Shown one piece after another: positions 1 to 44,545 of a stretch of 44,545 bases of DNA. Below the pieces are notes generated by a model, which was not told the DNA's origin, made no database searches, and saw only the letters and a program-made list of their open reading frames with translations. A program made the position numbers and the translations under genes. Source of the DNA: an uncultured Lachnospiraceae bacterium (GTDB taxonomy: Bacteria > Bacillota > Clostridia > Lachnospirales > Lachnospiraceae); NCBI GenBank assembly GCA_900316165.1, contig ONBW01000017.1, positions 1 through 44,545 of the forward strand. The letters run 5' to 3'. The first letter of the stretch is position 1; every line of letters begins with the position of its first letter.

Positions 1-116
1 TATTTTCAACTTTTTTAAGAGAACTATATATAGTATGGCGACCAATCGACTAACAATATACGGAATTAAAGATAATATCCGCTTCATGAAACAGCCCTAT
101 TTTAATTATGAATATA

Positions 117-145
117 TTGTAAAAATTTACTAAATCTGCTAGAAT
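117..145 (+). promoter_or_regulatory. Promoter for pilB
   Basis: TTGTAA at 117-122, a 17-bp spacer, and TAGAAT at 140-145 preceded by TG at 137-138 (extended -10). Transcription would start near 152 and leave a leader of about 87 nt before pilB. A GTGA-N6-TCAC palindrome at 154-167 lies just past the predicted start and could be an operator for a CRP/FNR-type regulator. The rest of 1-238 is AT-rich with no gene visible. Confidence 0.6.
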
Positions 146-238
146 AATATGACGTGAATCATATCACACATTCATAACATTATATGAATAAAAGCAATCG
201 ATGTCAACCATATTGTTACAGTGGGGTTATACGGTTTA

Positions 239-1975
239 ATGCCAAAACAGAAGTTAAAAATAGGGGATATGCTCCTGAATGCAGGAGTAATTACTGAGGA
301 ACAACTGAATCAGGCACTTAAGTATTCAAAGGACCAGAGAGAAAAAGGCAATCCAAAGAGACTTGGAGACTGCCTTCGTGACCTGGGATTTGTCGATGAT
401 AAGCAGGTGGCAGAGGCACTTGCTTCCCAGATGAACCTTCAGCTCGTAGATCTCCAGGGTTTCAGCATGAGCAAAGAGATGCTTAAACTCGTCCCTGGAT
501 CTACACTCAGAAAGCACTCAGTTCTTCCGATAGGCTACGATCCGAAGGATCCACAGGCTATTTTTCTTGCAATGGCAGATCCTCTCGACATCACAGCAGT
601 AGATGATGTCGAAATCATATCTAATTGCCGTGTAGAGCCATGCGTAGCTACACAGACAGAGATTCAGGCTATTCTCGACAGATATTTCGGAAGCGAAGAG
701 GCTATGTCAGCTGCCGAGAAATTCTCAAAGTCGAGAGTTGACAGAAACAAGGAAGAAGAGGAAGCACAGAAAAAAGCCGAGAGAGAGCTTTCGAATGCAC
801 CTATCGTACAGCTTGTCCGCTCCATAGTAGAGCAGGCCGTTCGTTCGAGAGCTTCCGATATTCATATAGATGCGCTTGAGAGAGAGGTTCGAATCAGATT
901 CAGAATCGATGGTGTCCTTGTAGAAAAGCTCCGTTACGATATCTCAATTCTTCCAGCATTATCCACTCGAATTAAAATCATTTCAGGTCTTGATATCGCT
1001 GAGCGAAGAAGACCGCAGAGTGGACGAATGACATCCGTAGTAGATAATGTCGAGTACGATATCCGAGTTGAAATCCTGCCGACCTCATTCGGTGAGAAAA
1101 TCGTTATGCGACTTACCAGAGCAAATGCCCTGACTAGAGATAAGTCAGAGCTCGGTATCCAACCGTATGAGATGAAGAAGTTCAACAGGATCTTAAAGCA
1201 CCCGAATGGAATCATCTTAGTTACCGGACCTACTGGTTCAGGAAAGTCAACTACACTTTATACGGCACTCGCAGAGCTTAATACACCGGAGGTTAATATC
1301 CTTACAGTAGAGGACCCTGTCGAGGCAAATGTACCTGGAATCAACCAGGTACAGGTAAACACTAAGGCTGGACTTACCTTTGCATCAGCTCTCAGATCAT
1401 TCCTTCGACAGGACCCTGATATCATAATGGTAGGAGAAATCCGTGATGCCGAGACAGCGCAGATAGCCGTTCAGGCATCTATCACAGGACATCTCGTAGT
1501 AAGTACAGTCCATACGAACAGCTCGGCAGCTACAATTACCCGACTTGAGGATATGGGAATTGAGTCATATCTGCTTGCTGATTCTATTACAGGAATCATA
1601 GCACAGCGTCTTGTAAGGCGACTCTGCCCGAGCTGTAAGGAGACACGACTTGCGACGGATGTTGAGATGAAGCTTTTAGGCCATCCTGGTGAAAAGCCTA
1701 GAAAAATCTGCGTACCTCATCCGGGAGGCTGCTCCAGGTGTGGAGGCACAGGGTACTATGGACGAATTGGTATCTATGAGATCATGGAGATGACAAGCCA
1801 TCTGAAGGAGATCGTTTCTAAAAGCCTTGGTACAAAAGAGCTGGAGGATGAGGCCAAAAAAGAGGGACTGAGGACTCTCCGTGATAACGCGGCAGAATAT
1901 GTACTCGAGGGAGTAACTTCGATTCAGGAGATGCTTAAGGTCGCTACAGTGGAAACTGATGACATCGTTCTCTGA
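239..1975 (+). CDS. pilB: Type IV pilus assembly ATPase PilB
   Basis: Cytoplasmic hexameric ATPase that powers pilus extension (GspE/PilB secretion ATPase family), 578 aa. The N-terminal third is a MshEN-type domain. The ATPase domain has Walker A (GPTGSGKST, from about residue 330), an EDPVE Asp-box, the Walker B stretch IIMVGEIRD and a HLVVSTVHTN His-box. A tetracysteine zinc site follows (CPSC near 463-466, CSRC near 498-501), which is typical of PilB and separates it from PilT. ATG 239 is preferred because the protein then begins as family members do; GTG 221 in the same frame would add six residues. Neither start has a good ribosome site (GGGG at 222-225). It is first in the pilus cluster and has its own promoter. 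Confidence 0.95.
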   Translation: MPKQKLKIGDMLLNAGVITEEQLNQALKYSKDQREKGNPKRLGDCLRDLGFVDDKQVAEALASQMNLQLVDLQGFSMSKEMLKLVPGSTLRKHSVLPIGYDPKDPQAIFLAMADPLDITAVDDVEIISNCRVEPCVATQTEIQAILDRYFGSEEAMSAAEKFSKSRVDRNKEEEEAQKKAERELSNAPIVQLVRSIVEQAVRSRASDIHIDALEREVRIRFRIDGVLVEKLRYDISILPALSTRIKIISGLDIAERRRPQSGRMTSVVDNVEYDIRVEILPTSFGEKIVMRLTRANALTRDKSELGIQPYEMKKFNRILKHPNGIILVTGPTGSGKSTTLYTALAELNTPEVNILTVEDPVEANVPGINQVQVNTKAGLTFASALRSFLRQDPDIIMVGEIRDAETAQIAVQASITGHLVVSTVHTNSSAATITRLEDMGIESYLLADSITGIIAQRLVRRLCPSCKETRLATDVEMKLLGHPGEKPRKICVPHPGGCSRCGGTGYYGRIGIYEIMEMTSHLKEIVSKSLGTKELEDEAKKEGLRTLRDNAAEYVLEGVTSIQEMLKVATVETDDIVL

Positions 1976-1995
1976 TAAAAATAAAAGTAAAACGC

Positions 1996-2024
1996 TTGTA
2001 AAATAAACTCCTATATGATATACT
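1996..2024 (+). promoter_or_regulatory. Promoter for pilT
   Basis: TTGTAA (1996-2001), a 17-bp spacer, and TATACT (2019-2024) with an extended-10 TG at 2016-2017. It lies in the pilB-pilT gap, so the retraction ATPase and the downstream ligase-like gene can be transcribed separately from pilB. Confidence 0.65.
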
Positions 2025-2072
2025 GCAAATAATTAAAATTTTCTAAACTTAATAGAAAAGAGAGAAGAGGAA

Positions 2073-3134
2073 ATGATTACAGAATTTGATGAACTGGTAG
2101 TAAAAGCCAAGGATGTGAATGCCTCCGATATCCATATCGGAGTAGGACAGGCACCGTGCCTTCGAGTAGATGGCCGTGTAACACCGCTTGGAGAAGAGAA
2201 GTACGGTCCTAAGGAAATGGCCTCGATTTTGGACAAAATGCTGACAGTCGAGCAGGCAAGGGATCTTAAGGAAATCGGTGAAATCGATATGCCTTACTCT
2301 ATTTCTGGTGTAGCCCGACTCCGTGTTAATGTCTACAGACAGAGAGGTACCTACGCGGTAGCAGCCCGACTTTTGAATCCTACGATCCCGAAGCCGTCAG
2401 ACCTTGGAATCCCGCAGTCGGTCGTTAAGTGCTGTGATAAGAAGAGAGGAATGATACTTTTTACAGGTCCTACTGGATCCGGTAAGTCTACCTCACTTGC
2501 ATCACTTATCGACTATGTAAATGAGAAATACCCATACCATATCATCACTTTCGAGGACCCTGTCGAGTATCTGCACAGACATAAGAAGTCTATAGTCCAC
2601 CAGAGAGAGGTCGGAACTGATACCAGGTCATATGCAGCTGCCTTAAGAGGAGCCCTTCGTGAGGACCCTGATGTAATTCTCGTAGGAGAGATGAGAGACC
2701 TGGAGACTATTTCACTGGCATGTACAGCAGCCGAGACCGGACACCTCGTGTTCTCGACCCTCCATACAGTAAGTGCCGTAGATACTGTAAACCGTATCAT
2801 CGATGTATTCCCGCCTCATCAGCAGTCACAGATCAGAACACAGCTTGCAGATATCCTCGAGTGTGTAGTCGCAGAGCAGCTGCTTCCGAGAATCGAGGGA
2901 AAGGGACGTATCGGAGCCTTCGAGGTAATGCTCGGAAATATGGCTATCAGAAACTACATCCGTGAAGGAAAAACCTTCCAGATTACTTCGACTATGCAGA
3001 CTTCCCGTGCACAGGGAATGATCACCATGGACGAGTATCTCCAGCAGCTGTATAACAATGGAGAGATCAGCCGTGATACGGCTATCCGCTTCGCCCGTGA
3101 TAAGGTAGCACAGGAAACGAGACTGATGGGATGA
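2073..3134 (+). CDS. pilT: Type IV pilus retraction ATPase PilT
   Basis: Retraction motor of type IV pili, 353 aa, the usual PilT length. Walker A is GPTGSGKST (from about residue 132), followed by EDPVEYLH, a Walker B stretch VILVGEMRD, and the His-box HLVFSTLHT. The C-terminal AIRNYIREGK corresponds to the AIRNLIRE element that is diagnostic for PilT and needed for retraction in known homologues. It lacks the PilB tetracysteine motif and MshEN domain. A purine-rich ribosome site (GAGAAGAGGA) directly precedes ATG 2073. The stop overlaps the next start (ATGA at 3131-3134), which suggests translational coupling to the membrane protein downstream. Presence of PilT implies retractile pili, for twitching or DNA uptake. 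Confidence 0.95.
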   Translation: MITEFDELVVKAKDVNASDIHIGVGQAPCLRVDGRVTPLGEEKYGPKEMASILDKMLTVEQARDLKEIGEIDMPYSISGVARLRVNVYRQRGTYAVAARLLNPTIPKPSDLGIPQSVVKCCDKKRGMILFTGPTGSGKSTSLASLIDYVNEKYPYHIITFEDPVEYLHRHKKSIVHQREVGTDTRSYAAALRGALREDPDVILVGEMRDLETISLACTAAETGHLVFSTLHTVSAVDTVNRIIDVFPPHQQSQIRTQLADILECVVAEQLLPRIEGKGRIGAFEVMLGNMAIRNYIREGKTFQITSTMQTSRAQGMITMDEYLQQLYNNGEISRDTAIRFARDKVAQETRLMG

Positions 3135-4507
3135 ATATTTTTAAACGAACTGCAAAAAGACTTGATATTATTGCACATTCACATAGTGCAGGTGAGTTCT
3201 TTGATAATATTACAGATAACACCTTTGACTGTATAGCAGCACTGCCGATACTGTTCTGGCTGCTGCATATGGTCAGTGTCCTGGGTTCAGCTGTATACCT
3301 TAAGTTTCGAAGCTTAGTACTCAGGCATTATTCTTTGGACCTCAAGGCTATGCTTCCCTCTATACTTCTCTGTTATGTGATCATGCTTGTGATCCTTATT
3401 GGAAAAAGTATCCGCTCAGGAAAAAAGCTGAAAGACAGAATTAAGGATAATCCAGTATATGTACTTTTCTTTATTGCTATGGTCTGGATGCTGATAGCAG
3501 TGATAGTAGATGGCTGGACTGATATCACTCTTTTGGGTGATGAAAACAGAAATGAGGGAATTCTTTCTTACTGGGGGTATATAGCAGTACTGTTTTTTTC
3601 AGCAAGTCTTATCAAGAATGATAAAGTAAAAAGATTTCTGGCAGATGTGACCCTGGTACTTTCTTTGACGGTTTTTGTATATGCTCTTTGGCATTATTAT
3701 TATTACAAACCTTTGATTGATATTACAGTCAATGAGGATTATCCATCAGCTGTTTTTATTCATTTTAATCACTATGGATACTATCTGGCAGTAAATCTGA
3801 TGATAGCAGCTATGCTTTTTTCAGTAACAAAATCGCTTAAAAGAAAGGTTTTTTATCTGATCTGCTTTGGTGCAAACACAGTGATGCTGAATCTTAATAA
3901 TACATTCGGAGCCTGGCTGGCCTGTGCTGTTGGATTTATTTTTGCACTGATTGCGTTTGCTATAAAGGACAAGAGATTTAATTTTAAAGTTTTAGCAATG
4001 TTTGTTACTTTCATGGCTGTTACTATAGTAATGACGCTTATAGGGCATGGACAGCTGAATGACCTGCTAAAGTTCTTTGGAGATGTGAAAGAAGTGGCAT
4101 CTAATCCATCAGGATCAGATGATGCCGGAACTAAGCGTTGGGCTCTTTGGAAGGCTACAGTTGGATTTATTAAGGAACGTCCTCTGTTTGGCTTTGGCAT
4201 AGAGGGAATCGATGACAGACTAAATGCTGTTGCTGATTCAGAGAGAACTCATAATGAATACCTGCAGTATGCGGTGACCTTCGGTATTCCTGAGGCCGTT
4301 GCCTACACAGCGGGGTGTATTGGAGTTTTTGTACGTAACCTTCGAAGAAGGAAGCTGTTATCAGGCGTAACGCTTGCCTGCCTTACCGTAGCTTTTACCT
4401 ACATGGTGTCGGCATGCTTCGGTATCACGCTTTACAATACTTCTCCATATCTTTTTATCTTCTTAGGCTTAGGATACAGAAGTGTAAAAGCCAGGAAAAT
4501 GATTTGA
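3131..4507 (+). CDS. Wzy/O-antigen-ligase-like polytopic membrane protein
   Basis: 458-aa integral membrane protein with roughly ten or more hydrophobic segments. Near residues 372-385 it has the sequence RTHNEYLQYAVTFGIPE, resembling the H-N-x-x-L signature of the Wzy_C/O-antigen ligase superfamily. This includes O-antigen ligases, polymerases and the pilin O-oligosaccharyltransferases PglL/PilO. A large extracytoplasmic loop before this motif (about residues 310-370) fits the family. The gene overlaps pilT by 4 nt and is followed by the pilC promoter, so it is embedded in the pilus cluster. A role in glycosylating pilin is a reasonable guess from position only; a cell-surface polysaccharide role is equally possible. 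The membrane-protein call is firm, the substrate unknown. Confidence 0.7.
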   Translation: MNIFKRTAKRLDIIAHSHSAGEFFDNITDNTFDCIAALPILFWLLHMVSVLGSAVYLKFRSLVLRHYSLDLKAMLPSILLCYVIMLVILIGKSIRSGKKLKDRIKDNPVYVLFFIAMVWMLIAVIVDGWTDITLLGDENRNEGILSYWGYIAVLFFSASLIKNDKVKRFLADVTLVLSLTVFVYALWHYYYYKPLIDITVNEDYPSAVFIHFNHYGYYLAVNLMIAAMLFSVTKSLKRKVFYLICFGANTVMLNLNNTFGAWLACAVGFIFALIAFAIKDKRFNFKVLAMFVTFMAVTIVMTLIGHGQLNDLLKFFGDVKEVASNPSGSDDAGTKRWALWKATVGFIKERPLFGFGIEGIDDRLNAVADSERTHNEYLQYAVTFGIPEAVAYTAGCIGVFVRNLRRRKLLSGVTLACLTVAFTYMVSACFGITLYNTSPYLFIFLGLGYRSVKARKMI

Positions 4508-4590
4508 TGTAAGGTTTTTATTGATTTATTATTTACAAAGAGTTAAGATATAAAAGTATCAAAACAAATACATAAAAAATAAAATTTTTG

Positions 4591-4619
4591 TTTACAAAGT
4601 TTTTATTTTGTGGTAGTAT
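4591..4619 (+). promoter_or_regulatory. Promoter for pilC and pilins
   Basis: TTTACA (4591-4596), 17-bp spacer, TAGTAT (4614-4619), with an extended-10 TG at 4611-4612. Predicted transcription start is near 4626, about 33 nt before the TTG start of pilC. A very AT-rich stretch (4508-4590) lies upstream. Confidence 0.7.
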
Positions 4620-4658
4620 TTGTTTATAGAATCTTAATAATTTATTGAGGGACTACAG

Positions 4659-5873
4659 TTGGGAAGTTATAATTATACAGTTATAGGTAAAGACGGAAAG
4701 CAGAAGAAGGGTACGCTTGAAGCTGACTCCAGGGATCTGGCTATCGGAGAACTGAAGGTCGAGGGTGATACTATAATAACCCTTGAAGAAACTAACGCTC
4801 TGAATGCGAATATTAATCTGGATATCGGAGGAAAGCCGAAACCTCGAGATATGTCAGTTTTCTGCCGACAGTTCGTATCTATTGTAGATGCCGGAGTTCC
4901 AGTTATCTCGGCACTCCAGATGCTCTCTGAGCAGACTTCAAATAAGAGACTTCGGGATGCGATAGTCGACTGCAAGAAGGCTATTGAGAAGGGCTCTACC
5001 CTGGCTGATGCTATGAGAGCTCATCCCGATATATTCTCCAGGATTTTTGTTACGCTGGTTGAAGCGGGTGAGCAGTCAGGTTCACTGTCGAAGTCGTTTG
5101 ACAGAATGGGGAAGCAGTTTGAGAAGGAGCATACATTAAAGGCTCTTATTAAAAAGACTTCTATCTACCCGATAATCCTTATATCAGTTACCATAGTGGT
5201 CGTTATCATAATGCTGACTTTCGTTGTTCCTACCTTTAAGGACATGCTTGAAAGTCTCGACACACCGCTGCCAGGTATTACGATTTTTGTACTTAACCTG
5301 TCAAACGGTCTGAAGAAGTACTGGTATATAGTTGCTTCGGTTGTAGGCTTACTTATCATAGGATATCAGTTGGTCAGGCATAATCCTGCCGGGAGAGAGT
5401 TTCTCGATAAGACACAGCTGAAAATTCCAAGGGTTGGTGATTTAAAGACTAAGGAGAATGCAGCGGCATTTACCAGAACTCTTGCTACGCTTCTCGCAAC
5501 AGGTATTCCGATGATGGAGGCACTTGCTATCACTGCCGGAACTCTTTCGAACGTGATGTTTGAAAAGGCAGTAATGGCAGCAAGGGATGCTGTATCGATG
5601 GGATCTAACCTCTCGATGCCACTAAAGGATTCAGCAATTTTCCCTCCTTTGGTTTATCACATGATAAGTATCGGGGAAAGTACCGGTGATATCGATGGAA
5701 TGCTGGACAAGGTCGCTGATTACTACGACGAGGAGGTTAAGGAAGCTACTGAGCAGCTTATGGCTATGCTCGAGCCTCTTATCATAATTCTCCTGGCATT
5801 CGTAGTTGGAACTATAATCATGAGTGTTATGATGCCTATGGCTTCTATGTACAATGCACTCGACAAGGCCTGA
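4659..5873 (+). CDS. pilC: Type IV pilus inner-membrane platform protein PilC
   Basis: Polytopic platform protein of the type II secretion F family, 404 aa, which couples the PilB/PilT motors to pilin insertion. Two T2SSF domains are visible: the first begins at the FCRQFVSIVDAGVPVISAL stretch, the second at the FTRTLATLLATGIPMMEAL stretch. Each is followed by a strongly hydrophobic segment, the last ending in MMPMASMYNALDKA as is typical of PilC. The start is TTG 4659, preceded by GAGGG about 8 nt upstream; the N-terminal NYTVIGKDGKQKKGTLEA matches the family opening. It lies downstream of its own promoter and 76 nt before the first prepilin, with a hairpin in between. Confidence 0.94.
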   Translation: MGSYNYTVIGKDGKQKKGTLEADSRDLAIGELKVEGDTIITLEETNALNANINLDIGGKPKPRDMSVFCRQFVSIVDAGVPVISALQMLSEQTSNKRLRDAIVDCKKAIEKGSTLADAMRAHPDIFSRIFVTLVEAGEQSGSLSKSFDRMGKQFEKEHTLKALIKKTSIYPIILISVTIVVVIIMLTFVVPTFKDMLESLDTPLPGITIFVLNLSNGLKKYWYIVASVVGLLIIGYQLVRHNPAGREFLDKTQLKIPRVGDLKTKENAAAFTRTLATLLATGIPMMEALAITAGTLSNVMFEKAVMAARDAVSMGSNLSMPLKDSAIFPPLVYHMISIGESTGDIDGMLDKVADYYDEEVKEATEQLMAMLEPLIIILLAFVVGTIIMSVMMPMASMYNALDKA

Positions 5874-5898
5874 TATGGGTCATTAATGCAGTTATCAA

Positions 5899-5916
5899 GG
5901 CGCTGCAGGGGGCGCC
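5899..5916 (+). promoter_or_regulatory. Intercistronic hairpin pilC-pilin
   Basis: GGCGC (5899-5903) pairs with GCGCC (5912-5916) across an 8-nt loop. There is no T-run, so this is unlikely to be a full terminator. A hairpin just upstream of an abundant pilin message could instead stabilise the 5' end of a processed pilin transcript or attenuate pilC read-through. Function inferred. Confidence 0.45.
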
Positions 5917-5949
5917 TGATTTATAAAAACACACAAAAGGAGATCAAAA

Positions 5950-6420
5950 ATGAAGAATTTACTCGCAAAGAAAGTAAAGAAGAACAACAAGGGCTTCACC
6001 CTCGTAGAGCTCATCATCGTAATCGCTATCATTGCGATGCTTGTAGCAGTACTTGCACCTAACTATGTAAAGTACGTAGACAGATCCAGATGGTCATCAG
6101 ATAGAAACGACTGCGAGACACTTCTCAGCCAGGTTAAGACAGCTGCTATCGATGTTCAGAATGATGGTGATGATGTTACAAATCCTAAAACTGATACTGC
6201 AACAATCACAGTTAGTAGTGGCGGAACTAATGAGACAAAATTATCCGATGCTATGAAAAATGCTTTGAATGCTGCTGATAGCAAATGGAATAAAATAAAA
6301 ATTAAGCATAAGAATCAGCAGTCACTTCCTGGTGAATCATCTGGTGCTGCTCATCAGTATTCTAGCTTCACAATCACTGTTTCAGATGGCGGAGTTACAG
6401 GAGTTTGGAATCAGAACTAA
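5950..6420 (+). CDS. Type IV prepilin (major pilin candidate)
   Basis: 156-aa prepilin with a class III (type IVa-like) signal: a 15-residue basic leader ending KKNNKG, then cleavage before FTLVELIIVIAIIA, with Phe+1 and Glu+5 of the mature protein. The hydrophobic helix is followed by a soluble domain rich in Asn, Ser and Thr. A clear AAAGGAG ribosome site precedes ATG 5950. The N-terminal half uses frequent codons, fitting high expression. It shares most of residues 15-60 and the C-terminal SDGGV motif with the second prepilin downstream, so the two are paralogues. No PilD peptidase is in the window and must be encoded elsewhere. It is followed by a strong terminator. Confidence 0.92.
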   Translation: MKNLLAKKVKKNNKGFTLVELIIVIAIIAMLVAVLAPNYVKYVDRSRWSSDRNDCETLLSQVKTAAIDVQNDGDDVTNPKTDTATITVSSGGTNETKLSDAMKNALNAADSKWNKIKIKHKNQQSLPGESSGAAHQYSSFTITVSDGGVTGVWNQN

Positions 6421-6503
6421 TCTGATTCTATAAGATAATCAGACTACCTGCCACATGCAGTGAAAGGGAAGGTATTTCCTTACAAATTGAAGTAGACATT
6501 TTA

Positions 6504-6533
6504 ATCCCCGGTCCCCTGGCCGGGGGATTTTTC
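6504..6533 (+). terminator. Terminator after first prepilin
   Basis: CCCCGG (6506-6511) pairs with CCGGGG (6520-6525) across an 8-nt loop, followed by GATTTTTC. It separates the two pilins, so the second depends on read-through or its own promoter. Confidence 0.8.
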
Positions 6534-6615
6534 TAAAATGATTCCAAATGTATGTATGAACCGGCTGTTCCAACAGAAAAAATGCTCAGATAGTGTAATG
6601 CGCTAGAGCAGCTGA

Positions 6616-6644
6616 TTGATAAATGCAGATCTGATTGTTTGAAT
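6616..6644 (+). promoter_or_regulatory. Possible promoter for second prepilin
   Basis: TTGATA (6616-6621), 17-bp spacer, and TTGAAT (6639-6644) with TG at 6636-6637. The -10 is imperfect but position and spacing fit a gene that follows a terminator. Confidence 0.45.
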
Positions 6645-6685
6645 CATTTATTTTTACTTTATTAAAACATTTCGGGAGGATCGAT

Positions 6686-7165
6686 TTGAGAAACGGACTT
6701 TCAAAAAGAGGAAAAAGAAGAGACGGGGGTTTTACTCTTGTAGAGCTTATTATTGTAATTGCTCTGATAGGAATACTAGTGGCGGTTCTTGCCCCGAACT
6801 ACGTAAAGTACCTCGACAGATCCAGGTGGGCGTCTGACAAGAATGACTGTGAGAACCTGCTAAACGAAGTAAAAACTGCTGTAATTACTGTGGAGAATAA
6901 TGGGGATGAAGTAAAGGATGGGCATATAATTGTCAATTCAAAAGAAGTGGATAAATCCAAAATAGGAAATAATGATAAGCTTATAGAACAGCTTAATAAG
7001 CAGGATAAGAACTGGGACAAAATCCGTATGAAGCATAAGCTGCCTCATGTGCTCGGCGGTAATGAGGAGAATCCTGATAAGAGTAAGCGGGATCAGTATG
7101 TAATTACTTTAAGCGACGGTGGTGTTTCTGCTGAATGGATTGAAGTAAAGAAAAATAATTCATGA
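6686..7165 (+). CDS. Type IV prepilin, second paralogue
   Basis: Prepilin of 159 aa from TTG 6686. An upstream in-frame ATG at 6635 would give a hydrophobic 17-residue extension unlike a prepilin leader. TTG 6686 sits just after GGGAGGA (6674-6680) and gives a 15-residue basic leader ending RRDGG, the same length as the first pilin. FTLVELIIVIALIG follows with Glu+5. The region after the helix (NYVKYLDRSRWASDKNDCE) closely matches the first pilin; the middle diverges, and the C-terminus keeps a SDGGV element. It is probably a minor or alternative pilin after gene duplication. It is more Lys-rich and less codon-optimised than its neighbour. Confidence 0.88.
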   Translation: MRNGLSKRGKRRDGGFTLVELIIVIALIGILVAVLAPNYVKYLDRSRWASDKNDCENLLNEVKTAVITVENNGDEVKDGHIIVNSKEVDKSKIGNNDKLIEQLNKQDKNWDKIRMKHKLPHVLGGNEENPDKSKRDQYVITLSDGGVSAEWIEVKKNNS

Positions 7166-7260
7166 TATTTTTACTTTGAGTAGATGTTGGCTGAATTTAT
7201 CAGCTATCGTTATCTGTAAAAAGTGTTCATGAAACAAACTTTGGATGTCGAGAAGTGGAC

Positions 7261-7289
7261 TTGATATCCTTTATTTTTTCAAGTATAAT
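7261..7289 (+). promoter_or_regulatory. Promoter for the PD-(D/E)XK gene
   Basis: TTGATA (7261-7266), 17-bp spacer, TATAAT (7284-7289). Predicted start near 7296, leaving a leader of about 147 nt that contains the hairpin CCTTTT (7373-7378)/AAAAGG (7389-7394) shortly before the ribosome site GGGGAGGA. Confidence 0.75.
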
Positions 7290-7442
7290 TCATTTAAGTG
7301 AAAAATGATATATAAAAATGTATTATATTACTTAATCAACACTGTGCTCTGTGATATTCCTGCTTTGTGAGTCCTTTTTCTAATGACGAAAAGGATTGTG
7401 AAATCTGAAAACTACTTTCCACAATAAAGGGGAGGATACGAA

Positions 7443-8411
7443 TTGAATACTGAAATCACTAATGCCGTAGATGCAACAGACGACAAGGCTCAGTATGATG
7501 CCTGCGCTAAGAGACTGCTGGCAAATAAGAGTATTTTGGGTCATATCCTGGTGAATACCATTGACGAGTTTAAGGGAATGGCACCAGAAGAGGCTGAGAA
7601 GTACATTGAAGGTGATCCTATTATCAGCGTAGTTCCGGTAGAACCTGGATTAACGAATGCTGAGAAAAAAGATTCATCGGGAAAACGACTGGTAGGTCTG
7701 AATACCGAGAGCTCTGAGATTAACGAAGGCTTGATCAGGTATGATATTATTTTCTATGTCCGAATGAGAGATGGTCTTTCACAGATTATTGCGAACATTG
7801 AAGCACAGAAAGACAATCCGAAGTCTTATAAGATTCTGAATCGGGCGATTTACTATGTGTGCAGGCTTATCTCGTCGCAGAAGGAACGGGATTTTGAAAA
7901 TTCCAACTATGATGATATCAAGCAGGTTTACAGTATCTGGTTCTGTATGAACATGGACCACAACAGTCTTTGCCACATCAGTTTAACTGAAAGAGAATTG
8001 CTTGGGCCGTGTAATTGGGAGGGTAATCTCAACTTGCTTAATATTGTGATGGTTGGTATCACAAACGATATTCCGGAACGCGATAAGAAGTTTGAGCTTC
8101 ACCTACTAATCAGCGCGCTGCTGTCTAGTGAATTGCCAAAACAGGAAAAACTGGATATAATAAAAGAATATAAAATTCCGATTAAAGATGATATCAGAGA
8201 GGATGTGAGTGACATGTGTAATCTGAGTGAAGATGTTTGGGAAAAAGGTATGAAAAATGGTATGGAGAAAGGCGCTGAAACAGAAAGAGAAAAATTTATT
8301 CTGAATATGAATCAGAAGGGTTATACGTTAGATCAGATTGCAGATGTTGCGGGTATCAGTATTGATGATGTTAAGGCGGTTATCATGAAAAAAGAGCCTG
8401 CAATGGCATGA
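7443..8411 (+). CDS. Rpn-family PD-(D/E)XK nuclease (transposase-like) protein
   Basis: 322-aa protein of the Rpn/PDDEXK family, often annotated as 'PD-(D/E)XK nuclease family transposase', common in multiple copies in Lachnospiraceae. The catalytic core is visible as Asp101 in RYDIIFYV and Glu120-x-Gln122-Lys123 in IANIEAQKD, matching D...ExQ/ExK. The C-terminal part carries the usual charged linker (KGMKNGMEKGAETEREK) and a short helical tail (YTLDQIADVAGISIDDV), which resembles an HTH. TTG 7443 follows a strong GGGGAGGA site. No inverted repeats or target duplications flank it, so it is not shown to be a mobile element. Its cellular role is not known; DNA-nicking and recombination promotion are reported for E. 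coli Rpn proteins. Confidence 0.82.
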   Translation: MNTEITNAVDATDDKAQYDACAKRLLANKSILGHILVNTIDEFKGMAPEEAEKYIEGDPIISVVPVEPGLTNAEKKDSSGKRLVGLNTESSEINEGLIRYDIIFYVRMRDGLSQIIANIEAQKDNPKSYKILNRAIYYVCRLISSQKERDFENSNYDDIKQVYSIWFCMNMDHNSLCHISLTERELLGPCNWEGNLNLLNIVMVGITNDIPERDKKFELHLLISALLSSELPKQEKLDIIKEYKIPIKDDIREDVSDMCNLSEDVWEKGMKNGMEKGAETEREKFILNMNQKGYTLDQIADVAGISIDDVKAVIMKKEPAMA

Positions 8412-8430
8412 GGATATTTAGATTTTTTTT

Positions 8431-8466
8431 AGGATGCCGAGAAATGCGCTTGGCATCCTGTTTTTA
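8431..8466 (+). terminator. Terminator after the PD-(D/E)XK gene
   Basis: AGGATGCC (8431-8438) pairs perfectly with GGCATCCT (8452-8459), followed by GTTTTTAT and preceded by eight T residues, so it may act in both directions. Confidence 0.85.
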
Positions 8467-8515
8467 TATGGCTGGTTTCATATAATTGAACAATGATGCA
8501 GAAGAGTGATGAATT

Positions 8516-8857
8516 ATGACAGTAAGTGATAGAATATTTATGAAGATGGAAGAACTCTCTATGACCCAGAAGGAGTTTTCTGAAAAGACCGGTATTTTGC
8601 AAAGCACGATCAGCGAGTGGAAAAAGAGAAAGACAAGTCCGTTGTCTGATAAAATCATGCCAATCTGTAATGTGCTTGGAGTGACTCCCGAATGGCTTTT
8701 GGAGGGTGATGATACATCGTATTATACTGTGAAGAAGGATACAGATGCGGGAAGACTTATGGCAGATTATCAGAAATTAGATCCACATTTTCGTGAGAGG
8801 ATTCTGGGATATGCAGAGGCTATTATCGCAATGAATCAAGCTGATTCAATCTATTAG
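8516..8857 (+). CDS. XRE-family (Cro/CI-type) transcriptional regulator
   Basis: 113-aa DNA-binding protein. Residues 1-65 form an HTH_XRE domain: MTQKEFSEKTGILQSTISEWKK covers the helix-turn-helix, followed by the PLSDKIMPICNVLGVTPEWLLEG segment typical of the fold. The C-terminal 45 residues have no recognisable domain (DADYQKLDP-like helical stretch) and may mediate dimerisation. AGAAGAG lies upstream of ATG 8516 and a TATAAT at 8481-8486 could be its -10. It stands alone between a terminator and the flavoprotein gene, with no phage or toxin partner. Target unknown; the adjacent flavoprotein gene or itself are the natural candidates. Confidence 0.85.
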   Translation: MTVSDRIFMKMEELSMTQKEFSEKTGILQSTISEWKKRKTSPLSDKIMPICNVLGVTPEWLLEGDDTSYYTVKKDTDAGRLMADYQKLDPHFRERILGYAEAIIAMNQADSIY

Positions 8858-8868
8858 GATAATTATAA

Positions 8869-8897
8869 TGGACTATTATCCACTTACGTGCTATAAT
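8869..8897 (+). promoter_or_regulatory. Promoter giving a leaderless flavoprotein mRNA
   Basis: TGGACT (8869-8874), 17-bp spacer, TATAAT (8892-8897). ATG 8905 begins only 8 nt after the -10, so the transcript would start at or next to the start codon. No ribosome site is visible. Confidence 0.6.
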
Positions 8898-8904
8898 CTC
8901 TCCC

Positions 8905-10776
8905 ATGAGCATTAGAATAGATCAGATCAAAATAAAGCCGGAGCATGACAGCCGCGAGTTTCTTATGAGAGAGGTGGCTGGGCGGCTTCATATATCAGAA
9001 AAAGACATCACGGACCTTCGTATCTTAAAGAAATCAATTGATGCGAGGAAGAAGCCTGATGTCTTTTTGTTGTATCAGGTTTCGGTTGATGTTAGCTGCA
9101 ATGAGGGTAGAATCCTTAAGAACTGCCGTATCAAAAATATTTTTCCCTATAAAGAAACCAGATATCAATTAAAAAGATTTGTCTTGCATGATGCGAAAGG
9201 AAGTAATTCTCTTAAAAAAAGAGTTGTCTCGCATGATGCAAAAGGAAGTAATTCTCTTGATATCGGAAAACGCAGTTCTGATGATGCAGATGGTGAGCCT
9301 TCTTTTGATGTTAATGGACGTTTTTTGTCAGATCAGAAGAAACGTCCTGTAATAGTAGGACTTGGGCCTGCCGGGCTTTTTGCCGGGCTTATTCTTTCTG
9401 AAGCAGGACTTTGTCCGATAATCATTGAACGTGGTAAGCCTGCGTCAGAGCGAAGAGAGGATGTCGAGAATTTTTTCGAGACAGGTATCTTGGTGCCGGA
9501 TTCAAATGTACAGTTTGGTGAAGGTGGAGCTGGTACTTTTTCAGATGGGAAGCTCAATACAGGAGTACATGATAAGAATGGCAGGAATCACTTTGTTCTC
9601 GAAACCTTCGTCAAGTATGGTGCTCCGTCTGAAATTCTCTATGAGGCTAAGCCTCATATCGGAACTGACAGGCTGATAGAGGTTGTTTCGAATATCAGAA
9701 AAGCCATTATCGAGAAGGGTGGAGAAGTCAGATTTAATACGAAGATGACAAGACTTTGTGTGGAGAATGGTCAGGTCACAGGAATTATTACTGAACGGAC
9801 ACCTGAGACTTTTGGCAAATCAAATGATACACGTAATTATATTTCAGTTGATGCTACATTACAGGAATCAGATAATCCGCAGATTGAGTCGGATTTTCAG
9901 AAATCAGATGATTCTTGTGTTTCTAATTCTGCAGAGTTTATAGATACGGACACTGTGATACTCGCTATCGGTCACTCGGCTCGTGATACTTTTCGCATGC
10001 TTTACGACGAAAAGATTCCTATGAGCGCGAAGCAGTTCGCTATGGGATTTCGAATCGAGCATCCGCAGAGCTTTATCAATGAGTCACAGTACGGCAGAGA
10101 GGCTGCTAAGTATCTGCCGGCGGCTCCATACAAGCTCGCTTACTCAAAGGGCGAGAGGGGAGTATATTCATTCTGTATGTGTCCGGGTGGCTTTGTAGTA
10201 AACGCTTCATCTGAGGAGGGGTATCTGGCTGTAAACGGCATGAGCAACTACGGCCGTGACTCGACAAACGCGAACTCGGCTATTGTGGTTGCTGTTGGCG
10301 CAGGTGAGTATGACTTGAACGATCCACTTGGCGCTATTGAGTACCAGAGAAGTATCGAGAAGAGGGCCTATGACCTATGTCAGGGTAAAATTCCGCAGCA
10401 GCTCTATGGGGATTTTAAGGATAACAGGGAGAGCAAGTCATATGGTGATTTCGAGTCGCTGACAAAGGGGGCTCATGCTTTTTTAAATCTACGCGGCATC
10501 TATTCTCCTGAAATAGAGCAGGCTTTTATAAAGGGCATGGACTTTTTTGATAGGCGAATTCACGGTTTTGCCAGGTATGATGCGATTCTTAGCGGTGTGG
10601 AAAGCCGTACTTCAAGCCCTGTCAGGATTCCACGTGATGAGACTTTCCAGTCTTCTATTCATGGTTTATATCCATGTGGAGAGGGCGCCGGTTACGCAGG
10701 AGGTATCACATCGGCTGCAATCGATGGAATCAAGGTCGCAGAGGCAGTAATTGGTCCTGATGCTGATGAATTCTGA
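8905..10776 (+). CDS. FAD-dependent dehydrogenase, COG2509 type
   Basis: 623-aa NAD(P)/FAD-dependent oxidoreductase of the uncharacterised 'FAD-dependent dehydrogenase' group. The N-terminal 85 residues form the usual small domain containing KKSIDARKKPDVFLLYQV. The Rossmann FAD motif VGLGPAGLFAGL starts near residue 151, with the family blocks NVQFGEGGAGTFSDGKL, FCMCPGGFVVNASSEEG and the C-terminal LYPCGEGAGYAGGI. Two inserts are unusual. Residues about 90-148 contain a 15-residue tandem repeat (HDAKGSNSL twice, 45-bp period at 9186 and 9231). Residues about 293-345 are Ser/Asp-rich and low-complexity. The homologues I know lack these. It has no ribosome site and a -10 box 7 nt upstream. Substrate unknown. 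Confidence 0.85.
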   Translation: MSIRIDQIKIKPEHDSREFLMREVAGRLHISEKDITDLRILKKSIDARKKPDVFLLYQVSVDVSCNEGRILKNCRIKNIFPYKETRYQLKRFVLHDAKGSNSLKKRVVSHDAKGSNSLDIGKRSSDDADGEPSFDVNGRFLSDQKKRPVIVGLGPAGLFAGLILSEAGLCPIIIERGKPASERREDVENFFETGILVPDSNVQFGEGGAGTFSDGKLNTGVHDKNGRNHFVLETFVKYGAPSEILYEAKPHIGTDRLIEVVSNIRKAIIEKGGEVRFNTKMTRLCVENGQVTGIITERTPETFGKSNDTRNYISVDATLQESDNPQIESDFQKSDDSCVSNSAEFIDTDTVILAIGHSARDTFRMLYDEKIPMSAKQFAMGFRIEHPQSFINESQYGREAAKYLPAAPYKLAYSKGERGVYSFCMCPGGFVVNASSEEGYLAVNGMSNYGRDSTNANSAIVVAVGAGEYDLNDPLGAIEYQRSIEKRAYDLCQGKIPQQLYGDFKDNRESKSYGDFESLTKGAHAFLNLRGIYSPEIEQAFIKGMDFFDRRIHGFARYDAILSGVESRTSSPVRIPRDETFQSSIHGLYPCGEGAGYAGGITSAAIDGIKVAEAVIGPDADEF

Positions 10777-10793
10777 GACTCTCTTGTCCTTAA

Positions 10794-11210
10794 TTCCGTA
10801 CCAAATGTTGTTTTTTGCTAGATGGTACGGAAAGCAAGAGAAAATTCGTGGTGGAATTCCGTACCTGAAGATAGAAAAAGCTAGATGGTACGGAAATCAA
10901 GAGAAAACAAGCTGCGGAATTCCGTACCAAATGGCTTGAAATGTTAAATGGTACGGAAATCAAGAGAAAACAAGCTGTGGAATTCCGTACCAAATGCTAG
11001 AAAATGTTAAATGGTACGGAAATCAAGAGAAAACAAGCTGTGGAATTCCGTACTAAAAGGCTTGAAATGTTAAATGGTACGGAAAACAAGAGATAACGAG
11101 CAACAAATTTCCGTACCATATACTAAAAAATGTCAAATGGTACGGAAATTATGTCATTTCAGGCGGGAGGCTTCCGTACCAAACGTCAAAAAGTGCGAAA
11201 TGGTACGGAA
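10794..11210 (+). repeat. Seven-unit 63-bp palindromic repeat array
   Basis: Two inverted 10-mers alternate without a single indel. Arm A, TTCCGTACCA, is at 10794, 10857, 10920, 10983, 11046, 11109 and 11172. Its complement arm B, TGGTACGGAA, is at 10823, 10886, 10949, 11012, 11075, 11138 and 11201. A-to-B gaps are always 19 nt, B-to-A gaps always 24 nt, so the period is exactly 63 bp. All seven B arms are identical; A2 and A5 each differ by one base. Gap sequences are nearly identical in units 2-4 and diverge elsewhere. The array fills most of the gap between the flavoprotein gene and mutL. It can be read as DNA sites, RNA hairpins, or tandem 20-codon ORFs. Function unknown. Confidence 0.93.
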
Positions 11211-11271
11211 ACGGGGCGAAATTATAGTAACTTCTGGCTTCGCGAAGCCCGGAAAGAGACTTGGCATTTAA
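10822..11271 (+). other. Tandem 20-codon micro-ORFs within the 63-bp array
   Basis: On the plus strand each unit from ATG 10822, 10885, 10948 and 11011 reads MVRK, eight variable codons, then NSVP or NSVL, about four more codons, Cys (Ser in the first) and a stop, immediately followed by the next ATG (TAAATG or TAGATG). In the units starting 11074 and 11137 the stop codon is replaced (TAA to CAA or GAA). Three units then fuse into a 65-codon ORF ending at 11271. No ribosome site is seen. Translation is unproven; the frame could simply follow from a period divisible by three. Confidence 0.3.
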
Positions 11272-11373
11272 AAATCTGAGTGTAAGATGTTCAAAATGAC
11301 TAATGGATAGCTGTGTGAAGTTATAGTAACTTCTGGCTCCGCGAAGCCCGGAGAGATGCCGGGCGTTTGAAAA
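11218..11373 (+). repeat. Pair of 57-bp palindromic direct repeats before mutL
   Basis: Copy 1 (11218-11273) and copy 2 (11317-11373) share a stretch opening with TTATAGTAACTTCTGGCT and are offset by 99 bp. Each contains GGCTTCGCGAAGCC or a one-base variant (perfect 14-bp palindrome at 11236-11249 in copy 1). Copy 2 adds a stem GCCCGG (11346-11351)/CCGGGC (11359-11364). They look like small REP-type elements; terminator activity is possible but there is no clean T-run. Confidence 0.75.
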
Positions 11374-11376
11374 CTT

Positions 11377-11405
11377 TTGAGTATACAAGGCAAATGGGTT
11401 ATAAT
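11377..11405 (+). promoter_or_regulatory. mutL promoter
   Basis: TTGAGT (11377-11382), 17-bp spacer, perfect TATAAT (11400-11405). ATG 11414 is 9 nt after the -10, so mutL mRNA is probably leaderless or has a leader of 1-3 nt. No ribosome site is present. Confidence 0.7.
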
Positions 11406-11413
11406 ACTTTGCT

Positions 11414-13363
11414 ATGAGAGAGATTAAAGAACTAGACCAAAGCGTAATTGATAAAATAGCGGCTGGTGAGGTGGTTGAGCGTCCGGCCTCTGTCATAAAG
11501 GAGCTGACTGAGAATGCGATTGATGCTGGGGCCACAGCCATTTCTGTAGAGATAGAGGGCGGCGGAATAGATCTGATCCGCGTTACCGATAATGGAAGCG
11601 GGATTCCGGAGGACCAGATTGAGACTGCGTTCTTAAGGCACGCTACAAGCAAACTTCGCACTGCTGAGGAACTCAGCTCTATCGGATCCTTAGGCTTTAG
11701 AGGCGAGGCACTTTCCTCTATTGCGGCTGTCTCAAAGGTAGAGGTCTTTACGAAGACAGAGGACGAGATAGCTGGCTGTCACTATATAATAGAGGGTGGA
11801 AAAGAGATAGAAAAGCAGTCGAAGGCAGCGCCGGATGGCACTACTTTTATAGTCAGATCACTTTTCTACAATACACCTGCCAGAAGAAAATTCCTGAAGA
11901 GTCCTACGACAGAGGGAAACTATATAAGAGACCTATTAGAAAAGCTTGCGCTATCACACCCAGATATAGCGTTTAAGTTTCGCACTAACAGGGCAGATAA
12001 GTTCATTACTGTAGGTGACGGAAAGCTTCTTGACGCGGTTTACTGTGTCTATGGCAGGTCTATAGCAAATCACCTGATTGCGGTAGACAGCTACGAGGAG
12101 GGAATCCACATCACGGGTTTCCTGGGGAAGAGCGAGCTGAACCGTGGAAACCGGACGATGGAGATTTTTTTCGTAAACCAGAGGCTTGTAAAAAGCCAGC
12201 TGCTCTCGAAGGCCTTGGAAGCAGGTGGAGAAGGTTTCGTGATGAAGCACCAGTATCCGTTTGCGATACTTTTCTTAGATTTTGACAGGGCTCTTGTAGA
12301 TGTGAATGTGCACCCGACAAAGCAGGAGGTCAGATTCTTAGATGAGCCGCTTGTCTATAAGCTTGTCTCAGAGACAGTCCACAACGCTTATTCAGGTGGA
12401 GATACAGTAAGAGATACTTCGGATTTCACGAAGGAAGCGAAGGCGCAGGAGTCTAAGAAGGAAGATTTAAGACAGAACGCTCCAGAGCCTTTTGAGAAGC
12501 AGAGACTTTCGCAAATAAAAGAAGCAATAACGCACCAGATAGCGAACGACTCTCCATATGAGAGAAAATATGACAGAAACAGCGTTGACAGGTTCCTCTC
12601 GGATAGAAGGAGTACACTTTCAGAAGAATCTCCAAATGCCACCCCATCTGGCAATTTCCCAGGTGAGAATCCATACGATAAGCCTGCTGCCGCTGAGGAT
12701 GACAGTGCCTTTGACGCGCCTCTGCGGAAAGAGACGATAGGAAAGCAGTACGAGCAGACAGCCTTTATCTCAAAGGAGTCTGCGATAAACCACAGGCTTA
12801 TAGGACTCGCGTTTGATACCTACTGGATTTTTGAGTATAACGATGCACTTTTCTTAGTAGATCAGCATGCAGCACATGAGAAGGTCAACTACGAGAGGCT
12901 GATGCGCCACCTGAAGGATCGTGAAATGACGTCTGAGATGATATCGCCATCAATCGTGATAAGTCTTACAGGGCAGGAAAAGCAGAGCGTATTTGATCAT
13001 ATAGACGCGTTTGAGGATCTGGGATTTCGGATTTCGGATTTTGGCGAGAACGAGGTGGCACTCGAGGCAGTGCCGGGAAATCTACTTGATATCGACCCGA
13101 GGGAGCTCTTTACGAATGTGCTTCAGGGAATAGACGACTGGAGCAGAGAGAAGGTCCCGCAGATAGTCCGTGAAAAAATAGCTTCAATGTCATGTAAGGC
13201 TGCTGTCAAGGGAAATCAGCCGATTTCCGCGACAGAGATGGATAATCTTTTTATGGAAATGATGCAGGCCGACGAGCCTTATCACTGCCCACACGGCAGA
13301 CCTACAGTGGTGCGGATATCGAAGGAAGAGCTTGACAGACGATTTAGAAGGATAGTGAACTGA
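11414..13363 (+). CDS. mutL: DNA mismatch repair protein MutL
   Basis: GHKL ATPase that links MutS mismatch recognition to strand incision, 649 aa. The N-terminal ATPase has the conserved blocks IAAGEVVERPASVIKEL, ENAIDAGA, DNGSGI, RHATSK and GFRGEALSSI. A low-conservation linker (about residues 330-450) separates it from the C-terminal domain. That domain carries the endonuclease/zinc motif DQHAAHEKVNYE (Asp483) plus SCKAAVKG and CPHGRPT, as in MutL of bacteria lacking MutH. The start MREIKELDQSVIDKI matches the family. The gene follows the repeat region and its own promoter; its stop overlaps the mutS start by one base (TGATG), so the two are coupled. Confidence 0.97.
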   Translation: MREIKELDQSVIDKIAAGEVVERPASVIKELTENAIDAGATAISVEIEGGGIDLIRVTDNGSGIPEDQIETAFLRHATSKLRTAEELSSIGSLGFRGEALSSIAAVSKVEVFTKTEDEIAGCHYIIEGGKEIEKQSKAAPDGTTFIVRSLFYNTPARRKFLKSPTTEGNYIRDLLEKLALSHPDIAFKFRTNRADKFITVGDGKLLDAVYCVYGRSIANHLIAVDSYEEGIHITGFLGKSELNRGNRTMEIFFVNQRLVKSQLLSKALEAGGEGFVMKHQYPFAILFLDFDRALVDVNVHPTKQEVRFLDEPLVYKLVSETVHNAYSGGDTVRDTSDFTKEAKAQESKKEDLRQNAPEPFEKQRLSQIKEAITHQIANDSPYERKYDRNSVDRFLSDRRSTLSEESPNATPSGNFPGENPYDKPAAAEDDSAFDAPLRKETIGKQYEQTAFISKESAINHRLIGLAFDTYWIFEYNDALFLVDQHAAHEKVNYERLMRHLKDREMTSEMISPSIVISLTGQEKQSVFDHIDAFEDLGFRISDFGENEVALEAVPGNLLDIDPRELFTNVLQGIDDWSREKVPQIVREKIASMSCKAAVKGNQPISATEMDNLFMEMMQADEPYHCPHGRPTVVRISKEELDRRFRRIVN

Positions 13364-15999
13364 TGTCAGAATTATCTCCTATGATGCAGGAGTATCTAAA
13401 TACAAAGGAACAGTACAAGGACTGCATACTTTTTTACAGGCTCGGTGATTTTTACGAGATGTTCTTTGATGACGCAAAGCTCGTCTCAAAGGAACTAGAC
13501 CTTACGCTTACAGGGAAAAACTGCGGAATGGAAGAGAGGGCGCCGATGTGCGGCGTCCCGTTTCATGCTGTGGACACTTATCTGACTAAGCTGGTAAGAA
13601 ACGGGCATAAGGTTGCCATCTGTGAGCAGCTCGAAGACCCGAAGGAAGCCAAGGGACTGGTAAAGCGCGGTGTCATAAGAATCGTAACTCCAGGTACAGA
13701 CCTTTCGAGCGGAGAAAGTGACGGCTCGAATAATTACATTGCAGCCATCTACAAGGATAAAAAGTCATACGGCCTTGCCTTTGCCGATGTATCGACCGGG
13801 GATTTCTATACGACGGAGACCTCTGATATGTCAAAGGTAATAGATGAGGTGCAGAAATACGACCCGTCTGAGTTTATCTATAACAGTGTGTTTTGTGATG
13901 AGCAGCCAGATTTTATAGCTGATCAGACTGCAAAAAAGAAGCTCTGCTCAGAGGCAGACCGGTCTTATTTTTTAATGGAAAATGCAGAGGAAGTCTTAAA
14001 GCGACACTTCAAGGTCTATTCGACCGCGGCCTTAGGACTCGATGGAACTCCGGCTTCGCTTATCGCAAGTGGTGCACTTACTGCATACCTATTAGATACG
14101 CAGATGAATGACCTCTCACATATGAACGAGATTCATCCGTATTCTATCGGCAGGTACTTAGTCATCGACCATTCGACCTATAGGAACTTAGAGCTTACTG
14201 AGACGATGCGCGAGAAGGAAAAGCGCGGTTCGCTGCTTTGGGTACTAGATCACACTAAGACAGCGATGGGAGCAAGGAAGCTTAAGAATATGATAGAGCA
14301 TCCTTTGCTTGATGTCGCTGAGATAAACGGCAGGCTTGATGCGATAGATGAACTCAGCGCTTCGATGGTAGACCGCGAGGAGATAAGAGAGTATCTGTCC
14401 GGAATCTATGACCTGCTGCGTCTTCTGATGAAATTCTCGTATAAGAGCGCTAACCCGAGGGACCTCTTAGCGTTTAAGGATTCGATAAAGCCACTAGGCC
14501 CTATAAAGAATATCCTGTCCGGATTTAACTCAGATCTCCTTAAGAGGCTCGCAGACGAGATTGATCCGATGGATGATTTACGTGACCTTCTTGAGGCTGC
14601 GATAGATGAGGATGCGCCAGCGACGGTTCACGATGCGGGAATCCTGAAGGATGGCTTTGATGAGGAGGCCGATAAGCTTCGCAAGGCAAAGACAGAGGGC
14701 AAGCAGTGGCTTTCAGACTTAGAGGCAAAGGAGAGGGAACGCACAGGAATCTCGAAGCTTAAGATCAAGTACAACAAGGTCTTCGGATACTTTATCGAGG
14801 TGAGCAATGCCTATAAGGACAGCGTTCCTGACGACTACATCAGAAAGCAGACCTTGGTAAACGGCGAGAGGTTCTACACGAGTGAGCTGAAGGAACTTGA
14901 GAATACAATCCTTGGCGCACAGGATAAGCTCGTATCCTTAGAGCATGAGATATTTGATCAGATCCTTGAAAAACTAAACGACTCCGCCATAAGAATCCAA
15001 AAGACTGCTGAGGCCATAAGCCTTTTAGATGTCTTAGCCTCAGTTTCTGATGTCTCACAGAAGAATCACTACGTAAGGCCTCACATAAATGAAAATGGCG
15101 TCATAGATATAAAGGGCGGCCGTCACCCGGTTGTTGAAAAAATGATTCCTGACGGATCGTTTATCGCAAATGACACCTATCTGGATGATGAGGATTTCTC
15201 AACAGCTATTATCACAGGCCCGAACATGGCAGGCAAGTCGACATATATGAGGCAGACTGCGCTTATAGTTCTTATGGCTCAGTGCGGCTTTTTTGTGCCG
15301 GCGGATTCAGCTGATATCGGAATCTGCGACAGGATTTTTACAAGAGTAGGTGCAAGCGACGACTTAGCGAGTGGCCAGTCGACCTTTATGGTAGAGATGA
15401 ACGAGGTCGCCAATATCCTTAAGAATGCTACGAAAAAGAGTCTTGTTATACTCGATGAGATAGGACGTGGAACCAGCACCTTTGACGGCCTCTCAATCGC
15501 GCAGGCGGTAGTAGAATATGTAACCGACAAGGATAAGATAGGCGCTAAAACCTTATTTGCGACGCACTACCATGAGCTTACCTCACTTGAGGGAAGGCTT
15601 CCAGGCGTGCACAACTACTGCGTCGCGGTAAAGGAAGAGGGAAAAGATGTTACTTTTCTTAGAAAAATAGTTCCCGGCGAGGCCGACAGAAGCTACGGAA
15701 TCGAGGTAGCAAAGCTGGCTGGTGTGCCGGCTCCGGTACTGCGCCGCGCCAGAAATATCTCAAAGAAACTTGAGAGAGAGGACTTCGAGAACAAGGCTTC
15801 ATCAAAGAAGGCCGATGAAAATATCGAGGGCCAGATCTCATTTGCGGATATTTTTAAAGAGCCTGAAGAACCTAAAGACGACGGCAGAAAAGACGAATTT
15901 GTAAACGAGATAAAGAGCATAGATGTAAACAGCATGACGCCTATCGAGGCGATGAACAAGCTATTTGAACTGAAGGAAAAAGCAGATGGAATTGATTGA
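13363..15999 (+). CDS. mutS: DNA mismatch repair protein MutS
   Basis: Mismatch recognition ATPase, 878 aa, usual length for MutS1. The N-terminal domain begins SPMMQEYLNTKEQYKDCILFY-like and carries the mismatch-stacking motif GDFYEMF near residue 27. Connector, lever/clamp and ATPase domains follow. The Walker A is GPNMAGKST near residue 619, with the downstream blocks DDLASGQSTFMVEM, LDEIGRGTSTFDG and ATHYHELTSL. The C-terminus has the usual short dimerisation helix region (SMTPIEAMNKLFELK). Its order downstream of mutL is reversed from the more common mutS-mutL. The last 14 nt overlap the next gene. Confidence 0.97.
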   Translation: MSELSPMMQEYLNTKEQYKDCILFYRLGDFYEMFFDDAKLVSKELDLTLTGKNCGMEERAPMCGVPFHAVDTYLTKLVRNGHKVAICEQLEDPKEAKGLVKRGVIRIVTPGTDLSSGESDGSNNYIAAIYKDKKSYGLAFADVSTGDFYTTETSDMSKVIDEVQKYDPSEFIYNSVFCDEQPDFIADQTAKKKLCSEADRSYFLMENAEEVLKRHFKVYSTAALGLDGTPASLIASGALTAYLLDTQMNDLSHMNEIHPYSIGRYLVIDHSTYRNLELTETMREKEKRGSLLWVLDHTKTAMGARKLKNMIEHPLLDVAEINGRLDAIDELSASMVDREEIREYLSGIYDLLRLLMKFSYKSANPRDLLAFKDSIKPLGPIKNILSGFNSDLLKRLADEIDPMDDLRDLLEAAIDEDAPATVHDAGILKDGFDEEADKLRKAKTEGKQWLSDLEAKERERTGISKLKIKYNKVFGYFIEVSNAYKDSVPDDYIRKQTLVNGERFYTSELKELENTILGAQDKLVSLEHEIFDQILEKLNDSAIRIQKTAEAISLLDVLASVSDVSQKNHYVRPHINENGVIDIKGGRHPVVEKMIPDGSFIANDTYLDDEDFSTAIITGPNMAGKSTYMRQTALIVLMAQCGFFVPADSADIGICDRIFTRVGASDDLASGQSTFMVEMNEVANILKNATKKSLVILDEIGRGTSTFDGLSIAQAVVEYVTDKDKIGAKTLFATHYHELTSLEGRLPGVHNYCVAVKEEGKDVTFLRKIVPGEADRSYGIEVAKLAGVPAPVLRRARNISKKLEREDFENKASSKKADENIEGQISFADIFKEPEEPKDDGRKDEFVNEIKSIDVNSMTPIEAMNKLFELKEKADGID

Positions 16000-17269
16000 C
16001 TTTTACAAAGAGGCAGGAATTGATAAAGAGGTCTTTGAATACGGAAAAAAGGCCGAGGAGAAGCTTAAGGACAGATTTGCACGAATCGATGAGATGGCAG
16101 AGCTTAATCAGATAAAGGTTCTCTCAGCTATGAGAAAAGAGAGAGTCTCATACGACTGTCTCAACGGCACGACCGGCTACGGTTATGGAGACGTAGGCCG
16201 TGATACCCTTGAAAAAGTATATGCCGATGTCTTTCATGGGGAGGATGCCTTAGTCCGTCCACAGATTACCTGCGGAACTCACGCTATAGCTTTGGCACTT
16301 TTTTCGAATCTCAGGCCTGGCGATACTTTTTTATCAATCGCAGGTAAGCCATACGATACGCTTGACGATGTGATAGGCATTAATCCGTGCCCGGGCTCAC
16401 TCGCTGAGTACGGAGTCAGATACGCTCAGGCTGACTTAAAACCAGACAGTTCTTTTGATTTTGACGCTATAAGGAATGCAATAGATGAGCACACTAAGGT
16501 CGTAGAGATTCAGCGTTCAAAAGGCTATGCCACGAGAAAGTCATTTTCAGTTGACGAGATTGGAGAGGCTATCCATTTTGTAAAGAGCATAAAGCCTGAT
16601 GTCCTCGTATTCGTAGATAACTGCTACGGCGAGTTCGTAGAGGATAAGGAGCCGCTTGAGGTCGGAGCTGATTTTATGGCAGGAAGCCTTATCAAAAACC
16701 CTGGCGGCGGCCTTGCTCCTATAGGAGGCTATATAGTAGGTAAATCAGAGTGCATCGAAAACGCTGCAAACCGTCTGACTTCACCGGGACTGGGACGTGA
16801 GGTTGGTGCCTCTCTTAATGCTATGCGTGATTTCTATCAGGGATTTTTCCTGGCTCCTACTGTGACGGCAGCAGCTGAGAAGGGTGCAATTCTTGCGGCT
16901 GAAATCTTCGAGGGGTTGGGATATAAGTGTGTTCCTAAGGCTGATGAGGACAGACACGATATAATCCAGGCTGTTGAGCTTAAGACTGCAAAGGCTCTCT
17001 GTGCCTTTTGTGAGGGGATCCAGGCAGCTTCTCCTATCGACAGCTATGTAAAGCCTGAGCCGTGGGATATGCCTGGATACTCTGATAAAGTCATAATGGC
17101 AGCAGGTACCTTTGTGAGCGGAGCTTCAATCGAGCTCTCAGCTGATGGACCATTAAGAGAACCATATGCAGCCTATTTCCAGGGAGGACTTACGTATCCT
17201 CATGCCAAGCTTGGAATCCTTATGGCACTTCAGTATCTCGTAAATGCCGGCGAAATTTCGTTGAAATAA
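15986..17269 (+). CDS. Methionine gamma-lyase-family PLP protein (aluminium resistance type)
   Basis: 427-aa PLP-dependent enzyme of the Met_gamma_lyase family, formerly 'aluminium resistance protein'. It has the fold-type I pattern: RPQITCGTHAIALALF in the cofactor region, FVDNCYGEF around the PLP Asp, and the Schiff-base Lys237 in GSLIKNPGGGLAP. Family members are annotated as cystathionine- or methionine-lyase-like, but the physiological substrate is not settled. ATG 15986 lies inside the end of mutS with GGAAAAAGCAG just before it. In Firmicutes it is usually near glnR or hfq-miaA-mutL genes, so placement behind mutLS fits. It appears to be the last gene of the mutL transcript. Confidence 0.88.
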   Translation: MELIDFYKEAGIDKEVFEYGKKAEEKLKDRFARIDEMAELNQIKVLSAMRKERVSYDCLNGTTGYGYGDVGRDTLEKVYADVFHGEDALVRPQITCGTHAIALALFSNLRPGDTFLSIAGKPYDTLDDVIGINPCPGSLAEYGVRYAQADLKPDSSFDFDAIRNAIDEHTKVVEIQRSKGYATRKSFSVDEIGEAIHFVKSIKPDVLVFVDNCYGEFVEDKEPLEVGADFMAGSLIKNPGGGLAPIGGYIVGKSECIENAANRLTSPGLGREVGASLNAMRDFYQGFFLAPTVTAAAEKGAILAAEIFEGLGYKCVPKADEDRHDIIQAVELKTAKALCAFCEGIQAASPIDSYVKPEPWDMPGYSDKVIMAAGTFVSGASIELSADGPLREPYAAYFQGGLTYPHAKLGILMALQYLVNAGEISLK

Positions 17270-17289
17270 CGAGATGAATGTGGTATTCT
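17261..17289 (+). promoter_or_regulatory. Promoter for radC and mre operon
   Basis: TTGAAA (17261-17266), 17-bp spacer, TATTCT (17284-17289) with extended-10 TG at 17281-17282. It overlaps the stop of the preceding gene. The start would fall near 17296, about 40 nt before radC. Confidence 0.65.
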
Positions 17290-17336
17290 TTTAATGTATG
17301 CGTTTGTGTCCGTTCAGAAAGAGAACGGAGACAAAA

Positions 17337-18014
17337 ATGAAAGAAAATCAATGGATCAGTGATGTCGATCCACAGTCAAAGGCCAGGGACTTTGGTATCG
17401 AATCTCTTACAGATGCTGAGCTTTTAGCACTTGTATTAAGAAACGGTACAAAAGAGAAGAATGCCCTGGAGGTCGCTAAGGATGTGCTTTCAGGCTCAGA
17501 GGGCTTCTATTCTTTAATGGAGGCAGGCCGTGAGGATTTCCTCGCATTCGATGGCATTGGAGAGGCAAAAGCCTGTCTTCTTATGGCTGTAGCTGAAATC
17601 GCGAAACGTGCTTACACGCAGAGACGGACGGCTTCTATTCAGATAGAAAGCCCTAAGCAGGCTGCAGATTATGTGATGCAGCTCCTGCGTTATGAGAAGC
17701 AGGAATATGTGATGATGCTGCATCTCGATACGAGGCTTCATGTACTTGGAAAGGATGTACTTTTCATAGGTACCCTGGACCAGTCGATGTTTTCGACCAG
17801 GGAGCTTTTCTGCTCGGCACTTAAAGCCAGGGCAGCGCAGGTGATACTTTTTCACAATCACCCGAGCGGAGATCCGTCGCCTAGTGAATACGACATCATG
17901 GTTACGAAGAAGACTAAGGAGGCCGGAAGGCTTCTTGATATACCTCTTTCAGACCACATAATCATTGGGGATTTTACGTACTACAGCTTCAGGGAGCACG
18001 GGCTCCTAGACTGA
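17337..18014 (+). CDS. radC: RadC/UPF0758 family JAB-domain protein
   Basis: 225 aa from ATG 17337, which has ACGGAG at a proper distance; an in-frame ATG at 17298 would add 13 residues upstream of that ribosome site. N-terminal helix-hairpin-helix (SLTDAELLALVLRNGTK; FDGIGEAKACLLMAVAEIA) is followed by an MPN/JAB metalloprotease-like domain with HNHPSGDPSPSEYD as zinc-binding signature. The name comes from an old misassignment; a DNA-repair role is not established for this family. Placement directly before mreB is the standard Firmicute arrangement. Confidence 0.94.
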   Translation: MKENQWISDVDPQSKARDFGIESLTDAELLALVLRNGTKEKNALEVAKDVLSGSEGFYSLMEAGREDFLAFDGIGEAKACLLMAVAEIAKRAYTQRRTASIQIESPKQAADYVMQLLRYEKQEYVMMLHLDTRLHVLGKDVLFIGTLDQSMFSTRELFCSALKARAAQVILFHNHPSGDPSPSEYDIMVTKKTKEAGRLLDIPLSDHIIIGDFTYYSFREHGLLD

Positions 18015-18034
18015 GGCAGTTTCAGGAGGAAAAA

Positions 18035-19060
18035 ATGACTAACGGTTACGGAATCGATATGGGCACGGGCAATCTTAAGATCTACAGCCGTGCATCGGAT
18101 ACAGTAACTCTGCAGAAAAATACTATCGCCATAGTTGAGGGAAACCAGATGTATGCTTACGGTGACGAAGCTTACTCTATGTATGAGAAGGCACCTGAGA
18201 ACATCGAGGTCTCTTTTCCTATAGTTGGCGGTGTCATAGCTGATTTCGATAATATGCAGACGATGCTTCTTGAGGTCTTAGCAAAGAACATTGACGCAAA
18301 ACTTAAAGGCTCAGATATAGTTATAGCTGTTCCTACGGATATCACAGAGGTCGAAAAGAAGGCTTTCTATGATATGTTCGCAAAGACAAGGATCAAGGCA
18401 AAGAGTATAAGACTCTGCGAGAAGCCGCTTGCAGATGCCCTGGGACTCGGCATTGATATAACAGAGCCTACAGGTGTTATGGTTGTAGATATGGGCTGTG
18501 ATACCACAGAAATTTCTGTTATTTCTCTTGGAGGACTTGTACTTTCAGAGCTCCTTCCATATGGCGGAAATAATCTCGACGATTCCATAGTTACCTACAT
18601 GAAGCGCAGGTATAACCTCGTTATCGGCAGAAAGACCGCAAAGATGCTTAAAGAGAAGATTGGCCGTGCGGTTGAGGCCGAGGAGGGCGCCACACCAGAG
18701 AACATTACGATAGTAGGCCGTGATATAGTAAGTGGTCTTCCTATAGAGATGGAGATCTCAGATGAGATCATTTACCAGAGTATAAAGGACGATTTAGCAA
18801 ATATCGGTTCATCCATCAGGATGATCCTCGAGAAGGTTCCACCAGAACTGGCTAAGGATATTGTTCATTCAGGTATCTACATCACCGGTGGATCATCACA
18901 GATCGTTGGTCTTGGAGATCTCTTCAAGTCTATGACGAATATCGATATGATCGTATCAGATGAGGGTGAGAAAACAGTCGCCTTAGGCCTTGGAAAGGTC
19001 CTTTCGGAGGACAGATTTGACAGATTCGGATATACGATGAAGTCGAGGATATTCAGCTAA
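18035..19060 (+). CDS. mreB: Rod shape-determining protein MreB
   Basis: Bacterial actin, 341 aa, that organises lateral wall synthesis under the inner membrane. The actin-fold nucleotide motifs are visible: phosphate 1 in GIDMGTGNLKIY, phosphate 2 in VVDMGCDTTEISVISLGG, and the adenosine loop near IYITGGSSQIVGLGDL. GGAGGAAAAA precedes ATG 18035. It is the first member of the mreB-mreC-mreD-PBP2-minC-rodA cluster, 20 nt after radC. The sequence is more divergent than the best-conserved MreB (for example NTIAIVEGNQMYAYGDEAY), so it may belong to the Mbl/MreBH-like branch; a second copy elsewhere is possible. Confidence 0.93.
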   Translation: MTNGYGIDMGTGNLKIYSRASDTVTLQKNTIAIVEGNQMYAYGDEAYSMYEKAPENIEVSFPIVGGVIADFDNMQTMLLEVLAKNIDAKLKGSDIVIAVPTDITEVEKKAFYDMFAKTRIKAKSIRLCEKPLADALGLGIDITEPTGVMVVDMGCDTTEISVISLGGLVLSELLPYGGNNLDDSIVTYMKRRYNLVIGRKTAKMLKEKIGRAVEAEEGATPENITIVGRDIVSGLPIEMEISDEIIYQSIKDDLANIGSSIRMILEKVPPELAKDIVHSGIYITGGSSQIVGLGDLFKSMTNIDMIVSDEGEKTVALGLGKVLSEDRFDRFGYTMKSRIFS

Positions 19061-19063
19061 GCC

Positions 19064-19918
19064 ATGGATAAAAAGAACAGGATTAATATACCAGGATACA
19101 TAGTGCTCTTATTCTTAGGACTTTTCTGCATAGTTATTCTGTTTTACAGCTTTGCGACCGGATTTTCAGGTGGATTTCTTACAGTTGCAGCAGATTATGT
19201 ATTTGCACCTATGCAGGAGGGACTTTCAAATGCCGGAAGCGGTATTTCTCATGCTGTAGATACGCACAGAGAGAAGGAAAAGCTCTTAGCCGAAAATGAA
19301 AGTCTTACCAGGAGAGTTAATGAGCTTGAATCAAAGCTTACGAACACTCAGCTGAAGCAGAATGAGCTCGAAAGACTCGAAGGCCTTCTTCAATTAAGCA
19401 AGGATTACGACCAGTATAAGACTACTGGAGCCCGCATAATAGCTAAGGGTACAAGTAACTGGTTTACTACTTTTACAATCGATAAAGGAAGCGCCGACGG
19501 CATCAAGAAGGATATGAATGTCATTGCCGATAATGGCCTTGTAGGCTGTGTGACTTCTGTGGGAAAGCACTATGCAAATGTCCGCTCTATAATTGATGAT
19601 GATTCGAATGTTTCAGCTTCAGTTTCTACTACTGAGGACGACATGATCATCACTGGAGGAATAGAGCAGGCCCAGAAGACCGGCCTTATATCATTCTCAG
19701 GCCTTCGTGATACTGATAATAAGGTTAAGGAAGGTGACGCAGTCGTCACGAGCAATATCTCGAGCAAGTACCTTCCAGGAATCCTCATAGGCTATATTGC
19801 CGAGAAAAAGGACGACACGAATGCCCTTACCAGCTCCGGTACCATCACACCTGTAGTGGATTTTTCGCATCTTTCTGAGGTGCTGGTGATCACGGAATTG
19901 AAAGAATCAGGAAATTAA
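19064..19918 (+). CDS. mreC: Rod shape-determining protein MreC
   Basis: 284-aa bitopic membrane protein that scaffolds the elongasome outside the membrane. One N-terminal transmembrane segment (about residues 10-33) is followed by a coiled coil (about 65-110, rich in Leu/Glu) and a beta-rich C-terminal domain with ARIIAKGTSNWFTTFTIDKG and DNGLVGCVTSVG, both typical. It starts 3 nt after the mreB stop with no separate ribosome site, implying coupling. Its stop overlaps the mreD start (TAATG). Confidence 0.93.
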   Translation: MDKKNRINIPGYIVLLFLGLFCIVILFYSFATGFSGGFLTVAADYVFAPMQEGLSNAGSGISHAVDTHREKEKLLAENESLTRRVNELESKLTNTQLKQNELERLEGLLQLSKDYDQYKTTGARIIAKGTSNWFTTFTIDKGSADGIKKDMNVIADNGLVGCVTSVGKHYANVRSIIDDDSNVSASVSTTEDDMIITGGIEQAQKTGLISFSGLRDTDNKVKEGDAVVTSNISSKYLPGILIGYIAEKKDDTNALTSSGTITPVVDFSHLSEVLVITELKESGN

Positions 19919-20451
19919 TGAAAGCTGTATATTATATTTTAAGAGGGGGCATAATTTTTATTGCCCTCATTTTAATTTTCATATTGCAGACTGCCATTTT
20001 GCCGCACCTGTCACTTAACTGCACTCCGAATCTTATGCTTATTATGGTTTCCATGATGGGCTTCATGAGAGGCAGAAAGACAGGAGCCTTCACAGGACTT
20101 GTGGCAGGACTTATGCTTGACCTCTTTTCGGGGCTTCTTTTCGGTACCTATTCACTGATCTATATGCTGCTCGGATATCTGAATGGATTTTTTAGAAAAA
20201 TATATTTCGGCGACAGTATAAGACTTCCGGTAATTCTTACCGCAGCCACAGACCTTATCTATGGTTTTATGATCTACGGTGTATTTTTTCTGTTTAAGGG
20301 GAAGACTGACGTCTGGTACTACTTTTTAAATGTGATGGTGCCTGAGATGGTTATAACCGTCATCTGTGCGCTGGTTCTCTATTTCCCGGTTTATCACCTG
20401 AACAATCTCTTAGACAGAATACGCAACAGGAGGGAACGCAGAATTGCTTGA
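19918..20451 (+). CDS. mreD: Rod shape-determining protein MreD
   Basis: 177-aa integral membrane protein with about five hydrophobic segments. The family signature FMRGRKTGAFTGLVAGLMLDLFSG (around residues 48-71, split here for reading) matches the conserved cytoplasmic loop and following helix. The short basic C-terminus (RIRNRRERR) is typical. It overlaps mreC by one base and PBP2 by eight. Confidence 0.9.
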   Translation: MKAVYYILRGGIIFIALILIFILQTAILPHLSLNCTPNLMLIMVSMMGFMRGRKTGAFTGLVAGLMLDLFSGLLFGTYSLIYMLLGYLNGFFRKIYFGDSIRLPVILTAATDLIYGFMIYGVFFLFKGKTDVWYYFLNVMVPEMVITVICALVLYFPVYHLNNLLDRIRNRRERRIA

Positions 20452-23290
20452 CGAAATTAAAGCTTTATTCGGACGCATATTCGCGACAAGGAAGTCAGCG
20501 CTCTATGCCCTGTTTTCACTTTTTATGATAATACTGATCGGCAGGCTTTTTTACCTGCAGGTTATTCACGGTTCCGATTACCGCTCGAACTATAACCTTA
20601 AGATCGAGCGTACCGAGCCTATTAATGCAGCCCGCGGCAATATCTATGACAGAAACGGAAAGCTCCTGGCTTATAATGACCTGGCATATACTGTTACGCT
20701 TACCGATGCTGTAGAGTACAAGGATCAGAAGGATCATTATTCAAAGCTTAACGCGGTTATTGCTGATCTGATCACAAATATCGAGAAAAATGGGGATTCG
20801 ATAGACACTGATTTCGGAATAGTTAGAAGTGACGATGGAAAGCTTAAATTCAGAGATTCAGGAAGTGCAGTAGACAGATTCAGAGCTGATGTCTTTGGAG
20901 CCGCCAGAGTAAGTGATTTAAACTACGATGACAAGCTTAAATACAACAAGGCTGAGGCTACACCTGAGCAGATAATGGATTATCTGTACAGCTCGAAGAT
21001 GTTCTGGATTTCATCGAAGTATAGTGACGAGATGAGATTTAAGATTGCTGTAGTCCGCTATAAAATCTGGCTGAACCGTTACCAGCAGTATGTCGTAACG
21101 CCTATTGCTTACGATGTCTCTGATAAGACAGTCGTATATGTAAAAGAGAACTCCGATATCCTTCCAGGAGCTGATATCAGAGATGATACAGTCCGTAAGT
21201 ATTCCGATCCTGAAGCCTTTGCATCAATTATCGGGTATACTGGAACTATATCTTCAGAAGAGTACGCCGAAAAATCAAAGACCGATGATACTGTAACGAT
21301 TAACGATCAGGTGGGTAAGTCAGGCATAGAGAAAGTCATGGAAAAGTACTTAGCCGGGAAGAAAGGCTACAGGAAAATCTATGCCAACTCACAGGGTAAG
21401 GCTCTTTCTGTAACAGAGGAGAAGAATCCGGTTTCTGGAAATAATGTCTATCTCTCTATCGATAAGGATTTACAGAAGAAGACCTATATCCTGCTGGAAA
21501 AAGAGATAGCCGGTATTTTGAACTCAAAGATCGTAAATACAAAGGAGTACCATCTGCCGGAGAGCGGCTCAGGTGCAAATATCGTAGTACCGGTCTATGA
21601 CGTTTATTTTTCGTTTATCAAAAACGACCTTATCGATATAGACAAGCTGTCGGAAAGCTCAGCCACAGATACCGAGCATAAGGTAAGTGATGCCTTCCAG
21701 GCTCATCAGGAGAGATCCATCAGTTACCTTCAGAAAAATATCCTCTCCTCAAAGGCCTCTGTCTATCAGGACTTAAGTGAGGAAGGGCAGGAGTATGCGA
21801 CCTATATCGTAAAGACCTTAAGAGATAACGGTATTTTAAGTGAGAAGTCCAGGTCCGAGGATGACCCTTATTACAAGAAGTGGTCATCTGAGAAGATTTC
21901 TGTTTATACCTACCTGAAATACTGTCTTTCAAAGGGCTGGATCGATTATACAAAGTTTACGACGAATGATACGTTTGTCGATTCTTCTGAGCTCTATAAG
22001 GACCTTGAGGATTATATCCTTAATGACGTAGTTAAAAACGATGACTTCAAGAAAATCGTATTCCATTACGCCATCCTAAATGATGAGATAAGCGGTTCAA
22101 GCCTCTGCGCTATCCTCTATGATCAGGGTGTCCTTAAAAAAGACAAAGCTACCAGAGATGCCTTACTTAATGGAAGTATCTCAGCGTTTTCATTTGTAAA
22201 GGCAAAGCTTAAGAAGCTTGAGCTTACACCTGGTATGCTTGGGCTCGAGCCATCGAGCGGATCATCTGTCGTAATGAATGCTAAGACTGGAGAAATCCTT
22301 GCGCTGGTTTCATATCCGGGGTATGATAATAACAAGCTGGCGAATACAGTTGATAATGATTACTATTCATATCTGCTACAGAACTCTTCGAACCCGTTGT
22401 ATAATTTTGCAACACAGCAGAGAACGGCACCAGGTTCTACTTTTAAGCTCGTGACCTCTACAGCTGGTCTATCTGAAGGCGTTATCTCCACGACTTCTAC
22501 AATTACCGACAAGGGTGTATTTGAGAAGGTCTCGAATAAGCCAAAGTGCTGGATCTATCCTGGAACGCACGGTACGATAAATGTTTCTGAGGCTATCAGG
22601 GATTCATGTAACTACTTCTTCTACGAGGTGGGCTGGAGACTTGCCGGAGGAGACAATAACTATAACGATGCCCGTGGTATCAGACGTATCAGAAAATACG
22701 CCAGGCTTTATGGACTCGGAGAAAAGACCGGAGTAGAAATTCAGGAGAACAAGTCGCACATAGCTACTGAGTTCCCTGTTATGGCAGCCATCGGACAGTC
22801 AGACAACAACTATACGACAATCGCACTTGCCCGCTATGTGACTGCGGTCGCAAGCTCCGGAAATGTCTATAAGCTGACTCTCTTAGATCATGTGGAGTCA
22901 CCTGATGGCAAGACTATAAAGTCGTATAAGCCTAAGCTCAAGAGAAAAATAAATGCTATCAACTCTACAGGCTGGGCAGCTATACACTCAGGTATGAGAA
23001 TGGTGGTTGAAGGACTAGCTACCTTCGATGGCTTCTCTGTAGATGTAGCCGGAAAGACCGGTACAGCACAGCAGTCGGGACACGCAAACCACGCACTTTT
23101 CGTAGGATACGCACCTTACGATTCACCGAAGGTTACTATAGCAACGCGTATCGCATATGGATATACTTCGCACAATGCTGCGGATGTATCAAAGGATATT
23201 CTTGGATGCTACTTCCACGTGAAGTCATCAGAGAAGAAAGTTAAATCAGATGTCAGTGAAATCACTTCAAATGGTGCTGTAACTGACTGA
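20444..23290 (+). CDS. mrdA: Class B penicillin-binding protein 2 (elongasome transpeptidase)
   Basis: Monofunctional transpeptidase paired with RodA, 948 aa, far longer than the 600-700 aa of most PBP2 proteins. One N-terminal membrane anchor (about 20-40) precedes the dimerisation domain with ARGNIYDRNGKLLAYND. The transpeptidase motifs are STFK (catalytic Ser near 665), SCN in RDSCNYFFYEVG, and KTG near 870 in VAGKTGTAQQSG. The extra length is mostly a helical, charged insertion of roughly 280 residues between the IDKDLQKKTY segment and the catalytic domain. TTG 20444 follows GGAGGGA within the end of mreD. The insertion is in frame and lacks low-complexity character. Confidence 0.93.
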   Translation: MLDEIKALFGRIFATRKSALYALFSLFMIILIGRLFYLQVIHGSDYRSNYNLKIERTEPINAARGNIYDRNGKLLAYNDLAYTVTLTDAVEYKDQKDHYSKLNAVIADLITNIEKNGDSIDTDFGIVRSDDGKLKFRDSGSAVDRFRADVFGAARVSDLNYDDKLKYNKAEATPEQIMDYLYSSKMFWISSKYSDEMRFKIAVVRYKIWLNRYQQYVVTPIAYDVSDKTVVYVKENSDILPGADIRDDTVRKYSDPEAFASIIGYTGTISSEEYAEKSKTDDTVTINDQVGKSGIEKVMEKYLAGKKGYRKIYANSQGKALSVTEEKNPVSGNNVYLSIDKDLQKKTYILLEKEIAGILNSKIVNTKEYHLPESGSGANIVVPVYDVYFSFIKNDLIDIDKLSESSATDTEHKVSDAFQAHQERSISYLQKNILSSKASVYQDLSEEGQEYATYIVKTLRDNGILSEKSRSEDDPYYKKWSSEKISVYTYLKYCLSKGWIDYTKFTTNDTFVDSSELYKDLEDYILNDVVKNDDFKKIVFHYAILNDEISGSSLCAILYDQGVLKKDKATRDALLNGSISAFSFVKAKLKKLELTPGMLGLEPSSGSSVVMNAKTGEILALVSYPGYDNNKLANTVDNDYYSYLLQNSSNPLYNFATQQRTAPGSTFKLVTSTAGLSEGVISTTSTITDKGVFEKVSNKPKCWIYPGTHGTINVSEAIRDSCNYFFYEVGWRLAGGDNNYNDARGIRRIRKYARLYGLGEKTGVEIQENKSHIATEFPVMAAIGQSDNNYTTIALARYVTAVASSGNVYKLTLLDHVESPDGKTIKSYKPKLKRKINAINSTGWAAIHSGMRMVVEGLATFDGFSVDVAGKTGTAQQSGHANHALFVGYAPYDSPKVTIATRIAYGYTSHNAADVSKDILGCYFHVKSSEKKVKSDVSEITSNGAVTD

Positions 23291-23304
23291 CGGAGGAGAC
23301 AGCT

Positions 23305-23961
23305 TTGACAGAAGATATTGTACTAAAGAGCTATAAAAACGGTCTGAGGCTCATTATGAACCCGGACATTTCGATAGAGCAGCTTCTTACTTCTATCTGT
23401 AAGAAATTTGCCCACTCGAGAAAACTATTCGGTAATTCTGACCTGGCGATTGCCTTAGAGGGCAGGAGACTTTCGGATGATGAAATTGAGGCAGTAATTC
23501 AGTCGATAGAGCGAAACAGTGATGTTACAGTCACCGTTGTAGCCCTTAAGGATAGATTTTTTGAAAAGGAGATGGCCCAGAAGAAGGACGATTTCTATTT
23601 TAAAAAATCGGATGAATTTTTAAAGATAGTTAATGGAAATGTCTCTCCTGAAGATAAGGTCACGAGTTCATATGGTCTTTTAGTAACTGGAGATATACTC
23701 GAAGGTGGTACCGCAGAGTGCGGTGGCAACCTGATCTGCTTAGGACAGATTTACGGAAATGCTATCTGTGGCAGGCAGACTGGAAAAAAGGCCTGCATTA
23801 TAGCCGCAGGTATCGTGAATGCGAATATCAGTATAGGAGAATTAAGCGAGAATTTCAGTATTAAGAAAAAAAAGAGATTTTTTTCTAACAGAAATGATAT
23901 GATAATTGTGACTGTTAAGGATGGAGAGCTTGATGCCTCTGCGTTTACAGGGAGCTTTTGA
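23305..23961 (+). CDS. minC: Septum site-determining protein MinC
   Basis: FtsZ polymerisation inhibitor, 218 aa, two domains. The N-terminal part (1-105) fits the MinC_N alpha/beta fold. The C-terminal part (about 110-205) is the right-handed beta-helix: VTGDILEGGTAECGGNLICLG, read in two pieces, and GQIYGNAICGRQTG, the surface used for MinD binding in known MinC. TTG 23305 follows GGAGGAGA. Normally minD and minE lie between minC and rodA in clostridia; here rodA overlaps the minC stop, so MinD must be encoded elsewhere or be absent. Confidence 0.9.
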   Translation: MTEDIVLKSYKNGLRLIMNPDISIEQLLTSICKKFAHSRKLFGNSDLAIALEGRRLSDDEIEAVIQSIERNSDVTVTVVALKDRFFEKEMAQKKDDFYFKKSDEFLKIVNGNVSPEDKVTSSYGLLVTGDILEGGTAECGGNLICLGQIYGNAICGRQTGKKACIIAAGIVNANISIGELSENFSIKKKKRFFSNRNDMIIVTVKDGELDASAFTGSF

Positions 23962-25103
23962 TGTTTCGAAATTACAGGTTTAAGAATTACAATTTCAGAC
24001 TTGTCGTCTTTGTAGTTGCACTGACTATCTATGGGATTCTGATTATCGGAAGCGCAAACAAAAACTACCAGACCAAGCAGATCATTGGTATGATCCTGGG
24101 AATAATAGTTATGGTTGTTGTTTCGATGATAGACTATACGGCGCTTCTGTCGCTGCACTGGGCTTTCTATGGGGTGGCATGTACTATACTTCTTATGGTA
24201 TTTATCCCGGGTCTTGCACATTCGTCAAAGGGCGCGACGAGATGGGTAAGGCTTGGACCTATTCAGTTTCAGCCTTCAGAGCTGGCAAAGGTGTTTGTCG
24301 TGTTATTCCTCGCCTGGTACTTAATGAAGTATCAGGACGAGCTGAATAAGAAGGGAAGACTTTTTCGGACTATTATACTCTGTCTTATCCCGCTTGGACT
24401 TATTGTCTTAGAGCCTGACCTTTCGACTACTATTGTTACATTCTGTATTATTTTTGCTATGCTTTTCTATGCAGGGCTTTCTAAAAAAATAGTCGGAGCT
24501 GTAGTAGGACTTATTGCAGCCGGGGCATTTGGGGCTATTTTTCTTACACTGCACGCCGGAGGTGTACTGCAGGGCTACCAGAATGAGCGTATCGCGGCCT
24601 GGCTTCAGCCGGACAAGTATCCGTCGCAGTCTATGCAGCAGCAGAATTCTATTATGGCGATAGGAAGCGGAGAACTCTTCGGAAAGGGAATCGCGAATAC
24701 CGGGGCTAATTCAGTAAAGAACGGAAATTATATTCCGGAGCCTCACACTGACTTTATTTTTGCGGTAACAGGAGAGGAGACAGGATTTCTTGGAACTCTT
24801 CTGATGGTCGTATTGCTTTTTCTTATAGTCTTTGAGTGCCTTCGCACTGCAAAAAAGGCGAAAGACTTAGCCGGTCAGCTGATCTGTGTAGGTATGGCCT
24901 CACTCGTTGGCTTTCAGGCTTTTGTAAATATCTGCGTTGTAACGGGACTGATGCCTAATACCGGACTCCCTCTCCCGTTTGTCAGCTATGGTCTTACATC
25001 TCTTGTGACGCTTTACTTCGGAATGGGGTTCGTGCTGAATGTTTCTATTCAGTCAAAGAAGTTCTACGCCGATGAGAGAAATTTTACTTTTGATCTGTCA
25101 TAA
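23961..25103 (+). CDS. rodA: Peptidoglycan glycosyltransferase RodA (SEDS)
   Basis: Polytopic SEDS glycosyltransferase, 380 aa, that polymerises lipid II with PBP2. About ten membrane segments. Conserved SEDS elements include GATRWVRLGPIQFQPSE (first part), FLGTLLMVVLLFL, and the C-terminal MPNTGLPLPFVSYGLTSL. ATG 23961 overlaps the minC stop (TGATG); a TTG three bases upstream is also possible. Confidence 0.94.
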   Translation: MFRNYRFKNYNFRLVVFVVALTIYGILIIGSANKNYQTKQIIGMILGIIVMVVVSMIDYTALLSLHWAFYGVACTILLMVFIPGLAHSSKGATRWVRLGPIQFQPSELAKVFVVLFLAWYLMKYQDELNKKGRLFRTIILCLIPLGLIVLEPDLSTTIVTFCIIFAMLFYAGLSKKIVGAVVGLIAAGAFGAIFLTLHAGGVLQGYQNERIAAWLQPDKYPSQSMQQQNSIMAIGSGELFGKGIANTGANSVKNGNYIPEPHTDFIFAVTGEETGFLGTLLMVVLLFLIVFECLRTAKKAKDLAGQLICVGMASLVGFQAFVNICVVTGLMPNTGLPLPFVSYGLTSLVTLYFGMGFVLNVSIQSKKFYADERNFTFDLS

Positions 25104-25124
25104 TAAAAAAGGAGGCGGTTTCGT

Positions 25125-25520
25125 ATGAACATTGGTCTTGTGGCACATGATGCCAAAAAGAAACTGATGCAGAACTTCTGCATCGCTTATCGGGGAATTC
25201 TTGCAAAAAATACTCTCTATGCTACGGGGACTACCGGGAGACTTATTGAAGAGGCAACGAACTTAAGGGTTCACAAATTCCTCTCGGGTCACCTGGGAGG
25301 TATGCAGCAGCTTGGTGCAATGATCGAGCACAATGAGATCGATCTTTGTATTTTTCTAAGGGATCCACTTACGGCTAAGGCTCATGAGCCGGATGTAAAT
25401 GTTATAATCCGTGAGTGCGACGCCCATAACATTCCGCTGGCGACAAACCTTGCTACGGCTGAGGTTCTTGTCTTGGCGCTTGACAGAGGAGATTTGGATT
25501 GGCGTGAAATGTACAAGTAA
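25125..25520 (+). CDS. mgsA: Methylglyoxal synthase
   Basis: Converts dihydroxyacetone phosphate to methylglyoxal and phosphate, 131 aa, standard length. Visible motifs: LVAHDAKK at the N-terminus, [13 protein letters not shown] in the phosphate loop, [13 protein letters not shown], and the active-site [16 protein letters not shown] followed by [17 protein letters not shown] strong AAGGAGG site precedes ATG 25125. Its place after rodA is conserved in clostridia. The end overlaps the next gene by 17 nt. Confidence 0.95.
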
Positions 25521-26475
25521 ACTTATCAGAAAAATAGCCGCAGTCTCTTTAGCATCTGCGTTTATTTTTACAGGGTGCTCTCAAGAGATAAAGCAGGAGT
25601 ATTCTCTGATACCACGGGCGCAGCAGTACGGGCTTATAAAAGAGGACGATTCGAAGCTTCTCGCTACTGACCTGTGTCCTTTTGTAAAGAATTCTTCGGG
25701 AGCAGAGGATAATACTACGGTCTACGCTGCCGGTGCCTTCAATGACACTACAGGAAAGACAGTCTACAGCCAGAACCTGCTTAATAAAGTATACCCGGCT
25801 TCGACTACGAAGATCCTCACAGCCTATGTCGCCCTTAAATACGGTGACCTGAGCAAAAAATACACGGTAAGCGAAAATGCCGTTGATCTTCCTGCAGGTT
25901 CATCTGTGGCAAATCTCAAGGCTGGAGATACTCTTACTCTAAAGGACCTTTTAAAGGGAATGCTTATCGTAAGTGGTAATGACGCGGCTACAGCTGTAGC
26001 TGAGGCTGTCAGTGGCTCTGTAAGTGATTTTGCTGCTCTGATGAATCAGGAGGCGAAGGAGATGGGAGCTGCGCATTCGAACTTTGTGAATGCGAACGGT
26101 CTTCATGATGACAATCACTACACCTGCGCCTATGACATGTACATTATTTTCCACAATGCCTTAAAATACGATGTCTTTAAGAATATCATCAAAGCGGATA
26201 AGATGGATGCCAAAGTCACTCATTCTGACGGCACGACTGAGACTGTTACCTATGAGTCCACAAATCTCTATAAGACAAAGCAGGTTTCATCTCCTGATGG
26301 AATCAGGGTTATAGGTGGAAAGACCGGAACTACTGATAATGCAGGTTACTGCCTGGTGCTCCTGTCTGAGAACAGCCAGGGACAGCAGATTATTACTACT
26401 GTCTACAAGGCCGAGAGCAAATGGGAGCTGTACCAGATGACGAACAGGCTTCTTACATCATTCGCATCTACCTGA
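25504..26475 (+). CDS. D-alanyl-D-alanine carboxypeptidase, lipoprotein
   Basis: Low-molecular-weight PBP (peptidase S11) that trims the peptidoglycan stem peptide, 323 aa. The preferred start is GTG 25504, inside the mgsA end, because it gives a lipoprotein signal: basic KLIRK, then a hydrophobic stretch ending FTGC with the lipidated Cys at residue 25. The longer frame from 25411 runs deep into mgsA. Catalytic motifs are Ser100-T-T-K, S157-G-N and K273-T-G, all intact, so the enzyme should be active. GGAG at 25488-25491 is 12 nt upstream. It closes the wall-synthesis operon. Confidence 0.88.
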
Positions 26476-26487
26476 TTTGCACAATAT

Positions 26488-26511
26488 TTTACTTTTATTG
26501 TACGAAGTAAA
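26488..26511 (+). promoter_or_regulatory. Inverted repeat upstream of galE
   Basis: TTTACTT (26488-26494) and AAGTAAA (26505-26511) form a 7-bp inverted repeat with a 10-nt gap, between the carboxypeptidase stop and galE. A candidate -10 TAGAAT lies at 26516-26521. It could be an operator or a weak terminator. Confidence 0.35.
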
Positions 26512-26566
26512 GGTATAGAATAAACTCAGTTACAAGAAAAGAAACACTTTTTTACAGGAGGCATAT

Positions 26567-27583
26567 ATGTCTATTTTAGTTACAGGTGGTGCAGGATTTA
26601 TCGGAAGCCATACCTGCGTAGAGCTGTTGAACAATGGTTATGATGTAGTGGTTTATGATAACCTCTATAACTCAAGTGAGAAGTCACTCGAGAGAGTGAG
26701 GGAGATCACAGGTAAGGACCTGAAGTTCTACAAGGGAGATATCCTTGACCACGATATGCTCGATAAGGTCTTTAAGGAGAATCACATCGACTGTGTAATT
26801 CATTTCGCAGGCCTTAAGGCTGTCGGCGAGTCAGTTCATAAGCCGTGGGAATACTACAATAACAACATCACAGGTTCACTTACCCTTGTTGACGCTATGA
26901 AGAAGGCCGGCTGCAAGAACCTGATCTTCTCATCATCTGCAACTGTTTACGGAAATCCTGCACAGATTCCTATCACAGAGGAGTGCCCGAAGGGTACCTG
27001 CACCAATCCGTATGGCTGGACCAAGTGGATGCTTGAGCAGATTTTTACAGACCTGCACACAGCTGATCCTGAGTGGAATGTTATCCTTCTCAGATATTTC
27101 AATCCTATCGGAGCTCATCCGTCAGGACTTATGGGTGAGGATCCAAACGGAATCCCGAATAACCTTATGCCTTATATCACACAGGTCGCTATCGGTAAGC
27201 TTCCTGAGCTTGGAATTTTTGGAAACGACTACGATACGCCGGATGGTACCTGCGTAAGAGACTATATCCATGTAGTAGACCTTGCTACCGGCCATGTAGC
27301 AGCTCTGAACAAAATAAAAGAGAACATCGGACTTGGCATCTATAATCTTGGTACCGGAAAGGGCTACTCGGTTCTCGATGTAGTAAATAACTTCATGGAA
27401 GCTACAGGAGTAAAAATCCCTTACAGCTTCAAGCCTCGTCGTGAAGGTGATGTGCCACAGTGTTATTCTTCAGCTGAGAAGGCCAGGAAGGAGCTCGGTT
27501 GGGAAGCTAAGTACGACATCAAAGAGATGTGCCGTGATTCCTGGAACTGGCAGAAGAAGAATCCTAACGGATATAAAGACTGA
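26567..27583 (+). CDS. galE: UDP-glucose 4-epimerase GalE
   Basis: Interconverts UDP-glucose and UDP-galactose, 338 aa, extended short-chain dehydrogenase. The NAD Rossmann motif is [10 protein letters not shown] at the N-terminus; the catalytic pair is Ser in FSSSATVYG and YGWTK (Tyr-x3-Lys), followed by [12 protein letters not shown]. The C-terminal sugar-binding region includes [15 protein letters not shown] and the [12 protein letters not shown] block. Good AGGAGG precedes ATG 26567. It is a single-gene unit bounded downstream by a terminator. It would feed galactose metabolism and surface polysaccharide synthesis. Confidence 0.96.
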
Positions 27584-27594
27584 AAAAATAAACG

Positions 27595-27621
27595 GCTGCC
27601 GCCTCTGCGGCAGCTTTTTAT
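27595..27621 (+). terminator. galE terminator
   Basis: Perfect 8-bp stem GCTGCCGC (27595-27602)/GCGGCAGC (27607-27614) with a 4-nt loop, followed by TTTTTATT. Confidence 0.93.
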
Positions 27622-27698
27622 TGCGGTAAGCGGTTATTTTTTCAAGAAGTGAAATTCGATGTCTTGAGAATGTACTAATATAAATACATAATTAATGC

Positions 27699-27726
27699 TT
27701 GACATTTCAATCCGTCTGAGTATAAT
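27699..27726 (+). promoter_or_regulatory. Strong promoter for tRNA-Glu (and perhaps rimP-nusA)
   Basis: Consensus TTGACA (27699-27704), 16-bp spacer, consensus TATAAT (27721-27726). Start predicted near 27733, 24 nt before the tRNA. Confidence 0.85.
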
Positions 27727-27756
27727 AGATTTTGTTGTCGCGAATGACACAGACAT

Positions 27757-27828
27757 GGTTCCTTGGTCAAGCGGTTAAGACGTCGCCCTCTCACGGCGAA
27801 AACAGGAGTTCGATTCTCCTAGGAACTA
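27757..27828 (+). tRNA. tRNA-Glu (anticodon CTC)
   Basis: All four arms fold. Acceptor GGTTCCT/AGGAACT, anticodon stem TCGCC/GGCGA with loop CTCTCAC (anticodon CTC, reads GAG), and T arm AGGAG/CTCCT with TTCGATT. The discriminator base is A and CCA is not encoded. The first acceptor pair is G1-U72 rather than the usual G-C. It lies just ahead of the rimP-nusA-infB genes. Confidence 0.93.
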
Positions 27829-27856
27829 TTTTCTCATATCTCTTGTTTTTTAGAGA

Positions 27857-27890
27857 GCGGGTCCTGATACTGGATCTGCTTTTTGTTTTT
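27857..27890 (+). terminator. Terminator or attenuator between tRNA-Glu and rimP
   Basis: GCGGGTCC (27857-27864) pairs with GGATCTGC (27872-27879) including two G-U pairs, 7-nt loop, followed by TTTTTGTTTTTG. No other promoter is evident before rimP, so partial read-through may set expression of the operon. Confidence 0.7.
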
Positions 27891-27905
27891 GTATGAGGGT
27901 ATTTT

Positions 27906-28367
27906 ATGACAGCTAAAGAATACGAAAAGAAGACGGAGGAATTCCTTACGCCGATCCTTGAAAGGAAAGGACTTAAGCTCTGGGACGTCGTCTTCGAGAA
28001 GGAAGGCAAGGAGTATTACCTCACGGCTTATATCGATAAGCCGGGCGGTGTCACGGTCGATGACTGCGAGGAGGTCAGCCGTGAGATGAATGAGATACTC
28101 GACAGAGAGGACTACATAAAGGAGGCATACACCTTTGTAGTCAGCTCACCTGGACTAGACCGGCCGCTTAAGAGAGAACGGGATTTTATCAATTCCATCG
28201 GCCGCTCGGTTGAGATTAAGACATATAAGGCTATAGATGGGATGAAGGAATTTACCGGAGTCCTGAAGGCCTTTGACAAGGATACAGTTACAGTCGATGA
28301 AGGCAGCAGCCAGAGAGTCTTCGACAGAAAAGACATCTCGATGATACGCCTGGCTTTTGAGATCTAA
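27906..28367 (+). CDS. rimP: Ribosome maturation factor RimP
   Basis: 30S subunit assembly factor, 153 aa. Typical pieces are GLKLWDVVFEKEGKEYYLTAYIDK (beta strands near residues 20-43), the VTVDDCEEVSREMNEILD helix, and the SSPGLDRPLKRERDF signature. GAGGGT precedes ATG 27906. First gene of the conserved rimP-nusA-ylxR-ylxQ-infB order. Confidence 0.94.
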   Translation: MTAKEYEKKTEEFLTPILERKGLKLWDVVFEKEGKEYYLTAYIDKPGGVTVDDCEEVSREMNEILDREDYIKEAYTFVVSSPGLDRPLKRERDFINSIGRSVEIKTYKAIDGMKEFTGVLKAFDKDTVTVDEGSSQRVFDRKDISMIRLAFEI

Positions 28368-28377
28368 GGAGGACAAA

Positions 28378-29754
28378 ATGGCAGAAAATGAGTTACGCAC
28401 CGCACTCGATCTTTTAGAGAGAGAAAAGCACATTCCGAGGGAGGCAATCCTTGACGCGATTAAGGAAGCACTGCTTCAGGCATGTGAGAAGACATACGGT
28501 ACATCGGATAATTTTTCTGTAGTCATGAATAACGATACCTGTGAGTATCACATTTATGAGAAAAAGACTGTAGTTGATGAGGTCACAGATCCGGCTACAG
28601 AGATCACACTTTCTGAGGCACACGAGTACGACGGCTCCTATAAGGTCGGTGATACTGTAAATATCGAGATCAAGACCAAGCACAAGGTCGAGCATAAGAC
28701 TGTTGTCTCTGAAGTATCGAACTCAGCCAAGCAGATCAGCCTTGATGAGGCTCACGAGTACAGCAGCGCATATAAGCTCGGCGATGTGATCGAGATTGAG
28801 TCTGATCCTGTTGATTTCGGAAGAATCGCAGCGAAGACTGCGAAGGACACTATCGTCCAGAAGATCAAGGAAGAAGAGAAACTTTCTATTTATGATGAGT
28901 TCAAGGCTAAGGAAGGCACTATCGTAACAGGTATAGTTGAGCGCTTTGTCGGAAAGAATATGAGCATCAATCTCGGCAGAACGGACGCTATGCTTATGGA
29001 AAGCGAGCAGATAAAGGGTGAGCACTATGAGGTGACAGACAGGATTAAGGTCCTTATCCTTGAAGTATCTGAGGATAAGAGAGGTGCACGAATCCGCCTT
29101 ACCCGTACTCATCCGGATTTCATCAGATGCCTGTTCACAGAAGAGGTTTCTGAGATCAGAGATGGTATAGTAGAGATAAAGGCTATTTCAAGAGAGGCCG
29201 GAAACAGAACAAAGATCGCTGTATATTCGAATGATCCTGATGTAGATCCTGTAGGAGCCTGCGTCGGTATGAATGGAAGCCGTGTAAACGCAGTCGTCTC
29301 TGAGATAGGAAAAGAAAAGATTGATATTATCGAGTGGTCCGATAACGCAGCAAGCTTCATAGAGAATGCCCTCGCTCCTGCAAAGGTTATCGCTGTTGTG
29401 GCTGATTCTGATGAGAAGAGAGCTAAGGTCGTAGTACCTGATTTCCAGCTCTCACTTGCTATCGGACGTGAGGGACAGAATGCCCGTCTCGCAGCCCGCC
29501 TGACTGGTTTCAGAATTGATATCAAGAGCGAGTCACAGGCCCGCGAACTTGGAGATGAGTTCATTGATATGAGCGGCTATTATGATGATGTGTATGATGA
29601 TGACTATGAGGAAGGTGCAGACTCAGATGAGGATGCTTCAGATTCAGAGTCGGATGAGTACCAGGAAGCAGACGATGATCAGTCTGATGACTATGAAGAT
29701 GCTGATACTTCTGAGGAAGAGGGTTCAGCTTCTGATACTGATTCAGAGGATTGA
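28378..29754 (+). CDS. nusA: Transcription termination/antitermination factor NusA
   Basis: RNA polymerase-binding factor, 458 aa from ATG 28378, which follows a perfect AAGGAGG; a TTG at 28357 precedes that site and is unlikely. Order: N-terminal RNAP-binding domain, S1 domain (EGTIVTGIVERF region), KH1 (DPVGACVGMNGSRV) and KH2 (LAIGREGQNARLAARLTG). Two oddities. Residues 63-106 and 107-150 are tandem copies (period 44 aa, 132 bp) of the KTVVxEV...GDxxxIE segment that other NusA proteins have once. After KH2 comes a tail of about 60 residues, almost all Asp, Glu, Ser and Tyr, in place of the C-terminal repeats of E. coli NusA. Confidence 0.95.
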   Translation: MAENELRTALDLLEREKHIPREAILDAIKEALLQACEKTYGTSDNFSVVMNNDTCEYHIYEKKTVVDEVTDPATEITLSEAHEYDGSYKVGDTVNIEIKTKHKVEHKTVVSEVSNSAKQISLDEAHEYSSAYKLGDVIEIESDPVDFGRIAAKTAKDTIVQKIKEEEKLSIYDEFKAKEGTIVTGIVERFVGKNMSINLGRTDAMLMESEQIKGEHYEVTDRIKVLILEVSEDKRGARIRLTRTHPDFIRCLFTEEVSEIRDGIVEIKAISREAGNRTKIAVYSNDPDVDPVGACVGMNGSRVNAVVSEIGKEKIDIIEWSDNAASFIENALAPAKVIAVVADSDEKRAKVVVPDFQLSLAIGREGQNARLAARLTGFRIDIKSESQARELGDEFIDMSGYYDDVYDDDYEEGADSDEDASDSESDEYQEADDDQSDDYEDADTSEEEGSASDTDSED

Positions 29755-29756
29755 TC

Positions 29757-30011
29757 ATGAAGCCACAGCGTAAGTGTGCAGGCTGCGGAGAGCTTAAGGA
29801 TAAAAAAGAACTGATTCGTGTCGTTCGGACTCCTGAAGGAGAATTCCGTATCGATACGACCGGCAAAGCCGCAGGCCGTGGTGCATATATCTGCAGAAAA
29901 AAAGAATGTCTTGAAGCAGCAAAGAAAAATCATGGCCTCGAGCGTTCATTCCGTCAGAAAATAAATAATGAAGTGTATGACAGATTAGCGGAGGAATTAA
30001 ATAATCAGTGA
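29757..30011 (+). CDS. ylxR: YlxR family RNA-binding protein
   Basis: Small basic protein of 84 aa (RnpM/YlxR family, DUF448). Conserved features are RKCAGCGELKDKKELIRVVR and the GRGAYICRKKECLEAAKK stretch. ATG 29757 is 2 nt after the nusA stop; TTG 29751 overlapping the stop is the alternative. YlxR is reported to bind RNase P in related Firmicutes. It is coupled both to nusA and to the next gene. Confidence 0.92.
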   Translation: MKPQRKCAGCGELKDKKELIRVVRTPEGEFRIDTTGKAAGRGAYICRKKECLEAAKKNHGLERSFRQKINNEVYDRLAEELNNQ

Positions 30012-30352
30012 CAGATAAGGTCTTATCGCTATTATCGCTGTCTAAGAAGGCAGGCAGAATAAAGTCCGGAGGATTTCAGACAGAGGAAACCATAAAGTCT
30101 GGAAAAGCAGTGCTTGTTATAGTATCGTCTGATGCTTCCGATAATACTAAGAAGCATTTTTCCGATATGGCTGCATTCCGGGATATACCTTTCCGTATCT
30201 ATTCTGATTCGGGAAGCATAGGACATGCCTTGGGGCAGGATATGCGAAAGACCGTGGCAGTTACTGACCAGGGCTTCGCTGACAGGATATTGGAACTTAT
30301 AGATTCAGCAGACACAAGGAGGAATACCGATGGCAAAGAAAAGGATATATGA
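30008..30352 (+). CDS. ylxQ: L7Ae/YlxQ-type ribosomal protein-like
   Basis: 114-aa L7Ae/L30e/Gadd45-fold protein, a k-turn RNA binder. [20 protein letters not shown] and [17 protein letters not shown] fit the family, as does position between ylxR and infB. Start is GTG 30008, overlapping the ylxR stop. The C-terminal tail overlaps the infB start by 23 nt. Confidence 0.88.
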
Positions 30353-33074
30353 AGTGGCTAAAGAGCTTGGCGTCACAAATAAGGATATAGTCGATTACTT
30401 TGCTTCCAAAGGAGTCAACTACGTGCCTGCAAATAATCTTGAAGAAGCACAGGTAAAAGAAGTACAAGATCATTTTTCAAAGAAAAGTGCCCCTGTGGCT
30501 GATACAAAGGAAAAGCCTAAGTCGGTTGTAAAGAAAGATGCAGGTGCCAATAAGGAGGAAAAAGCCAGAGTGGCAGAGAAAGAACCAGAAAAGAAACCGG
30601 TAAGTAATGACAAGAAGCCGGAAGAGCAAAAGAAGAAGAAAAATATCACTGCTGTCTTTCATGTAGAGAACAGAAACAGCCGAAACGGTTCAAAGGACAG
30701 AGGCGACAGAGGCCGTAACAAGGATGACAGAAGGGACAGAGACAGAAGACCGGCTGGAAGAGGACCGATAAAACCACGCAGAGGCGCTGATATGGCCCGC
30801 CCGAAGGCACTTGACAGTTATCCTGATGAGACATTTACCAAGAAGAAGCCTGCGCCTGAGAAGAAGGAGGCTGTAAATAAACCTGATACTTCAAAGAAGA
30901 CAGAGGCTCCTACTGAGAAGAAGGAGAAGGCTTCAAGCGGTCCTGTAAAGCTCGGTAATATCATGGACGAGATCCAGGAGCAGAAAAAGAAAGCTGCCGA
31001 GAGAAAGAAGGAAGCTGCCGCCGAGAGAAAAGAAAGAAGAGAGAGAGCACAGAGGAATAACGAGAATGGCCGTGGTGGTGATAGAAACGGAGGCCGTTCT
31101 TTCGGAGGCGGAAACAGACAGCAGCGTCCTTCTGCCGGTGATGAGGCTATTCCTCAGGAGACCAAGGGACATCATAATCAGAATCACCATAAGAAGGGCA
31201 GAGGAGATCATGACGCACTTGGTAAGAAGCAGGAGAACTTCGTAAGTCTTGAGAAGAAGGCTCTTAAGAAGAAGCCTAAGAATAATGGTGCCAAGACTGA
31301 GAAGAGAAATCCGGATGAGATTCTTTCAATTACGATTCCGGATCACATCACTCTCCGTGACCTCGCTGATAAGATGAAGGTATCTTCATCAGAGATCATC
31401 AAGAAGCTCTTCCTTGAAGGAAAGGCCTATACTCTTAACTCGGATCTCTCATTTGAAGAGGCTGAGGAGATTGCAGAGGAGTTTAACTGCATCTGTGAGC
31501 AGGAGGAGAAGGTCGATGTCATCGCTGAACTCGTAAAGGACGACGAGGATGACCCATCAACTCTGGTTCCCAGACCACCTGTTGTCTGCGTTATGGGTCA
31601 TGTTGATCATGGTAAAACTTCACTCCTCGATAAGATTCGTCATACTCACGTATCTGACAGAGAGGCCGGCGGTATCACCCAGAAGATTGGCGCTTATGTC
31701 GTAAGCATCAACGGAAGAAAGATCACCTTCCTTGATACTCCTGGTCATGAGGCTTTCACGGCAATGCGTATGCGTGGTGCGAATTCGACAGATATCGCTA
31801 TCCTCGTTGTAGCTGCTGATGATGGTGTTATGCCACAGACTATAGAGGCTATAAACCATGCAAAGGCTGCCGGAGTTGAGATCATAGTTGCTGTAAATAA
31901 AATCGATAAACCGAATGCAAATGTCGAGAGGGTCAAGCAGGAGCTTTCAGAGTACGACCTGATTCCAGAGGACTGGGGCGGAAGCACAATCTTCGTTCCT
32001 GTATCAGCTCATACCGGAGAGGGTATTGACCAGCTCCTTGAGATGGTTCTTCTTACAGCTGATGTCATGGAGCTTAAGGCAAATCCTAAGAGAAATGCCA
32101 GAGGCTTATGCATCGAGGCAGAGCTTGATAAGGGCCGTGGTGTTGTTGCTACTGTTCTTGTACAGAAGGGTACTCTCCATGTCGGAGATCCTGTAGCAGC
32201 CGGAGCTTCATTCGGTAAGGTTCGTGCGATGCTCGATGAGAACGGAAAGCATTTAAAGAAGGCTGGCCCGTCAACTCCTGTAGAGATCCTTGGTCTCTCA
32301 GAGGTTCCAAACGCCGGTGAGATCCTTACCGCCTTTGATACAGAGAAGGAAGCCCGTGATTATGCAGCTACCTTCGTATCTGTAAATAAGGATAAGCTCG
32401 TAGAGGAGACCAGACGTGGAATGAGTCTTGATGACCTCTTCAACCAGATCCAGGCTGGTAATGTCAAGGAATTAGACATCATCGTAAAGGCCGATGTTCA
32501 GGGCTCTGTCGAGGCTGTCCGCACCTCACTTGAGAAGCTCTCTAATGATGAGGTTGTCGTTAAGGTCATCCATGGCGGTGTTGGTTCTATCACAGAATCA
32601 GATGTAAACCTTGCAGCTGCATCAAATGCCGTAATCATTGGATTCAACGTTAAGCCTGATAACGTCGCAAAGGAGAACGCTGACCGTGAAGGCGTAGATA
32701 TCCGCCTGTATAAGGTCATCTACAATGCTATCTCCGATGTCGAGAGCGCTATGAAGGGTATGCTCGAGCCTATCTATGAGGAGCAGGTAATCGGACATGC
32801 TACTGTAAGACAGATATTCAAGGCTTCAGCCATCGGAAATATCGCAGGTTCAGTAGTCGATGACGGTTACCTCGAGAGAGACTGCACAGTTCGTGTACGC
32901 CGCGGAGATGAGCAGATCTACGAGGGCAAGCTTGTATCCTTAAAGAGATTCAAGGACGACGTAAAGCAGGTTAAGGCCGGCTACGAGTGTGGTCTTGTCG
33001 TAGAGGGCTTCTCTGATTATCAGGAGAATGATACGTTCGAGGCTTATAAGATGGTTGAGGTTGAGCGTAAATAA
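30330..33074 (+). CDS. infB: Translation initiation factor IF-2
   Basis: GTPase that loads initiator tRNA on the 30S subunit, 914 aa. The N-terminal IF2_N module ([19 protein letters not shown]) is followed by a long basic, low-complexity region (about residues 55-320, rich in Lys, Glu, Arg and Gly). A second IF2_N-like piece follows, then the GTP-binding domain with GHVDHGKT near residue 423, DTPGHEAF and NKIDKP. Domains II, III ([11 protein letters not shown]) and IV end the protein. AAGGAGG precedes ATG 30330. Confidence 0.96.
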
Positions 33075-33084
33075 GAGATTTAAA

Positions 33085-33117
33085 GCTGCGGAAAGCAAGT
33101 CTTTTCGCGGCTTTTTT
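33085..33117 (+). terminator. Terminator between infB and rbfA
   Basis: An 11-bp stem with two G-U pairs (33085-33095 with 33101-33111), 5-nt loop, then six T. It sits inside an otherwise continuous operon and should reduce expression of rbfA and later genes relative to infB. Confidence 0.85.
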
Positions 33118-33137
33118 AAAAAATAAAGGAAAAAGCC

Positions 33138-33524
33138 ATGAGAAAAGGAAGTACAAAAAATAACAGGATAAATGAGGATGTCGCAAGAGTCATTTCTGTT
33201 ATCCTTCGCGAAGACGTAAAGGACCCGCGTATATCACCTATAGTTTCTGTAACTGAGGCCATCGTAGCACCTGATCTTAAGACTGCAAAGATTTTTATCT
33301 CAGTCTTAGGAAGTGACGAGGACGGCGAGAGGACAATGGAGGGAATCAAGTCATCAGCAGGCTATATCAGACATCAGCTTGCTGAGAGACTTAACCTCAG
33401 GAACACTCCGGTTCTTGACTTCATACTTGATAAGTCTATAGCCTATGGTGTAGATATGTCCCACAAGATCGACGAGGTCATGGAGCACGATGAAGAGATA
33501 GAGAAGGAAAGAGGAGACAAATGA
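33138..33524 (+). CDS. rbfA: 30S ribosome-binding factor RbfA
   Basis: Late-stage 30S maturation factor, 128 aa, single KH-like domain. Conserved stretches are RINEDVARVISVILREDVKDPRI, here split by reading, TAKIFISVLG and the RHQLAERLNLRNTPVLDFILD helix-strand. AAGGAAAAAG precedes ATG 33138. Its stop overlaps the next start (ATGA). Confidence 0.93.
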   Translation: MRKGSTKNNRINEDVARVISVILREDVKDPRISPIVSVTEAIVAPDLKTAKIFISVLGSDEDGERTMEGIKSSAGYIRHQLAERLNLRNTPVLDFILDKSIAYGVDMSHKIDEVMEHDEEIEKERGDK

Positions 33525-34483
33525 GATTAGACGATTATTTAAATGATGTTCATACAGTAGGTGTCTCAGGTCATGTAAGGCCTGATGGAGACTGCATCGG
33601 CTCTGTGCTCGGTGTCTACAACTATATCAGAAAGACTCACCCGGATATTCAGATAATCCCGTACTTAGAGCCGGTTCCGTTTGATTTTGAATTTCTCCCG
33701 GGAGTCGATAAGCTTAAGAGAGCAAACAAATTTGATGGCACGAAGTATGACCTGTTTATCGCCTGTGACTGCGGAGATTTAGGAAGACTTGGGGATTCAG
33801 GCGTTTATTTTTCAAATGCTTTAAAGACTATCTGCATAGATCACCACGAGACAAATGGCGCATTTGCGGATGTAAACTATGTGTTCCCTGAGGCCTCAAG
33901 CACCTGCGAGCTTATAGGGCAGATCATTGATAATGATAAAATCGATAAGGATATCGCTTCCTGCCTTTACACTGGGATAGTTACAGATACAGGCTGCTTC
34001 CAGTACAACTGTACGCACAGAAGCACTATGGAGTTCGCCGGAGTTCTTATGGATAAGGGCATCGACTATCCGTTTATCGTAGACCATGTATTTTACGAAA
34101 AGAGCTTAAAGCAGCTTCAGATGCTTGGCGTAGGCATAACGAACGCTAAGGTCTTCTGCAATAGAAAAGTAATCGGAAGCTACGTGACCGCTGATGAGAT
34201 GAAAAAATACGACGCTGCCCCAAAGAATATGGAAGGCGTCGTAAGCACTCTCCGCTCTGTTAATGGAGTTGAGGTGGCACTGTTCATGTATCCGACCGAA
34301 AAGGGCGATTACAAGGTTTCTGCGAGAGCGTCAACTGATACTGTAGACCTCTCAAAGCTCGCCTCAGAGTACGGCGGCGGCGGACACAAGAGAGCCGCAG
34401 GCTTCTCGCTTGACGGAGATGATCCTGCTGCTATGGTCGAAATGCTTGTAGAAAAAATCGCGCCTTTCTTCGGAGAGAACTGA
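33521..34483 (+). CDS. nrnA: DHH/DHHA1 phosphoesterase, NrnA type
   Basis: Oligoribonuclease/pAp-phosphatase family protein, 320 aa. The DHH domain has SGHVRPDGDCIGS, ACDCGDLGRLG and the name motif IDHHETN; the DHHA1 domain ends with the substrate-binding GGGGHKRAAGF. It would recycle 2-5 nt RNA fragments and 3'-phosphoadenosine phosphate, as in B. subtilis NrnA. It is coupled to rbfA by a 4-nt overlap and to truB by one base (TGATG). Confidence 0.92.
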   Translation: MRLDDYLNDVHTVGVSGHVRPDGDCIGSVLGVYNYIRKTHPDIQIIPYLEPVPFDFEFLPGVDKLKRANKFDGTKYDLFIACDCGDLGRLGDSGVYFSNALKTICIDHHETNGAFADVNYVFPEASSTCELIGQIIDNDKIDKDIASCLYTGIVTDTGCFQYNCTHRSTMEFAGVLMDKGIDYPFIVDHVFYEKSLKQLQMLGVGITNAKVFCNRKVIGSYVTADEMKKYDAAPKNMEGVVSTLRSVNGVEVALFMYPTEKGDYKVSARASTDTVDLSKLASEYGGGGHKRAAGFSLDGDDPAAMVEMLVEKIAPFFGEN

Positions 34484-35160
34484 TGGACGCTGGAATTTTA
34501 GTTATGGATAAGCCAGAGGGCTTTACCTCCTTTGATGTGGTGGCAAAGCTCCGCGGCATCCTGCATATCAAAAAAATAGGCCACACCGGAACTCTCGATC
34601 CCTTAGCCACAGGTGTTCTGGTAGTCTGTGTCGGCCGTGCCACAAAGCTTGTAAGTAAGCTTACCGCCGAGGAGAAGGTCTATGAGGCTGGTATCCTCTT
34701 CGGAGAGAAACGCGATACAGGTGATATCACTGGAAAAATAACCGCCACCTCAGAAGAACCAATTACAGAGGAGCAGTTTAAGGCTGTCTTTCCAGGGTTT
34801 ACCGGTGATATAAAGCAGATTCCACCTATGTACTCTGCTAAAAAAGTAAACGGAAAAAAGCTCTATGAGTACGCGCGAGAGGGTATAGAAATTGAGAGAG
34901 AGCCTGAGGATATACATATCTATTCACTCGAACTCCTTGATTTTTCCTATCCGCACGCATCTATAAGGGTGCACTGCTCGAAGGGCACCTATATAAGGAC
35001 TCTTATCGAGGACCTGGCCGAGGCTGCCGGAACTTTCGCCACTATGGAGAGCCTCAGACGAACGAAAAACGGTGATTTTTCTATTGATGAGGCGGTGACC
35101 TTTGAGGAGCTTGAGGCAGCAGATGACCCGTGGACTCTTGTAAAACCGGTAGAAGTATAA
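34483..35160 (+). CDS. truB: tRNA pseudouridine(55) synthase TruB, short form
   Basis: Makes pseudouridine 55 in the T loop of tRNA. The catalytic domain is complete: GILVMDKPEGFTSFDVV, HTGTLDPLATGVLVVCVGRATK (catalytic Asp in LDP, near residue 39), and KGTYIRTLIEDLAEA. At 225 aa it is about 70-85 residues shorter than most bacterial TruB, since it stops after the SIDEAVTFEELEAA segment and lacks the C-terminal PUA region. The stop is embedded in a TAATG coupling to ribF, so the short form looks fixed rather than a recent nonsense change. Confidence 0.92.
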   Translation: MDAGILVMDKPEGFTSFDVVAKLRGILHIKKIGHTGTLDPLATGVLVVCVGRATKLVSKLTAEEKVYEAGILFGEKRDTGDITGKITATSEEPITEEQFKAVFPGFTGDIKQIPPMYSAKKVNGKKLYEYAREGIEIEREPEDIHIYSLELLDFSYPHASIRVHCSKGTYIRTLIEDLAEAAGTFATMESLRRTKNGDFSIDEAVTFEELEAADDPWTLVKPVEV

Positions 35161-36074
35161 TGGAAATCATAAAAGGAATAGAAAACTATCTTCATACATT
35201 TCCGACTGCTGTAACTGTCGGCAAATTCGACGGGATCCACCAGGGACATGAGGCACTTGTTTCTCTTATTACAAGTGAAAAGAACCTTAAAAGCGTAATG
35301 GTCACTTTTGGAAAGTCGCCTAAGCAGGTGCTCTTCGATCCTGATATGAAGTTTATCGTTACGGAAGAGGAGAGGAACGCTATCCTTGAAAAACAGGGGA
35401 TTGATATTCTTCTTATCCTGCCTTTTGACGATGACCTGATGCACTTATCTCCTGAGGATTTCATCGGGATGCTTGTAGAAAAGGTGCATATGCGTTACAT
35501 GGCAGTAGGAAGTGACTTCACCTTTGGCTACATGGGAGCCGGAAACACCACTCTTCTTAAAAAGCTTTCAGATGAGCTTCACTTCAAATGCGATGTGATC
35601 AAAAAAATCCAGGAGGACGGAGCTGATATAAGCTCTACCCGAATCAGGGATTTGATTAAAAAAGGAGATGTGAAGGAAGCGAGAAGACTCCTGGGCAGAC
35701 CGTATTTTATCTATGGAGATATAGTACACGGAAAGCACATAGGAACAGGAATGGGAATCCCTACGATAAATCTTATCCCGCCTGAAAAGAAGCTGCTTCC
35801 CCCATTCGGAGTTTATATCACGACTGTAGATATCGGCGGACGTATCTATCACGGTGTCACAAATGTGGGCAATAACCCTACTATATCAGATGGCAACCGG
35901 ATTACGGTAGAGACCAATCTTCTCGATGTGAATACTAATCTCTACGGTGAGACGGCAGCGGTTACTTTTTACGAATACCTAAGACCGCAGAAGAAATTCG
36001 AAAGTATCGAGGCTCTTAAGGCAGAGATAGAAAAAAATATCCGACAAGCAAGAGAATTTTTCAATCGTGATTGA
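35160..36074 (+). CDS. ribF: Bifunctional riboflavin kinase/FAD synthetase RibF
   Basis: Converts riboflavin to FMN and then FAD, 304 aa. The N-terminal nucleotidyltransferase domain has VGKFDGIHQGHEAL (with the HxGH-like motif) and SSTRIRDLIKKGDV; the C-terminal kinase domain has GTGMGIPTINL and GVTNVGNNPTI. ATG 35160 overlaps the truB stop; an in-frame upstream ATG at 35130 inside truB is unlikely. It ends right at the rpsO promoter. Confidence 0.94.
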   Translation: MEIIKGIENYLHTFPTAVTVGKFDGIHQGHEALVSLITSEKNLKSVMVTFGKSPKQVLFDPDMKFIVTEEERNAILEKQGIDILLILPFDDDLMHLSPEDFIGMLVEKVHMRYMAVGSDFTFGYMGAGNTTLLKKLSDELHFKCDVIKKIQEDGADISSTRIRDLIKKGDVKEARRLLGRPYFIYGDIVHGKHIGTGMGIPTINLIPPEKKLLPPFGVYITTVDIGGRIYHGVTNVGNNPTISDGNRITVETNLLDVNTNLYGETAAVTFYEYLRPQKKFESIEALKAEIEKNIRQAREFFNRD

Positions 36075-36099
36075 CAAGTATATATCTTTATGATATTAT
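36071..36099 (+). promoter_or_regulatory. rpsO promoter
   Basis: Consensus TTGACA (36071-36076), 17-bp spacer, TATTAT (36094-36099) with extended-10 TG at 36091-36092. The -35 overlaps the ribF stop. Confidence 0.8.
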
Positions 36100-36105
36100 T
36101 TTCTA

Positions 36106-36187
36106 GTTGTTTTCCACGCCCTGAGGTTCGAGCAATCCGACGGCCGCATGGTGTGCGAAGTATTTTTTAAAGAAAGGATCCAAAGAA
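36106..36187 (+). promoter_or_regulatory. Leader of rpsO, possible S15 autoregulatory RNA
   Basis: The roughly 80-nt leader between promoter and rpsO is GC-rich and structured in its middle (about 36117-36165), with CGCA...TGCG and related complementary pieces, in contrast to the AT-rich surroundings. Many bacteria regulate rpsO through an S15-binding leader; this is a candidate, fold not verified. Confidence 0.4.
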
Positions 36188-36454
36188 ATGATCACAAAAG
36201 AGAAAAAGACAGAAATCATCAACAAGTATGCCCGCAGCGAGGGAGATACTGGTTCACCTGAGGTTCAGGTAGCAGTTCTTTCTGAGAGAATCGCTGAGCT
36301 TACAGAGCACTTAAAGCAGAATCCTAAGGATCATCACTCAAGACGTGGACTTCTGAAGATGGTTGGTAAGAGAAGAAACCTTTTAGCATACTTAAAGAAC
36401 AAGGATATCGAGCGTTATCGTAACCTTATCTCAAGCCTTGGTCTTCGTAAGTAA
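36188..36454 (+). CDS. rpsO: 30S ribosomal protein S15
   Basis: 88-aa primary 16S rRNA-binding protein. The sequence is canonical, with [36 protein letters not shown] and the C-terminal [20 protein letters not shown] precedes ATG 36188. It precedes pnp as in E. coli and most bacteria. Confidence 0.98.
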
Positions 36455-36467
36455 TTATGCAACTTTA

Positions 36468-36500
36468 CAGGGGCTTTATTCACTAAGGCCTCTGTTTTTT
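36468..36500 (+). terminator. rpsO terminator
   Basis: CAGGGGCTTT (36468-36477) pairs with AAGGCCTCTG (36485-36494) using G-U pairs, followed by six T. It separates rpsO from pnp, with read-through likely as pnp has no clear promoter. Confidence 0.8.
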
Positions 36501-36507
36501 AGTTTAA

Positions 36508-36568
36508 GAAACAGTCATGGAAACAGACTGATCAGAGTATTCTGATCCGTTTATCCTGTGACTGTTTC
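36508..36568 (+). promoter_or_regulatory. Long hairpin in pnp leader
   Basis: The 10-bp outer stem GAAACAGTCA (36508-36517)/TGACTGTTTC (36559-36568) encloses an inner stem GATCAGA (36530-36536)/TCTGATC (36541-36547) with further pairing between. The 3' arm ends 3 nt before the pnp ribosome site. It resembles the RNase III-cleaved hairpin through which E. coli PNPase controls its own mRNA. Confidence 0.7.
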
Positions 36569-36583
36569 GTGAAAGGACATTCT

Positions 36584-38683
36584 ATGCTTAGAAAAACTTA
36601 TCAGATGGACCTTGCCGGAAAGCCTTTAAAGATTGAGGTTGGTAAGGTCGCAGCTCAGGCGAATGGAGCAGTGCTTATTTCTTACGGAGATACCACAGTT
36701 CTTTCCACTGCTACAGCATCAGACCAGCCAAGAGAGGGCGTTGATTTCTTCCCTCTTTCAGTTGAGTTCGAGGAGAAGTTCTACTCTATCGGTAAAATCC
36801 CTGGAGGATTCAACAAGCGTGAGGGTAAGGCCTCAGAGAACTCAGTTCTTACAGCCCGTGTTATCGACCGTCCTATGAGACCGCTTTTCCCAAAGGATTT
36901 CAGAAACGACGTTACTCTTAACAATCTCGTTCTCTCTGTTGATCCTGAGTGCAGACCGGAGCTTGTAGCTATGATCGGAACAGCTATGGCTACCTGTATT
37001 TCAGATATCCCATTTGACGGTCCTTGTGCTATGACTCAGATCGGTATGAAGGACGGAGAGTTCATCGTAAACCCTTCACAGGCTGACTGGGACTTCGGTG
37101 ATCTTCAGCTTACTGTTGCTTCTACCCGTGATAAAGTCATCATGATCGAGGCTGGTGCAAACCTTATCTCTGATGATACAATGATCGAGGCTATCTACAA
37201 GGCTCATGACGTAAACCAGCAGATCATTAAGCTTATCGATCAGATGGTTTCAGAGGTCGGCAAGGAGAAGTTTACATACGAGAGCTGTGCTGTTCCAGAT
37301 CAGATGCTTGAGGACATCAAGAAAATCGTTCCTCCGGCTGAGATGGAGGAGGTTGTATTTACAGATGATAAGCAGACCCGTGAGGCTAATATTGCAGCTA
37401 TAACAGAGCGCCTTTCAGAGGCTTTTGCTGATAACGAGGATTACCTGGCACTTTTACCAGATGCAGTTTATCTCTATCAGAAGAAGACTGTAAGAAAGAT
37501 GATCCTCAAGGATCACAAGAGACCAGACGGACGTGAGATAACTCAGATCAGACCTCTTTCAGCTGAGGTAGACCTGATCCCTAGAGTTCACGGTTCTTCA
37601 ATGTTTACCAGAGGTCAGACTCAGATCTGTGATATTGTAACACTTGCTCCTCTTTCGGAGGTCCAGAGAGTTGAGGGACTTGACCCGAATATCACAGAGA
37701 AGAGATACATCCACCAGTACAATTTCCCTTCATACTCTGTAGGTGAGACCAAGCCTTCAAGAGGACCAGGACGTAGAGAAATCGGACACGGAGCTCTTGC
37801 AGAGAGAGCCTTAAAGCCAGTTCTTCCTTCAATTGAGGAGTTCCCATATGCTATCCGTGCCGTATCAGAGACCTTCGAGTCAAACGGTTCTACATCAATG
37901 GCTTCTACCTGCGCTTCATGTATGTCACTTATGGCTGCAGGTGTTCCTATAAAGGACATGGTAGCTGGTATCTCCTGCGGACTTGTAACCGGAGACACAG
38001 ATGATGACTACATCGTACTTACCGATATCCAGGGACTCGAGGATTTCTTCGGCGACATGGATTTCAAGGTTACAGGAACTCATGACGGAATCTCAGCTAT
38101 TCAGATGGATATCAAGATTCACGGTCTCACAAGACCTATAGTAGAAGAGGCCATTCACAGAGCTCATGAGGCCAGAAACTTCATCATGGATACCTGCATG
38201 AGCAAAGCCATTGCAGCTCCAAGAGATCATGTGGCAGCACTTGCACCAAAGATTTCATTCATCCAGATCCCTGTTGAGAAGATTGGTGATGTAGTAGGTC
38301 AGAAGGGTAAGACTATTAATGAGATCATTGCCCGTACAGGTGCAAAGGTCGATATAGATGATGACGGCAGAGTATCTGTAAGCTCTCTTGATCCTGAGGC
38401 TAATGAGAAGGCTATCGAGATGATTAAGACTATCGTTACAGACTTCCACAAGGGACAGATCCTCAAGGGAACAGTCGTATCGATAAAGGAATTCGGTGCC
38501 TTCGTAGAGTTCGCTCCTGGTAAGGAGGGAATGGTACACATCTCAAAGATTGCTCCTGAGCGTATCGAGCACGTCGAGGATGTGCTCACACTTGGAGATA
38601 AGGTTACTGTTATCTGCCTTGGAAAAGACAAGACAGGCCGTATGAGCTTCTCCATCAAGGACGTTCCAAAGGACGCAAAGTAA
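36584..38683 (+). CDS. pnp: Polyribonucleotide nucleotidyltransferase (PNPase)
   Basis: 3'-to-5' phosphorolytic exoribonuclease, 699 aa from ATG 36584, which lies 6 nt after GAAAGGA; GTG 36569 would sit inside the leader hairpin. Two RNase PH domains (first with GKIPGGFNKREGK and RPLFPKDF; second with RDHKRPDGRE-like and HGSSMFTRGQTQ, GETKPSRGPGRREIGHG) flank an alpha-helical linker. KH (VGQKGKTINEIIARTGAKVDI) and S1 (GTVVSIKEFGAFVEFAPGKEG) domains follow. Ends with a terminator. Confidence 0.97.
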   Translation: MLRKTYQMDLAGKPLKIEVGKVAAQANGAVLISYGDTTVLSTATASDQPREGVDFFPLSVEFEEKFYSIGKIPGGFNKREGKASENSVLTARVIDRPMRPLFPKDFRNDVTLNNLVLSVDPECRPELVAMIGTAMATCISDIPFDGPCAMTQIGMKDGEFIVNPSQADWDFGDLQLTVASTRDKVIMIEAGANLISDDTMIEAIYKAHDVNQQIIKLIDQMVSEVGKEKFTYESCAVPDQMLEDIKKIVPPAEMEEVVFTDDKQTREANIAAITERLSEAFADNEDYLALLPDAVYLYQKKTVRKMILKDHKRPDGREITQIRPLSAEVDLIPRVHGSSMFTRGQTQICDIVTLAPLSEVQRVEGLDPNITEKRYIHQYNFPSYSVGETKPSRGPGRREIGHGALAERALKPVLPSIEEFPYAIRAVSETFESNGSTSMASTCASCMSLMAAGVPIKDMVAGISCGLVTGDTDDDYIVLTDIQGLEDFFGDMDFKVTGTHDGISAIQMDIKIHGLTRPIVEEAIHRAHEARNFIMDTCMSKAIAAPRDHVAALAPKISFIQIPVEKIGDVVGQKGKTINEIIARTGAKVDIDDDGRVSVSSLDPEANEKAIEMIKTIVTDFHKGQILKGTVVSIKEFGAFVEFAPGKEGMVHISKIAPERIEHVEDVLTLGDKVTVICLGKDKTGRMSFSIKDVPKDAK

Positions 38684-38736
38684 CTAAATGATTTCAGAGT
38701 CAAAACCCAAGCATAACTGCTTGTGAGATTTTCACC

Positions 38737-38780
38737 CCGCCACAGAGAATTGAGCCTGCTTTTTTCTGTGGCGGTATTTT
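38737..38780 (+). terminator. pnp terminator
   Basis: Perfect 10-bp stem CCGCCACAGA (38737-38746)/TCTGTGGCGG (38765-38774), 18-nt loop, followed by TATTTTTAT. Confidence 0.9.
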
Positions 38781-38790
38781 TATAAAAGCT

Positions 38791-40065
38791 ATGAAAATAA
38801 TAGTTGTTGGTGCCGGAGCAGCCGGAATGGCAGCCGCTGTCTCAGCTGCAGAAAAGGGCGCAAAGGTCACGATCCTTGAAAGAAATGAAAAGGCCGGAAA
38901 GAAAATCTATATCACAGGGAAAGGCAGATGTAATTTCACAAACGCTGCTCCGATAGATGATTTCTATGCAAATATTGTTACGAATCCGAAGTTTATGTAT
39001 TCGGCCTTTGCCCACTTTGACAATAATGACCTGATAAAGTTCATAGAGGATTCAGGAGTGCGGACAAAGGTCGAGCGCGGTGGAAGGCTTTTTCCAGAGT
39101 CAGACCGTGCTTCGGATATCACAAAGGCCTTCACTAATAGACTGCATGAGCTTGGTGTAGAGATAAAGCTTAATACAAGGGTCTTAGGACTTATAGAGGA
39201 GAATGGCGCTGTAGTCGGCGTAAAAGCCTGCGAGGAGGGCCATATCTCCTCACAGAGGGAGTACAGAGCAGATGCCGTAATCCTAGCCTGCGGAGGTAAG
39301 TCCTATCCTACGACAGGATCGGATGGAAATATTATCCCGGTACTGAAGAACTTAGGCCTTAAGGAAAATGAATGTTATCCAGCCTTAGTTCCCTTAGAGA
39401 CTGAGGAAGACTACATCAAAGAGATGCAGGGGCTATCACTTAAAAACGTCGAGCTTCGTATTTTTTCAGAGAAGAAGAAAAAGCCGATTTACGACGAATT
39501 CGGTGAGATGCTCTTTACGCACTTCGGGATATCAGGACCGATAGTTCTCTCAGCCTCTTCGAAAATTGCAAAAACTCTTATAAAAGAGGAACAGCTTAAG
39601 GCCGAAATCGACCTAAAGCCTCATCTTGAGGAAGAGAAGCTCAGAAACAGACTGATCCGAATAGTTGAGGAAAATCCAAACAAGAGCTTTGCACACTTCT
39701 TCGATGACCTGCTACCTTCTAAAATGATTCCGGTCATGCTTGAGCTTTCTGGTATTGATACATCAAAGAAGCTCAATTCTGTGACAAAGCAGGAGAGGGA
39801 AGAGGTGCTTAATCTTCTTAGACACTTCCCACTTACGATAACAGGAACCCGTGGCTTTAAGGAGGCAATCATCACTGGCGGCGGCCTGTCTGTAAAAGAG
39901 GTGGATCCGAAGACGATGCAGGTGAAGAAGTTCCCTGGTCTTTATGCCTGCGGTGAGATGCTCGATGTCGACGCCCTGACAGGCGGCTTTAATCTGCAGA
40001 GTGCTTTCTCTATGGGCGCGCTCGCAGGTTATTCGGCGGCATTATCACAGACCAGTCGTTATTGA
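38791..40065 (+). CDS. BaiN/HI0933-like FAD-dependent oxidoreductase
   Basis: 424-aa flavoprotein of the HI0933/BaiN family ('aminoacetone oxidase family FAD-binding enzyme'). The N-terminal dinucleotide fold is VVGAGAAGMAAAVSAAEKG, followed by the family signature KKIYITGKGRCNFTNA, ERGGRLFPESDRASDI and the C-terminal GGLSVKEVDP and YACGEMLDVDALTGGFNLQ. ATG 38791 comes 10 nt after TATTTTTATA and has no ribosome site, so its transcript may be nearly leaderless. In clostridia this gene commonly precedes cmk, as here. Substrate not known; a role in bile-acid chemistry is reported for only a few members. Confidence 0.9.
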   Translation: MKIIVVGAGAAGMAAAVSAAEKGAKVTILERNEKAGKKIYITGKGRCNFTNAAPIDDFYANIVTNPKFMYSAFAHFDNNDLIKFIEDSGVRTKVERGGRLFPESDRASDITKAFTNRLHELGVEIKLNTRVLGLIEENGAVVGVKACEEGHISSQREYRADAVILACGGKSYPTTGSDGNIIPVLKNLGLKENECYPALVPLETEEDYIKEMQGLSLKNVELRIFSEKKKKPIYDEFGEMLFTHFGISGPIVLSASSKIAKTLIKEEQLKAEIDLKPHLEEEKLRNRLIRIVEENPNKSFAHFFDDLLPSKMIPVMLELSGIDTSKKLNSVTKQEREEVLNLLRHFPLTITGTRGFKEAIITGGGLSVKEVDPKTMQVKKFPGLYACGEMLDVDALTGGFNLQSAFSMGALAGYSAALSQTSRY

Positions 40066-40146
40066 TAACAGCGGCCACGAGCAACGGCTCACTAGGTCAC
40101 GTCTATCAGTGGCAGCAGTACAAATACGAGCATTAAGGAGGTAAAA

Positions 40147-40803
40147 ATGAGTAAGCAGATAGCGATAGATGGTCCGGCTGGAGCCGGAAAGAGCACGATA
40201 GCAAAGAGACTAGCTAAGGAGCTCTCGTTTGTGTATGTGGATACTGGTGCTATGTACAGAAGCATCGGTCTTTATATGATAAAAAACGGCATCGATATCC
40301 ATGACAAGGATGCAGTAGAGAAAGCTTCAGAGAAGGCTGATGTAAGCCTTAAGTATATAGACGGAACTCAGCACGTAATCCTTAACGGAGAGGATGTATC
40401 TGATCAGATAAGGACAGAGGAGGTAAGCAAGGCAGCAAGTGTCGTAAGCGCCTACCCACAGGTCAGAAAGAACCTTACAGCCTTACAGAAAAAGCTCGCT
40501 GAGTCTGAAAATGTCGTAATGGACGGAAGAGATATCGGTACCTGCGTGCTTCCTAATGCTGATCTTAAAATCTATCTGACAGCCTCAGCTGAGGTCCGTG
40601 GTAAGAGGCGTTTCAAAGAGCTTACCGCAAAGGGCGAGAAGGCTGACCTTACTGAGATAGTTGAGGATATCAAGAAGCGTGATGAGGCCGATATGACCCG
40701 TGAGATTTCCCCTCTCAAGAAGGCGGACGATGCTGTAGAAGTAGACTCTTCAGATATGACAATAGATGATGTAGTAGCACGGATAAAGGGTCTCTATGAC
40801 TGA
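40147..40803 (+). CDS. cmk: Cytidylate kinase
   Basis: Phosphorylates CMP and dCMP, 218 aa. P-loop AIDGPAGAGKSTIAK at the N-terminus, substrate-binding YVDTGAMYRSIGLY, and the MDGRDIGTCVLPNADLKIYL block with the lid KKRDEADMTREISPLKKA. AAGGAGG precedes ATG 40147. The last 8 nt overlap the next gene. Confidence 0.96.
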   Translation: MSKQIAIDGPAGAGKSTIAKRLAKELSFVYVDTGAMYRSIGLYMIKNGIDIHDKDAVEKASEKADVSLKYIDGTQHVILNGEDVSDQIRTEEVSKAASVVSAYPQVRKNLTALQKKLAESENVVMDGRDIGTCVLPNADLKIYLTASAEVRGKRRFKELTAKGEKADLTEIVEDIKKRDEADMTREISPLKKADDAVEVDSSDMTIDDVVARIKGLYD

Positions 40804-41683
40804 TAGTATTTTTACAAGGATAAATGACAGATACTCTGGAATGACGAAAGGGCAGCAGCAGCTCTCGGCTTACATCACCGACTGTATAGACAAGGCAGCT
40901 TTTATGAATGCGGCTGAACTTGGCGCAAACGTTGGAGTCAGTGAATCAACTGTCGTAAGGTTTGCGTCATTCCTGGGATATTCTGGGTACAAGGATTTTG
41001 CCGCTGCGATGGCGCACGAGGTAAAAAGCCACCTGATTCCTCAGGGACCGAAGGAGGCTCCTTATATCTCAGCGGATATAAAAGATACTCTTACCGACAC
41101 CTTAAAGCAGGATATAGAAAACCTCGAGAATACGAAAAATGCCATAGATCACGGTGCTTTCTTAAATGCTATAGATCTGCTTCTTAATGCTAAGCGGGTT
41201 TTTGTAGTCGGAGTAAGGTCATCAGCGCCACTCGCAGATTATCTGGCCATGTATCTGCGTCAGGCACTGCCTGATGTAAGAGTTTTATCAAAGGGCAGCA
41301 TTCAGCATTTTTTCTATGAGGTACTTGACCTCGATGAGGACGATGTGGTCGTCGGGATAAGCTTCCCAGGCTATTCTCTTTCGGTGCTTCGTCTCCTCGA
41401 ATATGCCAGGACCAGGAACACACCTGTCATTACTCTTACAGACAGCGTGCATTCGCCGATGAATATGTATTCCACCTGCAATCTTACAGCAGCGTGTGAA
41501 AGGAATGCATTTGCATCTTCTCCTGTAGCTGCAATGAGTGTTGTAAGTGCACTTATGATGGGCGTGCTCTCAAAGTGCTCAGACAAGGTTCGTGAGCGGA
41601 ACAGACAGATGGAAGAACTTTTAAATGAATTTGATTTTTCAGGGGCCGACAGAATGGACCCATTAAAGGATTCTGCTTTATGA
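40796..41683 (+). CDS. MurR/RpiR family transcriptional regulator
   Basis: 295-aa sugar-phosphate-responsive regulator. The N-terminal HTH_6 domain (about 1-77) contains AAELGANVGVSESTVVRFASFLGYSGYKDF, read in two parts; the C-terminal SIS domain (about 125-265) has VFVVGVRSSAPLADYLAMYL and VVVGISFPGYS. It overlaps both cmk and ispH (ATGA at 41680), so it is a translationally linked member of the operon rather than an adjacent control gene. Its sugar ligand is unknown. Confidence 0.9.
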   Translation: MTDSIFTRINDRYSGMTKGQQQLSAYITDCIDKAAFMNAAELGANVGVSESTVVRFASFLGYSGYKDFAAAMAHEVKSHLIPQGPKEAPYISADIKDTLTDTLKQDIENLENTKNAIDHGAFLNAIDLLLNAKRVFVVGVRSSAPLADYLAMYLRQALPDVRVLSKGSIQHFFYEVLDLDEDDVVVGISFPGYSLSVLRLLEYARTRNTPVITLTDSVHSPMNMYSTCNLTAACERNAFASSPVAAMSVVSALMMGVLSKCSDKVRERNRQMEELLNEFDFSGADRMDPLKDSAL

Positions 41684-42534
41684 ATATTATTTTAGCTGAG
41701 AGCGCAGGCTTCTGCTTTGGCGTAAAGCGTGCGGTCTCAATGGTTGAGGAGCAGATAAAGCTTCACCCGGATTTAAAAATCTATACATATGGCCCGATTA
41801 TCCACAACGAAAATGTCGTTGAGGATTTCAGAAAACAGGGTGTGGAAGTCATGGCTGAGGACAGTGACCCGAAGTCATACGAAAAGGGTATTGTAATCCT
41901 GCGTTCTCATGGTGTATCAAAAAAAGTACAAAATTCGATTGAGGCCGCCGGACATGACATTGTTGACGCGACCTGCCCGTTTGTAAAAAAGATTCACAAT
42001 CTTGCGATGGAGGCTTCCGAAAAGGGAGATTATATTTTGATCATCGGAGACCGCAAACACCCCGAAATACAGGGCATTTGCGGTTGGATAGAGGGAAAGG
42101 ATTTCTCGGTTATCCAGACTGAGGAGGAAGCCGTTCATTTTTCAATGGATGATCCTAAGAGAAAAATAACCGTTCTTTCACAGACGACATTTAATCACAA
42201 GAAATTTCAGGTTTTAGTTGAAATCTTAAGGCAAAAAGGGTATGATATTAATGCTCTAAATACAATCTGTAATGCTACAGCCGAACGCCAGGATGAGGCG
42301 GCACGTATTGCTGGGGAAGTAGACGTGTGTCTCGTGATAGGCGGCAGGAACAGTTCGAATACCAGAAAGCTTTATGATATCTGCAGGCAGAAATGCCAGA
42401 AGACTTACTTTCTTGAGACAGCGGGTGATCTCGATACAGAGGTTCTTGATTCTGCGGAGAATGTCGGTATTACAGCAGGGGCATCTACCCCAGCGAAAAT
42501 TATTCAGGAGGTCATTAGTAAATGTCAGAAATGA
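41680..42534 (+). CDS. ispH: 4-hydroxy-3-methylbut-2-enyl diphosphate reductase
   Basis: Last enzyme of the MEP isoprenoid pathway, 284 aa, 4Fe-4S protein. The three cluster cysteines are in AESAGFCFGVKRAV, DATCPFVKKIH and NTICNATAERQ; the substrate motifs HGVSKKV, QTTFN and GGRNSSNT are present. In many Lachnospiraceae ispH is fused to ribosomal protein S1; here they are separate frames, with the S1 ribosome site (AGGAGG) inside the end of ispH. Confidence 0.95.
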   Translation: MNIILAESAGFCFGVKRAVSMVEEQIKLHPDLKIYTYGPIIHNENVVEDFRKQGVEVMAEDSDPKSYEKGIVILRSHGVSKKVQNSIEAAGHDIVDATCPFVKKIHNLAMEASEKGDYILIIGDRKHPEIQGICGWIEGKDFSVIQTEEEAVHFSMDDPKRKITVLSQTTFNHKKFQVLVEILRQKGYDINALNTICNATAERQDEAARIAGEVDVCLVIGGRNSSNTRKLYDICRQKCQKTYFLETAGDLDTEVLDSAENVGITAGASTPAKIIQEVISKCQK

Positions 42535-42575
42535 GTTTTGACGAAATGCTGGATGCGTCTTTCAAAGCCGGATGA
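42522..42575 (+). other. Orphan canonical rpsA start (17 codons, then stop)
   Basis: ATG 42522 follows a perfect AGGAGG and reads MSEMSFDEMLDASFKAG before TGA 42573. This is the expected opening of a Lachnospiraceae S1 protein. The rest of S1 continues from KPDEIILNIG in a different frame, so the segment that should join them appears deleted. Confidence 0.75.
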
Positions 42576-43548
42576 GATAATTCTTAATATCGGCACGAAG
42601 GCAGACGGTGTCATCACCAGAAGCGAGTACTCAAACGATTCAAACCTCGATCTTACCACAGTTACATCTGTTGGTTCCACAATGGAGGCAGTAGTAGTCA
42701 AATACAGCGAGACAGAAGGTCAGGTTACACTTTCATACAAGCGTCTTGCACAGGAGAGAGGAAATAAGCGCTTAGAGGAAGCTTTCAACAACAACGAGGT
42801 ATTAAAGGCCAAGGTAGTTCAGGTTCTTAACGGTGGTCTTTCTGCTGACGTTGACGGTGCCAGAGTATTTATCCCGGCCAGCCTTGTATCAGACACTTAT
42901 GAGAGAGACCTCTCTAAGTATAAGGATCAGGAGATTGAGTTCGTTATCACTGAGTTCAATCCTCGCAAGCGCCGCATCATCGGCGACAGAAAGCAGCTCC
43001 TTGTTGCTGAGAAGCAGAAGAAGCAGGATGAGCTTCTTGCTACTCTTAAGGTTGGCGACGTTATCGAGGGAACTGTAAAGAACGTTACTAACTTCGGTGC
43101 TTTCATCGACTTAGGCGGTATCGATGGTCTTCTTCATATCTCAGAGATGAGCTGGGGCCGTATCGATAACCCTAATAAGGTCTTCAAGAACGGCGATAAG
43201 GTTAAGGTCTTCATCAAGGACATCCACGATAACAAGATCGCTCTTTCTATGAAGTTCCCGGATCAGAACCCTTGGAACAACGCTTCTGAGAAGTATGCCG
43301 TTGGTACAATCGTTCATGGAAAAGTAGCACGTATGACAGACTTTGGTGCTTTCGTTGAGCTTGCACCTGGAGTTGATGCTCTTCTTCATGTATCTCAGAT
43401 TTCAAAAGAGCATGTAGACAAGCCTTCAGACGTATTAAAGGTTGGTCAGGAAATCGATGCTAAGATCGTTGAGTTCCGTGAGTCAGATCACAAGATCTCA
43501 CTTTCTATCAAGGCTATGGATACTGATTCAGATAAGACTGAGGAATAA
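42538..43548 (+). CDS. rpsA: Ribosomal protein S1-like, damaged N-terminus
   Basis: S1 RNA-binding protein, 336 aa if read from TTG 42538 or 331 from ATG 42553; neither has a good ribosome site. It contains a partial first S1 domain (from KPDEIILNIGTKADGVI) and three complete ones: the VLKAKVVQVLNGGLSADVDG, GTVKNVTNFGAFIDLGG and GKVARMTDFGAFVELAP segments. The natural start at 42522 is in another frame (see the orphan start). Comparison with related S1 openings suggests about 40-50 bp are missing between SFK and KPDE, length not divisible by three. The codons downstream stay highly optimised, so the lesion is recent, compensated by internal initiation, or an assembly error. Confidence 0.85.
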   Translation: MTKCWMRLSKPDEIILNIGTKADGVITRSEYSNDSNLDLTTVTSVGSTMEAVVVKYSETEGQVTLSYKRLAQERGNKRLEEAFNNNEVLKAKVVQVLNGGLSADVDGARVFIPASLVSDTYERDLSKYKDQEIEFVITEFNPRKRRIIGDRKQLLVAEKQKKQDELLATLKVGDVIEGTVKNVTNFGAFIDLGGIDGLLHISEMSWGRIDNPNKVFKNGDKVKVFIKDIHDNKIALSMKFPDQNPWNNASEKYAVGTIVHGKVARMTDFGAFVELAPGVDALLHVSQISKEHVDKPSDVLKVGQEIDAKIVEFRESDHKISLSIKAMDTDSDKTEE

Positions 43549-43570
43549 TCCTGTCATAGGATTTTTAATG

Positions 43571-43600
43571 GCGGGCGGTGTAAGCCGTCCGCTCTTTTTT
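43571..43600 (+). terminator. rpsA terminator
   Basis: GCGGGCGG (43571-43578) pairs with CCGTCCGC (43585-43592), one G-U pair, 6-nt loop, then TCTTTTTT. The cheR ribosome site GGGAGG follows immediately. Confidence 0.9.
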
Positions 43601-43612
43601 GGGAGGTTTTTT

Positions 43613-44386
43613 ATGGAGGGCTATGAGGAGTTTAAAAAGCAGATTCTTCTGCTTACAAACATTGACCTTTCTCTCTACAAGGAAAAACAGATGAGACGGC
43701 GCATCGACTCGCTTGTAGTCAAGCATCGTCTGGATAATTATCCTGCTTTTGTAAAACTTCTTCGTGAAGACAAGGCGGCTTTTGAAGAGTTCATCAATTT
43801 TCTTACGATAAATGTCTCTGAGTTTTACCGTAACCCTGATCAGTGGAAGCTTCTTGATGAGGAGTATTTTCCATATCTGATAGGTAAATTTGGCAAGAAC
43901 TTAAAAGTCTGGAGCGCTGCCTGCTCTACAGGTGATGAGCCGTATTCTCTGGTAATGGCTCTTTCAAAGCATGTTCCTCTTTCGAATATCAGGATCATCG
44001 CTTCAGATATCGACAAGCAGGTTCTCGCTCAGGCTAAGGCTGGGCTCTACTCGGAGAAGAGCATTAAGTCCGTTCCTGATGAGTTCAAGAAAAAGTATTT
44101 CAAGCAGATTGGTTCTTCTTATCAGATTTCCGATGAGATCAAGAACCGCGTGGATTTCAGGGAAGGCAATCTTTTAAGAGATGAGTACCCATCTGGCTGC
44201 GACATGATCGTCTGCAGAAACGTTGTTATCTATTTTACAGATGAGGCGAAGCTCGAGATCTACAAGAAGTTTAACAGGTCACTAAAGAGCGGCGGCCTGT
44301 TATTTATCGGAAGCACTGAACAGATAATGGAATACAAGGACTTAGGATACAAACGCCGTAGTTCATTTTTCTATGAAAAAGTGTAA
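43613..44386 (+). CDS. cheR: Chemotaxis protein methyltransferase CheR
   Basis: SAM-dependent methyltransferase for glutamates of chemoreceptors, 257 aa from ATG 43613, which follows GGGAGG; the longer open frame begins inside rpsA. CheR N-terminal helical domain (residues 1-70), then the SAM-binding domain with VWSAACSTGDEPYSL, ASDIDKQVLAQAKAGLYSE and IVCRNVVIYFTDEAK. It ends GGLLFIGSTEQI. No other chemotaxis gene is in view. Bounded by terminators on both sides, so it is a single-gene unit. Confidence 0.94.
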   Translation: MEGYEEFKKQILLLTNIDLSLYKEKQMRRRIDSLVVKHRLDNYPAFVKLLREDKAAFEEFINFLTINVSEFYRNPDQWKLLDEEYFPYLIGKFGKNLKVWSAACSTGDEPYSLVMALSKHVPLSNIRIIASDIDKQVLAQAKAGLYSEKSIKSVPDEFKKKYFKQIGSSYQISDEIKNRVDFREGNLLRDEYPSGCDMIVCRNVVIYFTDEAKLEIYKKFNRSLKSGGLLFIGSTEQIMEYKDLGYKRRSSFFYEKV

Positions 44387-44388
44387 AA

Positions 44389-44422
44389 AATATCCCGTAC
44401 CGAGAGGCACGGGATATTTTTT
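44389..44422 (+). terminator. cheR terminator
   Basis: Perfect 10-bp stem AATATCCCGT (44389-44398)/ACGGGATATT (44409-44418), 10-nt loop, T-run after and A-run before, so likely bidirectional. Confidence 0.93.
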
Positions 44423-44460
44423 GCTCCTATGAATTAAAGTCAATGCTTTATAATAATCTA

Positions 44461-44535
44461 GGCATGTATCATATTCAGAGCAAACAAAAAAGCAGATTAT
44501 TTAAAACTCTAATCTGCTCTGAATGTGATACTGCC
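44461..44535 (+). repeat. 75-bp imperfect palindrome at window end
   Basis: GGCA (44461-44464) and 44466-44481 pair with 44516-44531 and TGCC (44532-44535): about 20 pairs with one bulge and one G-U. An internal inverted repeat AGCAGATT (44491-44498)/AATCTGCT (44511-44518) overlaps the outer 3' arm by three bases. TATAAT at 44449-44454 lies just upstream. It could be an inverted-repeat element or a structured RNA; the window ends too soon to tell. Confidence 0.75.
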
Positions 44536-44545
44536 GGATTGTACC

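Follow-up and report, generated by a model that had tools for sequence, protein, structure and literature searches.

An array of inverted 10-mers upstream of mutL in a Lachnospiraceae genome and its putative partner, a gene for a nuclease-like protein

The 44,545-nucleotide stretch of DNA analysed here (the window) comes from an uncultured Lachnospiraceae bacterium and carries, upstream of mutL, seven regularly spaced units of inverted 10-mers. This array is probably an orphan copy of a repeat family whose partner is a gene elsewhere in the genome, on contig C48; the putative protein encoded there would recognise the arms of the repeats, spread the arrays and amplify them. The gene family and tandem arrays go together in many genera, a tie that the preliminary description of the array had missed, although part of its interpretation is supported. 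For intergenic REP repeats of bacteria a good case has been made for one driver, the RAYT transposase; should the C48 protein move arrays, repeats of this kind would have arisen at least twice, by way of unrelated enzymes.

The array (family 1 below) is as it had been described, with seven units in exact 63-bp steps, each made of two inverted 10-mers (the A and B arms) and of gaps of 19 and 24 nt:

10794..11210, no strand assigned: array of family 1, 63-bp period, unit TTCCGTACCA-19-TGGTACGGAA-24
10794..10832, no strand assigned: palindrome of unit 1
10857..10895, no strand assigned: palindrome of unit 2, A arm TTCCGTACCT
10920..10958, no strand assigned: palindrome of unit 3
10983..11021, no strand assigned: palindrome of unit 4
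11046..11084, no strand assigned: palindrome of unit 5, A arm TTCCGTACTA
11109..11147, no strand assigned: palindrome of unit 6
11172..11210, no strand assigned: palindrome of unit 7, the last

The B arms are indeed identical in all seven units, and so are five of the seven A arms, those at 10857 and 11046 carrying one mismatch each. With at most one mismatch, TTCCGTACCA is matched 14 times in the window, against 1.2 matches expected and a maximum of four among 100 shuffles. The drift of the gaps is real (mean pairwise identity within the array 64% for the 24-nt and 58% for the 19-nt gap), and the claim that no indel has accumulated holds for the arms, which stand at exact 63-bp steps despite a 63-bp TRF row with 2% indels and a 62-nt consensus. 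A coding repeat (63 bp are 21 codons) was rejected, as several window units, read by eye, contain stops and the period in relatives is 65 bp.

The array forms part of a stretch that is missing from three congeners. Its surroundings are as follows:

8905..10776, plus strand: gene for an FAD-dependent protein (PF21688), stop 17 bp before the array
10777..11391, no strand assigned: stretch missing from three congeners (array and right flank), ends approximate
11218..11373, plus strand: other repeat with core TTATAGTAACTTCTGGCTYCGCGAAGCCCGGA, two 57-nt copies 99 bp apart, within the inserted stretch on the side between array and mutL
11414..13363, plus strand: mutL, start 203 bp after the array

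In the three congeners (G010, G002 and G012) the FAD gene is followed by a short spacer and then by mutL, with the same TATAAT box as in the window, where the spacer measures 637 bp; the comparison covers 3 of the 12 congeners with mutL, the FAD gene not being matched upstream in the other nine. At mutL, all 12 lack a family-1 unit even when three mismatches are allowed. The site between a parE-like and a parC-like gene is similar: a single family-1 unit lies there in the window's genome, and congeners have no family-1 unit but short spacers (12 bp in G009) or unrelated repeats; in G011 and G007 (loci L092 and L087) the spacer before parC holds other short repeats at the place of the unit. The repeat with core TTATAGTAACTTCTGGCTYCGCGAAGCCCGGA has one weak further copy, at C27. 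The gene mutS (window 13363-15999) directly follows mutL with a one-base overlap, and a gene at window 7443-8411 weakly resembles Rpn (recombination-promoting nucleases), below the NCBIfam cut-off.

Family 1 is dispersed in the window's genome (G000; 2.59 Mb in 117 contigs), which bears out, for that genome, the earlier suggestion of a repeat family. With up to three mismatches, 26 units occur at 11 sites on eight contigs (two sites on C22, three on C48 and one each on C39, C50, C51, C67, C70 and C84); C48 holds another seven-unit array and a three-unit array, both with the 63-bp period. C39 and C51 probably meet in an array of a third family (see below) and could be the ends of a single site, because this same other array terminates both. 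None of the 11 sites overlaps an open frame longer than 122 aa, and several units are 6-46 bp away from the start or stop of a gene. That arms and spacing are constrained, likewise proposed before, is borne out as well: with a gap of 17-21 nt allowed, all 16 exact palindromes in G000 have a gap of 19 nt, and 44 of the 54 exact TTCCGTACC 9-mers lie inside units, one of them in a truncated unit at C39, and ten elsewhere (all counted by hand), while the reversed control word occurs 18 times. Over the 26 units the arms deviate from TTCCGTACCA/TGGTACGGAA at 11 of 520 positions (98% constancy), whereas in the 19-nt gap identity between loci is 44% (297 pairs), which makes the gap weakly conserved rather than random.

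According to the preliminary description, a maintained array would be doubtful if relatives had the same arms at irregular spacing, or if the array were absent from all close relatives and had no other copies. Arms outside the unit spacing are not more frequent than chance. The exact palindrome is indeed missing from all 12 congeners, with many copies in its own genome; at three mismatches, G012 is the only congener with matches (two isolated, one weak), and family-1 arms are rare, occurring in 3 of 397 genomes of the window's family. A DNA uptake sequence was rejected on the count of TTCCGTACC, 54 copies in 2.6 Mb, 44 of them within units.

At C48 a 262-aa reading frame (G000:C48:111348-112133, on the opposite strand) lies between two family-1 arrays, which are alike in their ends. 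A search with this protein in seven genomes gave ten matches in five genomes, and beside eight of the ten there are tandem arrays whose units differ between loci:

C48 homolog: 63-bp array on both sides
C64 homolog (G000): 53-bp array on both sides
C107 homolog (G000): 53-bp array on one side
C27 homolog: 51-bp array on both sides, the right one about 1.2 kb off
G012 C43 homolog: 52-bp array on both sides
G012 C19 homolog: 72-bp array on both sides
G146 homolog: 65-bp array on one side
G002 homolog: 50-bp array on one side, at a contig end

The two homolog loci of G145 have no array; one of them starts at a contig end. The array families of C64 and C107 also occur away from their genes, at C22/C15 and at C39/C51, respectively, where the fetched stretches contain no homolog, and both form mosaics with family 1 (at C22 and at C39/C51). 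The second family of G000 (L023:1593-2119 at C22, L047:25-434 at C15, L080 at C64) has a period of 53 bp and arms like TTACGKACAGA/TCTGTCCGTAA, and abuts a family-1 unit at C22; the third (L021:1-368 at C51, L018:1-113 at C39, L083:980-1416 at C107) also has a period of 53 bp, with arms TACGTGTGA/TCACACGTA. The same arrangement is seen in G351, a genome in one contig of 2.86 Mb. Here the gene at 2.646 Mb is accompanied by a 71-bp array whose arms are ACACGTAATT/AATTACGTGT, and a paralog at 0.650 Mb lies between 94-bp arrays with GTACCCCGA arms. In 400 kb sampled elsewhere in this genome, ACACGTAATT/AATTACGTGT arms recur in an array at 1.081 Mb, within a 20-kb stretch that contains no homolog, and there are four other arrays (42, 52, 66 and 74 bp). 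Two genomes speak against a strict pairing of gene and array, namely G211, with an array and no homolog in the genome, and G145, with four array loci and two weak homologs on other contigs; it is possible that the gene was lost there after seeding.

Several further elements were seen at these loci. Genes for Wadjet-type JetB3 and JetC3 lie at L016:5412-10585, with 9 bp between the JetC3 stop and the C48 array. A hairpin element (CCCCGACGGC..GCCGTCGGGG within an outer stem) stands next to two family-1 sites (L023 about 2240-2370, L016 about 11080-11205; 80% identity over 120 bp). In G145, 23/46-bp arrays (GGTAAGCAGATTTTTCT; L055:1511-1644 and 4113-4247, contig C129) bracket an IstA/IstB-like pair (names assigned by eye), and two arrays (L053 and L056) have a common 77-bp left flank, 80% identical, with a terminator-like hairpin ACATCAGG..CCTGATGT.

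The association is seen in many genera. At E<=1e-10, a profile built from eight homologs found members in 125 of the 397 genomes sampled from the window's family, up to six of them in one genome (the best six candidates were scored in each); a nameless protein family of this spread is tied to a REP-like array design. Among 80 loci from 59 genomes, drawn from 150 places listed, 53 have a tandem array (TRF, period >=40) within 1.5 kb of the gene and 27 have none. Near the gene there are 71 arrays, or 0.315 per kb; elsewhere in these stretches there are 20, or 0.019 per kb, a 16-fold difference, and at loci that had not been inspected beforehand an array was present in 38 of 60, versus 8 of 138 control windows of the same size. 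The arrays favour the upstream side: 44 of the 70 loci with a full upstream flank have one there, at a median distance of 142 bp, and the best array is upstream at 43 of 52 loci, 16 of the 71 nearby arrays being downstream. A test independent of TRF asked for a 9-mer occurring at least twice on each strand; 20 of 71 upstream flanks of the full 900 bp contain such a word, as do 5 of 76 downstream flanks and 6 of 768 control windows.

That 63 bp is a whole number of helical turns had been pointed out for the window array, and whole-turn periods recur in unrelated arrays. With one best array per locus and periods of 45-100 bp (8 of the 71 nearby arrays are outside this range), 52 loci have periods of 52-54 (23 loci), 61-64 (13), 70-75 (13), 83-84 (2) and 94 bp (1); at 10.5 bp their mean resultant length R is 0.79, with a phase of 0.00. 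Reduced to one array per protein cluster, R is 0.77 for 42 clusters at 60% identity, 32 at 50% and 9 at 40%; of 20,000 draws from a smoothed null, none was as high at 60% and 50%, and p=0.003 at 40%. The fit is broad, 10.0-10.75 bp being nearly equal to 10.5, and the 16 background arrays, a small control, gave R=0.10. At L144 and L173, whose proteins are homologs (65% identity) from different genera, common arms with AAGCATCA are found at periods of 73 and 62 bp, as if the arms had stayed and the period had shifted by about one turn. The family-1-like arrays of G145, G146 and G211 count against the rule, as their 65 bp is no exact multiple of 10.5.

The two arms of family 1 vary independently, like two separate sites. 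Among 37 palindromes aligned from G000, G012 and the rumen genomes RUG12610 and RUG13917, there are eight departures at pair 7/33, seven of which abolish pairing, and 194 of 500 shuffles attain the covariation score; this speaks against a transcribed hairpin as the selected feature, one of the roles first considered; a covariance model with an imposed stem was used as search profile only. In the wider sample, 27 of the 71 nearby arrays pass p<=0.1 for inverted arms (30 shuffles), where about 7 would be expected, and 2 of 18 distant ones do; the inverted design thus shows plainly in some arrays and escapes detection in the majority. Twenty-two arrays have strong inverted arms, and in 16 of these conservation is higher in the arms than in the remainder of the unit (means 90% vs 83%). 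Arms track the protein at close range only: at >=60% protein identity, 10 of 23 pairs have repeated 7-mers in common (mean 1.9), and in the lower identity bands the counts are 10/48, 25/128, 269/1043 and 107/572 (19-26%; means 0.4-0.6). Such arms, each lying beside its own protein gene, would be a natural collection from which DNA specificity might be read.

The 262-aa protein of C48 has PD-(D/E)XK-like motifs in its C-terminal part and an N-terminal region of unknown fold. Eleven residues are invariant in 88 of 88 proteins (R155, S156, E159, Y175, E176, D190, F191, E205, H206, G208 and Y215), among them the acidic core E159, D190 and E205, which gives the PD-(D/E)XK pattern with E-H replacing E-x-K. 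The C-terminal half matches the PADLOC profile PDC-S68 in all three proteins scanned (E 2e-23) and, weakly, HEAT_CxxC_PDDEXK; at cut-off, none of nine proteins matched a Pfam family and none of five an NCBIfam family, and among PDB chains there was nothing better than E 0.33. As the third motif is E-H and not E-x-K, and as no PDB match is meaningful, the assignment as a putative nuclease draws on motifs and profile hits. A similar domain forms the C-terminus of AAA/RecD-like helicase proteins on plasmids, where the likeness covers the C-terminal 29-40% of the query at 35-46% identity (eight plasmid records); those domains are borne by helicases, whereas here the protein stands alone with about 260 aa, has its own N-terminal region and is linked to arrays. 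Homolog matches comprise three phage-labelled and eight plasmid records; a single one of these 11 covers the greater part of the protein, and TRF detects no tandem array in that record.

From these features a mechanism can be proposed. The C48 protein would bind the inverted arms, probably in dimers that cooperate by touching one another along a single face of the helix; such contact would hold periods near n x 10.5 bp, so that whole-turn periods amount to a direct, testable prediction of the protein's placement on DNA. It might then nick or break the DNA at or near the arms, and repair would copy array DNA, which could both lengthen arrays and seed new ones between genes. The array at mutL would be a passenger, tolerated between stop codon and promoter. 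Taken in general, this would be an undescribed self-spreading system, a stand-alone nuclease-like protein with arrays of inverted sites, dimers stacked at whole turns, spread by cut-and-copy repair and several specificities per genome; we put this broader reading forward tentatively, at somewhat less than an even chance. Literature searches of partial coverage (most subscription papers and bioRxiv preprints lay outside it) gave, among the papers listed, no published link between protein and array, and at this coverage the absence of reports is therefore weak evidence of novelty.

Of the known repeats, BOX elements of Streptococcus pneumoniae are likewise intergenic, with a central module in variable copy number; BOX lacks the two alternating inverted arms on a helical period and is not known to have a cognate enzyme gene. 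A close likeness exists to RAYT-REP/BIME systems. RAYT genes are flanked by REPs, cognate repeats are dispersed between genes in alternating orientation and regular spacing, clusters are hybrid or mosaic, and several paralogs with different repeats occur in one genome (Nunvar 2010, PMC2817692; Di Nocera 2013, PMC3733652). The system proposed here would work like RAYT-REP and is not one, because enzyme and repeat both differ: the gene lies between its own repeats, which is the REP/BIME arrangement in form only, and its product is PD-(D/E)XK-like where RAYT is a Y1 HUH enzyme; the 11 sites of G000 are extragenic, dispersed, alternating and regularly spaced, yet periods are near whole turns, and family 1 consists of separate 10-mers around a 19-nt gap in place of a GTAG/CGTC-tagged short-loop palindrome with complementary stem changes.

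Mobilisation of a REP/BIME element by a RAYT transposase, which alternating orientation, regular spacing, mosaic clusters and intergenic position would suit (compare PMC2817692), is accordingly very improbable. Of three Y1 genes in G000, one is a disrupted copy at C81, and the two scored are of IS200/IS605 type, passing the IS200 cut-off but falling short of the RAYT one; no Y1 gene lies on a family-1 contig of that genome. In the same Y1_Tnp search, covering G000, G145 and G146, there was one RAYT-like gene below cut-off in G146 and none in G145. Unit edges, inspected by eye, have no GTAG tag, and there is no co-varying short-loop stem. Nearly as improbable is an array of transcribed hairpins or guide-like RNAs of the CRISPR, type III antitoxin or TIGR kind. 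Constant repeats with variable gaps would fit it, and in TIGR arrays, too, two short repeats take turns next to a protein gene, in some cases one with nuclease domains; yet Tas proteins are described with a Nop domain and TIGR arrays with guide spacers of 9-12 nt (PMC12045711), whereas no Pfam family reached the cut-off in nine of nine proteins here, hence no Nop domain was found, and the gaps are longer and not spacer-like. Arms do not co-vary, and Rfam, run on 11 sources, gave one tRNA and no array at gathering score, and chance-level matches only at E up to 10. In the 22 strong-arm arrays, which come from other genomes, conservation outside the arms comes close to that within them (83% vs 90%), which argues against acquired spacers there.

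Ordinary tandem duplications, common near the gene by chance and with arms that nothing recognises, would agree with the 44 of 71 nearby arrays that have no significant inverted arms and with the 82-95% identity of the rest of the unit between copies in 16 of the 22 strong-arm arrays, as after recent duplication; we regard them as an improbable explanation, given the 16-fold enrichment near the gene, the clustering of periods, which the 16 background arrays do not have, the arms of G000 that are 98% constant where the 19-nt gap is 44% identical between loci, and the arrays with cognate arms far from a gene. Somewhat better placed, though still unlikely, is the possibility that the arrays are operators, through which the protein regulates its own gene from the upstream array, with orphan arrays as a regulon and the nuclease-like domain as a relic or in a regulatory role. 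The upstream position of 43 of 52 best arrays, their median distance of 142 bp and the G000 units 6-46 bp from a gene start or stop are what operators would show; retention of the nuclease-like motif residues in 88 of 88 proteins, the 16 of 71 nearby arrays that are downstream, and the absence from all congeners of a family-1 unit at mutL or parE-parC are not. The orphan neighbours identified (mutL, parC/parE-like, EPSP synthase, LysR and RNase H genes) also have no evident common pathway. The reading of the arrays as sites that the C48-type proteins bind, cut and spread is thus preferred.

A phage or plasmid origin was considered as well and rejected, the arm pattern being absent from viral contigs, homologs being confirmed in none of 20 candidate stretches there, and the one phage or plasmid record that matches most of the protein having no tandem array by TRF. 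The arm-pattern scan of genome contigs gave 10 loci, namely arrays in two rumen genomes and eight lone palindromes, three of which are one hairpin common to related genomes of the Muricauda group.
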